A stretch of 64,000 nt of DNA from Bacteroidia bacterium (GTDB taxonomy: Bacteria > Bacteroidota > Bacteroidia > Bacteroidales > F082): contig JAJTAY010000029.1 in assembly GCA_021287165.1 (NCBI GenBank), positions 62,001-126,000 of the forward strand, in the 5' to 3' direction. Below the pieces are notes generated by a model. The model did no database searches. It was not told where the DNA came from and worked only from the letters and a program-made list of their open reading frames with translations. The translations under genes and the position numbers were made by a program. Of the stretch, positions 1-64,000 are shown piece by piece. The stretch's first letter is position 1, and every line of letters starts with the position of its first letter.

Positions 1-911
1 GTGTTATCGAAAGTATAGATGCAGCCTCGATTTACGATGTACCGATACTTATGCTTGAGGAAAAGCTCGATATCGAAGTTTTACGTAAAACGCAAACACC
101 CATTCCCGAAAAGATCGACATCCGGAAATGGGAAGATTTTTTACACCGGCTGCACAACCCTCAGTCGGAGGTAACTATTGCCCTGGTCGGAAAATATGTT
201 GAGCTTAAGGATGCGTATAAGTCTATCAATGAAGCCTTTATCCATGCTGGTGTTTCGAACGACTGTAAGGTAAAACTCAAGTACGTGCATAGCGAACACA
301 TCGACAGCGGCAATGTACATGAGCAAATGGCTGGTGTTGGCGGTGTGCTCGTGGCTCCCGGGTTTGGCGGCAGAGGGATTGAAGGAAAGATAACGGCCAT
401 CGAATGGGCCAGAACAAATAAGGTTCCCTTCTTCGGTGTTTGCCTGGGTATGCAATGCGCTGTAATTGAGTTTGGACGTAATGTTCTCGGCCTGAGGGAT
501 GCCCATTCAACCGAAATGAATCCGCGCACCCCGCATCCTGTGATTGACATTATGAGCAATCAGAAAACGGTGAAAAATCTTGGCGGGACCATGCGTCTGG
601 GGGCCTATCCCTGCAAGCTCGACCCTGAATCGAAGGTTTACGGTGTGTATAAAGAAACGATGATCTCGGAGCGGCACCGTCATCGTTACGAATTCAACAA
701 CGATTACCGCAAAGCATACAACAAGGCAGGAATGCGCACGGTTGGCATTTATCCGAACGAAAATCTTGTGGAGATCGTAGAACTGGAGAACCACCCGTGG
801 TTTGTTGGGGTTCAGTTTCACCCCGAATACAAGAGCACAGTAGCCCGACCTCACCCGCTATTCGTTGGTTTTGTGGAAGCAGTAAAAAATTATCTTTCAG
901 AGAAGGATTAA
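1..911 (+). CDS. pyrG: CTP synthase, C-terminal part (5' end outside window)
   Basis: CTP synthase amidates UTP to CTP using glutamine and ATP in the cytosol. The frame is open from base 3 and reads VIESIDAASIYDVP before the first internal ATG at 51, so the true start lies left of the window. What is visible is the end of the synthetase domain and the whole class I glutamine amidotransferase domain: nucleophile cysteine in FGVCLGMQ, and the His-Glu pair in FHPEY near the C-terminus. The segment VALVGKYVELKDAY-like at the domain junction is typical of the family. It ends 73 bases before yidC, which has its own candidate promoter. Identity is certain; only the N-terminal half is missing. Confidence 0.97.
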   Translation, partial: VIESIDAASIYDVPILMLEEKLDIEVLRKTQTPIPEKIDIRKWEDFLHRLHNPQSEVTIALVGKYVELKDAYKSINEAFIHAGVSNDCKVKLKYVHSEHIDSGNVHEQMAGVGGVLVAPGFGGRGIEGKITAIEWARTNKVPFFGVCLGMQCAVIEFGRNVLGLRDAHSTEMNPRTPHPVIDIMSNQKTVKNLGGTMRLGAYPCKLDPESKVYGVYKETMISERHRHRYEFNNDYRKAYNKAGMRTVGIYPNENLVEIVELENHPWFVGVQFHPEYKSTVARPHPLFVGFVEAVKNYLSEKD

Positions 912-957
912 TTGGATTGTCGAACCTTGCCATGCTGGCAGGCTTGGGCATTTTGTC

Positions 958-965
958 TATTTTTG
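958..965 (+). promoter_or_regulatory. candidate -7 element for yidC
   Basis: TATTTTTG matches the Bacteroidota -7 consensus TAnnTTTG and is followed by CAGCC, exactly as at the ndk promoter (13732-13739, minus strand). No convincing TTG element is seen at the usual 19-22 base distance, so this rests on the -7 box alone. Confidence 0.4.
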
Positions 966-984
966 CAGCCTTAAATTTCATTAG

Positions 985-2898
985 ATGAACAAAGACTCCC
1001 TGATAGGGTTTATCCTTATTGCCGTCATCCTCATCGGATATTCAATCTGGATGACGCCCTCGAAAGAAGAACTTGAACGTAGGCAACATAAGCTCGACTC
1101 CATAGCTCAGGTTAAACGTCAGCAGCAGCTTCAGCTTGATTCGCTGAAGATGCTATCCGAACAACAACAGGCTGAGCCGGTGGTTGTTGCCGACAAAATC
1201 GATGATACGGCGTCAGTTTTCAGGCAACTCAGCGATCGTTTTGGTTCGTTCGCAGCAGCAGCAATCGGTCAAGATCAATCCACTGTTGTAACCACCGATG
1301 AGCTTACCCTTTTCTTCTCGAATAAAGGTGGTTTCTTCCGTCAGGCCGGCCTCAACAAATACAAAACCTGGGATGGCCAAGCACTGCATTTGTTCGACAC
1401 GCTCCACAACAAATTCGATATCTCATTTTTCTCACGCAATCGTATTATCAATACTGCCGGACTCTATTTCGAACCATACCTGAATGGCAATCCTGTCAGC
1501 CCGGGACAAAGCATCAGAATTGCCGACAGTGCTACCTTTTCGATGCGATTGTATGCCAGCGATGAAGCGGGAAATAGGATTGATAATCAATATATTGAGT
1601 ATCAATATCGCATTCGCAACGGAGAGTACATGCTCAAGTTCGATGTTGTGACCAAGGGCATGAAGGATGTCATTGCGCAGAATACTTCGTTTTTGAACAT
1701 CGACTGGCAGGCCGACCTTTTGCAGCAGGAGCGTTCGGTGGACCAGTTCAACGGCTCTACCATCTATTTCAAACATCATAACGATGAAGTTGATTATCTG
1801 AGCGAAAACAAAGCCGACGAAAAGGTCATCAAGACGCGTGTAAAATGGGTTTCCTTTAAACAAAGGTTTTTCAGCGCCAGCCTCATTGCCGACGATGCCT
1901 TCGACAATGCCCTTTTGAAGGTAAACACTAAAGAAAGTCACCCCAATCCGCGCTATTTGCGAAGCGTGGAGGCGGCCATGGATGTCCCCTACAACCCAAC
2001 TACCGATCAGGTCATAGGCTTTTCGATGTATATCGGTCCTAACAGCTTCAGCGAGATGCGGGCCTACAAGCTCGATCTTGAACGTCAGATTCCGCTTGGA
2101 TGGGGCTTTTTCCTGCTTGGTTGGATTAATATGTATGTCGTAATCCCGATCTTCAACTGGCTTGGCAGCTATGGTTGGAACTACGGCATCGTGATTCTGA
2201 TCCTGACTCTGATAATCAAAATAATACTTTTCCCTATTGCCTATAAAACCTATCTGTCGTCGGCCCGCATGAGGGTGCTGAAGCCCGAAATCGATGAGAT
2301 TTCAGCTAAGTTTCCGAAGCAGGAAGATGCCATGAAGAAACAACAGGCCATTATGGAGCTGTATAAGAAAGCGGGGGTAAACCCAATGGCCGGATGTGTG
2401 CCCATGCTCCTGCAATTGCCCATACTGATTGCCATGTTCAGATTCTTCCCTGCCAGCATCGAATTGCGTCAGCAGTCCTTCCTCTGGGCGCACGACCTTT
2501 CGAGCTACGACAGTATTCTCGATCTGTCGTTCAATATTCCATTCTACGGCTCGCACGTTAGTTTGTTTACCCTGTTAATGACGGCCAGCACCATTATTTA
2601 TACCTATCTGAACAACCAGATGATGGGTGCTCAAAGCAACCAGCTTCCCGGTATGAAGACTATGATGTATATCATGCCGATTATGTTTCTAGGCTTGTTC
2701 AACAATTATGCTTCTGGTCTGAGCTACTACTACCTGCTGGCTAACCTCATCACCTTTGCCCAGATGTACATCTTCAGAATCTCGATCAATGAAGAAAAGT
2801 TGCACAGGCAGATTCAGGAAAACAAAAAGAAACCCGTGAAGAAATCCGCATTCCAGAAACGACTGGAAGAGGCCGCCCGCCAGCGTGGGGTTAAATAA
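985..2898 (+). CDS. yidC: membrane protein insertase YidC
   Basis: YidC inserts and folds inner-membrane proteins, alone or with SecYEG. The 637-residue product has the Gram-negative layout: one N-terminal membrane helix (about residues 5-23), a large periplasmic beta domain (about 80-350), then the conserved insertase core (about 365-600). The core contains the family motif AGCVPMLLQLPILIAMFRFF and a polar helix rich in Met and Lys before it. The tail is strongly basic (KKKPVKKSAFQKR), as expected for ribosome contact. Length fits Bacteroidota YidC. It follows pyrG and precedes a truncated globin by 11 bases. The start ATG at 985 sits about 20 bases downstream of a TATTTTTG promoter element. 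Confidence 0.97.
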   Translation: MNKDSLIGFILIAVILIGYSIWMTPSKEELERRQHKLDSIAQVKRQQQLQLDSLKMLSEQQQAEPVVVADKIDDTASVFRQLSDRFGSFAAAAIGQDQSTVVTTDELTLFFSNKGGFFRQAGLNKYKTWDGQALHLFDTLHNKFDISFFSRNRIINTAGLYFEPYLNGNPVSPGQSIRIADSATFSMRLYASDEAGNRIDNQYIEYQYRIRNGEYMLKFDVVTKGMKDVIAQNTSFLNIDWQADLLQQERSVDQFNGSTIYFKHHNDEVDYLSENKADEKVIKTRVKWVSFKQRFFSASLIADDAFDNALLKVNTKESHPNPRYLRSVEAAMDVPYNPTTDQVIGFSMYIGPNSFSEMRAYKLDLERQIPLGWGFFLLGWINMYVVIPIFNWLGSYGWNYGIVILILTLIIKIILFPIAYKTYLSSARMRVLKPEIDEISAKFPKQEDAMKKQQAIMELYKKAGVNPMAGCVPMLLQLPILIAMFRFFPASIELRQQSFLWAHDLSSYDSILDLSFNIPFYGSHVSLFTLLMTASTIIYTYLNNQMMGAQSNQLPGMKTMMYIMPIMFLGLFNNYASGLSYYYLLANLITFAQMYIFRISINEEKLHRQIQENKKKPVKKSAFQKRLEEAARQRGVK

Positions 2899-2909
2899 AA
2901 CTTCGGGAT

Positions 2910-3278
2910 ATGCAACTAACATATTATGAGCGCATTGGACGGGATACGCTCAGGTCGCTTGTTGAATATTTTTATGAGGGTGTAAAGGAAGACGAGGTTC
3001 TTCGGCCGATGTATGAAGGCGATATGGAAGCAGCCGAACTGCGATTGTTTCTATTCTTGGTACAATACCTCGGCGGGCCGGCCACCTATTCCGAACGCAG
3101 GGGGCACCCGCGCCTCAGAATGCGGCATGCGCCGTTTCCGATTGACGAAAAAGCGCGCGACCATTGGCTAATGCGCATGAAACATGCAATGGATCAGGTG
3201 CATATGGACGCAGAAAGCCGGGCCTTTCTGTGGAATTATTTTGTGAGCACGGCCGACTTTTTGCGCAATAAAGCGTAG
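2910..3278 (+). CDS. truncated hemoglobin, group II (HbO type)
   Basis: A 122-residue heme protein of the truncated globin family; members bind O2 or NO and are linked to peroxide or nitrosative stress. Visible features are the group II signature GGP..Y....GHPRLRMRHAPF, the proximal heme-ligand histidine (His73), the group II tryptophan at G8 (Trp86 in DHWLMRM) and a candidate B10 tyrosine (Tyr22). Length is normal. It starts 11 bases after yidC and probably shares its transcript; the pairing says nothing obvious about function. It converges on the gene at 3286-3819 with only 7 bases between stops. Confidence 0.9.
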   Translation: MQLTYYERIGRDTLRSLVEYFYEGVKEDEVLRPMYEGDMEAAELRLFLFLVQYLGGPATYSERRGHPRLRMRHAPFPIDEKARDHWLMRMKHAMDQVHMDAESRAFLWNYFVSTADFLRNKA

Positions 3279-3285
3279 CAGCAGT

Positions 3286-3819
3286 CTATTTTGCCGATTC
3301 ACCCTCGAACTGATCTTCCTTATTGGCAAACAGGATGTTGAAGGTGGTCAGGCTGCCGTAAATACGGGTAATGTATTGTTGAAGGTTTATCTTGTCTTCA
3401 TCCGAAAGTTCAGAGGCATTAATGCGCTGCTCCATTACCCTGAGTCTGTCGCGCACCATGACAATCTTGTGGAAAAAGGTCTCGACAGGGATCTCCTTGG
3501 CTTTCAGGTTCCTGTCGGCCGGCTGCAGGATCATCATGCCGCCTTTCCAACGACTGCCCAAAGGGACGGTTTCCTGAATGTCGGAGAACCTTCGCAATAC
3601 CTTTGTGATGATCTTTTCAACTTTTTCGAAACTGAGCATATCAGTTTCGCTGCCTACATAATCCAGAACTTCCAGCCCGGCAAACGACTTGAGGATCGTT
3701 TTGATGCCAAAATCGATGAAAGTGATTTCGTACGAATCGGCATACACCTGTATGACAACGCCTTTTCCATACTGTGGGTGCTTTACCCTGGAACCGATTC
3801 CCAGTGTGATGTTTTCCAT
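3286..3819 (-). CDS. hypothetical protein with N-terminal Tudor/CarD-like domain
   Basis: A 177-residue soluble protein of unknown function. Residues about 8-60 contain G.RVKHPQYGKGVV..., the small beta-barrel pattern also found at the C-terminus of UvrD/PcrA helicases and in CarD-type proteins, which bind protein or RNA polymerase partners. The rest is predicted helical, with SRWKGGMMILQPAD in the middle and a charged tail. No enzyme motif is seen. It lies 66 bases downstream of trmD in the same direction and could be cotranscribed. The similarity is to a short fold motif only, so no specific role is proposed. Confidence 0.75.
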   Translation of the reverse strand: MENITLGIGSRVKHPQYGKGVVIQVYADSYEITFIDFGIKTILKSFAGLEVLDYVGSETDMLSFEKVEKIITKVLRRFSDIQETVPLGSRWKGGMMILQPADRNLKAKEIPVETFFHKIVMVRDRLRVMEQRINASELSDEDKINLQQYITRIYGSLTTFNILFANKEDQFEGESAK

Positions 3820-3885
3820 AATAGCATTGGTTTGTTTACATCTATCAGTATTCGATAATTGTTTTCAACGAAAGGTCTTTTGCTT

Positions 3886-4590
3886 TTATTGCTCCCCCAG
3901 TGAGTCCTGCTGATGTTGATCGAACAGACCAGGCCTTCTTTTCCTTGTTCGTTCGGTGGCCTGTTGAATACGCCATTCCCTGATCAGTTTGTCATTGCCA
4001 CTTAGCAAAACTTCGGGTACCTCCCAGTCATTGTAAACGCGGGGTCGGGTATATACCGGAGGCGAAACGAGTCCGTCCTGAAAAGAATCGGATAGAGCAG
4101 AGGTTTCGTCGCCCAACACTCCGGGCAACAGCCTTACAATGCTGTCAGTAAGCACAGCAGCAGCCAGCTCGCCACCCGAAAGCACGTAATCTCCAATAGA
4201 AATCTCCATGGTTACAAGGTGCTCGCGTATCCGCTCATCTATTCCTTTGTAATGCCCGCAAAGCATGATAAGGTTGTTTTTGAGCGACATGGCATTGCTA
4301 ATGCCCTGGTTGAGCAATTGCCCGTCAGGACTCAGAAATATCACTTCATCGTATTCGCGCTTCGACTTCAAATGGCTGATGCAGCGATCGATAGGCTCGA
4401 TCATCATCACCATGCCGGCACCACCGCCAAATGGGTAATCGTCAACCTTATGATGTTTATCGGTGGTGTAGTCGCGCAGGTTATGAATATTTATGTTGAC
4501 GAGGTTTTTTTGAACAGCCCGCTTGATGATGCTTTCGCTGAACGGCCCATCGAACATTTCGGGAAAAATGGTGATGATGTCGATGTTCAT
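3886..4590 (-). CDS. trmD: tRNA (guanine-N1-)-methyltransferase TrmD
   Basis: TrmD methylates G37 of tRNAs at N1 using S-adenosylmethionine, preventing +1 frameshifting. The 234-residue product begins [13 protein letters not shown], the standard N-terminus, and contains the trefoil-knot SAM site ([12 protein letters not shown]) and the C-terminal PPVYTRP segment. An ATG at 4602 would add four residues, but the ATG at 4590 overlaps the stop of the upstream aldehyde dehydrogenase as TAATG, which favours translational coupling and matches the family N-terminus. Length is slightly short of the roughly 240-255 of well-studied homologues but nothing essential appears missing. Confidence 0.95.
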
Positions 4591-5951
4591 TACTGAAACC
4601 AATAAGTTTTAATGTTTACAAATTCCTTTATGCCCGCCTCGCCCAGCTCTCTCCCGAAACCGGAATTTTTCGTGCCTCCGAAAGGTATTCTTGGATCTGA
4701 TTTAACCAGGCTATTTACGAACACACTTCCACATTGAAGTTGGGATGCAAGGTGAGCGGCAAGTTTATTGTCGGTAGTCCAAACCGAAGCTCCAAGCCCG
4801 TAAACCGATTGGTTTGCCAGTTGAATGGCTTCTTCGGCAGTGCTGAAGCTTGTAAGGCACATCACCGGTCCAAAACTTTCTTCGTCCCATAAAACCATGC
4901 CTGGCCGCACATCTTCAACAATTGTGGGCATGAAAATGGAGGGATGCTTATCAAACACTTTGCCTCCATAGCGCAGCCTGGCTCCCGAAGAGAGAGTTTT
5001 GTCGAGCTGTTGCTGAATCTGTTCAAGCAGATCGGGCCTTGCTATTGGCCCTACCGTAGTGTTTTCGTCCAATGGATTGCCGGGATGAAGCGCAGAGAGT
5101 AGTTTAATTTGCTGATTAACAAAGCTTTCGTAGATATCCTCGTGAATCAGAAATCGCTTAGCCGCAATACAAACCTGACCAGCGTTGAGCATGCGCGACA
5201 TCATGCCGGTGGTGCAGGCATTGCCAAACTCCGCGTCCGGAAAAACAATGAAAGGGTCGGAGCCCCCAAGCTCCAGTACAATTTTTTTCAGGTGTTTTCC
5301 CGCCAGGGCGGCAACGCTTCGTCCGGCCTTCTCACTTCCCGTGATCGTTACGCCTCTGATTGCTGGATGTGCAATCACATTTTCAGTCTGGTCAATATCC
5401 ATCACAAGCAAACCAATCAGGTTGTCGGGGAGGCCTGCTTCCACAATAGCTTCAGCGATGGCAAGGCCGCAACCTGTTACATTGGGGGCATGTTTGAGTA
5501 CAACAGCATTTCCTGCCATAATTGCCGGAACGACAAACCTCAACACCTGCCAGAAAGGAAAGTTCCAGGGCATGATGGCAAATAGAACCCCCAGTGGTTC
5601 GTACTTTATTTTCGACAACTGAGCATCGGTTATAATTGTTTTGTCAGCCAGATATTCGGCGCCTTTTTCCGCATAATGCCTGCAAAGCCAGACACATTTG
5701 GCAATCTCTAGCCGCGATTCCCGAATTGGTTTCCCCATTTCGAGCGATATCAGTCTGGCATACGCTTCCTTATTCTTCTCCAACACCATTGAGAACGCCT
5801 GCAGTCCTGCCGCTCTCTCATCTACATTTTTTTTCGCCCAAATTGAAAAAGTCCTTTCGACCGACTCAATCTTACTAATCACTTCTTCCCGGCCCATAAC
5901 AGGATATTCAGCAATCAATGCTCCGGTAAATGGGTTTATGCTGCGCATCAT
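4590..5951 (-). CDS. NAD(P)-dependent aldehyde dehydrogenase, succinate-semialdehyde dehydrogenase-like
   Basis: A 453-residue ALDH-superfamily enzyme oxidising an aldehyde to the acid with NAD(P)+. The catalytic cysteine lies in GQVCIAAKR, the general-base glutamate in ELGGSDPF, and the cofactor loop in TGSEKAGR; the PWNFPFWQ segment is also present. Overall pattern resembles the GabD/Sad succinate-semialdehyde group, but substrate cannot be fixed from sequence. The open frame reaches 6008; I place the start at the ATG pair at 5951/5948 ([10 protein letters not shown]), where homologues begin. It is coupled to trmD by a TAATG overlap and is divergent from the M1 peptidase gene. Confidence 0.9.
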
Positions 5952-6014
5952 GGCCGTCTTTTGGCTGCAAATTAACGAAAACTTGCCGGCCCGTCTGCCA
6001 AATTCCATTTAGCC

Positions 6015-6022
6015 TACTTTTG
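6015..6022 (+). promoter_or_regulatory. candidate -7 element for the M1 peptidase gene
   Basis: TACTTTTG fits TAnnTTTG and lies 26 bases before the ATG at 6048. No TTG at the usual distance was found. Confidence 0.35.
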
Positions 6023-6047
6023 AGCGACCTAAATAAAACTGAAAACC

Positions 6048-7946
6048 ATGCTGAAATACCTCGTTTCCGGACTTATAATTGCTGCAATTTTTAGCGTCGA
6101 TTCGTCGAACGCACAAACCGGCAATTACCCTATACCCCGCAATTGGCAAAAAGCCCTCGAGAACCGAACCAGAACAACCAACGGCCTGCCCGGTGAGCGT
6201 TATTGGCAGAATCGTGCTAAATACCAGCTCAATGCCGCTTTATCCGTGAAGAAAAGTATGCTGAAAGGGCAGGGGACAATAACCTATTTCAACAATAGCC
6301 CCGATACGCTCGACAGGCTGGTTTTCAACCTTTATCAGGATATTTTCCGTAAAGGAAATAGCCGTGACTGGGATCTTGGAACTGACGATCTGCACGATGG
6401 CACAAAAATCCTTTCGCTAAAGTGGAATGAGCGCTCCGTTGATCCCAAAGACCAGACTAAGGTTAACCGTCTGGGCACCAAGCTAATCGTGAGGCCTGGA
6501 ATGAAGATTGCTCCGGGCGATTCAGTCAAGATTGAAACCCAGTGGGAATTGCCTGTTCCGTCGAAACGAACTGTCCGTATGGGAAGATACAGCGACACCG
6601 TGATTTTTGTTGCCTACTGGTATCCGCAAATTGCGGTTTACGACGATATTGACGGCTGGGACATGATTTCGTATGGCGGCAGCGTGGAGTTTTACAACGA
6701 TTTTAACGACTACGACGTAAAGATTGATGCGCCAAAGCCTTACGTTGTCTGGGCGACGGGAGAGTTACAGAATGCCAGTCAAATTTTCAGCAACGAGGTG
6801 CTTTCACGCCTTATCACTGCCAGATCATCGGAATCTGTGATGCGAATTCTTGATGCTGAAGACTATAAAGGAAATAAGGTTTTCAGAAAAGGCGCATCAA
6901 AAACTTATCATTTTATCGCAAAGAGCGTTCCCGATTTCAGCTTTGGCGTAGGCCTGAGTCTGGTTTGGGATGCGGTATCAGTATCAATCGACAACAAAGG
7001 AGGGCACATTCTTGCCTCAGCAGTTTACCCCAAGGGTGCCAGACACTGGGATAAAGTGGCCAAATTCAGTCAGTTAAGTATTGAATATATGTCGAAGACC
7101 ATGCCCGGAATAGCCTTTCCCTATCCCCAAATGACGACAATGCACAATGGTAAGGGCGCTGGAGGAATGGAGACACCCATGATGGCCATCAATGGAGCAC
7201 CATCTTCTGAGTCGGGGAACTTTAGTCTAACTTTCCACGAGATTGCACATACATTTATGCCGTTCTACATGGGAACGAACGAAAAAAAGTACGCCTGGAT
7301 GGACGAAGGATGGGCAACATTGTGGCCACATAAACTCACTGATAGTCTTTTTCCGGCAGGTAATTATATCGCCAATCTGATGCGCGGTTATGAACAGGCT
7401 GCCGGTAACGAAAACGATCTCCCCCCAATGATTCCCAACCAGTTTATGGCTGCCAACTATTCTGCCTTGCGACTTGGTTCCTACGTGCGACCTGCGGCAG
7501 CCTACTATTTTCTGGAGCAAACCCTCGGCATTGAGACCTTTGCAACAGCACTAAGGTACTATATGAATACCTGGCATGATAAACATCCTATTCCACTTGA
7601 TTTCTTTTCAGCTTTTGAAAAAGTTGCAGATACCGATCTGAAGTGGTTTTTCGGGCCATGGTTCTACGATCGCGCCCATCCTGATCTATGTTTGCGCAAG
7701 ATAACACCGGAGAACCAAATTGTTGTGGAAAACATCGGCGGATTACCCCTGCCTGTAAACATTAAAATTACTTTTGCGGATGACTCAATTGAAGAAATCG
7801 GGCTTAATGCCGATGTCTGGCGCTCAGGCCAAAAAACTTTGCTTGTTCCGCTGAGCAGAAAACTACCGGTACGTGAGGCCGAGTTGGGCAACCTGCTTAT
7901 ACCCGATGTCAACAGGAGAGATAATAAACTGATAATCATAGACTAA
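6048..7946 (+). CDS. exported M1-family zinc metallopeptidase
   Basis: A 632-residue gluzincin aminopeptidase-type protein. A signal peptide (about residues 1-22, ending near SNAQ) predicts export. A beta-sandwich N-terminal domain is followed by the catalytic domain with HEIAH at 397-401 and the third zinc ligand Glu420 in MDEGWAT, giving the exact HEXXH-X18-E spacing of family M1. The exopeptidase GGMEN-like loop is present as GAGGMETP near residue 370, with Asn replaced by Thr. No T9SS C-terminal domain is obvious, so it is probably periplasmic or outer-membrane associated. It is followed after 10 bases by a secreted subtilase, suggesting a joint peptide-degradation role. Confidence 0.92.
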   Translation: MLKYLVSGLIIAAIFSVDSSNAQTGNYPIPRNWQKALENRTRTTNGLPGERYWQNRAKYQLNAALSVKKSMLKGQGTITYFNNSPDTLDRLVFNLYQDIFRKGNSRDWDLGTDDLHDGTKILSLKWNERSVDPKDQTKVNRLGTKLIVRPGMKIAPGDSVKIETQWELPVPSKRTVRMGRYSDTVIFVAYWYPQIAVYDDIDGWDMISYGGSVEFYNDFNDYDVKIDAPKPYVVWATGELQNASQIFSNEVLSRLITARSSESVMRILDAEDYKGNKVFRKGASKTYHFIAKSVPDFSFGVGLSLVWDAVSVSIDNKGGHILASAVYPKGARHWDKVAKFSQLSIEYMSKTMPGIAFPYPQMTTMHNGKGAGGMETPMMAINGAPSSESGNFSLTFHEIAHTFMPFYMGTNEKKYAWMDEGWATLWPHKLTDSLFPAGNYIANLMRGYEQAAGNENDLPPMIPNQFMAANYSALRLGSYVRPAAAYYFLEQTLGIETFATALRYYMNTWHDKHPIPLDFFSAFEKVADTDLKWFFGPWFYDRAHPDLCLRKITPENQIVVENIGGLPLPVNIKITFADDSIEEIGLNADVWRSGQKTLLVPLSRKLPVREAELGNLLIPDVNRRDNKLIIID

Positions 7947-7956
7947 AGATAAAGCT

Positions 7957-9618
7957 ATGCGAAAAATTCTACTCTTTGCCTTGCTCATCGCCTATCTGGG
8001 TCTCGAAGGCCAGATTGCACCCAATACCTATTATATACAGTTTACCGATAAAAACGGATCGCCTTACAGTATCAATAACCCCTCGGCTTTCCTCACACAG
8101 CGGGCCATTCAGCGACGTATTAAACAAAATATTCCGGTAACTGAAAACGATATCCCGGTTAATCCTCAATATATCAGCGGGGTAGCGGCAACAGGAGCAA
8201 CAATCTTATTCCCTACCAAATGGCTCAACGGGCTGACCATCCAAACCTCCAGCCAACAGATTTTGAATGCCATAGCTGCACTACCTTATGTACTCAGTAT
8301 CAAAACGTTGACCGATGAACCGCTCAAACATGCCATAAAGAAGAAATTGTTCGACGAAGCTGTGGAGGTTTTTGAAGCCGATGCGGTAGTTTCGGCAAAG
8401 GGTTCGGCCGGATTGTATGACTATGGCAGTGGATTCAATCAGATTAACCAGATCAACGGCATACCGCTTCATGCCAACGGTTACAGGGGTGAAGGTATGG
8501 TAATTGCCCTGCTTGATGGCGGTTTTACGAACGTCGATACCCATATTGCATTCGACAGCATTAGGACAAACGGTCAAATACTTGGAACAAAGGACTTTAC
8601 ACTTCCCGGTGGAAACGTTTACTCCGAAAGCACACATGGAACTTCTGTGCTCAGTACCATTGCCTCAAATCGTCCTGGTCAGCTTATCGGCACAGCTCCC
8701 AAAGCATCATTTTGGCTGTTAAAGTCTGAATATGTTTTCAGCGAACATCTTATCGAGGAGTATAACTGGGTTTCTGCTGCCGAATTTGCCGATAGTGTTG
8801 GGGTTGACATTATCAATTCCTCTCTGGGTTACATTGATTTTGACTGGCCCCAGTGGAACCATGACTACACCCACATGAACGGACAAACGGCCATTGTTAC
8901 CATTGGTGCAGATATCGCTGCTTCAAAAGGTATTCTTGTTGTAAACAGTGCAGGCAATTCGGGCAGCAACAGCAGTTTCCCTTACATTGGTGCACCTGCC
9001 GATGGTTTTCAGGTGTTCTCCATTGGAGCAGTAAATGCTTCAGGGGTCAGGGCTTCTTTTAGCAGTATAGGGCCTACTTACGATGGGCGCATTAAGCCTG
9101 ATGTGATGGCACAAGGGCAGGGTACAGCCTTGGCCGGATCGAACAATAACTTCACCTTTGGAAACGGTACATCATTTTCTTCACCGGTTCTTGCCGGTAT
9201 GGCAGCATGCCTGTGGCAGATGAAGCCCAACTTTACCAATATGCAGATCAAGCAGGCGATTATGCAGAGCGGCTCGACGGCAGCAAATCCTTCCAATACC
9301 TTTGGTTATGGTATTCCCGATTTTGTTGCTGCTGCCAATTGGCTAACATCAATTGATACCGGCCAGCACGAAGCACGCCTTGTTTCAATTTACCCCAACC
9401 CTTTCGTGAACGATGTTCAGATGAGGCTCTTTGAAATGAGGCCGCTCTCGGTATTGCTCACTGACGTTTTCGGACGCAAGATTGCCGGCATGACCATGAC
9501 CGACATTAACAAAGGAGTCTTGATTGAGGTTTTAAAAGGGTTGGCTTCCGGAACTTACTTTTTAAGGGTCATTGGACCTGATGGCCAGCAACAGATTAAA
9601 TTAGTCAAGGGCCGTTAA
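7957..9618 (+). CDS. secreted S8 subtilisin-like serine peptidase with T9SS-type C-terminal domain
   Basis: A 553-residue subtilase. An N-terminal signal peptide (about 1-19) is followed by a propeptide-like region, then the catalytic domain with Asp187 (LLDGGF), His227 (STHGTS) and Ser406 (GTSFSSP). The last 80 residues form a type A T9SS sorting domain: IYPNPFVND, then GRKIAGM, then LASGTYFLRV and a basic end (KLVKGR). It is therefore probably secreted across the outer membrane and anchored or released by the Por system. It begins 10 bases after the M1 peptidase gene, so the two are likely cotranscribed. An imperfect hairpin lies 29 bases after the stop. Confidence 0.93.
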   Translation: MRKILLFALLIAYLGLEGQIAPNTYYIQFTDKNGSPYSINNPSAFLTQRAIQRRIKQNIPVTENDIPVNPQYISGVAATGATILFPTKWLNGLTIQTSSQQILNAIAALPYVLSIKTLTDEPLKHAIKKKLFDEAVEVFEADAVVSAKGSAGLYDYGSGFNQINQINGIPLHANGYRGEGMVIALLDGGFTNVDTHIAFDSIRTNGQILGTKDFTLPGGNVYSESTHGTSVLSTIASNRPGQLIGTAPKASFWLLKSEYVFSEHLIEEYNWVSAAEFADSVGVDIINSSLGYIDFDWPQWNHDYTHMNGQTAIVTIGADIAASKGILVVNSAGNSGSNSSFPYIGAPADGFQVFSIGAVNASGVRASFSSIGPTYDGRIKPDVMAQGQGTALAGSNNNFTFGNGTSFSSPVLAGMAACLWQMKPNFTNMQIKQAIMQSGSTAANPSNTFGYGIPDFVAAANWLTSIDTGQHEARLVSIYPNPFVNDVQMRLFEMRPLSVLLTDVFGRKIAGMTMTDINKGVLIEVLKGLASGTYFLRVIGPDGQQQIKLVKGR

Positions 9619-9646
9619 AGTTCATTAACTGTGTTCGATCTGAAAT

Positions 9647-9670
9647 TATCCTGATTTCTAATCAAGGATA
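9647..9670 (+). terminator. hairpin downstream of the subtilase gene
   Basis: TATCCTGATT pairs with AATCAAGGATA across a TCT loop with one bulged base. No T-tract follows, so it could be an RNA-stabilising stem rather than an intrinsic terminator. Confidence 0.35.
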
Positions 9671-9815
9671 TGGGCCGTCTTTGTTGCTTATTATCTGCAA
9701 GTTATACTAAAAACCGAGATTATTTTCCTTTTCGAGAATCGCATAAACGCAAATGCGCTTTGCAATAGGACGGAATTTTCAACGTGTATGCAGATATGGT
9801 AAAGTTTGCCGCTTA

Positions 9816-10445
9816 TCAGAGCATCCCATTTTGAAAAGCATAACGAACAAGTCCTGCGACATTGCCAATGTTAAGCTTCTTCATGATGTTTGTACGATGA
9901 GTGTCAACCGTTCGGTGGCTAATGTCAAGCTTATCTGCAATTTCCTTATTGGAGTATCCCGAGGCAATAAGTTTTAGAATCTCGGTTTCTCGTTCGGTCA
10001 GGACCGAAAGGTGTGCTCCATCATTTTGAGCAGTTAGGAGTGCGGAGTGTGCCGAGCCATACGAATAATCGAAGGAGCTGCCTCCATCATATACTTTCTT
10101 CAATGCTTCAAAGAAGACCTCCCGATCAGCATCTTTTGGCAGATATCCTTTTGCTCCAAGGGCCTCAAGCTTTCGAGCTAGAGCATTCTCATTGTGCATG
10201 GTTAGAATAATCACCTTAAGATCAGGGTATTGCTCTTTAATCAAACGCATAGTTTCGAACCCGTTGAGTACGGGCATATCAATATCAAGCAAAATAATAT
10301 CCGGTTTTACAAGCCTCAATATGTCCAGCAATTCTCGGCCATTGGAAGCCGTTGTAATGACCTGCCAGCCTGGTTCTGTTTGAACGAGGCTTCTCAAGCC
10401 GTCGCTTACAATGGCATGATCGTCGCAGATTAGCACTTTTGGCAT
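9816..10445 (-). CDS. NarL/FixJ-family response regulator
   Basis: A 209-residue two-domain transcription regulator. Residues 1-120 form a receiver domain with the acidic pair in ICDDH, phosphoacceptor Asp54 in LLDIDMP and the lysine of GYLPKDA. Residues about 143-205 form a LuxR-type helix-turn-helix ([22 protein letters not shown], then the recognition helix [15 protein letters not shown]). It starts two bases after the stop of the TPR histidine kinase gene and is its obvious partner: phosphorylation should promote dimerisation and DNA binding. Target genes are unknown; nothing within the immediate neighbourhood marks them. Confidence 0.95.
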
Positions 10446-10447
10446 AA

Positions 10448-12256
10448 CTAACTAATTGGAATTCTAACTGTTGCGGTTAGACCACTGTCCGGACTTGGCT
10501 CCATGGTAAACTCGCCGTGAAGATTTTTAAGTCGTGTAGCAATGTTAAGCAATCCAATTCCTTTGTCCTTATTGTTCGTATTAAATCCGCGTCCGTTGTC
10601 TTCCACAAATAAAATAAGGAAGTTCTGGTTTTGAACGAGTTGAACACTGACTTTGCTGGCCTCGGAATGTTTGATAATGTTGTTGACGAGCTCCTGACAA
10701 ATGCGGAAAAGGCTGATTTCGAGTTTCTCGGGATATCGCTCTTTCAAACCGTAGTGTTCGAAAACCCATTCTACATTGGTGTATCTGAACGATTTCTCCA
10801 GCATATCATCTATAGCCGGCACAAGACCTTCTTCCTGCAAAATCCTTGGCATCATACGATGCGATATTCCTCTAACCTCAGATGAAGTTTGATCGATTAT
10901 TTGTATTAAATCATTTAAATTACGAATGTTATCATCATCCTTTTGAATCTTTACTTTAAGTGCAGAAAGACCCAACTTCAAGCCTGAGAGGAGCTGTCCA
11001 ACACCATCATGCAACTCTTTTGCCAGTTCTTTTCGCTCATTTTCCTGCACTTCCACAAGGGCGGCAAGGTGTTCGTCGCGTTGCCTGATAAGTTCCAGAT
11101 TATGCTTCTGATCCCGTTTGTTTTGATGCCTTCTCACCAGCATAAATGCGATGATAATACCAAAGCCGAAAAACGTGATTAATGCTATGCGTTCGGCCCT
11201 TTGTTGTTTGATTTTGAGCTCATTAAGTAAGTTTTCTGATCTAAGGTAATCAATTTCACGGTCTTTCTGCAGGGCATCAAAGCGCGATCGCATTTCAGCC
11301 ATCTGTTTGGCAGCCACTTCATTATACACCGAATCCTGTGCGTTACGCGCCAGTTTGTACATCTGCAAGGCAGTTTTGTAATCGCCTTTTTCCTCGTACA
11401 TGCGCGTCAGGCCGCTATAAACCTTGGCGAGCATATCGTACGAATCATACTGCTCAGCAATCAGTTTCGATCTATTGAAGTGATATTCAGCACTATCCCA
11501 CTGTTTCTTTCCGATAAACATGGCCGCCATATTGAGCCTCGTAATAGCCGAACCTACCAAATCGCCGGTCTTTTCGTCCAAACTTATGGCTTCTCTGAAA
11601 TAGGTGAGGGCACTTTTAGAATCGCCTTTGTTGGCATACAGCTCACCTATATTGCTCAGCGTCACCGATGTACCCTCTACAATACCAAATTCCTGTGCTT
11701 TGGCATAGGCACGATTGTAGTATTTCAGCGCATCATCGTATTGGCCAAGCGCCTCATAGATTGTACCCAAATTATTGAGTGTCATCACAATACCTTTTGG
11801 CATAGCCATTTCTGTAACAAGGGCGTTGGCTTTTTGATAAGCTTCCAGGGCATTTTGATAGTCGCCAAGGTTTTTGTAAACGATGCCAATATCGTTGTAA
11901 TTGGCTGCAAGGGCCTGTTTATTATTTAATGAATCATTGATTTTTAACGACTTGAGATGGAATGAAAGCGATTTGGCATAATCTCCGCGATTCTTGTAAA
12001 TAGCGCCCGTGAATCGATAAGCCTGAGAACGAGCACCAGGATCGGGCGGATTGAAGCTTAGCCTGATCACTTCCTCAAGCCAGGTAAGCGATTCATCAGG
12101 AAGACTGCGATAATGCTGCGAAACAGCCTTCAGGATATATCCAAGACGCAACGAATCGGGCTGTTGCCTGGCCGATTCGAGCAAGGTATCCGATAGGGCA
12201 GAGTACCCAATAAATGGCAAAATGGATAAAAAGACTATAAATACGATCTTTCTCAA
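10448..12256 (-). CDS. TPR-containing sensor histidine kinase (HisKA_3 type)
   Basis: A 602-residue membrane sensor. It has a signal peptide (about 1-20), an extracytoplasmic array of about six tetratricopeptide repeats (about 40-320, recurrent A..YNDIG..Y..LGDY..AL..Y patterns), a coiled coil, one membrane helix (about 355-376), then the DHp helix with phosphoacceptor histidine in [12 protein letters not shown] (about 411) and a HATPase_c domain ([11 protein letters not shown] box; DNGRGF; GIGLLN). This architecture is common in Bacteroidota and pairs with NarL-type regulators; here the regulator starts two bases downstream. The TPR region presumably binds a protein or peptide ligand; the signal is unknown. 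Confidence 0.94.
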
Positions 12257-12340
12257 GCGCTACAAGATTTAAACAAATGTAAGAAATATCGCGTGCATTA
12301 GCGACGACAAGCCTATTTTGGAATGGAAATGGAAGTTTTG

Positions 12341-12352
12341 TTACATTAGTAA
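12341..12352. promoter_or_regulatory. palindrome copy 1, operator-like
   Basis: TTACATTAGTAA; one mismatch to TTACA-N2-TGTAA. Its start is 19 bases from the start of copy 2. Confidence 0.5.
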
Positions 12353-12359
12353 ACATACA

Positions 12360-12371
12360 TTACATTTGTAA
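12360..12371. promoter_or_regulatory. palindrome copy 2, perfect, over a promoter-like -7 box
   Basis: TTACATTTGTAA, perfect arms. Its inner TACATTTG (12361-12368) also reads as a -7 box, with TTG at 12338-12340 exactly 20 bases upstream. Confidence 0.55.
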
Positions 12372-12407
12372 TACAGAGTAATATTATTAATTGAACTTCA
12401 ATACAAT

Positions 12408-12419
12408 ATACATTTGTAA
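12408..12419. promoter_or_regulatory. palindrome copy 3
   Basis: ATACATTTGTAA; one mismatch at the outer base of the left arm. Confidence 0.5.
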
Positions 12420-12566
12420 ACATGTGTTTTCATGGTGTAACATTCTTTACTAATAGTTTATTTATCTAAATACTACTAAAAATTAACAAAATATACATTA
12501 AATAAATGAAAACCAGTGTATTAAATTAACTACTTAAACCAATAGTTAAAATAAAAGATCTACATC

Positions 12567-12647
12567 ATGGAGAAGTTATATATTTCAAGTATTATTATAT
12601 ATATTATTGAAATACAAATGAATATATTAAATAACTTGATTATATAG
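12567..12647 (+). CDS. possible 26-residue hydrophobic peptide (uncertain)
   Basis: An ATG-to-TAG frame encoding a very Ile-rich peptide that could span a membrane once (starts MEKLYISS, ends NLII). It lies in the AT-rich gap and overlaps a 34-base inverted repeat. There is no clear ribosome binding site, and Ile-rich short frames arise by chance in AT-rich DNA. It is listed only because such peptides next to XRE regulators are sometimes real. Confidence 0.12.
   Translation: MEKLYISSIIIYIIEIQMNILNNLII
12581..12614. repeat. AT-rich inverted repeat
   Basis: TATTTCAA (12581-12588) is complementary to TTGAAATA (12607-12614). The 18-base interior is almost pure AT and partly self-complementary. 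Confidence 0.5.
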
Positions 12648-12675
12648 TTTAATAAGTCGGTTAATTAAGAAAACG

Positions 12676-12687
12676 TTACAAATGTAA
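12676..12687. promoter_or_regulatory. palindrome copy 4, perfect
   Basis: TTACAAATGTAA, the reverse complement of copy 2, 46 bases before copy 5. Confidence 0.55.
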
Positions 12688-12699
12688 TTCTTATCAAAT

Positions 12700-12730
12700 T
12701 TGCAGTTTTAAAAACGAAGTGATACATTTG
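12700..12730 (+). promoter_or_regulatory. promoter of the XRE regulator gene
   Basis: TTG (12700-12702), a 20-base spacer, then TACATTTG (12723-12730): a full Bacteroidota -33/-7 arrangement. A start of transcription near 12737 would leave a short leader before the ATG at 12750. The -7 box lies inside palindrome copy 5, so binding there would block transcription. Confidence 0.6.
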
Positions 12731-12733
12731 TAA
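12722..12733. promoter_or_regulatory. palindrome copy 5, overlapping the XRE promoter -7 box
   Basis: ATACATTTGTAA, one outer mismatch, 17 bases before the XRE start codon. Its position suggests autorepression. Confidence 0.5.
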
Positions 12734-12749
12734 ACAAATAAGCTGTCAA

Positions 12750-13265
12750 ATGCAGGACATAAAAGATCGAATCATGCATCTGATGAAGACAAAAAACATC
12801 AATGCAACGCAGTTATCGGAAATCATGAATGTGCAGCGTTCGGGCATTTCGCACATTCTTTCCGGGCGAAACAAACCCGGAACAGATTTCATTATCAAGC
12901 TTAAAGAATCGTTTCCCGAGTTTAGTCTCGACTGGTTGTTGATGGGTAAAGGTCCTGCAACCCTATCGCCCGTCATTATCGAAAGCGATCCTGCTCAAGT
13001 GCGCCAGAATACAATACAGCCTTCGCTGTTTGATTTTGATGACAAAAATGAAACTGTGGAGGAGAAAAATCCAGAAAAACAAGCAAGCATACCAGCTGAA
13101 TCTGCGGCTTTCAGCGACACTGCGCCTGACAACACCGAGCCCCAACGCCTTAATACTAAAAAAGAAAATCCCCCTTCGGTGATGAAGAGGGACGATAAAG
13201 AGATTGTAAGAATAATTGTTGTCTATAGCGACAATACCTTCAGTGCGCTCAATCCGGCCGATTAA
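12750..13265 (+). CDS. XRE-family helix-turn-helix regulator
   Basis: A 171-residue putative transcription factor. Residues about 5-65 form an XRE/Cro-CI type HTH ([20 protein letters not shown], then [10 protein letters not shown] and [10 protein letters not shown], a common ending of this Bacteroidota HTH type). The middle (about 75-145) is low-complexity, acidic and probably disordered. The last 22 residues form a short beta-like tail ([19 protein letters not shown]) that may mediate self-association. The upstream region carries palindromes, one over its own promoter, so autoregulation is likely. Its stop overlaps the stop of convergent ndk by three bases. No phage or mobile genes are nearby. 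Confidence 0.85.
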
Positions 13266-13681
13266 AAGCGGTCGAAGCCGCTAAAAAAGAAATCGCTTTC
13301 GATCTGGGCGTTTTCGTCCGAATCGGAGCCATGCACCGCATTGGCCTCAATGGATTTTCCGAAAAGCTTGCGTATCGAACCCTCGTGTGCATTGGCGGGG
13401 TTGGTGGCGCCAATATAATCACGATAGGCCTGGACGGCGTTTTCTTTTTCGAGGATGGCTGCAACGATAGGGCCAGAGCTCATCGAAGCCACAAGGCTGG
13501 GGAAGAAGGGCCTTTCGCTGTGAATCGCATAAAAGGTTTCAGCCTGTTCTTTGCTCAATCGGGTCATTCTGAGGGCCTTGATACGAAATCCGCCTTCGGC
13601 GATTTTAGCCAGAATAGCTCCGATATTCCCGTCGGCAACAGCTCCGGGCTTGATCATGGTAAATGTGATGTTTCCTGCCAT
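13262..13681 (-). CDS. ndk: nucleoside diphosphate kinase
   Basis: Ndk equilibrates NTP and NDP pools by ping-pong phosphotransfer through a histidine. The 139-residue product has the expected length and motifs: [10 protein letters not shown] at the N-terminus, the active-site histidine in NAVHGSDS near residue 117, and the [14 protein letters not shown] segment. The open frame extends up to 13813, but the family N-terminus ([12 protein letters not shown]) begins at 13681. A TATTTTTG -7 element lies about 50 bases upstream. Its 3' end overlaps the convergent XRE regulator stop codon by three bases. Confidence 0.97.
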
Positions 13682-13731
13682 TTCAGGGCGTTTTTGTTGT
13701 TTGGTTGAATGAATGTTGATTTTTCCGGCTG

Positions 13732-13739
13732 CAAAAATA
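13732..13739 (-). promoter_or_regulatory. candidate -7 element for ndk
   Basis: On the minus strand the sequence is TATTTTTG followed by CAGCC, identical over 13 bases to the element before yidC. No TTG at the usual spacing is seen. Confidence 0.4.
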
Positions 13740-13813
13740 GGTAAATCAATGCTTGATTGATGCGCGCATGTAAAACAGCCTTGTCGGGGAATTACCATTG
13801 ACAAGCAAATCAT

Positions 13814-13821
13814 TAACTTTG
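13814..13821 (+). promoter_or_regulatory. candidate -7 element for the DHH phosphoesterase gene
   Basis: TAACTTTG followed by CATCC, 20 bases before the ATG at 13842. A TTGACA-like sequence sits 13 bases upstream, closer than usual. Confidence 0.45.
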
Positions 13822-13841
13822 CATCCTATTACAAAAACCCG

Positions 13842-14870
13842 ATGACCATCGTTTCCCACGGCAGTGCTCTAGGTGCTGTTTTCAATGCAAACGCAACTTT
13901 TGCTATTGTCACTCACAGCAACCCCGACGGCGACACCATTGGCTCGGCATTGGCTCTGGCCGAGGTGTTGAATAGGCTAGGTAACCGCGCTAAGGTGCTG
14001 ATTCCTAACATGTACCCTGGATTTTTGGCCTGGTTGCCCGGAATAGGCGATGCCATCGTGTTTGACAAGCAGCCACGCATTGCCAAGGAAACGATTCAGG
14101 AAGCGCGATATATTGTTAGTGTTGACCACAACGCGCTGTCCCGTTCAGGCAATATCCATGAGGATCTTCTCAAGTCGGCAGCCATTCGCATCATGATCGA
14201 CCATCACATCGACCCCGATTTGGAGGCATACGACCTGTCCTATTGGGATGTCAATGTATCCAGTACAGCTGAGTTGGTTTACCGGTTAATTGTCGAATTG
14301 GGTTACGCCGACCTCATTAGTCTTCAGGTAGCTGAAAACCTGTTTGTTGGTGTCATGACCGATACAGGTTCCTTTAAATACAGCATCCGCAATGCCACAA
14401 CATTCAGGGTGGCCGCAGCGCTCATAGAGCGCGGTGTTGACGGAGAGCGGCTCAACAGGCTCATTTACGACACCTTTTCGGAGAACAGGCTGCGTTTGCT
14501 GGGCTTTTCGATACTCGAGCGGATGATGGTACTCCCTCAATACAAAACTGCCATTATATCGCTTAGTTTGACCGATTTAAAGGATTTTGGCTACCAGATT
14601 GGCGATACGGAAGGTTTGTCGAACTATCCCCTGAGCATGCAGCATATTAATCTTGCCGTACTTGTAACGGAGCGCAAAGATCAGATAAGACTATCGTTTC
14701 GGTCGAAGGGGAAATTTTCTGCCAATGAACTTGCGCGCCAGCACTTCGAAGGAGGAGGCCATCCAAACGCCGCCGGCGGTACTTCAAAAATCAGCCTGGA
14801 AGAAACCATGAACAAGCTGCTGGCGATTTTACCACAGTATGCAGAGCAATTGGACTATGTTTATCAATAA
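13842..14870 (+). CDS. DHH-family phosphoesterase, NrnA-like
   Basis: A 342-residue cytosolic phosphoesterase of the DHH/DHHA1 family. NrnA-type members degrade very short RNA oligonucleotides or dephosphorylate pAp; others cleave cyclic dinucleotides. Metal-binding motifs are visible: NPDGDTIGSA (motif I), SVDHN (motif II), IMIDHHIDPD (DHH) and MTDTGSFKY (motif IV). The C-terminal DHHA1 domain carries GGGHPNAAGG, which binds substrate phosphate. Length fits stand-alone NrnA. Its end overlaps the start of the following FKBP lipoprotein gene by 14 bases, implying coupled translation. The exact substrate (nanoRNA, pAp or c-di-AMP) cannot be decided by reading. Confidence 0.92.
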   Translation: MTIVSHGSALGAVFNANATFAIVTHSNPDGDTIGSALALAEVLNRLGNRAKVLIPNMYPGFLAWLPGIGDAIVFDKQPRIAKETIQEARYIVSVDHNALSRSGNIHEDLLKSAAIRIMIDHHIDPDLEAYDLSYWDVNVSSTAELVYRLIVELGYADLISLQVAENLFVGVMTDTGSFKYSIRNATTFRVAAALIERGVDGERLNRLIYDTFSENRLRLLGFSILERMMVLPQYKTAIISLSLTDLKDFGYQIGDTEGLSNYPLSMQHINLAVLVTERKDQIRLSFRSKGKFSANELARQHFEGGGHPNAAGGTSKISLEETMNKLLAILPQYAEQLDYVYQ

Positions 14871-15405
14871 AACTAATCTGGCAAGATTGATAGTCTTGTC
14901 GGGCTTATTAATACTTTCGTCGGCCTCCTGCAAGCAGAATACCAGACAGAGCGATGATAATTATGTTGAATCAGCCGATGTTAAGGAGTCGTTGATAAAA
15001 GCCAATCGCTATCTCATTCGCTCCGAAGAGGAAGATATTGCCGACTTTGTCAGGCGTCATGGTTGGAAGATGGAAAAGACCGGAACAGGTTTGCGTTTTG
15101 CCATCGAAACAACAGGGAAAGGGGAGCCTGCCCGATACGGCCAAAGGGTGCTGCTTGATTACAAGGTAATGTTGCTCACCGGCGATATAATTTACAGTTC
15201 CGATGAGCTTGGTTTTAAACAGTTTATTGTTGGACGTGGAGGCGTTGAAACCGGTTTGGAGGAGGGCATACTCTTGCTCCGTAAGGGCGATAAGGCCAAA
15301 TTTATCCTACCTTCGCACCTCGCTTTCGGACTGCTGGGCGATTCGGAAAAGATACCACCCCGCACTCCTATAGTTTACTTAGTAGAAGTAGTTGATATTC
15401 AATAA
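14857..15405 (+). CDS. FKBP-type peptidyl-prolyl isomerase-like lipoprotein, GldI-like
   Basis: A 182-residue lipoprotein with one FKBP domain. I choose ATG 14857 (MFINKTNLAR) because it places a clean lipoprotein signal first (LLILSSASC, lipid-modified Cys near residue 25). The FKBP domain covers about 90-182, but the usual active-site residues are altered: the FD pair reads YS, the VIKGW motif reads VETGLE without the tryptophan, and AYG reads AFG. Prolyl isomerase activity is therefore doubtful. Size, lipid anchor and altered site recall GldI, a gliding/T9SS-associated FKBP of Bacteroidota, but I have not confirmed orthology. It is first of three consecutive FKBP genes. Confidence 0.8.
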   Translation: MFINKTNLARLIVLSGLLILSSASCKQNTRQSDDNYVESADVKESLIKANRYLIRSEEEDIADFVRRHGWKMEKTGTGLRFAIETTGKGEPARYGQRVLLDYKVMLLTGDIIYSSDELGFKQFIVGRGGVETGLEEGILLLRKGDKAKFILPSHLAFGLLGDSEKIPPRTPIVYLVEVVDIQ

Positions 15406-15413
15406 ATAACATA

Positions 15414-16277
15414 ATGAGAGCAATTTTGGTTTATGCAATGCTGCTGATCATTTCAGTGCCGGCATGCGGACAGTCTTTGCCCGATGGTTTCGAAAAAACG
15501 CAAAGCGGTCTGGTATATAAGTTTCATCGCAAAACACCCGGACTTCCCCCTGCACGGGTGAACGACATAGTAACTGCAAATATGCGCTATTACATTGACG
15601 ATTCTTTGCTTTTTGACAGTCGCTATCTGGGACGCGAGTTGTTGTTTCCGCTTATGGAGCCTGCCTTTAAGGGCGACTTTTACGAAGGCGTACTTATGAT
15701 GTCGGCCGGCGATTCGGCAAGTTTCATTTGCAGGGCCGATTCCATATTTAAGCGTATGTTTATGGTTCGCGAGCTGCCTGCTTTCGTAAAGCCGAAATCT
15801 GTTGTCCGTTTCGATATCGGCATGGTTCGTTTTCAGTCGCAGGAAGCTTACGAGCGTGAGCGTCAGGAAGCCATGCAGGCAATGATTGCGCAAAGCAATG
15901 AAGCGCTTGAAGAATACATTGCAAACAAAGGAATCACCGTGAAGCCTACTGCCAGTGGCTTATATTATGTTGAGCAAAAGAAGGGAACAGGGCAAACACC
16001 CCGTCAGGGTCAGGCCATTAAGGTGCATTACAAAGGCACTTTGCTCGACGGTACAAAATTCGACAGCTCCTACGACAGGGGACAGCCTTTCGAGTTTACC
16101 CTCGGTATGGGCCAGGTTATCAAAGGCTGGGACGAAGGCATAGCCCTGATGCAGGAAGGTGGCAAAGCCATTCTGATACTGCCACAGCATCTTGCATACG
16201 GCGAAAGGCAGGCCGGATCGATTCCGCCATTCAGTCCGCTGGTATTTGAAGTAGAACTTATTGAAATCGTTAAATAA
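15414..16277 (+). CDS. FKBP-type peptidyl-prolyl cis-trans isomerase, two-domain lipoprotein
   Basis: A 287-residue exported protein with a lipobox-like end to its signal (ISVPAC, Cys18). The N-terminal half (about 25-140) is an FKBP-like domain in which LFDSR is kept but the VIKGW motif is replaced by FKGDFYEG. A charged helix (about 143-175) links it to a C-terminal FKBP domain (about 195-287) with an intact site: VHYKG, KFDSS, FEFTLG, VIKGW, LAYG and the final FEVEL strand. This resembles FkpA/Mip-type periplasmic isomerases, where the N-terminal part dimerises, except that here that part also looks FKBP-derived. It begins 8 bases after the first FKBP gene. Confidence 0.92.
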   Translation: MRAILVYAMLLIISVPACGQSLPDGFEKTQSGLVYKFHRKTPGLPPARVNDIVTANMRYYIDDSLLFDSRYLGRELLFPLMEPAFKGDFYEGVLMMSAGDSASFICRADSIFKRMFMVRELPAFVKPKSVVRFDIGMVRFQSQEAYERERQEAMQAMIAQSNEALEEYIANKGITVKPTASGLYYVEQKKGTGQTPRQGQAIKVHYKGTLLDGTKFDSSYDRGQPFEFTLGMGQVIKGWDEGIALMQEGGKAILILPQHLAYGERQAGSIPPFSPLVFEVELIEIVK

Positions 16278-16281
16278 ACCC

Positions 16282-17625
16282 ATGACAATCAAAACCCAAA
16301 TCCAAACAGTCGTTGTGTTGCTGGCACTGGTGCTCGCAGCAGGCGCGTGCACCAAAAGCAAGTACCCCGGCTTTAAAAAGGCCGATAACGGAGTTTACAT
16401 TAAATGGCATACCAAAGGTGCCGGCGAAGTGACGCCCCAGATTAATGACCTGGTCACCTTATCGATGGTTTACCGTCTGGAGGACAGCATTTTGTTCGAT
16501 AGCCGCACTATGCCTGAACCCTTGACTTTTCCTGTCATCGAACCCACTTTTGAAGGCGACATTTATGCTGCGCTTACCCTGATGCGCGTTGGCGACTCGG
16601 TAAGCGTTGCCTTTCCTGCCGACTCGTTTTTTATGGTTATGGCAAGAATGCCCGAACTGCCCGAGTTTGTCAAACCCGGTCAGCCTATCTATTTCGACAT
16701 GAAGCTTGTTGAGCTTAAAAGCGCTGAAACAGCCAAGGCCGAAGAGCGGGCAAAAATGCTCGAACTGAAAGCTGAAGAACAGAAGAAGTTAACTGATTAT
16801 ATTGCATCCAACAACATCACCACCCAGCCATTGGCATCAGGCTTATACTACATTGAAACAAAAAAGGGTTTAGGCAAGGCCCCCGAGGCCGGCGATGTGA
16901 TGCAGGTACATTTCTCGATTAAAACCATCGATGGCCTCACCCTTTATTCTACTGAAGGTAACAGCCCGATGGACATTGAGGCCGGAACGCCTTTCGATAC
17001 CAAAGGTTTCGACGAGGCCTTGACTTATCTTCGCAAAGGCACCAAGGCCAGCCTGATCGTGCCTTCGCACCTCGCATTCGACAGCACAGGCCGTCAGGGC
17101 ATTGTTCCGCCTTACACAACTCTCCTCTACGATGTTGAGCTGGTCGATTTCAAAACAAAGGCTCAGGTAGAGAAGGAGCAGGCTGCAGAGCGCCAGCGCG
17201 CAGAAGCTTCGGCGCAGAAAGCACGCAAGGAAGAGGCTGATAAAATTGCCGCTTACCTAAGGACGAATAACATTACCGTAGCGCCAAAATCCTCGGGGCT
17301 CTATTACATTGAAACGGAAAAAGGCACAGGCAAGCAGGTGGAAAGCGGCAAAAAAGTAAAGGTTCATTATACCCTTTACAACCTAAGCGGCAAGATGATC
17401 CAATCCTCAAAAGAATCCGGTCAGCCGTTTGAATTTACCGTTGGACAGGGCCAGGTGATCAAAGGGTGGGATGAGGCGCTCACCTATATGCGCGAAGGCG
17501 GTAAAGCGCGCCTAATTCTTCCTTCCGACATCGCTTACGGTGGCACCGATCGTGGTCCGGACATACCGGCATATAGCACCCTGGTTTTCGATGTTGAGGT
17601 GCTGGAAGTATTGGAAAACAAGTAA
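16282..17625 (+). CDS. FKBP-type peptidyl-prolyl isomerase, three-domain lipoprotein
   Basis: A 447-residue lipoprotein (ALVLAAGAC lipobox). An in-frame TTG at 16261 exists, but ATG 16282 gives a proper signal peptide. Three FKBP-like segments are visible: an N-terminal one (about 35-130) aligned with that of the preceding gene, a middle one (about 203-290; VHFSIKT, with GFDEAL replacing GWDE, and LAFDST) and a C-terminal one (about 355-447; VHYTLY, VIKGWDEAL, IAYGG). Two Ala/Lys/Glu-rich helices separate them. Only the last domain keeps VIKGW, and even there the FD pair reads IQ. It starts 4 bases after the previous stop and is followed by a strong terminator. Confidence 0.92.
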   Translation: MTIKTQIQTVVVLLALVLAAGACTKSKYPGFKKADNGVYIKWHTKGAGEVTPQINDLVTLSMVYRLEDSILFDSRTMPEPLTFPVIEPTFEGDIYAALTLMRVGDSVSVAFPADSFFMVMARMPELPEFVKPGQPIYFDMKLVELKSAETAKAEERAKMLELKAEEQKKLTDYIASNNITTQPLASGLYYIETKKGLGKAPEAGDVMQVHFSIKTIDGLTLYSTEGNSPMDIEAGTPFDTKGFDEALTYLRKGTKASLIVPSHLAFDSTGRQGIVPPYTTLLYDVELVDFKTKAQVEKEQAAERQRAEASAQKARKEEADKIAAYLRTNNITVAPKSSGLYYIETEKGTGKQVESGKKVKVHYTLYNLSGKMIQSSKESGQPFEFTVGQGQVIKGWDEALTYMREGGKARLILPSDIAYGGTDRGPDIPAYSTLVFDVEVLEVLENK

Positions 17626-17643
17626 TTAATAAAGATAAAGAGC

Positions 17644-17672
17644 AAAAAGCCGGCAACTTAGGCCGGCTTTTT
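17644..17672 (+). terminator. intrinsic terminator of the FKBP operon
   Basis: AAAAAGCCGGC (17644-17654), a 7-base loop, then GCCGGCTTTTT (17662-17672): a perfect 11-base stem ending in a T-tract, 18 bases after the last FKBP stop. Confidence 0.9.
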
Positions 17673-17691
17673 GTGTTTTAGGCAAGCTGCA

Positions 17692-17724
17692 TTGTCAGGC
17701 CTTAATTGCAAAAAAATATCTTTG
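17692..17724 (+). promoter_or_regulatory. promoter of the GT-C-like membrane protein gene
   Basis: TTG (17692-17694), 22-base spacer, TATCTTTG (17717-17724), 21 bases before the ATG at 17746. Confidence 0.5.
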
Positions 17725-17745
17725 TAAATTAATCATGACCCTCAA

Positions 17746-19563
17746 ATGAGATCATTTGTTATTGCCGGTGTTGTCATCATTTTCTACTTAATGCAATTGT
17801 TGTTGCAGGACAAGGCATTAAGGCATGTGGATGGCGACGGCAGCGGTTATTATGCCTATCTGACAGCTGTCCTGATTCATAAAACTACCGATTTTAAGCC
17901 GGTTTTGGAGGCAGAAAAGCAGCGCCACAGTCTCGACTACATGGCCCATTACTTTCATCCTGTGGGCGATGTATTGATCAATAAGTTTTATATGGGCACG
18001 GCACTGATGCTATTGCCTTTTTTCATGCTGGCCATGCTTTTTTCGTGGATTGCAGGCATGCCGGTGGACGGCTACAATATCATATTTCAATATGCCGTAG
18101 CGCTTTCCGGTGCCACCTGGCTGGCTATAGGTTTGCTGGCCACTAAAAGATTGCTGCTGGTTTATCAGATAGAAAAGCCGGCCGCGGTGATTTCCATTAT
18201 TGCCATTGCGCTGGGCACCAATCTGTTTCATTATGCTTTTTTGCAGCCCTCGCATTCCCATGTTTACTCCTTTACAGCCATAGCCTTGTTTTTGCTCTAT
18301 GCGCGATTGTTTTTCCTCAGGCTTGTTCCAAAACATTTTGCGCTTTCAATGCTTATTTATGGATTGGTCATCCTCATAAGGCCTTCCAACGGCATTGTTA
18401 TCCTTGCATTACCTTTTATAGCAGGAAGCAAGGAATTGTTTTTCAATGCTTTCAGATTCCTTATCGCAAAACCAAGGCTGCTGGTTCGCGGCCTGTTGCT
18501 GGCTATGGCAATCGTAGGTTTACAAGTGATTTACAACCTTCATCTCACAGGCCAACTGTTTTTATGGTCCTATCAGAACGAAGGATTCAACTTCGCTTCA
18601 CCCGCATTTTTTTCTTTTCTTTTCAGCTTCCGTAAAGGGTTCTTTGTTTATACCCCGCTTATGCTGATAAGCTTCATTGGTGTTGCCATTCTCTGGCGTC
18701 GAAGCAATTGGGCGGCTGTCAGTTTCCTGTCGTTTTTCCTGATTCTTGTTTACATTCTGTCGTCCTGGTGGAACTGGTTTTATGGAGATAGTTTCGGAAT
18801 GCGACCGATGGTCGATTTTTATGCCCTGTTCGCAATACCACTTGCATTGCTGATTGGTCAGGTGCTTCAAAAAAAAGCATTGACATTTATCGTTTTTTCG
18901 GTGTTATTGTCGGTCATGGCGCTAAACCTTTTCCAGACATGGCAATATAAAGCCGGAATTATTCATCCCGATGCGATGAATGCTGCCAAATACAGGCACG
19001 TTTTTTTGCGGTGGGGCGAGGAATACAGGAATATTTTCGGTGGCAATGCCGAACCCTTGTTCAGCAATAACTTAGGTGGACTGATCACTTCGTTTACCAA
19101 CACAATGGAGCATAGCCGCGATCCCTGGACTTCCAATGGTATTCAACAATCTGAAGAGGCATTCTCAGGAAGTCAGGTCGCTCAGATGAATCAGTCGAAT
19201 ATTTATTCTCCTACCTTGGTATTGCAGCAAGGCGAATTCCCAACCACCAAAGGCGAAGTGTATGTCAAAGCCCGGATAGAATTTCGTGAAAATGAACCCA
19301 ATGCTGCCCAGGATGCTCTGTTGGTTTATGCGGTTTCCGACCAATCGCAAAAGGTAATTTTCTATAAAACCTTTCGGATCAAGCAGATGCCTGATAATCT
19401 GACTGAGGATTGGAGAACTTTTGAAACGGGCTTTCGCGTTCCTGCATGGGATGAATCGGTAGCCGAAATAAAGGTTTACGTTTGGAATAAGGAACGTAAG
19501 CGTTTTCAGCTGGATGATTTCGACATAGCTTTCTATAACATTAATGACCATGACAGACGATAG
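17746..19563 (+). CDS. polytopic membrane protein, possible GT-C fold glycosyltransferase
   Basis: A 605-residue protein with about ten to twelve membrane helices in residues 1-400 and a soluble C-terminal part of about 170 residues. After the first helix an extracytoplasmic loop contains HVDGDGSGYYAYL, an acidic motif like the catalytic loop of lipid-phosphate-sugar-dependent GT-C enzymes, and a further YMAHYFHPVGD segment. The C-terminal region (about 470-600) looks like an all-beta carbohydrate-binding-type domain ending in QLDDFDIAFYN. Function is not established; a periplasmic sugar transferase is a reasonable guess. It overlaps the next small gene by 20 bases and has its own promoter after the FKBP terminator. 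Confidence 0.7.
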   Translation: MRSFVIAGVVIIFYLMQLLLQDKALRHVDGDGSGYYAYLTAVLIHKTTDFKPVLEAEKQRHSLDYMAHYFHPVGDVLINKFYMGTALMLLPFFMLAMLFSWIAGMPVDGYNIIFQYAVALSGATWLAIGLLATKRLLLVYQIEKPAAVISIIAIALGTNLFHYAFLQPSHSHVYSFTAIALFLLYARLFFLRLVPKHFALSMLIYGLVILIRPSNGIVILALPFIAGSKELFFNAFRFLIAKPRLLVRGLLLAMAIVGLQVIYNLHLTGQLFLWSYQNEGFNFASPAFFSFLFSFRKGFFVYTPLMLISFIGVAILWRRSNWAAVSFLSFFLILVYILSSWWNWFYGDSFGMRPMVDFYALFAIPLALLIGQVLQKKALTFIVFSVLLSVMALNLFQTWQYKAGIIHPDAMNAAKYRHVFLRWGEEYRNIFGGNAEPLFSNNLGGLITSFTNTMEHSRDPWTSNGIQQSEEAFSGSQVAQMNQSNIYSPTLVLQQGEFPTTKGEVYVKARIEFRENEPNAAQDALLVYAVSDQSQKVIFYKTFRIKQMPDNLTEDWRTFETGFRVPAWDESVAEIKVYVWNKERKRFQLDDFDIAFYNINDHDRR

Positions 19564-19738
19564 ATTTTTCAGGTTCAACAACAACCTTGTGGAAGGCGAG
19601 GATTACTACATGGAGAATGGATACAGGGTGATGAAAGAATCTTACCTCAAACGCAGAGGCTATTGCTGTGGAAATGGGTGCAGGCATTGCCCTTATTTTC
19701 CCCGACACACAAAGGGCAACACGCGTCTTGCCGAGTAA
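19544..19738 (+). CDS. small cysteine-rich protein, DUF5522-like
   Basis: A 64-residue protein of unknown function. The C-terminal half has YLKRRGYCCGNGCRHCPY, a cysteine cluster (CC..GC..C) that suggests metal binding and is typical of the small DUF5522 family. The aromatic N-terminal stretch (EDYYMENGYRVMKESYL) is also typical. The start is either 19544 or the second ATG at 19550; both overlap the end of the preceding membrane protein gene, which implies coupled translation. No partner or reaction is known to me for this family. Confidence 0.8.
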   Translation: MTMTDDRFFRFNNNLVEGEDYYMENGYRVMKESYLKRRGYCCGNGCRHCPYFPRHTKGNTRLAE

Positions 19739-19807
19739 TTTCGTCAGCTAAGCGTGAAAATCACCCGTAATTGCTTATCTTTAAGTGTTTTTTAAAATGT
19801 GCTTTCG

Positions 19808-21304
19808 ATGATTCCTTCAAATACAAGTGTACAAAGCTGGTTCGAGCATTTCGCAATGCCAGCCGCTTTGCTCGATTCTGATTTCAGGCTTTTAATGATT
19901 AATGAAAGCTTTAAAACATTTTTCAGAATTGTTGAAAGCAATGCCGACGCTACGGTCTGGCAACAGGCTGGCTTCGAATTATCCCTTGATGTTTCAGGTA
20001 TAAAGCGTGATCTGGATAATAACAGGGTTGTCGGTATTAGCCTTCCGTCCAATCCCGAATTCCAGCTTAGGTTTTACCCTTCCGATTCCGCTGAGAGCCG
20101 TTTAATTTTGGCTATAACGGAGCCTGAGTCGGGAAGTGAGCGCGAAACATTGCGAAAAACACTCGACGAAGCAATAGAAAGCAATCGTCTTAAGACCGCT
20201 TTCCTGGCCAATATGAGCCACGAGATACGTACCCCGCTGAATACTATTATCGGTTTCTCGGATTTGATTATTGATGAGGAACTTACGCATGAGGAAATCC
20301 TCAATCTGGTGGGTATGATCAAAACTTCGGGAAAGTCGCTTCTGCAGCTTGTCGAAGATATCATTGATATTTCGCGCATCGAGGCCGGACAGGTGAGAAT
20401 CAACCCAACGCAGGTGAAGCTTGGGCCTGTATTTCAGGAGATGTTCATGATGTTCGAAAACCAACTCAATAAAAGACGCGACAGATCAGGTGTTGAGCTT
20501 CGAACCGGCAGCGCTGTTCCGGCCGATGCATGTGTTTTTGCTGACATTTTCAGGTTCAGGCAGATTTTAATTAACCTGCTTAGCAATGCAGTGAAGTTTA
20601 CCGAGTCAGGATTTATCGAGTTTGGCTATTTGTTGGGCGAATCCGGCATGATCCAATTCTATGTCAAGGACACTGGAGTGGGCATCGATCCTGCGATGGC
20701 TTCGAAGGTGTTTCAACGTTTCGGCCAGATCAATCAGCCGGGTATTCACAACAGGGAAGGGGCCGGTCTGGGAATGGCTATTACCAAGCAGCTTGTTGAA
20801 TTGATGGGCGGGAAAATTTGGTTTGATTCCCAACCAGGTAAAGGCTCTACTTTTTATTTCACCCTTCCTGCCTGCCAGCCGATCAGGTTGGAGCAACAAA
20901 GCGATTTTTACAACGAATTGTTTGAGTGGAGCAAGGAAATCTTTTTAATTGTTGACGATGTTGAAGCTAATTATCTGTTTCTGAGATCGCTGCTCAAATC
21001 GACCGGTGCTTTGCAGCTTTGGGCGAAAAACGGGGAGGAAGCCATTCGATATTGCCGCAGCAATCCCGACATAAGCCTTGTGCTTATGGATATTCAAATG
21101 CCAAAGACAGACGGTTACGAAGCCACAAGAAAAATAAAGGAACTGAATCCGGGTCTTCCCATTATTGCTCAAACAGCCTTTGCCGACAACGAAAGTAAGG
21201 CGAAGGCCATACAAGTAGGATGTAGCGATTTTATCACCAAGCCTATAAGTAAACACGAACTGCTCTCACTCATCGACCAGCATTTAAAGCGTAACATGAT
21301 GTAA
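19808..21304 (+). CDS. hybrid sensor histidine kinase with PAS-like input and C-terminal receiver
   Basis: A 498-residue soluble kinase. An in-frame GTG at 19799 is possible, but I choose ATG 19808 (MIPSNTSVQSW). Domains: PAS-like region (about 5-110, beginning WFEHFAMPAALLDSDFRLL), HisKA with phosphoacceptor histidine in [17 protein letters not shown] (about 139), HATPase_c (NLLSNAVKF, DTGVGID, GAGLGMAI) and a receiver (about 377-495) with DD in IVDDVEA, phosphoacceptor Asp in VLMDIQMP and Lys in FITKPIS. No membrane segment is seen, so it senses an intracellular signal. No phosphotransfer partner is adjacent. recQ follows 11 bases later, probably cotranscribed but functionally unrelated. 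Confidence 0.93.
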   Translation: MIPSNTSVQSWFEHFAMPAALLDSDFRLLMINESFKTFFRIVESNADATVWQQAGFELSLDVSGIKRDLDNNRVVGISLPSNPEFQLRFYPSDSAESRLILAITEPESGSERETLRKTLDEAIESNRLKTAFLANMSHEIRTPLNTIIGFSDLIIDEELTHEEILNLVGMIKTSGKSLLQLVEDIIDISRIEAGQVRINPTQVKLGPVFQEMFMMFENQLNKRRDRSGVELRTGSAVPADACVFADIFRFRQILINLLSNAVKFTESGFIEFGYLLGESGMIQFYVKDTGVGIDPAMASKVFQRFGQINQPGIHNREGAGLGMAITKQLVELMGGKIWFDSQPGKGSTFYFTLPACQPIRLEQQSDFYNELFEWSKEIFLIVDDVEANYLFLRSLLKSTGALQLWAKNGEEAIRYCRSNPDISLVLMDIQMPKTDGYEATRKIKELNPGLPIIAQTAFADNESKAKAIQVGCSDFITKPISKHELLSLIDQHLKRNMM

Positions 21305-21315
21305 AACATAATGTT

Positions 21316-23244
21316 ATGAGCAATAAGGCCAGAGAGGTTCTAACCCGTTATTGGGGCTATTCTACATTTCGCCCCATGCAGGAAGAGATTATCGACTCGG
21401 TACTCTTTGGCCGCGATACATTAGCCTTATTGCCAACCGGCGGAGGTAAATCCATCTGCTTTCAGGTTCCTGCAATGGTTATGGATGGCCTTTGTTTAGT
21501 TGTTACTCCGCTTATAGCCTTGATGAAAGATCAGGTGGAGCAACTCAGGCGTAGGGGTATACCTGCTGCTGCCATTTATTCGGGAATGCATAACCTTGAA
21601 ATTGAACGGGTTTATAATAATGCCGCTTTTGGTCAGCTTAAATTTCTTTACATCAGTCCTGAACGACTGCAGACGCAGCGCTTCATCGATTCGGTCGGTA
21701 AGATGCATATTAACCTGATAGCCGTTGACGAATCGCATTGTATTTCTCAGTGGGGCTACGATTTCAGGCCGCCTTATCTAAAGATTGCCGAGATTCGCCC
21801 CTATGCACCAAAAGCACCGGTGCTCGCACTCACAGCCACGGCTACGCCGGAGGTAGTTGAAGACATTATGGACAAGCTGAAGTTTAACGGACGTCAGGTT
21901 TTTCAAACAAGCTACGAACGTAAAAATTTGGTTTACAACGTTATAGATGATGCCGATAAAATGTCGGCCATGCTGAGACTTTTCCGACAAATGCCGCATG
22001 GGAGCGGGGTAATCTATGTGCGTAACCGACGCCGGACGCGCGAAATGGCTGAATATCTCAACAATAATGGCATAAGTGCCACCTATTACCATGCCGGACT
22101 CGACGGGAAGGAGCGCGACAAACGCCAGCTTATGTGGATGCGCGGCCAAACCAAGGTGATGGTGGCAACCAACGCTTTCGGCATGGGCATCGACAAACCG
22201 GATGTTCGGTTGGTGATTCATATGGATCTGCCTGATACGCTTGAGGCTTATTTTCAGGAAGCGGGCAGGGCAGGGCGCGACGGCAACGATTCAGCTGCAT
22301 ATTTGCTTCTTTCGTTGGAGGATATCAGGAATCTGAAGTCGAACTTCGAAGCCACATTTCCTGACATAAAAACGATAAGATTGATCTACCAGGCCATAGG
22401 GAATTATTTGAATATACCCATTGGCGGAGGTGCTGATCGCGCGTATGATTTTGATCTTCAGCTTTTTTCTCAAACCTACGGACAGCCTGCGCTTGTTGTT
22501 TTCAATGTGTTGCAACTGCTCGAAAGGGAAGGTCTGGTGATGCTTACCGATGGATTGAAGAATCACAGCAAAGTTTATATTGTTGCCAACAGGGACGATT
22601 TGTACCGTTTTCAGGTGGAGCAACCGGCTTTCGATCCATTGATCAAATCAATGTTGAGAAACTACCCCGGAATAATGACGGATTTTGTAAATGTAGTGGA
22701 GGAAGATCTGGGTCGAAAGTGCAATCTCAACAGCGAGCAGCTTGTTCAATCGCTGAAAAGCCTTGAGCGCTTTGGTTTGCTGGCCTATCAGCAACGAACC
22801 GATAAACCGCAGCTTGTGTGGCTGAGCGAACGCATCGATGCCAATCAGATAAGGCTTTCCCCCGAAAATTACGCTTCGCGTAAGCAGGCAGCCTCCAGAC
22901 GTTTGCAGGCCGTTATGGATTTTGTCAATAACAAGGAGCATTGCCGAAGCCGTCAGCTGCTTGAATATTTTGGCGAAAAAAACGAGAAACGTTGTGGGCG
23001 GTGCGATGTTTGCCTTAAGCGGAATGAGCTTCAAATCAGCGATTTTGAGTTCATGCAGATCACTCAGGGCATACGCACAATGCTTCAGCGCAGGCCTTAT
23101 CCGCTTTACGAACTGATGGCCTCATTCCCGGGCAGAACAGAGGAAAAGATTTTAAAAGTAATCCGGTATTTGCTCGAAACCAAGGTCATCATGAAAGACG
23201 ACAACGACCTGCTTCGTCTGAAGCTTCAACAATCAATCTCTTAG
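21316..23244 (+). CDS. recQ: ATP-dependent DNA helicase RecQ
   Basis: A 642-residue 3'-5' DNA helicase for recombination and fork repair. Motifs: Walker A LPTGGGKSICFQ, DESH box in AVDESHCISQWGYDFRP (with the RecQ aromatic-rich loop), TATATPEV (motif III), and motif VI QEAGRAGRDG. The zinc-binding domain has its cysteines in HCRSRQLLEYFG and RCGRCDVC. After a winged-helix region the protein ends with a short helical segment; the HRDC domain of E. coli RecQ is not evident. This shorter form is common in Bacteroidota, many of which carry two RecQ paralogues. It ends 11 bases before the convergent DUF4301 gene. Confidence 0.95.
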   Translation: MSNKAREVLTRYWGYSTFRPMQEEIIDSVLFGRDTLALLPTGGGKSICFQVPAMVMDGLCLVVTPLIALMKDQVEQLRRRGIPAAAIYSGMHNLEIERVYNNAAFGQLKFLYISPERLQTQRFIDSVGKMHINLIAVDESHCISQWGYDFRPPYLKIAEIRPYAPKAPVLALTATATPEVVEDIMDKLKFNGRQVFQTSYERKNLVYNVIDDADKMSAMLRLFRQMPHGSGVIYVRNRRRTREMAEYLNNNGISATYYHAGLDGKERDKRQLMWMRGQTKVMVATNAFGMGIDKPDVRLVIHMDLPDTLEAYFQEAGRAGRDGNDSAAYLLLSLEDIRNLKSNFEATFPDIKTIRLIYQAIGNYLNIPIGGGADRAYDFDLQLFSQTYGQPALVVFNVLQLLEREGLVMLTDGLKNHSKVYIVANRDDLYRFQVEQPAFDPLIKSMLRNYPGIMTDFVNVVEEDLGRKCNLNSEQLVQSLKSLERFGLLAYQQRTDKPQLVWLSERIDANQIRLSPENYASRKQAASRRLQAVMDFVNNKEHCRSRQLLEYFGEKNEKRCGRCDVCLKRNELQISDFEFMQITQGIRTMLQRRPYPLYELMASFPGRTEEKILKVIRYLLETKVIMKDDNDLLRLKLQQSIS

Positions 23245-23255
23245 GCTGCTGTGCC

Positions 23256-24815
23256 TTATTCGGGCTGATGCTGAGGCCTCAGAAGGTCGTTAACTGTTTT
23301 AACCGGGTTGAAGGTGATCAGAGGCGTCTCAACAAAAATGGTGATCCAGTCCGACATGGCCCCGTTCCACAAACCGGGGAGCTCTAGTGCTTTTAAAGGC
23401 CTGCCATCCTTAAACTTAGTAGAAATGAATCCTGTATTGTTGTCCACGAAGGTGGTCAGATCAAATTTTTCGCCCCTGAAGCTGTACACCCCGCAAACCA
23501 GGTCGACCGGGTTGAAATGGGTGGCAGATTTTACAATTTCCTGCTGCTCGGGGTCGTTCATGTCGATCTGGGATGACTCTACAATTTGAAGCGACTTGAC
23601 ACCTTCGGGCGAGACTACCCAGAACGGTCCGCCTCCGGGTTCACCTTCGTTTTTTACCATCCCACAAATGCGGATCGGGCGGTTGAGCTGGGTAAAAAGA
23701 TAATCCATCTTTTCCATAAAATCGTAACCCTCGTAAACCACCGGGATATTGATCATCAGTTCTTTGCGTGCGAAATCGGCTATCTTTTCAAGCTCAGCTT
23801 CATCCAGTGCACCGCTGTCGAGCAGGTCGAGGTATTCGAAAGTTTGCTCCTGCAGATTTATGAGCAGTGCACCGATAGCTTTCTTGTAGTCATAGGTTGT
23901 GGCCCTCAACCGGTCGGGGACGATGTTGTCGATGTTTTTGATGAAAATGATTTCTTCATTCAGATCGTTGAGGTTTTCGATCAGTGCGCCATGGCCTCCA
24001 GGACGGAACAGCAGGGTGCCGTCGTCGTTTCTGAAAGGCTGATTGTTCATGTCCACTGCTATGGTATCGGTGGATGATTTCTGCTCTGAGAAGCTGATGT
24101 TGTATTTTACGCCAAGTCGTGATTCGTAGATTGGCTTGAGTTCATCGAGCAATTCGATAAAACGCGCCTTATGCTCAGGCGATATGGTAAAATGAAGTTT
24201 TGCGACCTTATCTTGTCCTTCGGCATACACAGCAGCTTCAACCAGATGTTCTTCGAGTGCAAGCCGGCTTCCTTCGGGATACCAGTGAAATTTTAACAAT
24301 GCTTTCGGAAGGGAGCCGTAATCGAGGCCGCGTTCACCAATCAGATAATCTACAACACGACCGAGTTTACCTTCTTCGATCAACTGTTCAATGTCTTCGC
24401 CTGCCGAAGCAGCGACGGCCTTCAGATCATCATAAAATGCAAACTTGCTCAGGTTCTTCAGAAAATAACCCACGCTGTTGAAGTCAGTCTGACTCATGGT
24501 TGCCAAAATCTCCTCCTTGGTCCCCATAAACGACTGTGAGAATTCGAACAAATGCTTAAACATGCGGCTTGCAGCACCGGAAGCCGGGACAAATTTTATG
24601 ATATCGTAATCGTTTTTTCTCTTGTCGAAATTTTCTATAAGCAATCTCAGTTCGCCGTCTTCGATGCGTCGTATGCCTCCGTTATCGATGGTTGCAGGTT
24701 CGATAAGCTGCATAAAGGGAAATCCTTTTCTGAAGTATCCAAGCTGTCGTTCAATCTGTTCCGGGTCAATGCCTTTGTTTCGGATCTGGTCGAGGTCTTT
24801 TGGCTGGAGCTGCAT
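23256..24815 (-). CDS. DUF4301 family protein, possibly nucleotidyltransferase-like
   Basis: A 519-residue soluble protein of a family restricted largely to Bacteroidota and without assigned function. ATG 24815 (MQLQPKDLDQIR) is chosen over the longer frame to 24860, since a TTG-N21-TACATTTG promoter lies just upstream of 24836. Two motifs stand out: FVPASGAASRMFK near residue 90, placed like a glycine-rich nucleotide loop, and RPGGHGALIENLNDL near residue 275, which resembles the substrate loop of UDP-sugar pyrophosphorylases. A sugar or nucleotide transferase fold is therefore my inference, not an established fact. It is divergent from the tRNA-Leu pair. Confidence 0.8.
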   Translation of the reverse strand: MQLQPKDLDQIRNKGIDPEQIERQLGYFRKGFPFMQLIEPATIDNGGIRRIEDGELRLLIENFDKRKNDYDIIKFVPASGAASRMFKHLFEFSQSFMGTKEEILATMSQTDFNSVGYFLKNLSKFAFYDDLKAVAASAGEDIEQLIEEGKLGRVVDYLIGERGLDYGSLPKALLKFHWYPEGSRLALEEHLVEAAVYAEGQDKVAKLHFTISPEHKARFIELLDELKPIYESRLGVKYNISFSEQKSSTDTIAVDMNNQPFRNDDGTLLFRPGGHGALIENLNDLNEEIIFIKNIDNIVPDRLRATTYDYKKAIGALLINLQEQTFEYLDLLDSGALDEAELEKIADFARKELMINIPVVYEGYDFMEKMDYLFTQLNRPIRICGMVKNEGEPGGGPFWVVSPEGVKSLQIVESSQIDMNDPEQQEIVKSATHFNPVDLVCGVYSFRGEKFDLTTFVDNNTGFISTKFKDGRPLKALELPGLWNGAMSDWITIFVETPLITFNPVKTVNDLLRPQHQPE

Positions 24816-24835
24816 ATTTATGGGCTTTAATGCTT

Positions 24836-24867
24836 CAAATGTACAAAAGCGGGGCGGCAATGTTCAA
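24836..24867 (-). promoter_or_regulatory. promoter of the DUF4301 gene
   Basis: On the minus strand: TTG (24867-24865), 21-base spacer, TACATTTG (24843-24836), 20 bases before the ATG at 24815. Confidence 0.55.
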
Positions 24868-24894
24868 AATCCTTTCGATTTTTTTAAGTCGATG

Positions 24895-24924
24895 TTGCAG
24901 CAACCAAATTTCATATTAAATTTG
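24895..24924 (+). promoter_or_regulatory. promoter of the tRNA-Leu pair
   Basis: TTG (24895-24897), 19-base spacer, TAAATTTG (24917-24924) followed by CA; the mature tRNA begins 10 bases further on. A textbook Bacteroidota promoter. Confidence 0.65.
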
Positions 24925-24934
24925 CACTCTCTTT

Positions 24935-25018
24935 GCCCAGGTGGTGGAATTGGTAGACACACCAGCTTGAGGGGCTGGCGCCGGCAACGGTGTGCAAGTT
25001 CGAATCTTGTCCTGGGCA
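24935..25018 (+). tRNA. tRNA-Leu (anticodon GAG)
   Basis: An 84-base class II tRNA. The acceptor stem GCCCAGG pairs with CCTGGGC and the discriminator is A. The anticodon arm CCAGC-TTGAGGG-GCTGG gives GAG. A long variable arm (GCGCCGGCAACGGTGT region) and the T arm with GTTCGAATC are present. CCA is not encoded. It is cotranscribed with the next tRNA. Confidence 0.96.
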
Positions 25019-25041
25019 CTAATCACAGTTCTTGCATATTT

Positions 25042-25125
25042 GCCCAAGTGGCGGAATTGGTAGACGCGCTACATTCAGGGTGTAGTGAGCGCACGCTCGT
25101 GAAGGTTCGAGTCCTTTCTTGGGCA
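25042..25125 (+). tRNA. tRNA-Leu (anticodon CAG)
   Basis: An 84-base class II tRNA. The acceptor stem GCCCAAG pairs with CTTGGGC, discriminator A. The anticodon arm CTACA-TTCAGGG-TGTAG gives CAG. It has a long variable arm and T loop GTTCGAGTC, no encoded CCA, and lies 23 bases after the GAG tRNA. A terminator follows at once. Confidence 0.96.
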
Positions 25126-25130
25126 CATTT

Positions 25131-25156
25131 ACCCGGCAAATGCCGGGTTTTTTTTT
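25131..25156 (+). terminator. intrinsic terminator of the tRNA-Leu operon
   Basis: ACCCGGC (25131-25137), 4-base loop, GCCGGGT (25142-25148), followed by a run of Ts to 25156. Confidence 0.92.
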
Positions 25157-25262
25157 AGCCAATTAACGGGCTGAAATACGGCAATTTACCGGAGATTTTC
25201 TATCTTTATCCTTGAAAAGAAACTGAGGCGGGCCTTAAATCTGCTTCATCAAATGCCTAATT

Positions 25263-25997
25263 ATGAAGCTTTTATTAATCAGCAATTCAACAAATCCCGG
25301 TGAAGCTTATCTCGGGTGGCCGCGGCCTTTTATTGCCGGGTTTTTAAAGAAATACGACATCTCAAAGGTGTTGTTTATACCCTATGCTGGCGTAAATCTT
25401 TCGGCTCAAGGCCTGAAAAAATCTTACGACATCTACGAAGAAAGGGTTTCGGCTGTTTTTGCAGAGTTCAGCTGCAAGGTGGACTCCATTCATCACCACC
25501 ATGAACCGGCATCTGCAGTGGCAGAAGCCGAGTGCATTGTTGTTGGCGGCGGAAATACTTTTCATCTGGTAGCGCAAATGCACCATCACAAGTTAATGGA
25601 ACCCATCAGGAAACGGATCATGCAGGGTATGCCATTTATGGGATGGAGTGCGGGTGCCAATGTTGCCTGCCCCACGCTTCGGACAACCAACGATATGCCT
25701 ATCATTCAACCGGCAAGTTTTGATTGTCTTAATCTCGTTCCTTTCCAGATCAACCCTCACTACCTCGATGCCCATCCTGCAGGCCACGGTGGCGAAACAA
25801 GGCAACAGCGCATTGAAGAATTTTTGGCGATTAACCGAAATGTTAAAGTGGTAGGTTTAAGGGAAGCAAGCCTGATTGAGGTGGAAGGGCTCGAAATGAA
25901 ACTACTTGGCCACAAACCCATGCGTTTATTCCAGTTTGGTATTGAACCTGAGGAGTTTGAACCGGGAAGCGATTTGAGTTTTCTTCTTCATTCATAG
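25263..25997 (+). CDS. pepE: dipeptidase E (alpha-aspartyl dipeptidase, family S51)
   Basis: A 244-residue cytosolic serine peptidase that hydrolyses dipeptides with N-terminal aspartate. The fold is class I glutamine-amidotransferase-like. The nucleophile serine (about residue 129) lies in GWSAGAN, preceded by the GGGNTFHL oxyanion region; the candidate catalytic histidine is in NPHYLDAHP. N-terminal LLISNSTNPGEAYLGWP matches PepE. Length is close to the roughly 230 residues of enterobacterial PepE. The gene stands alone between the tRNA terminator and a bidirectional terminator shared with the convergent response regulator gene. Confidence 0.93.
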   Translation: MKLLLISNSTNPGEAYLGWPRPFIAGFLKKYDISKVLFIPYAGVNLSAQGLKKSYDIYEERVSAVFAEFSCKVDSIHHHHEPASAVAEAECIVVGGGNTFHLVAQMHHHKLMEPIRKRIMQGMPFMGWSAGANVACPTLRTTNDMPIIQPASFDCLNLVPFQINPHYLDAHPAGHGGETRQQRIEEFLAINRNVKVVGLREASLIEVEGLEMKLLGHKPMRLFQFGIEPEEFEPGSDLSFLLHS

Positions 25998-26063
25998 TTC
26001 AGAACCAATCGTCCGGTACGATTAAAATAATTATCTGTCAAACGCTTATTTGTATAAAAATTT

Positions 26064-26094
26064 AAGCCCTCATTTCGCGAAGAGATGAGGGCTT
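26064..26094. terminator. bidirectional terminator between pepE and the response regulator gene
   Basis: AAGCCCTCAT (26064-26073) and ATGAGGGCTT (26085-26094) form a 10-base stem around an 11-base loop. Flanking T-rich and A-rich bases allow it to act on both strands. Confidence 0.75.
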
Positions 26095-26116
26095 TAAGTT
26101 TGATGTATAAAACGTT

Positions 26117-26524
26117 TTATAATATATCAAATCGTTGAGCCACAGCGAGAATTTTCTGCTCGAGCTCGTGGGGCTTATAGGGCTTGGCCAGAAACTCATC
26201 CATACCGGCATCACTGCAGTTTTTTCTGTCCTGTTCCAAAGCAAAGGCTGTAACGGCAATGATGGGGATGTGGCTTCCGCCTCCTTCCAGGGCCTCAATC
26301 TGACGAATGGCCTTTGTAGCCTCTATGCCATTCATTTCGGGCATCTGAATATCCATCAATATGATATCATACTTATTTGACTTGAATTTCTCCAAACCTA
26401 CAAGGCCATTCTCGGCCAAATCTATCTGATATCCAAGTTTTCGTACTACAGCGAGGGCAAACTTCTGGTTGAGCTCGTTGTCTTCGACGAGCAGAATCTT
26501 GAGCGGAGTATTTATGTCAGGCAT
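26117..26524 (-). CDS. single-domain response regulator
   Basis: A 135-residue stand-alone receiver domain. ATG 26524 is preferred to the GTG at 26527. Key residues are present: the acidic pair in LLVEDNELN (Glu-Asp form), phosphoacceptor Asp in ILMDIQMP, Thr in IIAVTAF, and Lys in FLAKPYK. There is no output domain, so it probably passes phosphate on or acts by protein contact. The spacing and type fit a partner of the hybrid kinase encoded 84 bases upstream (26609-28984). A TACCTTTG box at 26585-26578 could give it its own promoter. It marks the left end of the polysaccharide cluster. Confidence 0.93.
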   Translation of the reverse strand: MPDINTPLKILLVEDNELNQKFALAVVRKLGYQIDLAENGLVGLEKFKSNKYDIILMDIQMPEMNGIEATKAIRQIEALEGGGSHIPIIAVTAFALEQDRKNCSDAGMDEFLAKPYKPHELEQKILAVAQRFDIL

Positions 26525-26577
26525 CACTGAAATATTTTTTCGACGACTACGAACTTTTATGTTGCCTTTGGAAAGTT

Positions 26578-26585
26578 CAAAGGTA
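26578..26585 (-). promoter_or_regulatory. candidate -7 element for the response regulator gene
   Basis: TACCTTTG on the minus strand, 53 bases before the ATG at 26524. No -33 element was found. Confidence 0.3.
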
Positions 26586-26608
26586 AAGAGTTTGGCGCAT
26601 TTTATGCA

Positions 26609-28984
26609 TTAAAAAGATAATTGGGTCAAAAGAGCGTTCAGCGCCTTACGTGAAATAGGTTTGGAGAGGTATCCGCTGAAACCGGCCGACAAGAACCTTT
26701 CTCTGTCGCCTTCCATCGCATAGGCAGTCTGAGCAATGAAGATACTATTCTTGTATTCGGGATATTTACTGATAATGAAGTCTTTAAGCTTTATTCCATC
26801 CCATGGTACAGGCAGATTGATATCCATCATGACAAGATTAAAGATTTTGCCTTCGTCATACGCCTGATCAACAATCCTGAGGGTTTGGTCTCCGTCTGGT
26901 GCGATGGCAACAGACATGTTTTTTTCGAGAATCTTTTGAAGAATCAGACGGCTTGCGGCATCATCTTCAACAATCAGCGCCTGCGAATATTTGCGATTCA
27001 GCGTAACGAGTCCCTCATTATCCTTTGGTTCTGATGGTTCTGCAACAGCATTTTCAGCAAGCCTGAATTGCAGAATAACGCTTGTACCTACTGACTTTTC
27101 CGATTTAATTGTTAGGGTACCGCCCATACGCTCGACCAATTTTCGCACAAGCGGAATACCCAGCCCTGGTCCCTGGTATTGCCTCGAATAGCCAAGGCTT
27201 TCCTGTCGGAAAGGATCAAATATCTGGCTGAGAAATGCCGGGTCGATGCCAATGCCGGTGTCCTGAATTCGAATTTCTATCGAATCTTCATCAGGCAAGC
27301 GTTTCGAGCTGATCTTTATAAAGCCTTTTTCGGTGTATTTCAGGGCATTATCAACAAGTTCGCTGAATACTCTTGGTAGTGTGTTGGGATCGGCAACCAG
27401 CATACACTCTTCAAAATCGGTAACGAGTTTTATACCTTTCTCATTTGCCCTGAATTGGAACGAGCCAAGAATTCGGTCTAAACTTTCTTTTAGACTGCAA
27501 GGCTCCTGCCTGATTTCGAAATCGTTGGCTTCGAGGCGGCTAATATCGATAATGTTGTTGAGCAAATGCAATAGCCGCTCACCACTCCGTTCAATCGACT
27601 GGGCATAGTCGAAGAGTTCTGGATTTTCCTTGAGTGCAAGCTCGTTTTGCAGCAAATTGGAGAAGCCAAGAATACCATTGAGTGGTGTACGTATTTCATG
27701 ACTCATATTGGCCAGAAAGGCATTCTTTAAAAAATTGGCATTTTCCGCTTCTGAAAGCGCTTTTTGAAGCTCTGAGTCTATTTGCTTGCGCATATCGAGC
27801 TCATTTCGGATGGCTTCGATGCGCTCGACAACGATATCCTCTATCCGCTGATTGGCATCGCCTTCCAGAGCCTCAAGCCGCTTTATTTCTGCTTGTTTTC
27901 TGTCGATAAGTTGATGCAGGTCTTTGTTTTGCGTTTTAAACTGTCTGTAAATTTTTAGATTAATAATGACGAAGAAAGTCACAATAATTAATGCCGCAAG
28001 CCAGCCAGCTGCACTAACGAGCTCCAATTTTTTCTTTAGAATGGTATTATCTTCCTGAAATAGCTGAAGGGCTTCCGACATTTCGGTGTCGAGCCTGCTT
28101 TTGTTTTCGGCAAGCTTAAGCATAAGCTCAGCGGTCTGACCAGAACCGAGGAACAGCTGAATATGATTGATTCGCTGATTGAGGAAGCGTCCGAGCAGGG
28201 GAGCTGTGGGTCCTGATTTTCGGATGTCCTGCCAAAGCGCATTGAAGAGACGCTTCATGGAGGGAGATTCGGGGATTCCGAATCCCGCGGCAATTCCTGC
28301 ATCGGCTAACCTGATCAGGTTGGCCTGATGATTAAGGGAACGCTCGTTGAGCACCAATGCCGACAAGGCATCAAAGTCGGACAACTTAGGCGAATTTGAG
28401 ACTAAATCCAGGTTAAAGCGTTGAAAATTAAGCTCGAAGCGAATAAACACCGGTAACACAGACAAGTAATTGGTGTCCACTGTACTTAAAAACCTCGCTG
28501 CTCTGGCTATTTCATTTTTCATCAGTGCGATTCGTACAACTTGAGCCACAGATGCCAATGCAAATTCGCTTCGTGCATTTTGCTCCATGCGTTGTGCAAA
28601 ACGTATCCAAAGGTTCAAAGCAGTTTCCTGCTCACCCTTTGCCTCAAGGGCGGAGCTATACCTTAGCAAAGCATTAAATTGCTGATCTGGAGAGGTATTG
28701 AGCGCAATGCTGGCATTATATGCCGCAGAGCCTTGTTGAAGTGCAAAATCATAACTAGCTGTGGCCAAACCATATTCTGCCAATAGCGAAAAGGCACTGT
28801 CCGATGTGATTTCAGTCTGGTTGATCGTCATCAATGCCTCAGCAAGCCTGGCAGCGGTTTGATTATTCGTGGACAACACCAAGCCTGAAGCAAGATGTAA
28901 AGGATAATCCGGCAGAGCCGAAAGCCTTGGAATGCAGCATGATATGCTGAATAAAAGAAAAAAAAGTTTAGCTGTTCGCCTCAC
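26609..28984 (-). CDS. membrane hybrid histidine kinase with helical sensor and C-terminal receiver
   Basis: A 791-residue hybrid kinase. A signal peptide (about 1-23) leads into an all-helical extracytoplasmic region (about 25-325) of TPR-like character, one membrane helix (about 327-347), a long coiled coil (about 350-420), HisKA with histidine in [18 protein letters not shown] (about 430), HATPase_c ([21 protein letters not shown]) and a receiver (about 665-790) with phosphoacceptor Asp in VMMDINLP and Lys in YLSKPIS. The start is GTG 28984, overlapping the methyltransferase stop by four bases (GTGA), so it appears translationally tied to the last polysaccharide gene. Its signal is unknown. 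Confidence 0.92.
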
Positions 28985-29808
28985 TGTTTTGCTTGTTTTG
29001 TGGCTAAAAATACCAATTCATCCGGATTGATAGCGATGCACTTCAGATAATTTTCATCGCTGTGTAAAGCCGCTGCATCAAAAACCTCAACAGCAAATCC
29101 GGCACTTGACAGCCTTTCGGGATAATCGCGCCCGTAAAGACGGATGTGGTCGGATTGCCCAAATCGCTCTGCCCTTTCTTTTGCACTTAAAGGTTCGTTT
29201 TCTTCAATTGTTTGATCGAGCAGGGGAGACCAAGGCACCTGAAGAATGGCTTTACCTTGAGGCTTTAAAACGCGGTGTATTTCGCTCAGTGCTTTTCCTT
29301 CATCCACGATATGCTCGAGCACATGGTTGGCCATTAGCAGATCAAACGATTCGTTTCCAAATGGTAATTGAGTGATGTCGAGCAACTTAACGTTTATGTC
29401 GTAATAAAAGCCTTCATGATATTTTACCCCTGCCACGTAGTCGGTTGGCTGTGATTTGTATTGTTTTTTTATCCAGCTGTAAAGTGCGGGCTCCGGGGCT
29501 ATATGAAGCATTTTAGCGCCCGGGAATGCGATCGAATCGTTGTTGCACAGAAATGTATGGAGCAATCTGTCGCGATCGGTTGAATGACAACCCGGACAAA
29601 CCATATTCGTCCTTTGGCCTGCGCCAATCACCTTGAACTGTCTCAGCACTGCAAAATCCTGCCCACCAGTCAGAAACACTCTGTAAAATTGCTTACACAA
29701 GGGACAATAAAACTTTGAGCCTTTGTAGTAGATTCCCTTGACAAGCAGTTTGATCTTCCTCAGCTTGTATCCAACAATCCTGTAAGCCTTATGATCACTG
29801 AAATTCAT
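28981..29808 (-). CDS. SAM-dependent methyltransferase with N-terminal zinc ribbon
   Basis: A 275-residue class I methyltransferase. The N-terminus carries two CPxC knuckles (Cys35/38 and Cys71/74), predicted to bind zinc. The methyltransferase domain follows: a degenerate SAM loop ([12 protein letters not shown]), [20 protein letters not shown], the motif HVLEHI and the strand GKAILQVPW of the Methyltransf_11 type. The likely role is methylation of a sugar or lipid-linked intermediate of the exopolysaccharide, inferred from its place at the 3' end of the biosynthetic run. Its stop overlaps the start of the hybrid kinase gene. RNA methylation is an alternative because of the zinc ribbon. Confidence 0.85.
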
Positions 29809-29854
29809 GGCATTAACGGGCTATGCTCCTACAAATATAAGCAGGGATTAGTCG

Positions 29855-31504
29855 TTATAAACGATAAATAACTTGAAAGCGGAGTGTTTTGGTGAGATTA
29901 CCTTGCCGAAGGTTTACCAAATAAAATGCGGGCCGCAATGCAGGCTTGTCAATTAAAATTTCGTGAGAAATTCCTGCATTAAGCCAGATATCACGGCTGA
30001 TGAGCACCTTTCCTGAGATGTCGGAGATGCTGAGCAAAGCGGGACCTGTAGCCTTGGACTGAATGCGGACAAGCGTACCGATCTCGGTGATTGAACAGCT
30101 AAGTTTCAACGCATCATCAGGACTTTCGGTCAGGGAGGCGTTGGGGTCCTGACATTCAAATGCGCCGATGTCATAGCCCAGATTATGTGGTCTTGGCCGG
30201 TTAAGCAGATCGAAGGCAACAGCATTCAGGCCGGCGTTAAAGCCTTTATTAACGGCAGTTGAGTTTGGGAGAAGATCGTAATTGTCGGCAAGTGGGTTGC
30301 GAAACCGAAGGGTGTCGATAAGCTCAGTAAAGTAATTGTTTCGGATATTAAACCCCACAGAAGAAGATGTATTTTGAAAATAGGCGTTGTTGCCAATGGT
30401 GGTAAAATCTCCGGGGTTTGTAATGATATTGTTGAAAATGAGGTTGTTGGCAGTGTTATTGTTTGCAAACCGAATACCGGTGCTTTTGGCAGCGATTATG
30501 GTGTTATGCATGATGTGATACACGGCTGCCGCGCCATCGGGCGAATTGCCAACGAAAATACCATGCCGGGGATAGCTTGGATCGTTCGGAAAATACGTTT
30601 TCCCTGCTCTGACAATCAGATTGTTGTAGATTTTTTGTGTTCCAAAGCCAAAAGCATCTATGCCGTCGCCTTTACCATCGAAGATCTGGTTGTTGTAGCA
30701 ATCGCATTTTGAACCCCCGCCAATAAGAATTCCCGACATCTGAAACTGTGTCTCCCTGTAGGAATCGTTGCGAACGATGTTGTTGTAAATCTTACAGTCA
30801 ACAGGGGATGAAGCTACCTGTATTCCATCCCAACCTGTTCGCTCAATGATATTGTTAAAAATCTGTACACCATGAATAAAGTGCGGAAGCACAGTGGTGT
30901 CACATGTCGGCAGGTATTGCCCGGTAAATTTTGAACTGCCGATGTAAAGGCCTTCATCCTCAATATCATGAAGATAACAGTTGCGGATGACAAGGTTGAA
31001 CATGGTAAACTTATCGCGTGTGGCCACAAAACTGCAATCGGGGTCGGTTTTGGCATAGATTCCAGCCAAGGCGGTGTTTGAAATTTCTATGTAAGCCAAT
31101 TCAACATTGGTACTCAGATCATCCACCGATATACCTCCTCCGTTGCCAACCCTGACAATTCGTATGCCGTAAGGCTGAGTACTTGAAGTTGAGCCAATTA
31201 GCTTGACATGCCTGCAGTTGGAAAGCTTAATGCCATAAAAGTGACTGGTGTTGATGATTGCCGTACCGCCTCTGTTTACGATTACCACAGGAAGGGTTTG
31301 GGTGCCTGCAATATTTCTCAACAGCAGATAGTCCCTTTGTCCGCCTGTTAAACAGATAGTGTCACCAGGCGCAACATTACTGCCGTCGAAAACATTGGTG
31401 GCTAGACTTATGGTGTGGTTACAAGCTTTTTGAGCAGCGAGCCGGCTGCCATAACCGAACATGCTGATTACCAGCAGTCCCACTGCCAAAGCCCTGAACA
31501 TCAT
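29855..31504 (-). CDS. exported right-handed beta-helix protein with T9SS-like C-terminal domain
   Basis: A 549-residue exported protein. A signal peptide (about 1-24, ending RLAAQ) precedes a long run of parallel beta-helix coils (about 60-440), seen as recurring NN.I...G..G I patterns such as IFNNIIERTGWDGIQV and CDCYNNQIFDGKGDGIDAF. The last 80 residues look like a T9SS sorting domain (SISDISGKVLISRD, then PAFYLVNLRQG and a final KTLRFQV). Beta-helix proteins in polysaccharide loci are often lyases, epimerases or binding proteins; no catalytic triad could be assigned. The start overlaps the preceding glycosyltransferase stop as ATGA. Confidence 0.85.
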   Translation of the reverse strand: MMFRALAVGLLVISMFGYGSRLAAQKACNHTISLATNVFDGSNVAPGDTICLTGGQRDYLLLRNIAGTQTLPVVIVNRGGTAIINTSHFYGIKLSNCRHVKLIGSTSSTQPYGIRIVRVGNGGGISVDDLSTNVELAYIEISNTALAGIYAKTDPDCSFVATRDKFTMFNLVIRNCYLHDIEDEGLYIGSSKFTGQYLPTCDTTVLPHFIHGVQIFNNIIERTGWDGIQVASSPVDCKIYNNIVRNDSYRETQFQMSGILIGGGSKCDCYNNQIFDGKGDGIDAFGFGTQKIYNNLIVRAGKTYFPNDPSYPRHGIFVGNSPDGAAAVYHIMHNTIIAAKSTGIRFANNNTANNLIFNNIITNPGDFTTIGNNAYFQNTSSSVGFNIRNNYFTELIDTLRFRNPLADNYDLLPNSTAVNKGFNAGLNAVAFDLLNRPRPHNLGYDIGAFECQDPNASLTESPDDALKLSCSITEIGTLVRIQSKATGPALLSISDISGKVLISRDIWLNAGISHEILIDKPALRPAFYLVNLRQGNLTKTLRFQVIYRL

Positions 31505-32694
31505 AAAGTTCCACGTTTGGCTCTTTCCCAGTTAACGCTTTGTGAACCTTTGTAATACCGCCTCATCCCCATCAGCACTGCGTAGTTCATCATAAGAAAA
31601 TAGTATGGCACAAACAATGCCTTTATTTTGATGGCTTTATTTTCAAGATACCAGCCAAACAAGGCCATGACGTAAAACGCAATTTGCAAATAGAAGAGCC
31701 ACACATAAAGATTGCTGAAATTGGTCATTCCTGCGGCGATCCACAAAATAGTGTTTAGTATAAGGATGATTGGCAGGGAAAGTGGCGCTAAAGTCCAGCG
31801 AAGCACCCTGTGTGAGATATATTGAAAGCTTAACATGCCGTATTTGAATATGTTAAGCAGCGGACTAAGCCTTATAATGGATTGAATGCCACCTGCAGCA
31901 ATACGAACCTTGCGTTTAAGTTCTTCTTTTACATTCGCCGATGAAGTTTCGATGGCGTAGGCTTCAGGATCGTATTGAATGGTGAAACCTTTCATGGCTA
32001 CCCTGAGTGAGATAATAAAATCGTCGAGGAGTGTGTCTTTCTCTACCTCCTGGAACAAATTGGTCCGAATAGCAAAAAGTTCACCGGCGGCACCAACAAC
32101 CGAGTACAACTCTGCATCCCATTTTTTGAGCTTTGATTCGTACTTCCAGTAAATGCCTTCAGTGCCCGCCGCCGTATCCTTTTCCTTGTCGAATATTCTT
32201 TTTTCGCCCGACACACAACCTACGGACGGATTGCTGAACAGATTCACAATTCTTCTGATACTTTCGCGGCCCAGCAGGGTATTCCCATCGGAAAAAATGA
32301 CGATTGGGGTTTTCACGAACTGCATTCCACGATTCATGGCACCGATCTTACCTCCACGCTCCGGCTTGTGGTAAACCTCAACGCCAAATTCAGCATATTT
32401 TTTCAGCAATTCCGGTGTGCCGTCGTCCGAACCGTCGGTAACCCACACCTGTTTGATTTTATGTTGCGGGTAATCGAGCTCGAGCGCATTCTTCACCTTG
32501 GCATCCACGAAGTCCTTTTCGTTGTATGCCGCTACAAAAAGTGTTACTTCAGGTTCGTATGACGGATCGGGGGCCAAAGGCTTGACAAACAGTCTTTTTA
32601 TCCTTACCATCAGGAACAGGAGGATGCCATATCCGAGGTAAGCATAGAAAACGATAAAAAGCAACACCCAAAACAATATTTCGACCCAAAGCAT
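31501..32694 (-). CDS. membrane-bound family 2 glycosyltransferase
   Basis: A 397-residue processive-type GT2 enzyme of the inner membrane. One or two N-terminal helices (about 5-30) precede the GT-A catalytic domain: EVTLFVAAYNEKDF, VWVTDGSDDGT (nucleotide site), VIFSDGNTLL (DxD-equivalent as SDGN), and DDFIISLRV with its catalytic acidic pair; the QxxRW-like position reads RKVRIAAGG. Three C-terminal helices (about 300-380) follow. It resembles IcaA/BcsA-like synthases and probably adds a sugar to the lipid-linked repeat unit. It overlaps the beta-helix protein gene by four bases and follows the FkbM gene by 15. Confidence 0.92.
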   Translation of the reverse strand: MLWVEILFWVLLFIVFYAYLGYGILLFLMVRIKRLFVKPLAPDPSYEPEVTLFVAAYNEKDFVDAKVKNALELDYPQHKIKQVWVTDGSDDGTPELLKKYAEFGVEVYHKPERGGKIGAMNRGMQFVKTPIVIFSDGNTLLGRESIRRIVNLFSNPSVGCVSGEKRIFDKEKDTAAGTEGIYWKYESKLKKWDAELYSVVGAAGELFAIRTNLFQEVEKDTLLDDFIISLRVAMKGFTIQYDPEAYAIETSSANVKEELKRKVRIAAGGIQSIIRLSPLLNIFKYGMLSFQYISHRVLRWTLAPLSLPIILILNTILWIAAGMTNFSNLYVWLFYLQIAFYVMALFGWYLENKAIKIKALFVPYYFLMMNYAVLMGMRRYYKGSQSVNWERAKRGTL

Positions 32695-32709
32695 AACAGT
32701 TCGTATTTA

Positions 32710-33504
32710 TCAGGTTTTTTTGCGTGCACCAAAATTGAGGTTGTCCACTTCCAGATATTCGAATTCGCCAAGGCTATCAAGCAGCTTCATTAGCACTTCT
32801 TTACCCGAATGAACACACTCCATTACAAGTGTAAGGTTTTTATGACCGGAGATGAAGTCTTTTGCACCCTCAATAACCTGTGCTTCCATGCCTTCGACAT
32901 CTATTTTCATCAGTACCTGTGCGTCAGGATTGATTTGAATTTCATCTTTCAGGTCGTCGAAGCGCTTCAGTTCTATCTCGGTATGCACAGCTCTTTCAGC
33001 AAAGATTTCGTTTTCGAACGGCAGGGTATCCAGGTGGGATGCTCCTGTATTCATAGGGTCGTAGTTGAAGCCAGCCCGGTTGTTTTCGTTGCTGAGGCCA
33101 AAGTTAAACCCTCTGAAATTCTTTTCCAGACCATTGAGCATCATGTTGATATTCAGAGCCTTGAAATTTTCGTAGGCCGGCTCAAAAGCAATAACCTCTA
33201 GCCCTTTTCCACCCAGCATTACCGAATAGGTTCCAATATTTGACCCTATGTCAATGAAAACATCCTTTCCGGCATAATGCTCATTCATGAACCTTTTTAC
33301 TCCCCATTCGTAGGCATAATTTGCAAACTGGAAGTCGAGCGTGCCTTTTCGGTGAAGAAAATAACCCAGCCTGCCTCTGACAAGGCGGGTCCTTAATATC
33401 GATTTTCCCAGCCCGATGTAAACTATAGCCGCAATGGTTGGTCGGATTTGTCCGTAGCGCAGGTAGTCGTTCAAGTAACGGAAGAAGGTCAATAATTTAT
33501 GCAT
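32710..33504 (-). CDS. FkbM-family methyltransferase
   Basis: A 264-residue SAM-dependent methyltransferase of the FkbM type, which O-methylates sugars or polyketides. The SAM-binding loop is VFIDIGSNIGTYSVML, followed by VIAFEPAYENF (acidic end of strand 2) and QVLMKIDVEGMEAQVI, the family hallmark. An N-terminal amphipathic region (about 1-60) may associate with the membrane. In this cluster it probably methylates a sugar of the exopolysaccharide repeat. It starts 13 bases after the acyltransferase stop. The cluster has two methyltransferases; the other carries a zinc ribbon (28981-29808). Confidence 0.93.
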   Translation of the reverse strand: MHKLLTFFRYLNDYLRYGQIRPTIAAIVYIGLGKSILRTRLVRGRLGYFLHRKGTLDFQFANYAYEWGVKRFMNEHYAGKDVFIDIGSNIGTYSVMLGGKGLEVIAFEPAYENFKALNINMMLNGLEKNFRGFNFGLSNENNRAGFNYDPMNTGASHLDTLPFENEIFAERAVHTEIELKRFDDLKDEIQINPDAQVLMKIDVEGMEAQVIEGAKDFISGHKNLTLVMECVHSGKEVLMKLLDSLGEFEYLEVDNLNFGARKKT

Positions 33505-33517
33505 CAGCTTTGTTGGT

Positions 33518-34138
33518 TTAGTTGGTTGGTTTTTCCCATTGAAGCGTTTGTGGATTGTATTGTTTTAAAACTTTCGCCGGATTTCCAGCGACAACGGAGT
33601 AGGGTGGTACCGGCTTGGTCACTACGCTTCCGGCCGCTACTACGGAGTGTTTTCCTATGTTTACGCCGGCGGTTATAACGCTGTTGGCGCCAATCCATAC
33701 CTCATCGCCAATGTGTATTGGCTTGGTATCCACTGGTTGAAGGCTTGGAGGGAGCGACAGGTCCTGATAGCCGTGATTGAGGCCTGAAACAACAATATTT
33801 TGAGCAAACATCACATCATTGCCAACGGTGACAGGGCCAATAACCACACATCCAAGACCTATGCGCGTACGGTCGCCTATTATCACATCGCCGACGCCGT
33901 TATTTATGGTTGCAAAGTCTTCGATAGTCGAATCAAAACCAAGAACAAAGTTGTTGAATGGCAGCACATCCATGCGCGTCCGGCGTCGCACAAGCGATCC
34001 TTTCTTTTTCTTATGCTTGAAAGGGTTTAAAAACCATTTCACCCAAAGTCGCGGGCGCGCCTGATTGCGGGGCATCAGCAGCCACAGCGCCAGCCTTTTC
34101 AGGCGTGGATTGCTTTTCAGCTTATCGGCCAGTCCCAT
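33518..34138 (-). CDS. hexapeptide-repeat O-acyltransferase
   Basis: A 206-residue left-handed beta-helix enzyme that likely transfers an acetyl group from acetyl-CoA to a sugar hydroxyl. Repeats of the [LIV]-G-x4 type run from about residue 85 to 185 (IGDRTRIGLGCVVIGPVTVG; IGDEVWIGANSVITAGVNIG). The catalytic histidine is probably in VSGLNHGYQD, and the end VAGNPAKVLK is typical of the maltose/galactoside acetyltransferase group. ATG 34138 (MGLADKLK) is preferred over the in-frame TTG at 34144. It sits 6 bases from the upstream glycosyltransferase stop, so it is part of the polysaccharide operon. Confidence 0.92.
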   Translation of the reverse strand: MGLADKLKSNPRLKRLALWLLMPRNQARPRLWVKWFLNPFKHKKKKGSLVRRRTRMDVLPFNNFVLGFDSTIEDFATINNGVGDVIIGDRTRIGLGCVVIGPVTVGNDVMFAQNIVVSGLNHGYQDLSLPPSLQPVDTKPIHIGDEVWIGANSVITAGVNIGKHSVVAAGSVVTKPVPPYSVVAGNPAKVLKQYNPQTLQWEKPTN

Positions 34139-34144
34139 TGTCAA

Positions 34145-35347
34145 TTATTTTGGTTGTTGCAAAATGTGAACCATCCACTTGTATATTTCCAGAACATTGT
34201 TTTCCCAGGTGTGGCTGCGCGCAAACGATTCCCTCGCGGCTTCAAGCTCAGGAGAATTTTCGCTGAGTGCCTGTTCGATCAGCTTCACATATTCTTCCTT
34301 GTTTTCAGCAAGATAAGTATATCCTTCAAAAACTTCCATGGCTTTGGTTCTCGTGGCAACGGTGGGCTTGCCCATTGCCAGATATTCGTCAATCTTGCGG
34401 GGATAGTTGCCAATCGTTACCTCGTTGAGCAGCTGAGGGTTAATAGCCACATCGAAGGCATTCAGATAGAAAGGCAATTCCTCCATTTTCTTGGAGCCCA
34501 GAAAATGAACATTGCTGATCTGGTGAAGTCGACTGCTCTTAAACGCCTCATCTTCAGGTCCAACAAGCACTACCTGCCATTCGGGTTTTTGCGTGGCGAT
34601 GTGTTCAATTACCTCAATATCAAGCCTGAGCGAGAAAAGTGCGCCAATGTAACCGATGATAGGGCCGGGTATATTCTTAATATCATCAGGAATGCGGTCG
34701 ATGAGTTTTTTGTCGAACAGGCTAACATCACACCCCTGACCAACGTAGTAGGAATGCGGATTGAACTGTCGGGCATGGTCGGCCAGATAAGTTGAATTGG
34801 CCACAACCAGGTCCGATTTGGCCATCAATGCAGCTTCGATGCGAATGCCCTGGGTTTTCCAAAAATCAACTGCAATCAGATTGTCGCGGGTATAATAAAC
34901 ATAAAGCTCAGGTGACAGCATTTCTTTAAGATAAAAGCCCCTGAACATGTCGCTGTCATTAAAAATGAAATAGTTGCTGAAACCAAGCCTGTCGATGGCC
35001 GATTTGATCTGTCGGGCAAATCGTTTGTTATTGATTCTGTTCAGAAAATTAAAAATCGTGTCGTTCGGAAGCTGGCTAATACTCTCAAGCATAGTGCGCG
35101 GGTTGAGGTTCCACATATTTTCCGAAACCTGCACCAAATCGGGCTCTTTGCCATTCAATACCCTGATGCGTTTTTGGATAAGGGGATCTTTTCGCTCTCT
35201 GAAACGCGTCAGCCTGTCGAGAGGATAATTTACATACAACACCCTGTTATGACGGGCAATTTCCTGCGCTATATTAATGCAGTTGCTGCCAATGCGGCTG
35301 TCGAGGGCTTGCAAACCAATGACTATGAAATCGCGGTTGGTTATCAT
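34145..35347 (-). CDS. family 4-like glycosyltransferase
   Basis: A 400-residue GT-B fold glycosyltransferase. The N-terminal domain opens with DFIVIGLQALDSRIGSN (acceptor side) and has YYTRDN and ANSTYLADH motifs typical of the TuaH-like group. The C-terminal donor domain has GYIGALFSLRLDIEVIEHI, then PRKIDEYLAMGKPTVATR, where the expected EX7E glutamate pair appears as a single Glu plus altered second position. It is predicted to be soluble and cytosolic, acting on a lipid-linked sugar at the inner membrane. Linkage and sugar cannot be inferred. The gap to the preceding glycosyltransferase gene is 38 bases. Confidence 0.9.
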   Translation of the reverse strand: MITNRDFIVIGLQALDSRIGSNCINIAQEIARHNRVLYVNYPLDRLTRFRERKDPLIQKRIRVLNGKEPDLVQVSENMWNLNPRTMLESISQLPNDTIFNFLNRINNKRFARQIKSAIDRLGFSNYFIFNDSDMFRGFYLKEMLSPELYVYYTRDNLIAVDFWKTQGIRIEAALMAKSDLVVANSTYLADHARQFNPHSYYVGQGCDVSLFDKKLIDRIPDDIKNIPGPIIGYIGALFSLRLDIEVIEHIATQKPEWQVVLVGPEDEAFKSSRLHQISNVHFLGSKKMEELPFYLNAFDVAINPQLLNEVTIGNYPRKIDEYLAMGKPTVATRTKAMEVFEGYTYLAENKEEYVKLIEQALSENSPELEAARESFARSHTWENNVLEIYKWMVHILQQPK

Positions 35348-35385
35348 GCTTATCAGGGTAATGGTTCGGACAAAAATAAAAATAC

Positions 35386-36528
35386 TTATTTCAAAACCTC
35401 CAAATAAAGCTTATGCACTTCTTCAGCCATATGATACCATGAAAACGCTGCCGACTGCACATATCCCTTTTCGATGAGCTCCTGCCTAAGTTTATGGTCA
35501 GCCATCAATTTTACCATCGCTTCCGTAATTTCTTCCGGTTTGAAGGGATCGACAAGCAGGGCGGCGCCTCCTGAAACTTCCGGCATCGAGGAGGTGTTGG
35601 AGGTAATAACAGGCGTTCCGCAACGCATGGCTTCGAGCATTGGAATGCCAAAACTTTCGCGGAGAGAGGGATACAGAAACACTTCGCTCTGCGCATAGAT
35701 GGCTGGCAGATCGGTGTTTACGACGTATCCTGTCAGATGTATCTGGCTGCGAAGACCCGGATCGCCAATCTCATTCAGCAGGGCCTCAAGGGCATTGTGT
35801 TCAAAGTCAAGCATTACCAGCTTCAACGGAGGATTTCCCGCTTTGAGGTAATTTGAAAATGCCCTTAGCACACCGATAGTATTTTTCTTCGGATCGGTAT
35901 TTCCAAGAAAGAAAACATAGTGATCGGGTAGCCGGTATTTTTCTTTTACCCTTTGCAACTCGCCGGTATCTTTGATTGGCTTAAAATGTTCGCCAACACC
36001 GTTATAGATGGCAACCAAATGAGGGTCGTCGGCAGCAAATCCAAAAAACTCCCCAATGCGTCTTTTCTCGAAATGCGATACGGTGATTATTCGCTCACTT
36101 TTGCGCACCACCCTTGGTACCACAAAACGGCGATACATATTCCCGACTTTCTGATACCAGGTACCGCCTTTTTTGAACAGGCTTATGCTTTCGAGGTAAA
36201 TGATGTCGTGCAAGGTGATAACCAAAGGCATTCCGGGATTCAGCGGAGCCGTATTGCTAGTGCAATGCAACAATTGGCAGCCTGCTTTACGGGCTGCAGC
36301 CGGCAGCGCTCTTTGCTCCCACAGCGGATAAGAACCACCTTCGAGCTCAACAATATGAAAATTCTTTGTCGGCTGCAAACAATGAGGATCTTCGTCGGGT
36401 TTGACGAAGATAAAATACTCATTCTCAGTATCTATTTTTTGAAGATTCCGAATTAGCTCAAGGGCTACCATATCCATACCATGCTTCTTGAGCCTGAAAA
36501 TTCGTTGTCCTTCGATGCCGATTCGCAT
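35386..36528 (-). CDS. family 4 glycosyltransferase (GT-B, mannosyltransferase-like)
   Basis: A 380-residue retaining glycosyltransferase. The N-terminus MRIGIEGQRIFRLKKHG has the loop of WbaZ/MtfB-like mannosyltransferases. HDIIYLE and VSHFEKRRI lie in the acceptor domain, FFLGNTDPKKNT opens the donor domain, and RESFGIPMLEAMRCGTPVI contains the EX7E pair. It probably adds one sugar to the growing repeat unit on the cytosolic face. It lies between the second glycosyltransferase pair and the TuaH-like gene with short spacers (38 and 14 bases), clearly in the same operon. Confidence 0.93.
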   Translation of the reverse strand: MRIGIEGQRIFRLKKHGMDMVALELIRNLQKIDTENEYFIFVKPDEDPHCLQPTKNFHIVELEGGSYPLWEQRALPAAARKAGCQLLHCTSNTAPLNPGMPLVITLHDIIYLESISLFKKGGTWYQKVGNMYRRFVVPRVVRKSERIITVSHFEKRRIGEFFGFAADDPHLVAIYNGVGEHFKPIKDTGELQRVKEKYRLPDHYVFFLGNTDPKKNTIGVLRAFSNYLKAGNPPLKLVMLDFEHNALEALLNEIGDPGLRSQIHLTGYVVNTDLPAIYAQSEVFLYPSLRESFGIPMLEAMRCGTPVITSNTSSMPEVSGGAALLVDPFKPEEITEAMVKLMADHKLRQELIEKGYVQSAAFSWYHMAEEVHKLYLEVLK

Positions 36529-36542
36529 AAGCTGTTGTTTTT

Positions 36543-37760
36543 TTACCTTCTACGCTTCTTCTGGAAGGCGTTGTAGGTGTGTTTAGTATGAATGAATTGC
36601 TTGTTTGCTCCCTTAATACGCAGTAAAGATAACAACATATAACCGAAAACCATTGGCAGGCGAATGATTGCAGTTAATGTGTTTTTATTATAGAAACTTC
36701 GGGGCACGGCCAGTACGATTGCCAGAAAAATAATAATGAATGATGATAACCAGCAAATCGTGCAGAGGTGATTGCCGAAAATAGTTGAAACTACGGCCAT
36801 CAGAAATAAAATGCCGAGCAGCAGCAATCGCGGTAGCTGAAGATACTGGAATGCTTTATTGAAATACTCAATATTACGATCCACAAATAAAGCCTTAACA
36901 GCAGGTAAAAAATGCTTTCCAAAGTAATGGTACTGTGCCGAAAGCCACCTTCTTCGCTGTCGTGTAAATACCCTTGCATTCTGCACTTTTTCATCAAACA
37001 CATAGGCATCGTCAACGTAATCTATCACAATTCCGCTGCTTAGCATCCTCAGTTCAAGTTCTTTATCGAAACCTCCAACCACTTCGACATCGGCCATTAG
37101 ATTTTTAAAAAACCTGAAATCGAACGCCATAGCCGATCCAATTAATGCCGAAGATAGGCCAAGAACGCGCTGCCCTTTTCTGAAGATTCTGTTGTTGATT
37201 TCTTCACTTACAGCGTCGAGCACGGCAAAATGCGTGTTAAGGTTTTTTGCCATCCTATGGCCCTGAACGGCGACATTACCTGCTGACAAGGCCTGATTCA
37301 TTTTCAACAAAAAGTCGTCGGCCATCAGGTTGTCGGCGTCCAGGATGCAAACGGCTTCGTATGCTGAGTCATCCAGATGCCGCAGGGCATAGTTTATTGC
37401 ACGTGTTTTGGTGCTTATCTCGAAGTTTTTCGCAAAAAGCACAATAGGGTATGTCCTAAGCTTTTCTATTGTATCGGGTCTAAAACCATCTGCAACAACG
37501 ACGACATCGAAAAATTCTTTTGGATAATTATGTTCAAGTGCATCTTCAATCACCTGAAATATTACCTCGTCTTCTTTGTAGCATGGAAAAATAAGGGCAA
37601 AACGCTTTGTTGATTCAGGCGAGGGCCATTTTGGGCGGAAAGGCTTGAGTGCCGCAACCGAAAAAACCAAAAGATATAATGCTGTTCCGCCCAAATAGAC
37701 AAGCAAAACAGCTTCAATGAATTGAAGCAGAATTTGCATCACTGAGGCGGGTTCGGTCAT
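36543..37760 (-). CDS. membrane-bound family 2 glycosyltransferase (pair A)
   Basis: A 405-residue GT2 enzyme with an N-terminal helix (about 8-35), a catalytic domain and C-terminal helices (about 305-385). Motifs: FALIFPCYKEDEVI, VVVADGF, CILDADNL (DxD), FDKELELRM (acidic catalytic region) and FTRQRRRWLSAQ (QxxRW). It is closely similar to the gene at 38702-39946, sharing blocks such as VAVQGHR.AKNLNT and SEEINN.IFRKG.R.LGLSSALIGS. With its neighbour at 37757 it forms one of two duplicated gene pairs. Its start overlaps the neighbour stop by four bases (ATGA), so the two are translationally coupled. Confidence 0.93.
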   Translation of the reverse strand: MTEPASVMQILLQFIEAVLLVYLGGTALYLLVFSVAALKPFRPKWPSPESTKRFALIFPCYKEDEVIFQVIEDALEHNYPKEFFDVVVVADGFRPDTIEKLRTYPIVLFAKNFEISTKTRAINYALRHLDDSAYEAVCILDADNLMADDFLLKMNQALSAGNVAVQGHRMAKNLNTHFAVLDAVSEEINNRIFRKGQRVLGLSSALIGSAMAFDFRFFKNLMADVEVVGGFDKELELRMLSSGIVIDYVDDAYVFDEKVQNARVFTRQRRRWLSAQYHYFGKHFLPAVKALFVDRNIEYFNKAFQYLQLPRLLLLGILFLMAVVSTIFGNHLCTICWLSSFIIIFLAIVLAVPRSFYNKNTLTAIIRLPMVFGYMLLSLLRIKGANKQFIHTKHTYNAFQKKRRR

Positions 37761-38683
37761 AATCTTGGATTTTCGTGAATTTCCGGATCGAATAAATGAC
37801 TGAGATTCCAGCCTATAGCCTTATAATAGGCGAAAAATAAGCTAAACTTTCCTTTGATCAGCCAGCTGAAGGCATTTTTTGGAATTGCAAAAAAAAGTTG
37901 GTAGGCAAGACCAAGGTAGAAATCCTTTCCTTCTACGTTGCGGCGCATGAAAACAAGCCTGTTGCGGTTCAGGTAATATATTTTCAATGTACTGAGCTTA
38001 CCGGTGGAAACAGATTCTTTGTGCAAAACGAGCGAATTGTGAACGTAGAAAATCTTATATCCAGCCCGCTTAATACGCTCGCACCAGTCGGCTTCTTCGT
38101 AATAAAGAAAGAAAATATACGACATAAGGCCAACTTCCTTGACCACTTTCATAGGCACAAGCATAGCCGCGCCGTGTGCGTAAAAAGTCTCCCTGTCGGC
38201 ATCGTACTGGCCTGTATCAGTTTCGTGATGACCGATGGCAAAATTGCGCATCGTTATATAATTCATGGGAGTATATCCTGCATATTGGATTTTTTTTGGC
38301 TCAAAAAAATACCTGATTTTCGGACTTACTGCACCTATCTCAGGATTGCACTGAAGCTTACGAACCAGCGGTTCAAGAAATCCGGGAGGCACCTCGGTAT
38401 CGTTGTTTAGAAGCAGAACATATTCGCCTTTTGCCCTCATCAGCCCCATATTGTTTCCAGCTGCAAAGCCGTAATTAATGGGATTGAGCACCAGAACAAC
38501 ATTAGGAAAACGTTGACGAATGGATTGCGGGTTATCCGAGGAGGCGTTGTCGATGACAATCACCTCAATGTTGGGATAAGTGATGTGTTGCAGCGATGTT
38601 AAAAGCGCACAGGTAACTTCGGACTGGTTGTAGTTAACTGTAATGATTGAAACCAGGGGGTAGCTTTGTTGCCCGGAGTTCAT
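37757..38683 (-). CDS. family 2 glycosyltransferase, rhamnosyltransferase-like (pair A)
   Basis: A 308-residue GT2 enzyme of the WbbL type. Motifs: PLVSIITVNYNQSEVTC, VIVIDNASSDN, GFAAGNNMGL, VLLLNNDTEVP (DxD as NDTE), and LYYEEADWCERIKRAGYKI (catalytic base region and acceptor loop). Near the C-terminus a hydrophobic segment (about 255-290) may tether it to the membrane. It is a clear paralogue of the protein at 39960-40868, with matching blocks such as PLVS.ITVNYNQS.VTC and the shared RNFAIG. It is coupled to the membrane GT2 downstream by an ATGA overlap. Confidence 0.93.
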   Translation of the reverse strand: MNSGQQSYPLVSIITVNYNQSEVTCALLTSLQHITYPNIEVIVIDNASSDNPQSIRQRFPNVVLVLNPINYGFAAGNNMGLMRAKGEYVLLLNNDTEVPPGFLEPLVRKLQCNPEIGAVSPKIRYFFEPKKIQYAGYTPMNYITMRNFAIGHHETDTGQYDADRETFYAHGAAMLVPMKVVKEVGLMSYIFFLYYEEADWCERIKRAGYKIFYVHNSLVLHKESVSTGKLSTLKIYYLNRNRLVFMRRNVEGKDFYLGLAYQLFFAIPKNAFSWLIKGKFSLFFAYYKAIGWNLSHLFDPEIHENPRL

Positions 38684-38701
38684 AAGCGGCGCTTGATTCT
38701 T

Positions 38702-39946
38702 TTACTTCTTACCAGATGTGCCTTTTTTCTTTACGTCATGGTCAGTGTGCTCATGAGTGGTATGGATAAACCTTTTTGAGGCACCTTTTATTCTAAGCAA
38801 ACTCTTCAGCATCAGAAAGAAACCTGAGGGAAGATAGAGCAGGGCGGTAAGGGTTTTTCCGGAATAGAATCTTGCAGGGGTATTGAGCAGAAGAATAAGA
38901 CTGCTAATGATGAAAATTGAAAGCCATTTGGGAAAATCGAGCGCGAGCTCATCGTACACTTCGGGCCAGATAAGCCGGAGAAGCAGATAGAGCATGGTAA
39001 ACAGGAAACTAAGGCCTGTCTGTAAAATGCGCGGAGGCTGCATAAACTGCACCACCTTATCGAAATAATCAATATTGCCCTTTGTCAAAAGTTGCACTAT
39101 CCCATCAACGAGATGAGTACGCACATATACGAACTGAGCGGCAAGCCAGCGGCGGCGCTGGTTAACAAACACATCCGAACGTGAGGTCTTTTCGTCGTAC
39201 ACATGGGCATCGGGCAGGTATTCAATGGTTATCCGGTCGCGCAAAAACTTGAGCTCCACCTCTTTATCCTCGCCCACCGAATCAATGGTAGCCATGGTGG
39301 CTTTGTACAGCTTATAATCCATTCCCATGCCCGAACCAATCAAGGCTGAGGATAAACCAAGTGCACGATGGCCTTTTCGGAAAATGTTATTGTTGATTTC
39401 TTCACTGATGGCATCAAGCACAGCATAGGGCGTGTTCAGGTTTTTGGCCGTGCGATGCCCCTGAACGGCAACAAAGCCTCTTTCGAATGCGGCGTTTATT
39501 TGTTGCAGCACGGAGTGATCCATGATGTTGTCGGCGTCCAGAATCACGGCGATATCATATTCATCTCCAATTACTTCCATGCACTTATTGAGTGCCTTGG
39601 ACTTTTTACTAACCTCAAATACCACTTCTACCACCCGAACGGGAATTGCCCTTAATGCGTCGAGGGTTTCCTGCTTAAAAGTATCTGCGATAACGATTAC
39701 ATCAAAGCGATCAGCGGGATAGTCTTGTTCCAGGGCGTCGCGGGCAACGCCAATGATGACCTTGTCTTCCTTGTAACCTGGGATAAGCACGGCAATTTTC
39801 CGAAACTTACCGGTAGCAACGGGTTTTGGTTTGCGATAAAATATTGCTCCGATCCCGAAGATTGTTATGTAAACGGTAGCTAAGAGCAGATAAATGAAGA
39901 TCAGATATTCGATTAAATGGATCAGGAATTGGACAATTGGCTCCAT
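38702..39946 (-). CDS. membrane-bound family 2 glycosyltransferase (pair B)
   Basis: A 414-residue GT2 enzyme, paralogue of the protein at 36543-37760. N-terminal helix about 8-32; catalytic motifs IAVLIPGYKEDKVI, VIVIADTF, AVILDADNIM, GEDKEVELKF and FVNQRRRWLAAQ; C-terminal helices about 300-390; then a basic, His-rich tail (THEHTDHDVKKKGTSGKK) not present in the paralogue. It belongs to pair B with the gene at 39960-40868 (13-base spacer). Two related but diverged enzymes suggest that the two add different sugars or act on different acceptors in the same repeat unit. Confidence 0.93.
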   Translation of the reverse strand: MEPIVQFLIHLIEYLIFIYLLLATVYITIFGIGAIFYRKPKPVATGKFRKIAVLIPGYKEDKVIIGVARDALEQDYPADRFDVIVIADTFKQETLDALRAIPVRVVEVVFEVSKKSKALNKCMEVIGDEYDIAVILDADNIMDHSVLQQINAAFERGFVAVQGHRTAKNLNTPYAVLDAISEEINNNIFRKGHRALGLSSALIGSGMGMDYKLYKATMATIDSVGEDKEVELKFLRDRITIEYLPDAHVYDEKTSRSDVFVNQRRRWLAAQFVYVRTHLVDGIVQLLTKGNIDYFDKVVQFMQPPRILQTGLSFLFTMLYLLLRLIWPEVYDELALDFPKWLSIFIISSLILLLNTPARFYSGKTLTALLYLPSGFFLMLKSLLRIKGASKRFIHTTHEHTDHDVKKKGTSGKK

Positions 39947-39959
39947 ATGGTTGTTTTAT

Positions 39960-40868
39960 TTATCTGCAGGGGTTAACGAGGTTCCAGTACATGGCTTTGA
40001 TAAAAGCTTTGGCAAGATCGGTTCTGCCTTTGAGGAGAAAACGCATTGTGTTGACCGTCAATACAACCGTGTAATGGTAAATAAGACTTAACAGCTTCGA
40101 AATGCCAAAAATATTCCTTCGCAAAAACAACACTCTGCCGCGGTGCAGATAGTAGATCTGAAAGGGACTTTCCTTTACGGTGGAGATGGACTCTTTATGT
40201 AAAACCAATGACCTCCCGTCGTAAAAGATCTTGTAGCCGGCTTTCTTTATTCGGGCTGCCCAGTCATGTTCCTCATAATAGAGGAAATATATGTCGTCCA
40301 TTGGTCCCACTTCGTCCAATACCTTTCGGGGAACGAGCATAACAGCGCCGAAAATGGAGGCCGTTTCACGGACGTCAAGGTATTGGCCTACGTCTTTTTG
40401 ACCAAATCCTATGGCAAAATTCCTTAGAGTGATCTTGCTAAATGGCGTGAATCCGGCAAACTGCAGTACACCCGGCGTATGAAAGAACTGAATGCGTGGA
40501 CTTACCATTCCTATCTCCGGGTTTCCTTCAAGCAATTCGACCATTGGCTGCAGAAATCCGGGCTCTACCTCTGTATCATTATTAATGAAAAGCAGATACT
40601 TTCCTTTGGCAACAGACAGCGCTGCATTATTGCCACCGGCAAAGCCAAGATTTTTACCAGTTTTAATTAGAATTGTCTCCGGGTATTTTTCAGTAATAAT
40701 ATCAGGATTGTCGGAGGGCGAGCCATTGTCGACCACAATCACCTCAAAAGCAGGGTAAGTGCAGGATCGCAGCGATTCGAGCAACTCACAGGTTACCTTC
40801 GATTGGTTGTAGTTGACAGTAATAAAAGAAACCAAAGGCCAATTCGCTGCTTCATCAACTTTCGCCAT
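39960..40868 (-). CDS. family 2 glycosyltransferase, rhamnosyltransferase-like (pair B)
   Basis: A 302-residue GT2 enzyme, paralogue of the protein at 37757-38683. Motifs: PLVSFITVNYNQSKVTC, VIVVDNGSPSDN, GFAGGNNAAL, LLFINNDTEVE and LYYEEHDWAARIKKAGYKI. The C-terminal segment from about 250 is hydrophobic. It precedes the pair-B membrane enzyme by 13 bases and follows the polymerase/ligase-like gene by 15. Identity as a glycosyltransferase is secure; the rhamnosyltransferase label reflects family resemblance only. Confidence 0.93.
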   Translation of the reverse strand: MAKVDEAANWPLVSFITVNYNQSKVTCELLESLRSCTYPAFEVIVVDNGSPSDNPDIITEKYPETILIKTGKNLGFAGGNNAALSVAKGKYLLFINNDTEVEPGFLQPMVELLEGNPEIGMVSPRIQFFHTPGVLQFAGFTPFSKITLRNFAIGFGQKDVGQYLDVRETASIFGAVMLVPRKVLDEVGPMDDIYFLYYEEHDWAARIKKAGYKIFYDGRSLVLHKESISTVKESPFQIYYLHRGRVLFLRRNIFGISKLLSLIYHYTVVLTVNTMRFLLKGRTDLAKAFIKAMYWNLVNPCR

Positions 40869-40883
40869 ACGATCCTACATTTT

Positions 40884-42383
40884 TCAAGTTTTGTTGTCGA
40901 ACGACCAGGGACTTAATTTCTTTGCAGTCAAATAAATATACTCTCTCTCCAATTGCTGACTCATAAAAATAAACGACCAGCTCAGGTAGATCATCACCCC
41001 TGTCGGCATCTGCCCCAAAACACCGTTTCCGTAGCTGGCCCCCATGATTCCGGTAAATCCTGCCATGAGGGCCGACATTATTCCGCGCAGCTCTGGTTCT
41101 TTAAGGCGAAACATAATTATATAGGATCCTTTCAACAGAATATAGCTCAGTATCGACAGGTGAAGAATAAGTCCAATAATGCCTTGTTCGGCCCAAATTT
41201 GCACATACCAGCTGTCGGTAGCAATTTGTGCAAGGAAGCCCTGTGGCGAAAAACGCTTTCCCCAGTCACCCGCACTACCAATACCTCCGCCGAAAGGCTT
41301 ATTCGCCAGGTAATTGCTTAGAATTCTTCTGTTTTCAAGGCGTACTAAGTAGGATGCATCGTCTTCGGGTCTAAAGGCGGTGCGCATACGGCGAATCTGC
41401 GAGTTGCCCTGTCCAATATAGGTGTAGGCAAAAAACGCATAAATGAGCGCCATCAGGATGCTGCCGATGAAAAATGCCTTGAAGTTTTTTCTTAAAAGAA
41501 TGAAGGTGGCCCCGCCAACCATCGGAACAATCATTGCGCCACGGGTTCCGGATATCATCATACCCCAAAGCCCGGCAACACCCATAACTATAAAAAAGAT
41601 CTTGTTGAACCTGCCTTTGATGCTTAATGCTGTTAGCAAGCCAACCACACCGGCAGCGCCCTGCGCCGCCCCGAACTGGCCTGCGTCCGAATAAAACGAG
41701 AACACGCGAAGTTCGCCAAAAAGGATATGGGTTACGGCACCAACGGTATCAAGCCAGTACTGCTCGGCCGAGTCAGGTCCGATATACAACTGTTGCAACC
41801 CCTTGAGTGTTCCAAGAATGGAAAAAGCTCCCCACATGTACAGAAAGATGATGAGATATCGTAATCTGTTGAAAATGAGAAGCGCTATGGGAATGAGCAA
41901 CAGCATGTAGAGCGATATACCACGCATGGCATAAAACCATGCTGTGCGGCTAAGTGCCTCCGGATTAACCAGTTGCAAAATGCTGTAAAGAAACCATATT
42001 ATGGACAGGTAAACAATATCGCGGTTGATTTGTGACCAGCTCACTTTTTCATAAAAGTACCTGAAAAAGATGGCAATGTAGGTTAGCACAAGGAAGCCGT
42101 CGATGGAAAGACCCAATGGGACACCGCGTATGTATCTGGTTAAACCGATGGCCAGAAATGCGAGCGCAATTATGGTATATATGCCTACTCTTGGATCGTT
42201 TAAAAAACGGTTAGCAAAAATTATACCTGGAAAAAGCACAAGTAGAGCCACGGCGACCATAAGGCCACCTTTGGCGATGATATATCCTAAAATAAGCGCC
42301 AGCACAATGAGGATAAGGATCACAGCGGGATGCTGCAATTTTTCCGCACCATTTTTGTCCTTCAACGACGAAAAAAGGTTCAT
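40884..42383 (-). CDS. O-antigen ligase/polymerase-like membrane protein (Wzy type)
   Basis: A 499-residue polytopic protein with about 11-13 membrane helices. A large extracytoplasmic loop (about 345-405) is rich in Arg and aromatic residues and includes MRTAFRPEDDASYLVRLENRR cut by family-typical Arg positions, followed by FGGGIGSAGDWG, as in the Wzy_C/RfaL-type family. It likely polymerises flipped repeat units in the periplasm. ATG 42383 (MNLFSSLKDK) overlaps the flippase stop as ATGA and is preferred over the longer frame to 42425. The adjacent Wzx-like and Wzc-like genes support Wzy over a lipid A ligase role. Confidence 0.88.
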   Translation of the reverse strand: MNLFSSLKDKNGAEKLQHPAVILILIVLALILGYIIAKGGLMVAVALLVLFPGIIFANRFLNDPRVGIYTIIALAFLAIGLTRYIRGVPLGLSIDGFLVLTYIAIFFRYFYEKVSWSQINRDIVYLSIIWFLYSILQLVNPEALSRTAWFYAMRGISLYMLLLIPIALLIFNRLRYLIIFLYMWGAFSILGTLKGLQQLYIGPDSAEQYWLDTVGAVTHILFGELRVFSFYSDAGQFGAAQGAAGVVGLLTALSIKGRFNKIFFIVMGVAGLWGMMISGTRGAMIVPMVGGATFILLRKNFKAFFIGSILMALIYAFFAYTYIGQGNSQIRRMRTAFRPEDDASYLVRLENRRILSNYLANKPFGGGIGSAGDWGKRFSPQGFLAQIATDSWYVQIWAEQGIIGLILHLSILSYILLKGSYIIMFRLKEPELRGIMSALMAGFTGIMGASYGNGVLGQMPTGVMIYLSWSFIFMSQQLEREYIYLTAKKLSPWSFDNKT

Positions 42384-43825
42384 GGCCTCCCCTTGGTTTT
42401 TAAATTGTCGAGCAAAAGGTTCCAATTGACTTTGATAACCTTGTAGCCTTCAGCAAATATAGCGCTTTTGTCGAGCTTGAGCGAGCTGTTCATATAAGAG
42501 TACCCGATCACAATGCCAATAAGGGTGAACAGGATGGTAACCACTGCTACAAGCTCCAAACTCTTGATCAGCGAAAACCCGTGTGCAACCCTGTAGGCAT
42601 CATCAGGGGAAAATCCCTGCGAAATCAGGATTAGCCAGGAGCTGCCTAAGATAATTTGCGAAAGCCCGAAAACTACGATTAAGTCGCCGACAATATTGAA
42701 AAGTGCCATAAACAGCACCTTGTAAAAGTTATGTCTGGGCATATTGATGCTGTCGAGACCAACCCCAATAAATCTGTCGATGGGAAGAAGAAGCCCGTAG
42801 ATGCAAAAAATCCTGAAAATATTTGCCGAAACAACATAATCATCTCCCCCCAGAAACCATACAATCTGCTCGGCAAAAATGAAGCTCAGCAACATCAGCG
42901 GAATCATCAAAATGGTAGTGCCGCCGGCGTTCTGATAAAAGATACGTTTTGCCTCGTCCAGATTACCTTCTATTGCAGCTTTAGACATGCTTGGAAATGC
43001 AGTTCCGGCAAAGCTTCTTAACGGAATCTCTATAATTTCCGTTAGTTTGAGGGGAATGCTGTATACTGCAACACCTGCAGGTCCCATAAAAGTACTCAAA
43101 CCTATAATAAAGGTGTCGGAGCTTTTAAGAAGATTGCTGCCGATGAGCGTTCCAGTGGTATATTTTCCAAAGTTGAGGATAGTACGTATTGATCGTCTGC
43201 TTGCCTGAAAGGTATGTCGTATGCCATCCCAGTTGAATAAAGACGCAAGAAGAGAGCTGAAAAGGTTTGTAATCAGATAAGCCCAGATAATAGTATCGAT
43301 GTTGTATTTCTGCCAAAGGTTAAAAACAAGAAACAACATAAACGAAAGTACATTGACAATGCGCAGCAGCAACATTAGGTCGAAGCGCATTTTAGCCTGC
43401 AATACCGATTGGGCGTTGTTGAAGCCAAGATTGAAAAGGGCGAGAAGGGGATACCACTTGAAGAAGAGCAGGAAGCCCGAACCTGTCAGTCTTTCTTCGA
43501 AATAGAAATATATTGCAGCTAGAATGAAGGAGACAATTGCCGTTGAGATTAAATTGATGAGACTATTGGCTCCCATAAGTGCCTTGGCTTCAGATTCTTC
43601 CGCGCCGGCAACAAAACGAATTACCGCAGTACGGGTAATCCCGAAACGCAACATATCAATAAAACCACCTGTAGTGATGAGCAGCACCCACTCGCCAAAA
43701 GTTTCCTGAGGCAGCGCCCGTACTAGCATAAAAAAACTAAGGAAAGCAAATACGGCAACAAGCCCGTTATTTGCCAGCGAAAGGAAATTATTGCTGGTCA
43801 GTAGTTTTTTCAGCAGGTGGTTCAA
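42380..43825 (-). CDS. polysaccharide flippase, Wzx-like (MOP superfamily)
   Basis: A 481-residue protein with about 12-14 membrane helices spread over its whole length, matching the oligosaccharide flippase family. The N-terminal FLSLANNGLVAVFAF and RALPQETFGEW, and the segment GKYTTGTLIGSNLLKSSDTF with charged residues inside helices, are typical. It is expected to move undecaprenyl-linked repeat units to the periplasmic face. It is flanked by the Wzc-like co-polymerase gene (9-base spacer) and the Wzy-like gene (4-base overlap), the classical Wzx/Wzy set. Confidence 0.92.
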   Translation of the reverse strand: MNHLLKKLLTSNNFLSLANNGLVAVFAFLSFFMLVRALPQETFGEWVLLITTGGFIDMLRFGITRTAVIRFVAGAEESEAKALMGANSLINLISTAIVSFILAAIYFYFEERLTGSGFLLFFKWYPLLALFNLGFNNAQSVLQAKMRFDLMLLLRIVNVLSFMLFLVFNLWQKYNIDTIIWAYLITNLFSSLLASLFNWDGIRHTFQASRRSIRTILNFGKYTTGTLIGSNLLKSSDTFIIGLSTFMGPAGVAVYSIPLKLTEIIEIPLRSFAGTAFPSMSKAAIEGNLDEAKRIFYQNAGGTTILMIPLMLLSFIFAEQIVWFLGGDDYVVSANIFRIFCIYGLLLPIDRFIGVGLDSINMPRHNFYKVLFMALFNIVGDLIVVFGLSQIILGSSWLILISQGFSPDDAYRVAHGFSLIKSLELVAVVTILFTLIGIVIGYSYMNSSLKLDKSAIFAEGYKVIKVNWNLLLDNLKTKGRP

Positions 43826-43834
43826 TGCTCACAA

Positions 43835-46702
43835 TCAATTTTCCTTCACCTGAATTTTAATTCGGGTTGGCAGAGTAAGGTAATGCTTTAATTTGTTGGT
43901 GATAGTGTCGGTTCGCTGTGATTTTACACCGGAAATCATTTCCCTGATGGCATAGTCTTCTGCTTCGTTGAGAATTACCATTGGTGGTTCCTTGGCCAGT
44001 TCCTTGATGATTTCAAGTGCTCCTTCGTCGGCCTTGGACCAGCCTGCATTGGCTTTTACGACCAGCATGGCAGCATCAACCTGCGAAATCAGTTCCATCG
44101 GGAAACTATGGAAGATGATTGACGGGATTTCCAGCAGGATGTAGTCGTAGGGCGTATTTTCGCGGCGCAATACCTGTGCGTTGATCAGGTCTCTTATGTT
44201 TTTAATTTCCGGGAAATTCTCACGGATTAAGTATTGATATTGCTGTTCAAGATCGGCGTTTTCGGGTTGTACATCTTCGTTGGCATAATTGAGCATGAGC
44301 ACTCTTTCGCCATAAGTACGAAGTTTGTTGGCCACTTTGTTCATTATGAGCGTCTTGCCAACTTGTCCCTGCGTACTGAAGAAGAGAACCAGATAGGGTT
44401 TTCGTGCAGGATAAACCGAGTTGAGTGCAATAGTCCGCTTGATATTCTGGATTATCATCTCAACCAATCGATTGGTCACAAATGTGGCGTCCTTCATTCG
44501 GACAGCAGCGCCAAGATATGGATAAGCTCCTGCGAGTTTTAATCCAATCTTTTCGACGGCACGGTCCGGGTTCTTGAGCGACATATCGAAATACTCTAGT
44601 ACAAGGATGATAAAAAGCACCAGGAAAAATCCAATGAGTGCAGCGGCCACAACAAGGTACTTAGCCTTGGACGGATTTGCCTGTAAGGGGAAATACGGCG
44701 GATCAACAATTCTTATGTTGGTGGCCATCTGAAGGTTTTGTTGGCGCATCTTGGCAAGGTTCAGGCTCCTTAGCAGTTCCAGATACGTCTGTTCTGCAAT
44801 GGTCATTTCGCGCTCTATACGTTTCAGGATAGCTCCCAATGGTGCAAAACGCTGATAGGTTCTAACAAAATCGAGCTTACGCCGGGCAAGTACCACCAGG
44901 CTTGCCTTTGCCTCCTCGTAGGTCAGGGCATTTTTGAGCCACTCGTCTAGCAAACGGGCAATTGGGAGACCTTGTGTAGAATGACTGTAGAGGTAGAGTT
45001 GATCTACGTATAATTTTATTTCGTCGCGCAGAATGTCTGCCCGCCTTCTTAGCACTGCAATTTCATCGCCGATGCGCTTGTCGTAATCCTCCGCCAGTTC
45101 GTTAATGAGAATGCGCTCGGTGATGTCGGCGTATTCCTTTCGCTTTTGGTTGATAACATCACTCTTGAGGTAAATGCTGTCGCGTCGGGTAAGTTTGGTT
45201 TCCAATTCGCGAAGCGAAGCGGCCGACTGTGCCATGCGAACCTGCTCGTTCGAATAATAAAGATCGAGCTCTTCTTTCTGCTCTGCAATAAACTTTGTTT
45301 GCTCAGGATAGTTGATGATATTATTTTTTCTGTTGAATGTAAGCAACTTATCCTCAGTGAGCTTAAGTATTCTGTCGGCACTGTCCACCTGTCTGCGGAA
45401 GTAATCGACAACCATATCGGTTTGGCTTTCCTTAAGCAGCTTGTAATTTTTTACAAAAACATGGGCAATAATTTTGAGCGTCTGCTGGCAGATACCAGGG
45501 TCGTCGGAAGTATAGACAAGCCTCACAAGGTCAGAGTTGCTGATGCGGTATATCTGCAACCTTTTAAGCGATTTTATGGAGTAATGTGGGCTGGTGCCGT
45601 AGTGTAGCAGTCCGTATATGTAATTGGTATCGTTTGAGTTGTAGTAATTGGTAAAATTCTGAACAGTTTTATTGAAGTCATCCTCTCTGATTCCGACAGG
45701 AATAATCGGGTCTTTCTCAATAAGCTGATCAATCATTTCGTTGTTCAGGTTTCTCGTCCTGCTTCCTTCCTGTCTTGCAGGCTGATGGATGAATGCATTC
45801 CAGTCTTCGGTGTTCGGGTCGTAAACATCGTCGGGCATGGCATCTAAATTTGCTTCATCCGGAATAGGGGAGTCGAGCGAATAAGTCTGGGCAGCGGTTG
45901 TTGTATACACGGGATTGGAACGCTCAATGACAATCCTTTGGCCAGATCTTAGTTCCTGAGAAGAAAGGTTATTGAGTTCACGAAGATGGTTCATGCTTAC
46001 ACCATACTGTTTGGCGATGGTAAGCAGGGTTTCGCCAGCCTTTACAACATGAATGCGCTCGCTGGTAGCGGCGGATTGTTGTGCGGTGGAGGTACGAAGC
46101 TGATTGTTGTTGTCGTAATAATAGGATTGTTGTTGTATAACCGGCTCGTCTTTCGAAAGACCCTCTTCGTTTGGCCGGCTTTGCGGCACGGTGGTTTCCG
46201 GTGAGAGATCTCCGTTGATGCGCTGCTTGTTAATTTCACGCTCGAGCGATTTCAGTTCACGTTCGAGTGCCCTGATCTGTTCCTCTTTTTCTCTTTGCAC
46301 ACCCGCCTTGCCGTTTTTAACGACCATGTCCTTGACATGTTTGGGGGTGTTCTTCATCAGCTTGTCGTAATTCTCGTTCGAAATGTACTGTGGATTATAA
46401 GCCTCGAGCGAAAGATTCTGTGCATAGAGCATAATTGCGGCCTCCACGATGGTTTGCCGCGAGTTGATGAGGTTGATAAGGTTGTCGAATTGGGCGCTCG
46501 TGAAGAAATAGTCAGTTGGGCGCTGTGCGGTGGATTCAATGGAATAGCCTGTGGTAATCCCCGTGTAAATAATTGCCTCCGATTCGAAGACACTATCCTG
46601 GTTTCGTGTAAAATAGAAAACAACCAGAGCCAGCAGAAGCGGTATTGCTATCAGCAGCAGCAGGTTGTTTCGTATGACGCGTAGAAACTGGGCTATATCC
46701 AT
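43835..46702 (-). CDS. Wzc/GumC-like polysaccharide co-polymerase with internal LysM domain and degenerate BY-kinase domain
   Basis: A 955-residue inner-membrane protein. Layout: helix 1 (about 14-31), Wzz-type periplasmic region, a Gln/Asn-rich linker, a LysM domain (about 217-261; HVVKAGETLLTIAKQYGVSM and LSSQELRSGQRIVI), long coiled coils (about 400-660), helix 2 (about 680-705), then a cytosolic P-loop domain (about 735-955). The P-loop is STQGQVGKTL; the Walker A' position reads VLMLNYANED instead of LLIDADLR, and Walker B reads ILLEIPS. There is no C-terminal tyrosine cluster. It should control chain length and link to the cell wall, but tyrosine autokinase activity is doubtful. Confidence 0.9.
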   Translation of the reverse strand: MDIAQFLRVIRNNLLLLIAIPLLLALVVFYFTRNQDSVFESEAIIYTGITTGYSIESTAQRPTDYFFTSAQFDNLINLINSRQTIVEAAIMLYAQNLSLEAYNPQYISNENYDKLMKNTPKHVKDMVVKNGKAGVQREKEEQIRALERELKSLEREINKQRINGDLSPETTVPQSRPNEEGLSKDEPVIQQQSYYYDNNNQLRTSTAQQSAATSERIHVVKAGETLLTIAKQYGVSMNHLRELNNLSSQELRSGQRIVIERSNPVYTTTAAQTYSLDSPIPDEANLDAMPDDVYDPNTEDWNAFIHQPARQEGSRTRNLNNEMIDQLIEKDPIIPVGIREDDFNKTVQNFTNYYNSNDTNYIYGLLHYGTSPHYSIKSLKRLQIYRISNSDLVRLVYTSDDPGICQQTLKIIAHVFVKNYKLLKESQTDMVVDYFRRQVDSADRILKLTEDKLLTFNRKNNIINYPEQTKFIAEQKEELDLYYSNEQVRMAQSAASLRELETKLTRRDSIYLKSDVINQKRKEYADITERILINELAEDYDKRIGDEIAVLRRRADILRDEIKLYVDQLYLYSHSTQGLPIARLLDEWLKNALTYEEAKASLVVLARRKLDFVRTYQRFAPLGAILKRIEREMTIAEQTYLELLRSLNLAKMRQQNLQMATNIRIVDPPYFPLQANPSKAKYLVVAAALIGFFLVLFIILVLEYFDMSLKNPDRAVEKIGLKLAGAYPYLGAAVRMKDATFVTNRLVEMIIQNIKRTIALNSVYPARKPYLVLFFSTQGQVGKTLIMNKVANKLRTYGERVLMLNYANEDVQPENADLEQQYQYLIRENFPEIKNIRDLINAQVLRRENTPYDYILLEIPSIIFHSFPMELISQVDAAMLVVKANAGWSKADEGALEIIKELAKEPPMVILNEAEDYAIREMISGVKSQRTDTITNKLKHYLTLPTRIKIQVKEN

Positions 46703-46712
46703 AGGTTCCTGT

Positions 46713-47489
46713 TTATCTGAGTACGTTGACTAAGTTGAAGTTGATTCCGGTAAGTATCTCGAGCGTGCGGTAATTTTTGCTGAATTCGGCGATGGCCTGC
46801 TGGTATTCGATGGCACCTCGGGTTTGGATTTCCTTGAGCCTTGTATACTCTGCAGTCCCAATTTCGCCATTAAGAAATTGGTTCTGAGCCATCTGCATCT
46901 GAATCAGGGTAAACTTTTGATAATCATTATAGATTCTGATGTAGTTCTGCCACTGGATCATCATGTCGTAAGCTTCGATAACCTGAGTAACGACGAATTG
47001 CCTGTTGATCTCACGTTGAACAAAGGACAGTTCTTGCCATTTTTTTTGCTTTGCGATGCGATTTCTCCTGTCAACTAGGGTTGCAAGAGGAAAACGAATG
47101 TAAAATCCAATAGCAAAATTGTCCCTCATAGAATTGAGGTCGATCATGAAAGGCGGGCTAATCGTAGAAGACTGTCTGTCGTGAAAATTCCAGATACCCC
47201 AGTTCCAGTCGAGGTTGAAACTGAAATGTTCCATCCAATGACGCTCAACGGTAAGCTGTTCGTAATAATAGTAATCCGCTTTGAGCTCCTCATACCTTAC
47301 AGAAGGGGAGTGTGCAACGGCAGAATCGATAAGTACCCTGATATTGGGCAGTCGCTTGGTAATATCGTCCGTCAGTGGGTTGAACAGTTTAGATTCATCT
47401 GTTGCCAGAATCTGGGCATGAACAGACATTTTAGCGCATAAAAGAACCGCAATTAGGAAAAGGATTTTATTAAAATAGTTCTTACTCAT
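46713..47489 (-). CDS. half-length TolC-like outer membrane factor
   Basis: A 258-residue exported protein. A signal peptide (about 1-25, ending SVHAQ) is followed by features of one outer-membrane-efflux repeat: an N-terminal helix SAVAHSPSVRYEELKADYYYY, a beta-hairpin-like stretch rich in Trp/Asp (about 80-125), then long coiled helices (about 150-235) with the NQFLNGEIGTAEYTRLKEI pattern. TolC family members usually have two such repeats and 400-500 residues, so this is about half size. It lies between the priming transferase and co-polymerase genes and may replace a Wza-type exporter, forming a hexamer of half-units; that is inference. Confidence 0.82.
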   Translation of the reverse strand: MSKNYFNKILFLIAVLLCAKMSVHAQILATDESKLFNPLTDDITKRLPNIRVLIDSAVAHSPSVRYEELKADYYYYEQLTVERHWMEHFSFNLDWNWGIWNFHDRQSSTISPPFMIDLNSMRDNFAIGFYIRFPLATLVDRRNRIAKQKKWQELSFVQREINRQFVVTQVIEAYDMMIQWQNYIRIYNDYQKFTLIQMQMAQNQFLNGEIGTAEYTRLKEIQTRGAIEYQQAIAEFSKNYRTLEILTGINFNLVNVLR

Positions 47490-47594
47490 GACGGTTCTCG
47501 GTTGAATGTATACAGATTCGTAAAATTATCAACAAGAATGATTTGTTTTAAGAGCTTTTAAAATGAGTTTTTCTACAAAGTTGTTAACAATATG

Positions 47595-48770
47595 TCAGAC
47601 GTTTTCTTTTTGAAACAAGGCAGGAATGGTTCTCAGAATAAGTTTTATGTCGCCCCAGAAAGAATAAGTCTGGGCGTATTGGTTGTCGAGTGCTTTGCGT
47701 TCTTCATCCGACATAACACCTTTTTTGCCTCTTTTTTCCACTTGCCAGAGTCCGGTTATTCCGGCAGGGCCAAGAAAACGCGCACTCCAGTCGTCCGACG
47801 TAAGTTGTTCAGCTTCATATAAAGGCAAAGGACGATTACCGACAATCGACATATCGCCTTTCAAAACGTTAATCAATTGTGGAAGCTCGTCGATACTGGT
47901 GTTACGGATGAAACGTCCAACCTTGGTAACGCGTGGATCGTCTTTAATCTTAATGAAAATGGCTCCGCTTTTTTTCTTTTTAAGTTCCTGATACCAATAC
48001 TCACAAATTTTGTGTCCTTCCTTGTAAAGTACAGGTGAACATAAGGTGCCCTCGGGCAGTTTTGCACATCGGGGGCATTCTTCCTGCATTTCTTCTTTCG
48101 TAAGGTCTTCGCTGCCGCTTTGATATTGGTTAAGGTGCTTAAGCTTGGTCAAGTCCTTATCAGCTCCGGTGTACATGGAGCGGAACTTGTAAAAATCAAA
48201 AATTTTATATCCCGTGCCAACTCTTTTCGACGAATACCAGACTTTTCCTTTTGATTCCAGACGTATGGCAATGGCCACGATGATAAGCAAAGGTGAAAGC
48301 AATAAAAGTGCAGTGAAGGAGACGAGAATATCAAACAGCCTTTTGTCCCAGGGGAGTCTGTATTCGCGGAATACAGCGCTTTGATCTGCAGTAATATCGC
48401 CAAGTTGTTTTAGCTGGATAAGAAATTCAGATCGCAGCAAAATTTTTTCAGGTTCGAAATCGACTTCAAAAAAATCGTCAACCCCAAGGTGATGCGCTTT
48501 ATGCTTCATCTCGGGATTCTTTTGATCCGAGAAAATCAGAAATGGAGCATTGGGACAAATACCTTGTAGCTTAAATAGCTTGAAGATTTCGAGGGCATTT
48601 ACTCCCGGAAGATACAGCTCGGAAATTATGCAATCGGGAGTGAATCCTGATTTTATGACATTAACGGCCTCAAAACCATTGCCAGTAACACGTATTTCAA
48701 GTCCAGTGGCGGCTGAGCTGAGTCCTTCGGTGTTTGCGAGATTACCGCCAATGTAAAGGATTCGTTGCAT
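47595..48770 (-). CDS. priming sugar transferase fused to degenerate receiver domain, with Cys4 insertion
   Basis: A 391-residue protein. Residues 1-120 resemble a receiver, but the acidic pair is absent (ILYIGGNLA), the phosphoacceptor position is Glu51 in SELYLPG, and the conserved Lys is missing. From 138 it is a WcaJ/WbaP-type phosphoglycosyl transferase: YRLPWDKRLFDI, membrane re-entrant helix (about 146-170), KFRSM (195-199), DDPRVTKVGRFIRNTSIDEL, GNRPLP and the PGITGLWQV-like end. Between them (about 200-275) is an enlarged segment with Cys232, 235, 244 and 256. It transfers the first sugar-phosphate to undecaprenyl phosphate. A regulatory role for the pseudo-receiver is inferred. Confidence 0.9.
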   Translation of the reverse strand: MQRILYIGGNLANTEGLSSAATGLEIRVTGNGFEAVNVIKSGFTPDCIISELYLPGVNALEIFKLFKLQGICPNAPFLIFSDQKNPEMKHKAHHLGVDDFFEVDFEPEKILLRSEFLIQLKQLGDITADQSAVFREYRLPWDKRLFDILVSFTALLLLSPLLIIVAIAIRLESKGKVWYSSKRVGTGYKIFDFYKFRSMYTGADKDLTKLKHLNQYQSGSEDLTKEEMQEECPRCAKLPEGTLCSPVLYKEGHKICEYWYQELKKKKSGAIFIKIKDDPRVTKVGRFIRNTSIDELPQLINVLKGDMSIVGNRPLPLYEAEQLTSDDWSARFLGPAGITGLWQVEKRGKKGVMSDEERKALDNQYAQTYSFWGDIKLILRTIPALFQKENV

Positions 48771-48809
48771 AAAGTGTGGTTTGAGGTCTCGGATAAAGCG
48801 CTGCCAAAT

Positions 48810-49181
48810 CTACTTTCGTGCCAAAAGCAATTCGATACGAATAGAGAGTTCCTCAGGGTTGAATGGTTTTACCACATAATCATTGGCGCCCATCTTCAGG
48901 CATTTGATTTTTTCCTGACTGCTTTCGATGCCTGAGAGCATGATGAGCGGAATATCCTTGTAAAACCCACTTGCGCGTATTTGCTGAATAAACTGAATTC
49001 CATCAAGGTTAGGCATCTGAATGTCGGCAACGATAAGATCCGGAAGATTTCCATCCTGCAGCCATTTCATGGCTTCCAGGCCGTCGCTTTTGGTTGTCAC
49101 CTCATAAGTTTTTCCAAGATAGTTTTCGAGCAACAACCGAATACTCAATTCGTCATCAATGACAAGGATTTTCTTTTTCAT
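48810..49181 (-). CDS. single-domain response regulator at the head of the polysaccharide operon
   Basis: A 123-residue receiver without output domain. All active-site residues are present: acidic pair in LVIDDELS, phosphoacceptor Asp in VADIQMP, Ser in IMLSGIE and Lys in VVKPFNP. It lies 39 bases before the pseudo-receiver sugar transferase gene in the same direction and is first in the operon. It may receive phosphate from a hybrid kinase such as the one encoded at the other end (26609-28984) and act by contact with the transferase or another cluster protein. A TAATTTTG box lies about 74 bases upstream. Confidence 0.93.
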   Translation of the reverse strand: MKKKILVIDDELSIRLLLENYLGKTYEVTTKSDGLEAMKWLQDGNLPDLIVADIQMPNLDGIQFIQQIRASGFYKDIPLIMLSGIESSQEKIKCLKMGANDYVVKPFNPEELSIRIELLLARK

Positions 49182-49254
49182 GCGCTATGGTGGGTTTTAT
49201 CAAATGCGTTTTTTTAAATACAAGCAATAAAACGGCTAAAATTACACCGTCGGG

Positions 49255-49262
49255 CAAAATTA
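49255..49262 (-). promoter_or_regulatory. candidate -7 element of the polysaccharide operon
   Basis: TAATTTTG on the minus strand, 73 bases before the ATG at 49181, in the roughly 200-base gap to uvrB. No TTG at the usual spacing is seen, so the assignment is weak. Confidence 0.35.
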
Positions 49263-49384
49263 ACCAAATCCTGATGCCATAAAAGAAAAATTAATTCTTT
49301 TGTGAGCAGCTGAACGTTAATAATTCGCCTAAAAAATGCCCAAAAAATTCCAAAAATGAACCGATCTATTTCAAATCGGGAATA

Positions 49385-51421
49385 TTACTCCGCTGTCTGA
49401 CTATTTTCAAGCATCTGCTCCAATTGCTTTATCTCATCGCGAAGACGGGCAGCTTCGATAAAATTAAGTTCCTTCACCGCCTCCTGCATAGCCCTTTTCT
49501 GCTGAATAAGCGTTTTTTTAAGTTGGTCAGGTTTTAAATATTTGATTACCGGATCAGAGGCTATTGAAGGATTCATCTCATGCAACAGGTATTCCTGACG
49601 TTTTTCCGCAGCCACATCAATCACAGCGGTTTGGCCAAGTACTGCGGTAGTTGCTTTTATGATAGTTGTTGGAGTAATATTATTTAATGTGTTGTATTCC
49701 AGTTGTTTTTGTCGTCTCCTCAGGGTCTCGTCTATGGTGCGCTGCATGCTTCCGGTGACAGTGTGGGCATAAAAGATAACCTTGCTTTCTGCGTTTCGCG
49801 CAGCGCGGCCAGCAGTCTGGGTAAGTGATCTTTCGCTCCTCAAAAAACCTTCTTTATCAGCGTCCAAAATTGCCACAAGGCTCACTTCCGGGAGATCTAG
49901 TCCTTCGCGCAGCAGATTGACGCCCACAAGCACGTCGAAATCGCCTAAGCGCAAACCCCGCATGATCTCAACCCTTTCTATTGTTTCGACATCGGAATGA
50001 ATATACCGGCTTTTAATTTCGAGGCGTAATAGGTATTTATTCAATTCTTCAGCCATGCGCTTGGTTAGGGTTGTTACCAGCGCTCTCTGTCCTTTTTTAA
50101 CTACCTGACTAATTTCTTCCAACAGGTCGTCAATCTGATTCAAACTTGGTCTTACTTCAATGATTGGATCAAGGAGTCCGGTCGGTCGAATAAGTTGTTC
50201 AACCACAACGCCTTCCGATTTTTGAAGTTCATAATCCGCCGGAGTAGCACTCACATATATGGTTTGTCCGCACAAAGCCTCGAATTCGTCGAACTTCAAT
50301 GGTCTGTTATCGAGCGCAGCCGGCAACCTAAAGCCGTATTCCACAAGCACTTGCTTGCGGGATCGGTCGCCGCCGTACATAGCTCTCAACTGCGGCATGG
50401 TAACATGGCTCTCATCAATAATCGTGATGTAATCTTCCGGAAAATAATCCAGCAGGCAGAATGGTCTTGAACCGGGTTTGCGTCCGTCGAAATAAAGCGA
50501 GTAGTTCTCTATTCCACTGCAGTAGCCCAGCTCACGCATCATTTCTATGTCGTAGGTAACACGATCTTCGAGCCTTCGTGCTTCTTCGAATTTTCCTATT
50601 TCCTTGAAAAAGTCCACCTGCTTGATCATATCAGCCTGGATGTTCACAAGGGCTTGTTTCATCGTGTCGGGCGAAGTGACGAAGATATTGGCAGGGTAAA
50701 GGGTAGCCTCCTCCAAACGCTCAATACGTTTTCCCGAGCTGGTTTCAATACGTTCAATCTGTTCTATTTCGTCTCCAAAAAACAAAAACCTGTAACCGTG
50801 ATCCAGATAGGCAGGAAAGACATCCAGGGTTTCGCCTCTCACTCTGAATTGCCCGCGGCCCGGCTCGGCAACTGTCCGGCTATACAAGGCATTTACGAGC
50901 AAATTGAGCAGGTAATTGCGACTAATACGCTGACCTACAGAAAGATGTATTATATTATTGGTGAAATCGTCTGGATTTCCTATGCCATAAATGCAGGAAA
51001 CCGAAGAAACTACAATAACATCGCGACGTCCTGACAGCAGGGAGGAAGTGGCGCTAAGCCGCAATTTTTCGATTTCGTCGTTGATGGACAGGTCCTTCTC
51101 GATATAGGTGTTTGTGCTTGGGATATAAGCTTCGGGTTGATAATAGTCGTAGTAGGAGACAAAATATTCGACCGCGTTCTCGGGAAAAAACTGTTTGAAT
51201 TCCCCATATAACTGAGCGGCAAGGGTTTTGTTATGACTGAGCACCAGGGCAGGGCGGTTCACTTCGGCCAAAACGTTGGCAATGGTAAAGGTTTTACCCG
51301 ATCCGGTTACGCCCAGTAAAACCTGATGCCGGTCGCCACGGCGCAGACCTTCGACGAGCTGAGCAATGGCTTCAGGCTGATCGCCGGTTGGCCTGAAATC
51401 CGAAACGAGTTTGAAATTCAT
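49385..51421 (-). CDS. uvrB: excinuclease ABC subunit B
   Basis: UvrB is the damage-verification helicase of nucleotide excision repair. The 678-residue protein is of standard length and shows Walker A GVTGSGKTFTIANV, the beta-hairpin region YYDYYQPEAYIPSTNTYIEK, the DESHV motif, motif VI QTAGRAARN, and the C-terminal UVR motif (KELNFIEAARLRDEI) that contacts UvrC. It is the last gene of a minus-strand run that also contains mutL, two rhomboid genes and an EEP-family gene; the spacer to the EEP gene is 14 bases. Two separate DNA repair systems therefore appear to share a transcript. Confidence 0.97.
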   Translation of the reverse strand: MNFKLVSDFRPTGDQPEAIAQLVEGLRRGDRHQVLLGVTGSGKTFTIANVLAEVNRPALVLSHNKTLAAQLYGEFKQFFPENAVEYFVSYYDYYQPEAYIPSTNTYIEKDLSINDEIEKLRLSATSSLLSGRRDVIVVSSVSCIYGIGNPDDFTNNIIHLSVGQRISRNYLLNLLVNALYSRTVAEPGRGQFRVRGETLDVFPAYLDHGYRFLFFGDEIEQIERIETSSGKRIERLEEATLYPANIFVTSPDTMKQALVNIQADMIKQVDFFKEIGKFEEARRLEDRVTYDIEMMRELGYCSGIENYSLYFDGRKPGSRPFCLLDYFPEDYITIIDESHVTMPQLRAMYGGDRSRKQVLVEYGFRLPAALDNRPLKFDEFEALCGQTIYVSATPADYELQKSEGVVVEQLIRPTGLLDPIIEVRPSLNQIDDLLEEISQVVKKGQRALVTTLTKRMAEELNKYLLRLEIKSRYIHSDVETIERVEIMRGLRLGDFDVLVGVNLLREGLDLPEVSLVAILDADKEGFLRSERSLTQTAGRAARNAESKVIFYAHTVTGSMQRTIDETLRRRQKQLEYNTLNNITPTTIIKATTAVLGQTAVIDVAAEKRQEYLLHEMNPSIASDPVIKYLKPDQLKKTLIQQKRAMQEAVKELNFIEAARLRDEIKQLEQMLENSQTAE

Positions 51422-51435
51422 TTCAAAGTTTTGGG

Positions 51436-52548
51436 TTAAAGCGGTTTTCTTTTGCCAAAAGTAACGATCAATGGGTAGTGGTCTGAAAGTTTTGTTCTGA
51501 CAACATTGCTTGTTCCAGCTTCAAACGCCGGGGATAAAAAAACATAATCGATGCGTAACAGAGGCAAACGACCTGCATAGGTGGCGCCGATTCCTTTTCC
51601 AAAGCGTGGATGCGTATCGGTTAATCCAGCCTTGCGCAAACTACGATGCATGAATGAAGCAGGGGTATCGTTGAAGTCGCCGGCAAGTACCAGAGGAAGT
51701 GCGCTTTTATTGGTAAACTGAAGCAAGTCTTCGGTTTCCATCGCCCTTATTCTGAAGGTGTTAGTTAGCTTGCCTGATAGTCTTGGGGCATACTTGCGTA
51801 CGTTTTCCCTGTCCATTATTTCTCCCTGCCCGAGCATGGTAATTTCGGTCTTGTCCAGACTAAACGACACTAGGTGAACGCTTACGAGTCTGAAAACACC
51901 TTCAGGGGAATCAATATCAGCAAAATGCCCGAGATTTCTTCCGGTACGGGCGTTCACCGGACCGTACTTTATAATCGGATATCTGCTGATTATCAGGTGT
52001 ATATCGGAAGCGCGTCCACCTTTTGGCCAGTAAATGGAGTGGGAGAAGTGATTTAATCCGGTTAGTCCCGCGAAAGTTTCGATGTCGCTTACAATATCGC
52101 CTGTCCATGAGCGAAACTCCTGCAGGCAAACAAAATCCGGATTCGATGACTTAATGAGCTCGGCAATGTTCGAAGCGTTTTCGAGCATACTGCCTGAATT
52201 TCCGTGACCCCGAAATCCGTGCACGTTCATTGTAAGCAAATTGTTGCTGTTACCCATGCCGGCCTGATTTCTTCCGACATAGAACAAGGCAAGAGGTGTG
52301 ACCGTAACCAGTAGGAATAACAGCACAAATGCGAAGCGATTTGAAAGCAGGATTAATGCTATGAGGGATAAAAAAGTAAGAATGAAGAATACAGGGAAGA
52401 ATAAGCCGAAGAGTGGCATAAGTTCAGCCTGAATCGGGTTGAAAAACTGTGCAGTGGCTGAAAGTGCGAGCAGTATGGCAATAACCAGCGACAATGGCAC
52501 AGTCAGTGTAATCACTGATTTGCGGATAAGGCTGGTTATGGAGTTCAT
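51436..52548 (-). CDS. endonuclease/exonuclease/phosphatase-family membrane protein
   Basis: A 370-residue protein. The first 100 residues hold three hydrophobic helices (about 15-35, 45-68, 72-92); the rest is an EEP domain: LLTMNVHGF (Asn metal region), VCLQEFRSW (catalytic Glu), VSVHLVSFS, LPLVLAGDFNDTP (catalytic Asp-x-Asn) and TKLSDHYPLIV (catalytic His). Such membrane-anchored EEP proteins are common in Bacteroidota beside rhomboid genes. The active site probably faces the periplasm. The substrate (nucleic acid, phospholipid or inositol phosphate) is not predictable. It lies 13 bases after the rhomboid gene and 14 before uvrB. Confidence 0.9.
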   Translation of the reverse strand: MNSITSLIRKSVITLTVPLSLVIAILLALSATAQFFNPIQAELMPLFGLFFPVFFILTFLSLIALILLSNRFAFVLLFLLVTVTPLALFYVGRNQAGMGNSNNLLTMNVHGFRGHGNSGSMLENASNIAELIKSSNPDFVCLQEFRSWTGDIVSDIETFAGLTGLNHFSHSIYWPKGGRASDIHLIISRYPIIKYGPVNARTGRNLGHFADIDSPEGVFRLVSVHLVSFSLDKTEITMLGQGEIMDRENVRKYAPRLSGKLTNTFRIRAMETEDLLQFTNKSALPLVLAGDFNDTPASFMHRSLRKAGLTDTHPRFGKGIGATYAGRLPLLRIDYVFLSPAFEAGTSNVVRTKLSDHYPLIVTFGKRKPL

Positions 52549-52561
52549 GACAAGTGAAATA

Positions 52562-53473
52562 TCAGTTTTTCCTGTTGCTGCTTCTGAAGAGAATTTCCTT
52601 TTCCTTGCTGCTTAGGCTGTCGTAGCCCGACTGTGCAATTTTGTCAAGAATGGCATCGATGGTCTGCTGCTCGGTGGCTCTCCGCCGGTTATACTGTTCG
52701 TCGGTTTCAGGGCGGTTTTTGCGCTCTCCCGGGAATGCCCTGAAGCGCGCTTTTCGCCGGAAAATGCCTTTCGTATTGAACACCACAGCAGGATCGAGTC
52801 CTTTGCGCAATAGCGAAGCATAAGCCACGCCCCAGAGGGCACCGCCAAGGTGTGCAAGATGTCCGCCCGGGTTGGAGCCCTGAATGCTGAAAAAATCAAT
52901 GATGACGAGAGCTATGGCAATATATTTAATTCTTACGGTACCTATAAGTAACAGATTTACAGGGTAATTGGGCACCCATGCAGCTATCGCAACAACAATG
53001 GCAAGCACCGAGGCCGAAGCTCCCAGTGCAATGGCAAAAGGATTTGCTTCGAGAAAAACCGGAAAAATGTTGTAGGACAAAATATAAACCAATGCACCTG
53101 CCAGTCCTCCATAAATATAAGTGGCAATCAATTGGCGTTCATTGAGATAATGGAGGAAAAGGACGCCCCCAAAATACAGCATCCACATATTGAAAATGAG
53201 ATGCAATGGCCCCAGATGCAGGAACATGTATGTGAAAATCGTCCATGGTTTTTGGAGCAATCTGGATGGCTCGGAGGGTACGGCAAGCCATTGGGCAAAA
53301 ATATTGAGGGAGTCTTTTTCGCTGATTTTGAAAAGCCAAAGAATGAGGTTGACTAAATAAACCGCCAAAAAGACGACAAGATTTATCAGGATTAGCCTGG
53401 GCAAAACGGATGGTTTGCCAAAGAAGCGCTTGATGGCATCGCCAAGATTACCCTGTTGGTGTTGATAGACCAT
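52562..53473 (-). CDS. rhomboid-family intramembrane serine protease with DUF6576-like tail
   Basis: A 303-residue membrane protease. Six membrane helices occupy about 30-230. The catalytic serine is in LGASASVLA and the histidine in GGHLAHLGGALWG; the HLIFNMWMLYFGG segment forms helix 2 with its conserved Asn. The cytosolic C-terminal part (about 235-303) is basic then helical, ending SLSSKEKEILFRSSNRKN, a tail found on Bacteroidota rhomboids. It cleaves transmembrane substrates, unidentified here. It starts one base after the stop of a second rhomboid gene, and both are between mutL and the EEP gene. Confidence 0.93.
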   Translation of the reverse strand: MVYQHQQGNLGDAIKRFFGKPSVLPRLILINLVVFLAVYLVNLILWLFKISEKDSLNIFAQWLAVPSEPSRLLQKPWTIFTYMFLHLGPLHLIFNMWMLYFGGVLFLHYLNERQLIATYIYGGLAGALVYILSYNIFPVFLEANPFAIALGASASVLAIVVAIAAWVPNYPVNLLLIGTVRIKYIAIALVIIDFFSIQGSNPGGHLAHLGGALWGVAYASLLRKGLDPAVVFNTKGIFRRKARFRAFPGERKNRPETDEQYNRRRATEQQTIDAILDKIAQSGYDSLSSKEKEILFRSSNRKN

Positions 53474-53474
53474 T

Positions 53475-54335
53475 TTAGTTCAGTTCGAAAAACTCTCCTT
53501 TTTTCTTCCAGTAACGAATAAGCACATAACCAAAAATCATACCTCCAAGGTGGGCAAAGTGAGCAATATTGCTGCCAGGCCTGTTCATCACCCCTTCGAA
53601 CAGCTCGAAGGCACCGTAAAGGATAACAAAATACTTGGCCTTGATCGGAATGAAGAAATAAAGGTAAATCATGGAATTGGGAAACATCATTCCAAAGGCG
53701 AGCAGGATGCCGAAAACAGCCCCCGAGGCTCCAACCACTACAAACTGATTGAGGTAATAATCCCGATAATGCGACACGAATTCGAGCGCACCGCTTAAGG
53801 CTCTTGAATCGCCGGCGTTATGTGAGAGAATGGTAAGATTTCTTTCAAATTGCTGAAATTCGTTCCATATCGCGCCCGAAAAACGGCTAACGCGAAAAGT
53901 ATGATTCGCGGTAAATTCGTTTAAGCTATCAACACTTGCAGTGGCAAGAAACTTATCCATGGCTAAAATATCGGGCCTCATCTGAAACCAGATCCAGAGC
54001 AGATAAACCAGGCCCGCGCCAATACCTGTAACCATATAATAAATGAGGAAGCGTTTTCCTCCCCAAACATTTTCGAGCGCATACCCGAACATCCATAATG
54101 CGAACATATTGAACAAAATATGCGCAAAACCGCCGTGCATGAACATATAGGTAATGAACTGCCAGGGCTTAAAATCAGGCGCTAGCGGAAAATGCAAACC
54201 GAGGATCTTGGTAAGGTCAATTCCAAAACTGGTGTCAAGAGATATCGTAGCCAGAAAAAACAATCCGTTGATAATCAATAGATTCTTAACGACAGGGGGC
54301 AAAACCCTGAATCCCATGGGTTGATAATAGCTCAT
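53475..54335 (-). CDS. rhomboid-family intramembrane serine protease with large loop insertion
   Basis: A 286-residue membrane protease. The catalytic serine is in VVGASGAVFG and the histidine in AHFAHLGGMIFGY; FMHGGFAHILFNMFALWMFG carries helix 2 residues. Between helix 3 (ending near residue 125) and the serine helix is a hydrophilic insertion of about 78 residues, mainly helical and charged. This is longer than in typical bacterial rhomboids and absent from the neighbouring paralogue. The insertion could gate or select substrates. It is 13 bases downstream of mutL and one base upstream of the other rhomboid gene. Confidence 0.93.
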   Translation of the reverse strand: MSYYQPMGFRVLPPVVKNLLIINGLFFLATISLDTSFGIDLTKILGLHFPLAPDFKPWQFITYMFMHGGFAHILFNMFALWMFGYALENVWGGKRFLIYYMVTGIGAGLVYLLWIWFQMRPDILAMDKFLATASVDSLNEFTANHTFRVSRFSGAIWNEFQQFERNLTILSHNAGDSRALSGALEFVSHYRDYYLNQFVVVGASGAVFGILLAFGMMFPNSMIYLYFFIPIKAKYFVILYGAFELFEGVMNRPGSNIAHFAHLGGMIFGYVLIRYWKKKGEFFELN

Positions 54336-54348
54336 GCGTGCTTTGAGG

Positions 54349-56154
54349 TTATTTTAAGAACTGTGCAAGTTGGTCAATATTAAGCAAAGTAAATATTTTC
54401 CTTCCGTCGGGCGATGCCTCCGGTTCGCTGCAGGCAAACAAACGATCTATGAGGTTGGACATTTCCGTTTGCGTGAGCATTTTGCCATAAGGCCAGGCGG
54501 TTTTGAAGGCAAGCGACATGGCCAGTGTGGTCTGGGTATCGTTTGTTTCCTGATCAGAATGCATCCTGAAATGCTCAATTAAACCTTCAAACAAAGTTCC
54601 TGCATCGTTGTTTGACACGCCTTCCGGCAGGCCTGCAAGCACAAAAGTGCGTTCACCTGCCTTACTTATGTCGAATCCGATCAGTTTCAAATCTTCTGAT
54701 AAACTGTCGCACAAAACAGCATCACGGGCATTGAGTTGCACGGTATGCGGGAATAATACCTGCTGCGAAGCGCCTTTTCCACTGCGAAACATATTCAAGT
54801 AGTGCTCAAACTGTATTCTCCAATGGGCAAGGTGCTGATCCACAATAAGTAAGCCTGATTTTACAGCACTCAACACATAAGCACCCTGAACCTGCAGAAA
54901 CGTTGACTGCACGGTGCTGTTTTCATTTTCCGGGCTTTCAGGCTTTGGCTCATTTTCGGGAACGTCCTGATAAAAAAGCCTCCAGTTTTCATTGGGTTTG
55001 AGTTGGGGTGATTTTCCTCCGGCAGTCTGCCGTGCGTCCTTGAAAGGATTGAATTCGGGATTTATAGTTATCCCCGGAGGTCTGATTTCACGACCTGCGC
55101 GGCTGATTTCGCCAAAATCGATACCATGGCTGTTGTCGGCCTCAAAATCGAGTCGTGGACTTAGTTGGTGCATGCCGAGCGTTTTTCTCACCGCTGCATG
55201 GAGAATTGCATATACAAGTTTGGTATCCAAAAAGTTAACCTCAGTCTTAGTGGGATGGATGTTGACGTCAATCTCGGCAGGATCTATTGTAAAGTGGATG
55301 AAATAACCCGGAAAAGTCTCTTTTGGCAACAGATCGGCAAAAGCGTTTTCGATTGCATGGTGAAGGTAAGGATGGCGAATAAAACGGTTGTTGACAAAAA
55401 AGAACTGGTCACCGCGCGTTTTTTTCGAAAATTCAGGCTTCACCACAAAGCCTTCAACCTTGATTTTTGCGGCTTCCTGCCCCACGCTGAGCAGTCGTTC
55501 GTTAAAAACGCTCCCCAATATTCCAACTATACGTTGCTTAAATGAGCCTGTGGCAAGGTGAAAAACTTCCTTATCGTTATGGGTCATCGTAAAGGCGACA
55601 TGAGGATGAATCAGTGCAACGCGCTGGAATTCGTCAATGACATGTCGCAGCTCGACCGGTGGCGACTTTAGAAAGTTTCGCCGTGCAGGAACGTTGAAGA
55701 AAAGGTTTTTGACATAAATGGTCGTTCCTGCCGGACAGGCGCAAATTTCCTGACTGACAACGGTCGATCCTTCAATACGAACCATTGTTCCATGTTCATC
55801 CGCAGATCTCCGCGTCCGAAGCTCAACCTGGGCTACAGCGGCAATGCTGGCCAGCGCTTCGCCCCGGAATCCCATCGTGCGGATAGAAAACAGGTCGTCG
55901 GCCCTGGCGATTTTTGAGGTGGCATGTCGCTCGAAACACATTCTGGCATCGGTTTCCGACATTCCGCTCCCATTGTCGGTAACCTGAATCAGGCTCTTTC
56001 CTGCATCCCTGATTACCAAATCGATACGGCTTGCACCCGCATCGATGGCATTCTCAAGCAATTCCTTGACGGCAGAGGCAGGGCGCTGAATAACCTCACC
56101 AGCCGCAATTTGATTGGCAACGGAGTCGGGCAAAAGCCTGATAACATCACTCAT
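54349..56154 (-). CDS. mutL: DNA mismatch repair protein MutL
   Basis: MutL couples MutS mismatch recognition to strand incision and excision. The 601-residue protein has a complete GHKL ATPase N-terminus: ELLENAIDAGAS, TDNGSGM and GFRGEALASIAAV. The start is ATG 56154 (MSDVIRLLP); the longer frame begins with TTG. In the C-terminal domain the endonuclease motif DQHA-x2-E-x4-E reads DQHL-x2-W-x4-E, the ACR-type motif reads AFK, and the CPHGR motif reads SPDGR, so intrinsic nickase activity is unlikely. It heads a run with two rhomboid genes, an EEP gene and uvrB. Confidence 0.95.
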   Translation of the reverse strand: MSDVIRLLPDSVANQIAAGEVIQRPASAVKELLENAIDAGASRIDLVIRDAGKSLIQVTDNGSGMSETDARMCFERHATSKIARADDLFSIRTMGFRGEALASIAAVAQVELRTRRSADEHGTMVRIEGSTVVSQEICACPAGTTIYVKNLFFNVPARRNFLKSPPVELRHVIDEFQRVALIHPHVAFTMTHNDKEVFHLATGSFKQRIVGILGSVFNERLLSVGQEAAKIKVEGFVVKPEFSKKTRGDQFFFVNNRFIRHPYLHHAIENAFADLLPKETFPGYFIHFTIDPAEIDVNIHPTKTEVNFLDTKLVYAILHAAVRKTLGMHQLSPRLDFEADNSHGIDFGEISRAGREIRPPGITINPEFNPFKDARQTAGGKSPQLKPNENWRLFYQDVPENEPKPESPENENSTVQSTFLQVQGAYVLSAVKSGLLIVDQHLAHWRIQFEHYLNMFRSGKGASQQVLFPHTVQLNARDAVLCDSLSEDLKLIGFDISKAGERTFVLAGLPEGVSNNDAGTLFEGLIEHFRMHSDQETNDTQTTLAMSLAFKTAWPYGKMLTQTEMSNLIDRLFACSEPEASPDGRKIFTLLNIDQLAQFLK

Positions 56155-56165
56155 GCACAAACCAG

Positions 56166-56474
56166 CTATTTGCCCACACCGAACGCCCGGATGAGGTTGT
56201 CGATGAGGTCGGTGAAAAATATGACATACACGCCACCCAGGATCACAATGGCATAGATGATAAAAGTATATCGCATGGCCGGCAGGCCTGAGGTCTGATC
56301 GTTTCTCCTCCAGCGCGAACTCATCCGCAACCTCAGCTTCTCTTCCTCGCTAAGTTTGGCATCCAGCCCCAACTCAGCTTTTCGTTTTTCGATAGCTTCC
56401 TTCTCAGGGTTGTAATAGCGCGGCTTATAAACGAAGCGGCGTGGACTGGATGTCCGAAACATGAAAAGCTTCAT
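56166..56474 (-). CDS. small hypothetical membrane protein upstream of mutL
   Basis: A 102-residue protein of unknown function, starting at ATG 56474 (MKLFMFRTSSP); ATG 56462 is an alternative. The N-terminal part is basic (PRRFVYKPRYYNPEKEA), the middle is a charged helix (about 28-60), and a single membrane helix (about 70-90, TFIIYAIVILGGVYVIFF) follows, so the bulk is probably cytosolic. It is 11 bases before mutL and probably cotranscribed. I recognise the type as recurring next to mutL in Bacteroidota but know no function. Confidence 0.75.
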   Translation of the reverse strand: MKLFMFRTSSPRRFVYKPRYYNPEKEAIEKRKAELGLDAKLSEEEKLRLRMSSRWRRNDQTSGLPAMRYTFIIYAIVILGGVYVIFFTDLIDNLIRAFGVGK

Positions 56475-56509
56475 AGTATTATGCAGTTGAATATTCAAAC
56501 GCCAAAGCG

Positions 56510-56517
56510 CAAAGGTA
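56510..56517 (-). promoter_or_regulatory. candidate -7 element of the mutL-uvrB run
   Basis: TACCTTTG on the minus strand, 35 bases before the ATG at 56474. No -33 element found. Confidence 0.35.
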
Positions 56518-56583
56518 GCCAAAATCGGCCACTTTTTTAGTTTTCATATCCTGATGTCGCCAGCTTAAAACCGCTCAAATTGC

Positions 56584-56591
56584 TAAATTTG
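56584..56591 (+). promoter_or_regulatory. candidate -7 element for the GroES-like gene
   Basis: TAAATTTG followed by CCACTC, 25 bases before the ATG at 56617. Divergent from the mutL-run element. Confidence 0.4.
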
Positions 56592-56616
56592 CCACTCTTA
56601 ATCAAGCTGATGTTTA

Positions 56617-57000
56617 ATGAACTCCGAAACGGATTTTGACAAGCTGATTGTAGTGGGCGACAGGGTATTGATAAAGCCAAAATCAACACCCGAAAAAACG
56701 CGTGGCGGGCTCTTTCTTCCTCCCGGATATACCGAGAAAGAAGCCATACAAAGCGGATATGTGGTTAAGGTTGGTCCGGGTTATCCTATTCCTAACATTC
56801 AGGACGACGATTTTGAACCCTGGAAAAAGACGGGAAAAGACGAAACGCGTTATCTGCCGCTACAGGCGCGTACTGGCGATCTGGCCATCTTTTTGCAAAA
56901 AGGCGCAATTGAAGTGTTTTATCATAATGAGCGGTACTTTATTGTTCCGCATAATTCAATACTGCTGCTCGAACGTGATGAATTTGATCAGGAGGATTGA
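56617..57000 (+). CDS. GroES-like (Cpn10 family) protein
   Basis: A 127-residue protein of the co-chaperonin 10 family. IVVGDRVLIKPKSTPEKTRGGLFLPPGYTEKE matches the first GroES strands and mobile loop (split here across residues 10-43), and VKVGPGYPIP matches the GxVxxVGxG region; the C-terminal strand with hydrophobic IVPHNSILLLE closes the barrel. It is about 30 residues longer than GroES, the extra length lying between the loop and final strands (DDFEPWKKTGKDETRYLP). No groEL is adjacent, so it is probably a paralogue of the canonical co-chaperonin. It precedes the ABC importer genes by 24 bases. Confidence 0.88.
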   Translation: MNSETDFDKLIVVGDRVLIKPKSTPEKTRGGLFLPPGYTEKEAIQSGYVVKVGPGYPIPNIQDDDFEPWKKTGKDETRYLPLQARTGDLAIFLQKGAIEVFYHNERYFIVPHNSILLLERDEFDQED

Positions 57001-57024
57001 TAGTCAATTGTCTTTCTGAAGAAT

Positions 57025-58212
57025 TTGAATGAAATAATTCCACACTTGAAAAAACTGATTCTCGGCCTTCTGTCCTCATTTGCTTATTTACTTAGGATAG
57101 CCCTTTTAATTGCTGCCTTTTTGTGGATCTCCTCGTGCAAGCATTCAAATTCAGTAAATGATGGCGGTAAAACTCATGATGAGTATATTTTAATGCCCGA
57201 ATTCGCTCAGGGCTACAGAATTATCAACGAGGGCGGGACAAATGTGCTTGAGATCACTGATCCGCTTAATCGCGGGAGGCTGCTGGGGCGCTTTACCCTG
57301 ACGGATGAAAAGTCAGGAAATGCAAACTCCTCCGACTACACGAAAGCCATTGAAGTGCCCGTAAAGCAATTCATTGCGCTTTCGTCAACACAATGGGGCA
57401 TGTTGATGCTCCTGGGTGCATCGCATAGCATTGTAGGCATTTCCGAAGCCCCTTTTGTTCAAGACTCTGGTATGAGGAGTATGCTTGACAGGGGAGAAGT
57501 AGTAGAAGTGGCACGGGATGGATTTTTCCGTTATGAGTTGTTGAGCACATTTCCCGGCGCCGTTATGCTTTATTCTCCGGACGCGGCAGGACTACCTGCA
57601 CCCATCGGCGACCTATCCCTGAAACCTGTTCCGTGGCCCGATTTTACTGAGCCGCATCCGCTCGGAAGGGCCGAATGGATCAGGCTTGCAGGCTATCTTT
57701 CAGGAAATCAGCGTATGGCTGACAGTATTTTTTCTGCAATCAAATCCGAATATCTGGATTTGATGCAATTGGCAGCCACAGCCGAGAAACGACCAAAGGT
57801 GTTTTCGGACAAAATGTTCGCAGGGCAATGGTATGTGCCGGGAGGTAAGAGCTACATTGCCAGAATCTTTGAAGACGCAGGTGCAGAGTATGTTTTCAGC
57901 GATCTGGATGCAACAGGCAGCATTCCGCTTGATCCTGAGGCCATTCTTGCACGTGCTATCGACGCTGAATTCTGGCGCGTTCCTCATGCCGGTGATCTTG
58001 GAGGATATATGGGTTTGCTCGCCGAAAACCAGGTTTACGGGAAGTTTGCGGCTTTCCGAAATCACGGCGTAATCTACTGTAACACAAGGGAGAGTGCATA
58101 TTTCGAGCGCGGCCCGATTGAGCCTCACAAGGTACTGGCCGATTTTATCGCTATCTTCCACCCCGAAATTCTTCCGGATCATAAGCCGCGATATCATTAC
58201 CTATTGAAATGA
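57025..58212 (+). CDS. iron-chelate/cobalamin ABC transporter substrate-binding lipoprotein
   Basis: A protein of up to 395 residues of the FecB/BtuF class. The frame has no ATG at the start; TTG 57025 is the first usable codon, and a second TTG follows seven codons later, so the start is uncertain. A hydrophobic segment ends in WISSC, a lipobox. The periplasmic-binding domain shows FIALSSTQWGMLMLLGA, VGISEAPF, and later PKVFSDKMFAGQWYVPGGKSY, as in the two-lobed helical-backbone family. It delivers a metal chelate, heme or corrinoid to the permease encoded next; the ligand cannot be determined. Its stop overlaps the permease start (ATGA). Confidence 0.88.
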   Translation: MNEIIPHLKKLILGLLSSFAYLLRIALLIAAFLWISSCKHSNSVNDGGKTHDEYILMPEFAQGYRIINEGGTNVLEITDPLNRGRLLGRFTLTDEKSGNANSSDYTKAIEVPVKQFIALSSTQWGMLMLLGASHSIVGISEAPFVQDSGMRSMLDRGEVVEVARDGFFRYELLSTFPGAVMLYSPDAAGLPAPIGDLSLKPVPWPDFTEPHPLGRAEWIRLAGYLSGNQRMADSIFSAIKSEYLDLMQLAATAEKRPKVFSDKMFAGQWYVPGGKSYIARIFEDAGAEYVFSDLDATGSIPLDPEAILARAIDAEFWRVPHAGDLGGYMGLLAENQVYGKFAAFRNHGVIYCNTRESAYFERGPIEPHKVLADFIAIFHPEILPDHKPRYHYLLK

Positions 58213-59249
58213 CAAACAAGAGGTCAGCACTTCTTTTTATACTTCTTTTGCTGATTCTGGCTGTCCTGATCTGGCTCAATATGCTTTATGGTACAGTCTA
58301 TGTTCCTTTTGACGAAGTAGTTAAAGCCTTAGGAGGAAATTCCGATCCCGATCAGGCATTCTATACCATCATCATTCATTTCAGAGTGCCGCAGCTTTTA
58401 ACTGCCTTGCTCACCGGCGCTGCATTGGCTGTTGCAGGACTGCTTTTGCAAACCATATTCCGCAATCCACTTGCCGACCCCTCCATTTTGGGCATCAGCT
58501 CAGGCGCAAGCCTTGGGGTTGCAATCCTTCTATTCGGGTCGGCCGCGTTTACCGGCACAGCCTACCGGTTTGGCGTTCTCGGTCCATTCGGAATTGTTTC
58601 GGCCTCATTTGCTGGGGCTTTGGCTGTGCTTGCATTGATCACCATGCTTAGCCGTATGCTAAGCAGTATGACCAGTCTGCTCATCGCAGGCATAATGATT
58701 GCATACCTTGCCGGAGCCCTCGCGGGAATTGTAAAGTATTTCAGCAACAGGGAAGATCTTCAGGCTTTTGTAATCTGGGGCATGGGTAGTTTCTCCAACG
58801 TCAGCCGCTCAGATCTTACAGTTTTTATTCCGGCCGTGGCGCTGGGGCTTATTTCGTCGCTATTTCTGGTTAAGCCATTGAACCAGTTTTTATTGGGAGA
58901 ATCGTATGCCACAAACCTCGGATTGCGGGTTAAACCTTTCAGAACATTCATTCTGCTTCTGACAGGCTATCTTACAGCCGTTACAACAGCCTACACCGGT
59001 CCTGTTGCATTTATCGGACTCGCAGTGCCCCATATCGCCCGTAACTTATTCAAAACGAGCAATCATGGTGTACTTATCCCTTCGAGCATGCTCATCGGCG
59101 GCAGCCTGGCTTTGCTTTGCAACCTCATCGCCCGATTGCCCGGTTTCGATGGCAGTCTTCCTATAAACTCCATCACGGCGCTTATCGGAGCGCCTGTTGT
59201 TGTGTATGTGCTCGTAAAGCGTTATCGTTCAATGCCTCAGGGAATATGA
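58209..59249 (+). CDS. FecCD/BtuC-family ABC transporter permease
   Basis: A 346-residue inner-membrane permease with about ten helices. Family motifs: FRVPQLLTALLTGAALAVAG near residue 60, NPLADPSILGISSGASLG near 95, and the ATPase-coupling loop YTGPVAFIGLAVPHIARNL near 265. It forms a homodimer that imports an iron chelate, heme or vitamin B12. The gene overlaps both the binding-protein gene and the ATPase gene by four bases (ATGA each), the usual arrangement for this transporter class. Confidence 0.95.
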   Translation: MTNKRSALLFILLLLILAVLIWLNMLYGTVYVPFDEVVKALGGNSDPDQAFYTIIIHFRVPQLLTALLTGAALAVAGLLLQTIFRNPLADPSILGISSGASLGVAILLFGSAAFTGTAYRFGVLGPFGIVSASFAGALAVLALITMLSRMLSSMTSLLIAGIMIAYLAGALAGIVKYFSNREDLQAFVIWGMGSFSNVSRSDLTVFIPAVALGLISSLFLVKPLNQFLLGESYATNLGLRVKPFRTFILLLTGYLTAVTTAYTGPVAFIGLAVPHIARNLFKTSNHGVLIPSSMLIGGSLALLCNLIARLPGFDGSLPINSITALIGAPVVVYVLVKRYRSMPQGI

Positions 59250-60247
59250 GCAGGCCACAGGAAGTAATCAGGTGCAGCAAGCTCAGCATCGGCTATCAGA
59301 ATGGTAGCCAAAAGAAAATTGTGCTTTCGGATATTGAAGCCGTTTTCGGACGGGGCGATCTTGCCGCAATAGCCGGCCTGAATGGGTCAGGAAAATCTAC
59401 GCTTCTCAAAACCATAACCGGACTCCTGAAGCCATTGGAAGGCGATGTGTTTCTTTTCGGCAAGAAAATCACAACCTACCACCAGGCTGAACTGGCACGA
59501 ACGATTGGACTTGTGCTTACAGACCGTCCGGATGACTATTATCTTACTGTATACGAAACTGTTGCTGCCGGCAGGTCGCCGCACACAGGATTTTGGGGAA
59601 GGTTGAATGCCGATGATCGTCGCATTATCGAACAAAGCCTGAATTACGTTGGCGTGAGCCACCTGAAATTAAGACTTCTCAACAGCATTAGTGATGGTGA
59701 ACGACAGAAGGTAATGATTGCCAAGGCACTTGCTCAGGATACTCCCATCATCATTCTTGACGAACCGGCAGCATTTCTTGACTTTCCAAGCAAAATTGAA
59801 TTGATGCAACTGCTCCGTCAGCTGGCAGAGGAACAGCATAAAACCATTCTATTTTCGTCGCACGACCTTGATCTCATTATTAGAACGGCCGACAAAGTGT
59901 GGCTCGTTGGAAACAATGCCCCCATTGTTCAGGGAGCGCCTGAAATATTGCTGAAAACTAACGCCTTTGCACGAAGTTTTGGCAATAGCCGACTCACTTA
60001 CGACCCGGCACTTGGTCATTTTCAGGTGCATAAGTTTGAGAAGGGCAAGTATCAGTTTGTTAATGATAACGAAGATATTAGCTTGATCTCCAGTGCGCTT
60101 CAACGCAGAGGCTATTTTCCGGCGGGCGACAGCGAAGCCGATCTGAAAATTTCATTTACCGATAACTTCATTACCATCGTAAAAAATGGTGAAACGATTA
60201 CTTTTGAAAACTTTGAACAATTGATCTATGGCATTCAGAACCTCTAA
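59246..60247 (+). CDS. FecE/BtuD-family ABC transporter ATPase with C-terminal extension
   Basis: A 333-residue ATPase powering the importer. Motifs: Walker A GLNGSGKSTLLK, Q-loop region, signature ISDGERQKVMIAKAL (Ser-Asp-Gly instead of SGG), Walker B IIILDEPAAFLD and the switch histidine in FSSHDLDLI. The core ends near residue 245; about 85 further residues form a small alpha-beta extension (FQVHKFEKGKYQFV, then KISFTDNFITIVKNGETITF) not present in BtuD. ATG 59246 overlaps the permease stop; the longer frame from 59117 lies inside the permease gene and is not used. It overlaps the amidohydrolase gene by 20 bases. Confidence 0.93.
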   Translation: MSRPQEVIRCSKLSIGYQNGSQKKIVLSDIEAVFGRGDLAAIAGLNGSGKSTLLKTITGLLKPLEGDVFLFGKKITTYHQAELARTIGLVLTDRPDDYYLTVYETVAAGRSPHTGFWGRLNADDRRIIEQSLNYVGVSHLKLRLLNSISDGERQKVMIAKALAQDTPIIILDEPAAFLDFPSKIELMQLLRQLAEEQHKTILFSSHDLDLIIRTADKVWLVGNNAPIVQGAPEILLKTNAFARSFGNSRLTYDPALGHFQVHKFEKGKYQFVNDNEDISLISSALQRRGYFPAGDSEADLKISFTDNFITIVKNGETITFENFEQLIYGIQNL

Positions 60248-61886
60248 ATCTTTGGCAATCATATTCATGGCAGCAACCATAATAAGCTCTTGCAGTACCA
60301 AGCGGCAGAAAGCCGACCTTATACTGATAAACGGAAAAGTATATACCGTCGATGACCAGTTTAGTCAGGCCGAGGCCTTTGCGGTGAGCAACGGGCGGTT
60401 TGTTGCAGTGGGAAGCACTGCCGACATCCTTGGTCGTTATGACTCGGATTACATTTTGGATGTTTCCGGACTTCCGGTATATCCGGGTTTAATTGATGGT
60501 CATTGTCATTTTTATGGCTACGGAGAGAACCTTGTGCGCTATGCAGATCTTGCCGGAAGCAGATCGATGGAGGAGATCATCGAACGACTGAAAGCCCACG
60601 CCGAAAAACACCCATCAGACTGGATACTCGGCAGGGGCTGGGATCAAAACCTGTTTCCTGAAAAGAAGTTTCCCGATAATGAGCTGCTTGAAAAGCACTT
60701 CCCCGGACGCAAGATCATGCTAATTCGTATTGATGGGCATGCCAGCCTCGTGAGCAAGGCTGCCTTGCAGGCCGCCGGAATTAATAAAAGCACAAGAATC
60801 GAAGGCGGAGATGTTTTACTGAATGCCAAAGGAGAGCCCGGAGGAGTGCTTATCGACAAGGCAGACAATCCTGTACGGGTATTGATTCCTGCTTTGACGG
60901 AAGACGAAAAAATACAGGCCTTGCTCGAAGCGCAGGACAATTGCTTTGCTGTTGGGTTAACAGGCGTTCATGACGCAGGTCTTTCAGCCGAGACCATCGA
61001 ACTCATAAGGAGGCTTCAGGATGAGGGCAGGCTTAAAATGCGCATAAACGCCATGCTCAATCCTGACGAAGCCACGCTGAATCAATATCTTCCAAAGGGT
61101 AGGCAAGTCGGGGAAATGCTCAGCCTCACCGCGGTGAAAATATACGCCGACGGCGCGCTGGGTTCCAGAGGTGCACGCTTATTTGAAGACTACAGCGATG
61201 CGCCCGGCAACAAAGGACTCATTTTGTATGATTCATCATTTTATGAGGAGATAGCCAGAAAGGCTTATGATGCAGGTTTTCAGGTGAATATGCATGCCAT
61301 AGGTGATGCAGCAGTCAATTATGTGCTTCGCCTTTATGCAAAGTATCTCAAGGAGTCGAACGACCGCCGATGGCGCGTGGAGCATGCCCAAATCGTTCGT
61401 CCCGGAGATTTTCGGCTTTTCGCCGAATACAACATTATCCCAAGCATACAAAGCACACATGCCACCTCGGATATGTATTGGGCAATGGAAAGGGTTGGTA
61501 ATGAACGTATAAAAGGTGCCTATGCACAAAAAAATCTCCTTGAGCAAAACGGATGGTTAGTCAATGGCACCGATTTTCCGATTGAGCACATCAACCCTGT
61601 TTACACCTTTTATGCTGCGGTTTTTCGTAAGGACCTGAAAGGTTGGCCCGAAAACGGTTTTCAGCCTGAGAATGCGCTTAGCCGTGAAGACGCTTTGCGG
61701 TCGATGACCATTTGGGCAGCAAGAGGCGGATTTGAGGAACAGCTGAAAGGCAGCATTGAAAAAGACAAACTGGCCGACTTTGTGGTATTTGATACCGACC
61801 TAATGCAAGCCGGTGAAAGAGAGGTAGCCAAAGCAAAACCGAGATTTGTGTTCAGCGGAGGCAAACAGGTTTTTGCAGCCGAGTAA
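60228..61886 (+). CDS. exported YtcJ-like amidohydrolase, lipoprotein
   Basis: A 552-residue metal-dependent hydrolase of the amidohydrolase superfamily (Amidohydro_3). A lipobox ends the signal (AATIISSC, Cys about 23). The metal site begins with GLIDGHCHFYGYG (HxH), with GVHDAGLS, a candidate lysine/acidic strand VKIYADGALGSRGA, VNMHAIGDAA, VEHAQIV and the final GTDFPIEHINP. Substrates of YtcJ-like enzymes are mostly unknown amides. The start overlaps the ABC ATPase gene by 20 bases, so it is probably translated from the same message, perhaps without functional link. It converges on the GNAT-like gene with 17 bases between. Confidence 0.9.
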   Translation: MAFRTSKSLAIIFMAATIISSCSTKRQKADLILINGKVYTVDDQFSQAEAFAVSNGRFVAVGSTADILGRYDSDYILDVSGLPVYPGLIDGHCHFYGYGENLVRYADLAGSRSMEEIIERLKAHAEKHPSDWILGRGWDQNLFPEKKFPDNELLEKHFPGRKIMLIRIDGHASLVSKAALQAAGINKSTRIEGGDVLLNAKGEPGGVLIDKADNPVRVLIPALTEDEKIQALLEAQDNCFAVGLTGVHDAGLSAETIELIRRLQDEGRLKMRINAMLNPDEATLNQYLPKGRQVGEMLSLTAVKIYADGALGSRGARLFEDYSDAPGNKGLILYDSSFYEEIARKAYDAGFQVNMHAIGDAAVNYVLRLYAKYLKESNDRRWRVEHAQIVRPGDFRLFAEYNIIPSIQSTHATSDMYWAMERVGNERIKGAYAQKNLLEQNGWLVNGTDFPIEHINPVYTFYAAVFRKDLKGWPENGFQPENALSREDALRSMTIWAARGGFEEQLKGSIEKDKLADFVVFDTDLMQAGEREVAKAKPRFVFSGGKQVFAAE

Positions 61887-61903
61887 AGAAGTTCGTTGGC
61901 AAT

Positions 61904-63133
61904 TTATTTACTGTTTGTTGGCTCTTCGCTGTCTTTCAGTCCTTTAGCCCTGTCCGATTCCTGGCGCTCAGCCCGCTTAAAAGGCTTGGTCCTGTCAAAC
62001 AGGTAGCGGTAGGTAACGTGAGTTTTGTACACTTTCCCACCAATACCTTCGGCTATTTTTAACATTGGGGGATTGAAATCGCCAATCCAGTTTAGCTGAA
62101 TTTCTTTGTATTTAAAGTTCTTTTGAATGGCTATTTCTCTGAAATGCAGTATCATAGCTCCATCTATTCCCTTGCCCTGATGTTCAGGAACAATGCCAAA
62201 AATGCGTCCAATGATCCTTGTGCACTTCTGACTGACCTTTAGCCTGTACATCAGCTTCAGTTTATTGATCAGATTGAGTTTTCCGTTGAAGTCGTATATA
62301 ATCTGGTTGAGGTCCTGCATTGCAATAAAGAAAGAAATAGGCTCATTTTTGTAGTATCCAAAATGCGCCAGACGCGGATCGAGGATGGGTTTCATTTGTT
62401 TAAGCAGAGCCATGGCATGTTCGCGGGTGATCATTTTAACGCCGGGTATCACCCCCCAGGCTTTGTTGTAGATGGTCATGAAATCTTCGGCGTATTTCTC
62501 CATCTTTTTCCAGCTTACCATTTCGAAATGGTAATCAGGGTTTTTCTGAATGCGGGCGGCCTTTTCGAATACCCTTTCACTTAAACCGCCGTCGTATATC
62601 ATTCGCCGGAAAGTGAACTGATTGAAATACAGCTGAAAACCATATTGGTCGAAAAGGTCTTTATAATAAGGGAAGTTGTATGGCATATTGAAAACCGGCT
62701 CTGTAAAGCCGTCCACCAGCACACCCCAGAAACTATCGCGATCGCCAAAGTTTACAGGTCCATCCATGGCTTCCATTCCTCTCGCCTTTAGCCAATCCCG
62801 TGAAGCGTCGAAGAGGATCTTAGCGGCTTCGAAATCATTGGGGCAATCGAAAAATCCGCATCCTCCGGTGGGTTGCTCGTTGTTTTTGGCGGTGTGCGGG
62901 TCGATAAATGCTGCAATACGACCAACCGCCTTGTCTTTTTCGTCCAGCAGCAGCCAGCGTATGGCTTCGCCTTTACGCAGTTTTTTGTTCAGCGTAGGAT
63001 CAAACAATTTCATCACATCCTGATCCAGCGGCCTTATATAGTTGGGATCATTTAGGTACATCCGCGATGGGAGTGCAAGCCACTGTTGTTCAAGCTGTTT
63101 GTCGTTTACTTCCTTTAATTTGTACGAAGCCAT
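61904..63133 (-). CDS. GNAT-like acyltransferase of unknown substrate
   Basis: A 409-residue soluble protein. The N-terminal half (about 5-180) has WLALPSRMYLNDPNYIRPLD, AVGRIAAFIDPH and DGPVNFGDRDSFWG, and the C-terminal half carries a GNAT-type acetyl-CoA loop (IVPEHQGKGIDGAMI, the Q/RxxGxG/A motif) followed by YKEIQLNWIGDFNPPM and a family-type GGKVYKTHVTYRYLF. The arrangement suggests two GNAT lobes, as in enzymes that acylate lipids or amino acids. The last 30 residues are charged. Annotated versions are usually just hypothetical; no substrate is inferred. A TATATTTG box lies 18 bases upstream. Confidence 0.8.
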   Translation of the reverse strand: MASYKLKEVNDKQLEQQWLALPSRMYLNDPNYIRPLDQDVMKLFDPTLNKKLRKGEAIRWLLLDEKDKAVGRIAAFIDPHTAKNNEQPTGGCGFFDCPNDFEAAKILFDASRDWLKARGMEAMDGPVNFGDRDSFWGVLVDGFTEPVFNMPYNFPYYKDLFDQYGFQLYFNQFTFRRMIYDGGLSERVFEKAARIQKNPDYHFEMVSWKKMEKYAEDFMTIYNKAWGVIPGVKMITREHAMALLKQMKPILDPRLAHFGYYKNEPISFFIAMQDLNQIIYDFNGKLNLINKLKLMYRLKVSQKCTRIIGRIFGIVPEHQGKGIDGAMILHFREIAIQKNFKYKEIQLNWIGDFNPPMLKIAEGIGGKVYKTHVTYRYLFDRTKPFKRAERQESDRAKGLKDSEEPTNSK

Positions 63134-63151
63134 GGGTCTGCTATTTTTTCA

Positions 63152-63159
63152 CAAATATA
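63152..63159 (-). promoter_or_regulatory. candidate -7 element for the GNAT-like gene
   Basis: TATATTTG on the minus strand, 18 bases before the ATG at 63133. No TTG at the usual distance. Confidence 0.4.
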
Positions 63160-63222
63160 AAACCCGCTGTGAATAAAAAAAACTAACCCATGTATATGGC
63201 TTTCCCTCAGGCACTTATTTAA

Positions 63223-64000
63223 TTAAATCAGTCCCGCCTTATAGGTCTCAATGGCCCTGTTTCTTGCAAAAGCATGATCAAGCATGGGTTTGTAGCTTAA
63301 ATCCTCAAACTCCGGTACCCATTTGCGGATGTACCGAAAGCCCGGGTCGAACTTTTTTACTTGTTCATTTGGATTAAATACCCTGAAATAAGGGGCTGCA
63401 TCACAGCCTGTTCCGGCAGCCCATTGCCAGTTGCCAACATTCGAAGCCAGCTCAAAGTCGAGCAGGCGCGATGCAAAATATGATTCTCCCCATCGCCAGT
63501 CGATGAGCAGATGTTTGGTTAAAAAACTGGCCGTTACCATGCGCACGCGGTTGTGCATATAACCGGTTGCGTTCAGTTCGCGCATGCCAGCATCCACCAT
63601 CGCAAAACCTGTTTTTCCTTCGCACCACTTTTGAAACTCCTCTTCGTTGTTTCGCCATCGAATCTGGTTGTAGCGGGGATTAAAGTTATCAGTAGCGCTG
63701 TGCGGAAAATGAAATAAAATATGCATGAAAAACTCTCTCCAGATCAGCTCATTCAACCATATCTCGCTGTTTGTCAATGCTATTGAAACGGCTTGCCTGA
63801 CGCTCAGGCTGCCGAAGCGCAGATGTACGCCGGCTAAGGAAGTGCCTGGAATAGCTGGAAAATTTCGCGTCTCTTCGTACCTGGAGATTAAACTGGATTC
63901 GAGACGTGCTTCAGGCGCAGGAATCAAAGCTGGCTCAAAACCAATGCTTTGTAAGTCGGGGAACTGATGAGTTTTTTTTACGCTGTTTTGGAGCAGTTTT
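63223..64000 (-). CDS. DNA photolyase/cryptochrome, C-terminal part (5' end outside window)
   Basis: The frame stays open to the right edge, reading upstream from MIPAPEAR through KTHQFPDLQSIGFEPAL, so this is the FAD-binding half of a larger protein (photolyases are about 430-480 residues). Visible motifs are the domain entry FLAGVHLRFGSLS-like segment, LIWREFFMHILFHFP, MRELNATGYMHNRVRM, and WQWAAGTGCDAAPYFRVFNP, all typical of class I cyclobutane pyrimidine dimer photolyases. It repairs UV damage by light-driven electron transfer; the antenna-binding N-terminal domain is not in the window. Confidence 0.95.
   Translation of the reverse strand, partial: KLLQNSVKKTHQFPDLQSIGFEPALIPAPEARLESSLISRYEETRNFPAIPGTSLAGVHLRFGSLSVRQAVSIALTNSEIWLNELIWREFFMHILFHFPHSATDNFNPRYNQIRWRNNEEEFQKWCEGKTGFAMVDAGMRELNATGYMHNRVRMVTASFLTKHLLIDWRWGESYFASRLLDFELASNVGNWQWAAGTGCDAAPYFRVFNPNEQVKKFDPGFRYIRKWVPEFEDLSYKPMLDHAFARNRAIETYKAGLI

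Follow-up and report, generated by a model that had tools for sequence, protein, structure and literature searches.

A degenerate receiver fused to a predicted small phosphoglycosyl transferase, and the intact receiver encoded beside it, in Bacteroidota

Undecaprenyl phosphate is scarce and is shared with cell-wall synthesis, and so the control of surface-glycan priming is an open question. A locus in the 64,000-nucleotide stretch of Bacteroidia bacterium DNA analyzed here (the window) poses it in a particular form. A gene for a putative priming transferase fused to a degenerate receiver lies directly behind a gene for an intact receiver. Does the second protein control the first, and by what means?

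The fused gene (47595..48770, minus strand) starts with ATG and encodes 391 aa; the plus strand of the same interval has no open frame. Its translation matches PF02397 at residues 143–386, with 195.8 bits against a cut-off of 27, and PF00072 at residues 22–111, barely above the cut-off with 31.8 against 30.2. The catalytic domain, of the monotopic phosphoglycosyl transferase kind, occupies residues 140–391 (47598..48353, minus strand). Within it Asp294–Glu295 (47886..47891, minus strand), which we take from the PF02397 family to be the catalytic pair, is invariant in 121 of 121 proteins—the fusion and its 120 nearest homologues among the matches listed—and in all 87 rows of an alignment. A long helix at residues 141–173 (48252..48350, minus strand), predicted from the secondary structure of the AlphaFold2 model, carries Ser159–Pro160, with Pro160 invariant in the 87 rows and Ser159 kept in at least 90% of them; presumably these form the re-entrant membrane feature. 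Chance or artefact as the source of the fusion's features is ruled out by conservation, and relatives are known from several Bacteroidota orders. Pfam finds neither the PF13727 DUF nor a four-helix bundle ahead of the catalytic domain, PF00072 alone preceding PF02397, and the NCBIfam cut-offs of large transferases are not reached (TIGR03025, 231.3 against 295.55 bits); TIGR03022 (194.9 against 403) and TIGR03023 (193.6 against 410.75) also score below theirs. By its sequence, the 391-aa protein is a predicted small monotopic phosphoglycosyl transferase behind a degenerate receiver, which stands in the place that the DUF or four-helix bundle occupies in the large transferases WbaP and WcaJ.

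The degenerate receiver takes up residues 1–125 (48396..48770, minus strand). An AlphaFold2 model and a structure match give residues 1–127 a receiver fold, as the sequence-only reading of this locus had supposed; the fold was modeled for one fused protein, and the domain is kept in 102. That reading had also found the phosphorylation residues missing, and alignment to the neighboring receiver bears this out: the acidic pair has become Gly8–Gly9, the phosphoacceptor Asp has become Glu51 (codon 48618..48620, minus strand), and the Lys has become Val103. Because these residues are lost despite the fold, we call the domain a pseudo-receiver. In some fused proteins the decay is, to judge by their sequences, incomplete; in 3 of 101, which have Glu at position 51, two acidic residues still stand side by side and a Lys is nearby, and none of the 101 combines Asp51 with a nearby Lys. 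Glu51 had been thought to mimic a phosphorylated Asp. Position 51 is Glu in 75 of the 101 fused proteins, Asp in 13, and N, K, Q, Y, S, A or G in the other 13; since it is not fixed, the case for a phosphomimetic role is weak, and an essential one is rejected as a general rule. The two best-kept residues of the domain lie elsewhere: Arg113 (codon 48432..48434, minus strand; 97 of 101) and Asp99 (codon 48474..48476, minus strand; 95 of 101). Gly8 is kept in 92. Mean pairwise identity is just 0.28 for the pseudo-receiver, against 0.59 for the regulator and 0.75 for the catalytic domain.

The intact receiver, correctly recognized from the sequence alone, is a single-domain response regulator of 123 aa (48810..49181, minus strand; PF00072, 97.5 bits) encoded 39 bases upstream of the fused gene. 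It keeps Asp9–Asp10, Asp53 and Lys105 and has, by Pfam, no output domain of its own. Of the 101 upstream regulators, all have Lys105 and 100 have Asp53. How regularly do the two genes keep company? We collected 145 loci, 140 of them with a transferase, which yielded 125 distinct proteins once 15 identical ones were dropped. Of the 102 fused loci, two (L052 and L079) have too little upstream sequence to tell; in 99 of the other 100, the gene immediately upstream, in the same orientation, encodes a stand-alone receiver (97 by script; two, L080 and the cut-off copy L061, by reading). The sole exception, L117, stands outside the counts 'of 101' and the 124-row tree described below; its genome (G383; 99% complete, a single contig) has kept the fusion without a partner regulator. 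Receiver-free relatives have the regulator directly upstream in 4 of 23 cases (L135, L139, L140 and L144; for one of the remaining 19, upstream sequence ran to just 305 nt), and on a Hymenobacter plasmid a regulator accompanies a transferase that has the four cysteines discussed below and no receiver. The loci are related, and so these counts do not represent independent events.

Whole genomes give a similar picture. Of 41 genomes, the window's own and 40 relatives, 17 have a strong full-length match to the fusion (E ≤ 1e-130, a cut chosen after the list was seen), and a strong match to the regulator (E ≤ 1e-45) occurs in the same 17, at adjacent coordinates. The wider cut of E ≤ 1e-60 gives 20 of 41: the 17, two genomes (G002 and G008) with a receiver-free copy only, and one (G026, locus L025) with a weaker fusion beside a weaker receiver. 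A genome survey with four candidates scored per genome gave at least 36/395. In three genomes, from one genus of another family, the adjacent regulator scores 129–141 bits and the next receiver 70–77. The pair is present, without the cysteines, in the gut species Bacteroides finegoldii and Parabacteroides distasonis, and it persists in differing neighborhoods: after uvrB, after an asparaginase gene and after a divergent glycosidase gene. Over 97 pairs, regulator distances and pseudo-receiver distances show a partial r of 0.41 after catalytic-domain distance is removed, a value equaled in none of 499 permutations and from which shared ancestry is not fully removed. Adjacency could reflect shared transcription alone.

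The other peculiarity of the fused protein is an enlarged mobile loop at residues 200–279 (47934..48173, minus strand), placed by alignment, by the AlphaFold2 model and by the loop position in the available parts of published papers. It holds four of the protein's six cysteines (the others are Cys47 and Cys72): Cys232, Cys235, Cys244 and Cys256 (48003..48077, minus strand; codons 48075–48077, 48066–48068, 48039–48041 and 48003–48005). The usual zinc ribbon has two CxxC knuckles. The spacing here, C-x2-C-x8-C-x11-C, has one, where the sequence-only reading had seen the spacing of a zinc ribbon; the positions themselves had been given correctly. None of the four cysteines varies across the 121 proteins, again the fusion and its 120 nearest homologues among the matches listed. 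In the 125 distinct, more diverse proteins they vary together rather than freely: 107 carry the complete set, 18 carry none of the four, and not one has an intermediate number. Eleven of 101 fused proteins are without them, and all 11 have the regulator. The loop, counted from Met199 to Arg280, is similar in length with or without the cysteines (72–90 residues in fused proteins, 76–85 in the short bin). A 124-row tree, built from the catalytic domain minus the loop, has the cysteine state changing at least six times, only one change being forced by well-supported branches.

What might such a loop do? Residues 143–210 and 268–389 align with residues 280–346 and 356–473 of WbaP (30us_A), with the loop in between, and residue 275 pairs with residue 78 of PglC. 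In the available parts of the papers concerned, the mobile loop is WbaP 337–369 and PglC 61–81, and it closes upon ligand binding (PMC12550135, PMC10519829, PMC10942596). Aligned in this way, the four-cysteine loop occupies the place of the known substrate-closing loop. In its model, the CPRC turn carries a short helix, and a hairpin ends at Cys256. A Pfam scan of three loop sequences returned sub-cut-off matches only (YabA, 14.7 against 30 bits; TYW2_N; Sec66), and a PDB search with a profile of 16 cysteine-bearing loops returned none; in the VIA-align structure-match lists, absence of a fold carries no meaning. A literature search, mostly outside subscription papers, held no report of a four-cysteine loop in these transferases among the matches listed. 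The simplest reading would be a structural zinc site in the substrate lid. The sequence-only reading had suggested a metal or a redox switch; because the cysteines are kept all or none, a structural metal site is favored over a redox switch.

It had also tied the loop to control by the receivers, and this did not hold. A receiver-free relative in the window's own genome (G000:C34:150293-151129; L002, L149) carries the four cysteines, with no regulator beside it; a second match of the receiver-free type occurs in 15 of the 17 genomes whose fused match is strong. Since the cysteines occur in receiver-free relatives, the Hymenobacter copy among them, and are missing from some fused proteins, they constitute a separate module, and as part of a receiver switch they are ruled out by this distribution. 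Homologues keeping both the cysteines and Glu51 had been proposed as a check: the cysteines are complete in 107 of 125 proteins, and Glu51 is present in 75 of the 101 fused ones.

The genes downstream, on the same strand, indicate which pathway the transferase might prime. They encode a short outer-membrane protein of the TolC/OEP type (46713..47489; PF02321), the usual next gene in related loci; a Wzz-type copolymerase with a LysM domain (43835..46702; PF13807 just under the cut-off, PF01476), in its usual position; a Wzx-type flippase (42380..43825; PF01943); a Wzy/O-antigen ligase-type protein (40884..42425; PF04932); and, after this, a glycosyltransferase. With this set of genes, the locus looks, from its sequence, like one for a Wzx/Wzy-type polysaccharide. 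Two of the products are curious in their own right. The LysM of the Wzz-type protein lies at residues 218–259, and, of 53 long homologues, 21 have a LysM-like motif by a crude scan; to our knowledge, LysM in a chain-length protein is unusual. The TolC-family protein, with one OEP match, is 258 aa, about half the length of TolC, and its homologues adjoining the pair have a median length of 260 aa (86 matches, some cut by contig ends).

An intact receiver calls for a kinase. The window pair has none directly beside it, uvrB being the upstream neighbor. Among the 51 fused loci with at least 3.5 kb of sequence upstream, 11 have a kinase core on the same strand within that distance. Pfam identifies upstream proteins at L066, L078, L105 and L072 (a duplicate locus, outside the 51) as kinases with a receiver, and that at L112 as a sigma-54-type regulator. 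In three genomes of one genus (L150, L151 and L152), kinase, regulator and receiver-free transferase follow in a row, an unfused version of the system; the L150 kinase, the one of the three submitted to Pfam, is a kinase–receiver–Hpt protein. G383, the genome that lacks the partner regulator, has a different set of genes upstream of its fusion on the same strand (L117/L179): a different receiver, H-NOX, a PAS/HNOBA kinase, a FIST protein and a second kinase. These genes hint at nitric-oxide-linked control in that lineage.

There are precedents for parts of this arrangement. In Myxococcus xanthus, according to the available part of PMC12802240, EpsW acts post-translationally to stimulate the priming transferase EpsZ, a large monotopic enzyme with a DUF and a membrane bundle, modeled as an active dimer. 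There, as here, a single-domain phosphorylatable regulator is paired with a transferase that primes a Wzx/Wzy-type polysaccharide. The catalytic core here is small, in contrast, with a fused pseudo-receiver and usually the four-cysteine loop, and the pairing is known from genes; since the transferase is not of the large type, the pair may work like EpsW/EpsZ yet is not a member of that system. Catalytic fold and invariant Asp–Glu are shared with PglC and other small and bifunctional monotopic transferases, whose receiver-fused members are already in print (available parts of PMC12802240 and PMC10942596); according to the Discussion of PMC12802240, O'Toole 2021 reported receivers in the small monotopic class. 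The claim that known transferases lack both receiver and loop was thus too strong for the receiver. What sets the present proteins apart from those small transferases is the enlarged four-cysteine loop and an intact second receiver gene that almost always accompanies theirs. Among the matches listed in the literature search, which lay mostly outside subscription papers, the pair in Bacteroidota is unreported. The diguanylate cyclase PleD, whose second receiver is degenerate, presents the same order—phosphorylatable receiver, degenerate receiver, catalytic output—but in one gene rather than two, and with another output. Both receivers of our pair map in order onto PleD, with an overall rmsd of about 15, and so the arrangement differs.

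Taken with the receiver domains of small transferases, the EpsW/EpsZ precedent leads us to prefer post-translational switching with the pseudo-receiver as an adaptor. The phosphorylated neighbor regulator likely switches the priming activity of the fused protein by direct contact. The regulator would be phosphorylated by a histidine kinase, such as some relatives encode close to the pair, and would then dock on the pseudo-receiver, the catalytic domain or both. The pseudo-receiver might serve as a permanent docking or dimerization adaptor where large transferases carry their DUF. Docking would decide whether sugar-1-phosphate is loaded onto undecaprenyl phosphate, and hence whether a polysaccharide is started. 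The four-cysteine loop, a separate module, would be a lid, stapled by a metal, that covers the UDP-sugar site. We are least sure of the direction of the effect (activation, by analogy, is preferred), of direct contact between regulator and transferase, and of the metal. When regulator and fusion were co-folded as one chain, pTM was 0.45, against 0.52 for the fusion alone, and docking was not confident, so that contact stays inferred; the structure alignments held 87 and 71 rows, part of the sequences at hand. The structure prediction urged by the sequence-only reading thus gave the receiver fold for the protein alone and no confident docking with the regulator. Unless we misread the evidence, that reading had the right kind of control—the adjacency in 99 of 100 loci, the same 17 genomes and EpsW/EpsZ all speak for coupling—but it joined two separate modules and overrated Glu51.

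One might object that the pseudo-receiver does nothing. Its low identity is, on the face of the sequences, odd for a dedicated docking surface, and the regulator also precedes transferases without a receiver, at four loci and on the Hymenobacter plasmid. The regulator might therefore act on the catalytic domain alone, leaving the pseudo-receiver a passive relic or spacer of an old fusion. Against this, the domain has been retained in 102 fused proteins, with Gly8, Asp99 and Arg113 kept in most, and we consider the relic unlikely. The same two observations do suggest that the catalytic domain may take part in the contact.

Two further alternatives appear less probable still. Gene order is no proof of contact, nor was the co-fold confident, and the adjacent receiver might serve some other partner, sharing just an operon with the transferase. 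We doubt this strongly: regulator and fusion give strong matches in the same 17 of 41 genomes, the pair stays joined across its differing neighborhoods, and the regulator by itself lacks an output domain. The four cysteines, for their part, might form a redox switch or an Fe–S cluster that gates priming, as their joint retention at the position of the substrate-closing loop would allow. That, too, strikes us as improbable, given that all-or-none retention across the 125 proteins points to a co-ordinated metal more than to disulfide pairs (a fit that an Fe–S cluster might share), that the module is found with and without receiver and regulator, and that Pfam gave no match above cut-off for three loop sequences and the PDB no match for the profile of 16 loops.

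If switching of the transferase by its neighbor is indeed what happens, a major phylum, including its gut symbionts, would have a point at which kinases control priming post-translationally, and one that could be tested with two small proteins. The four-cysteine loop sets off a subfamily of transferases whose substrate lid may be built around a metal. A bolder version, which we entertain only tentatively, is that of a 'split PleD' in Bacteroidota, in which a phosphorylated single-domain receiver and its dedicated pseudo-receiver together turn on priming, as the first committed step toward a surface polysaccharide, and in which, in most sampled lineages, a zinc-stapled lid in the substrate-closing loop shapes the sugar site. 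Were it true, this would be a new class of kinase-gated glycan initiation, phylum-wide in Bacteroidota.
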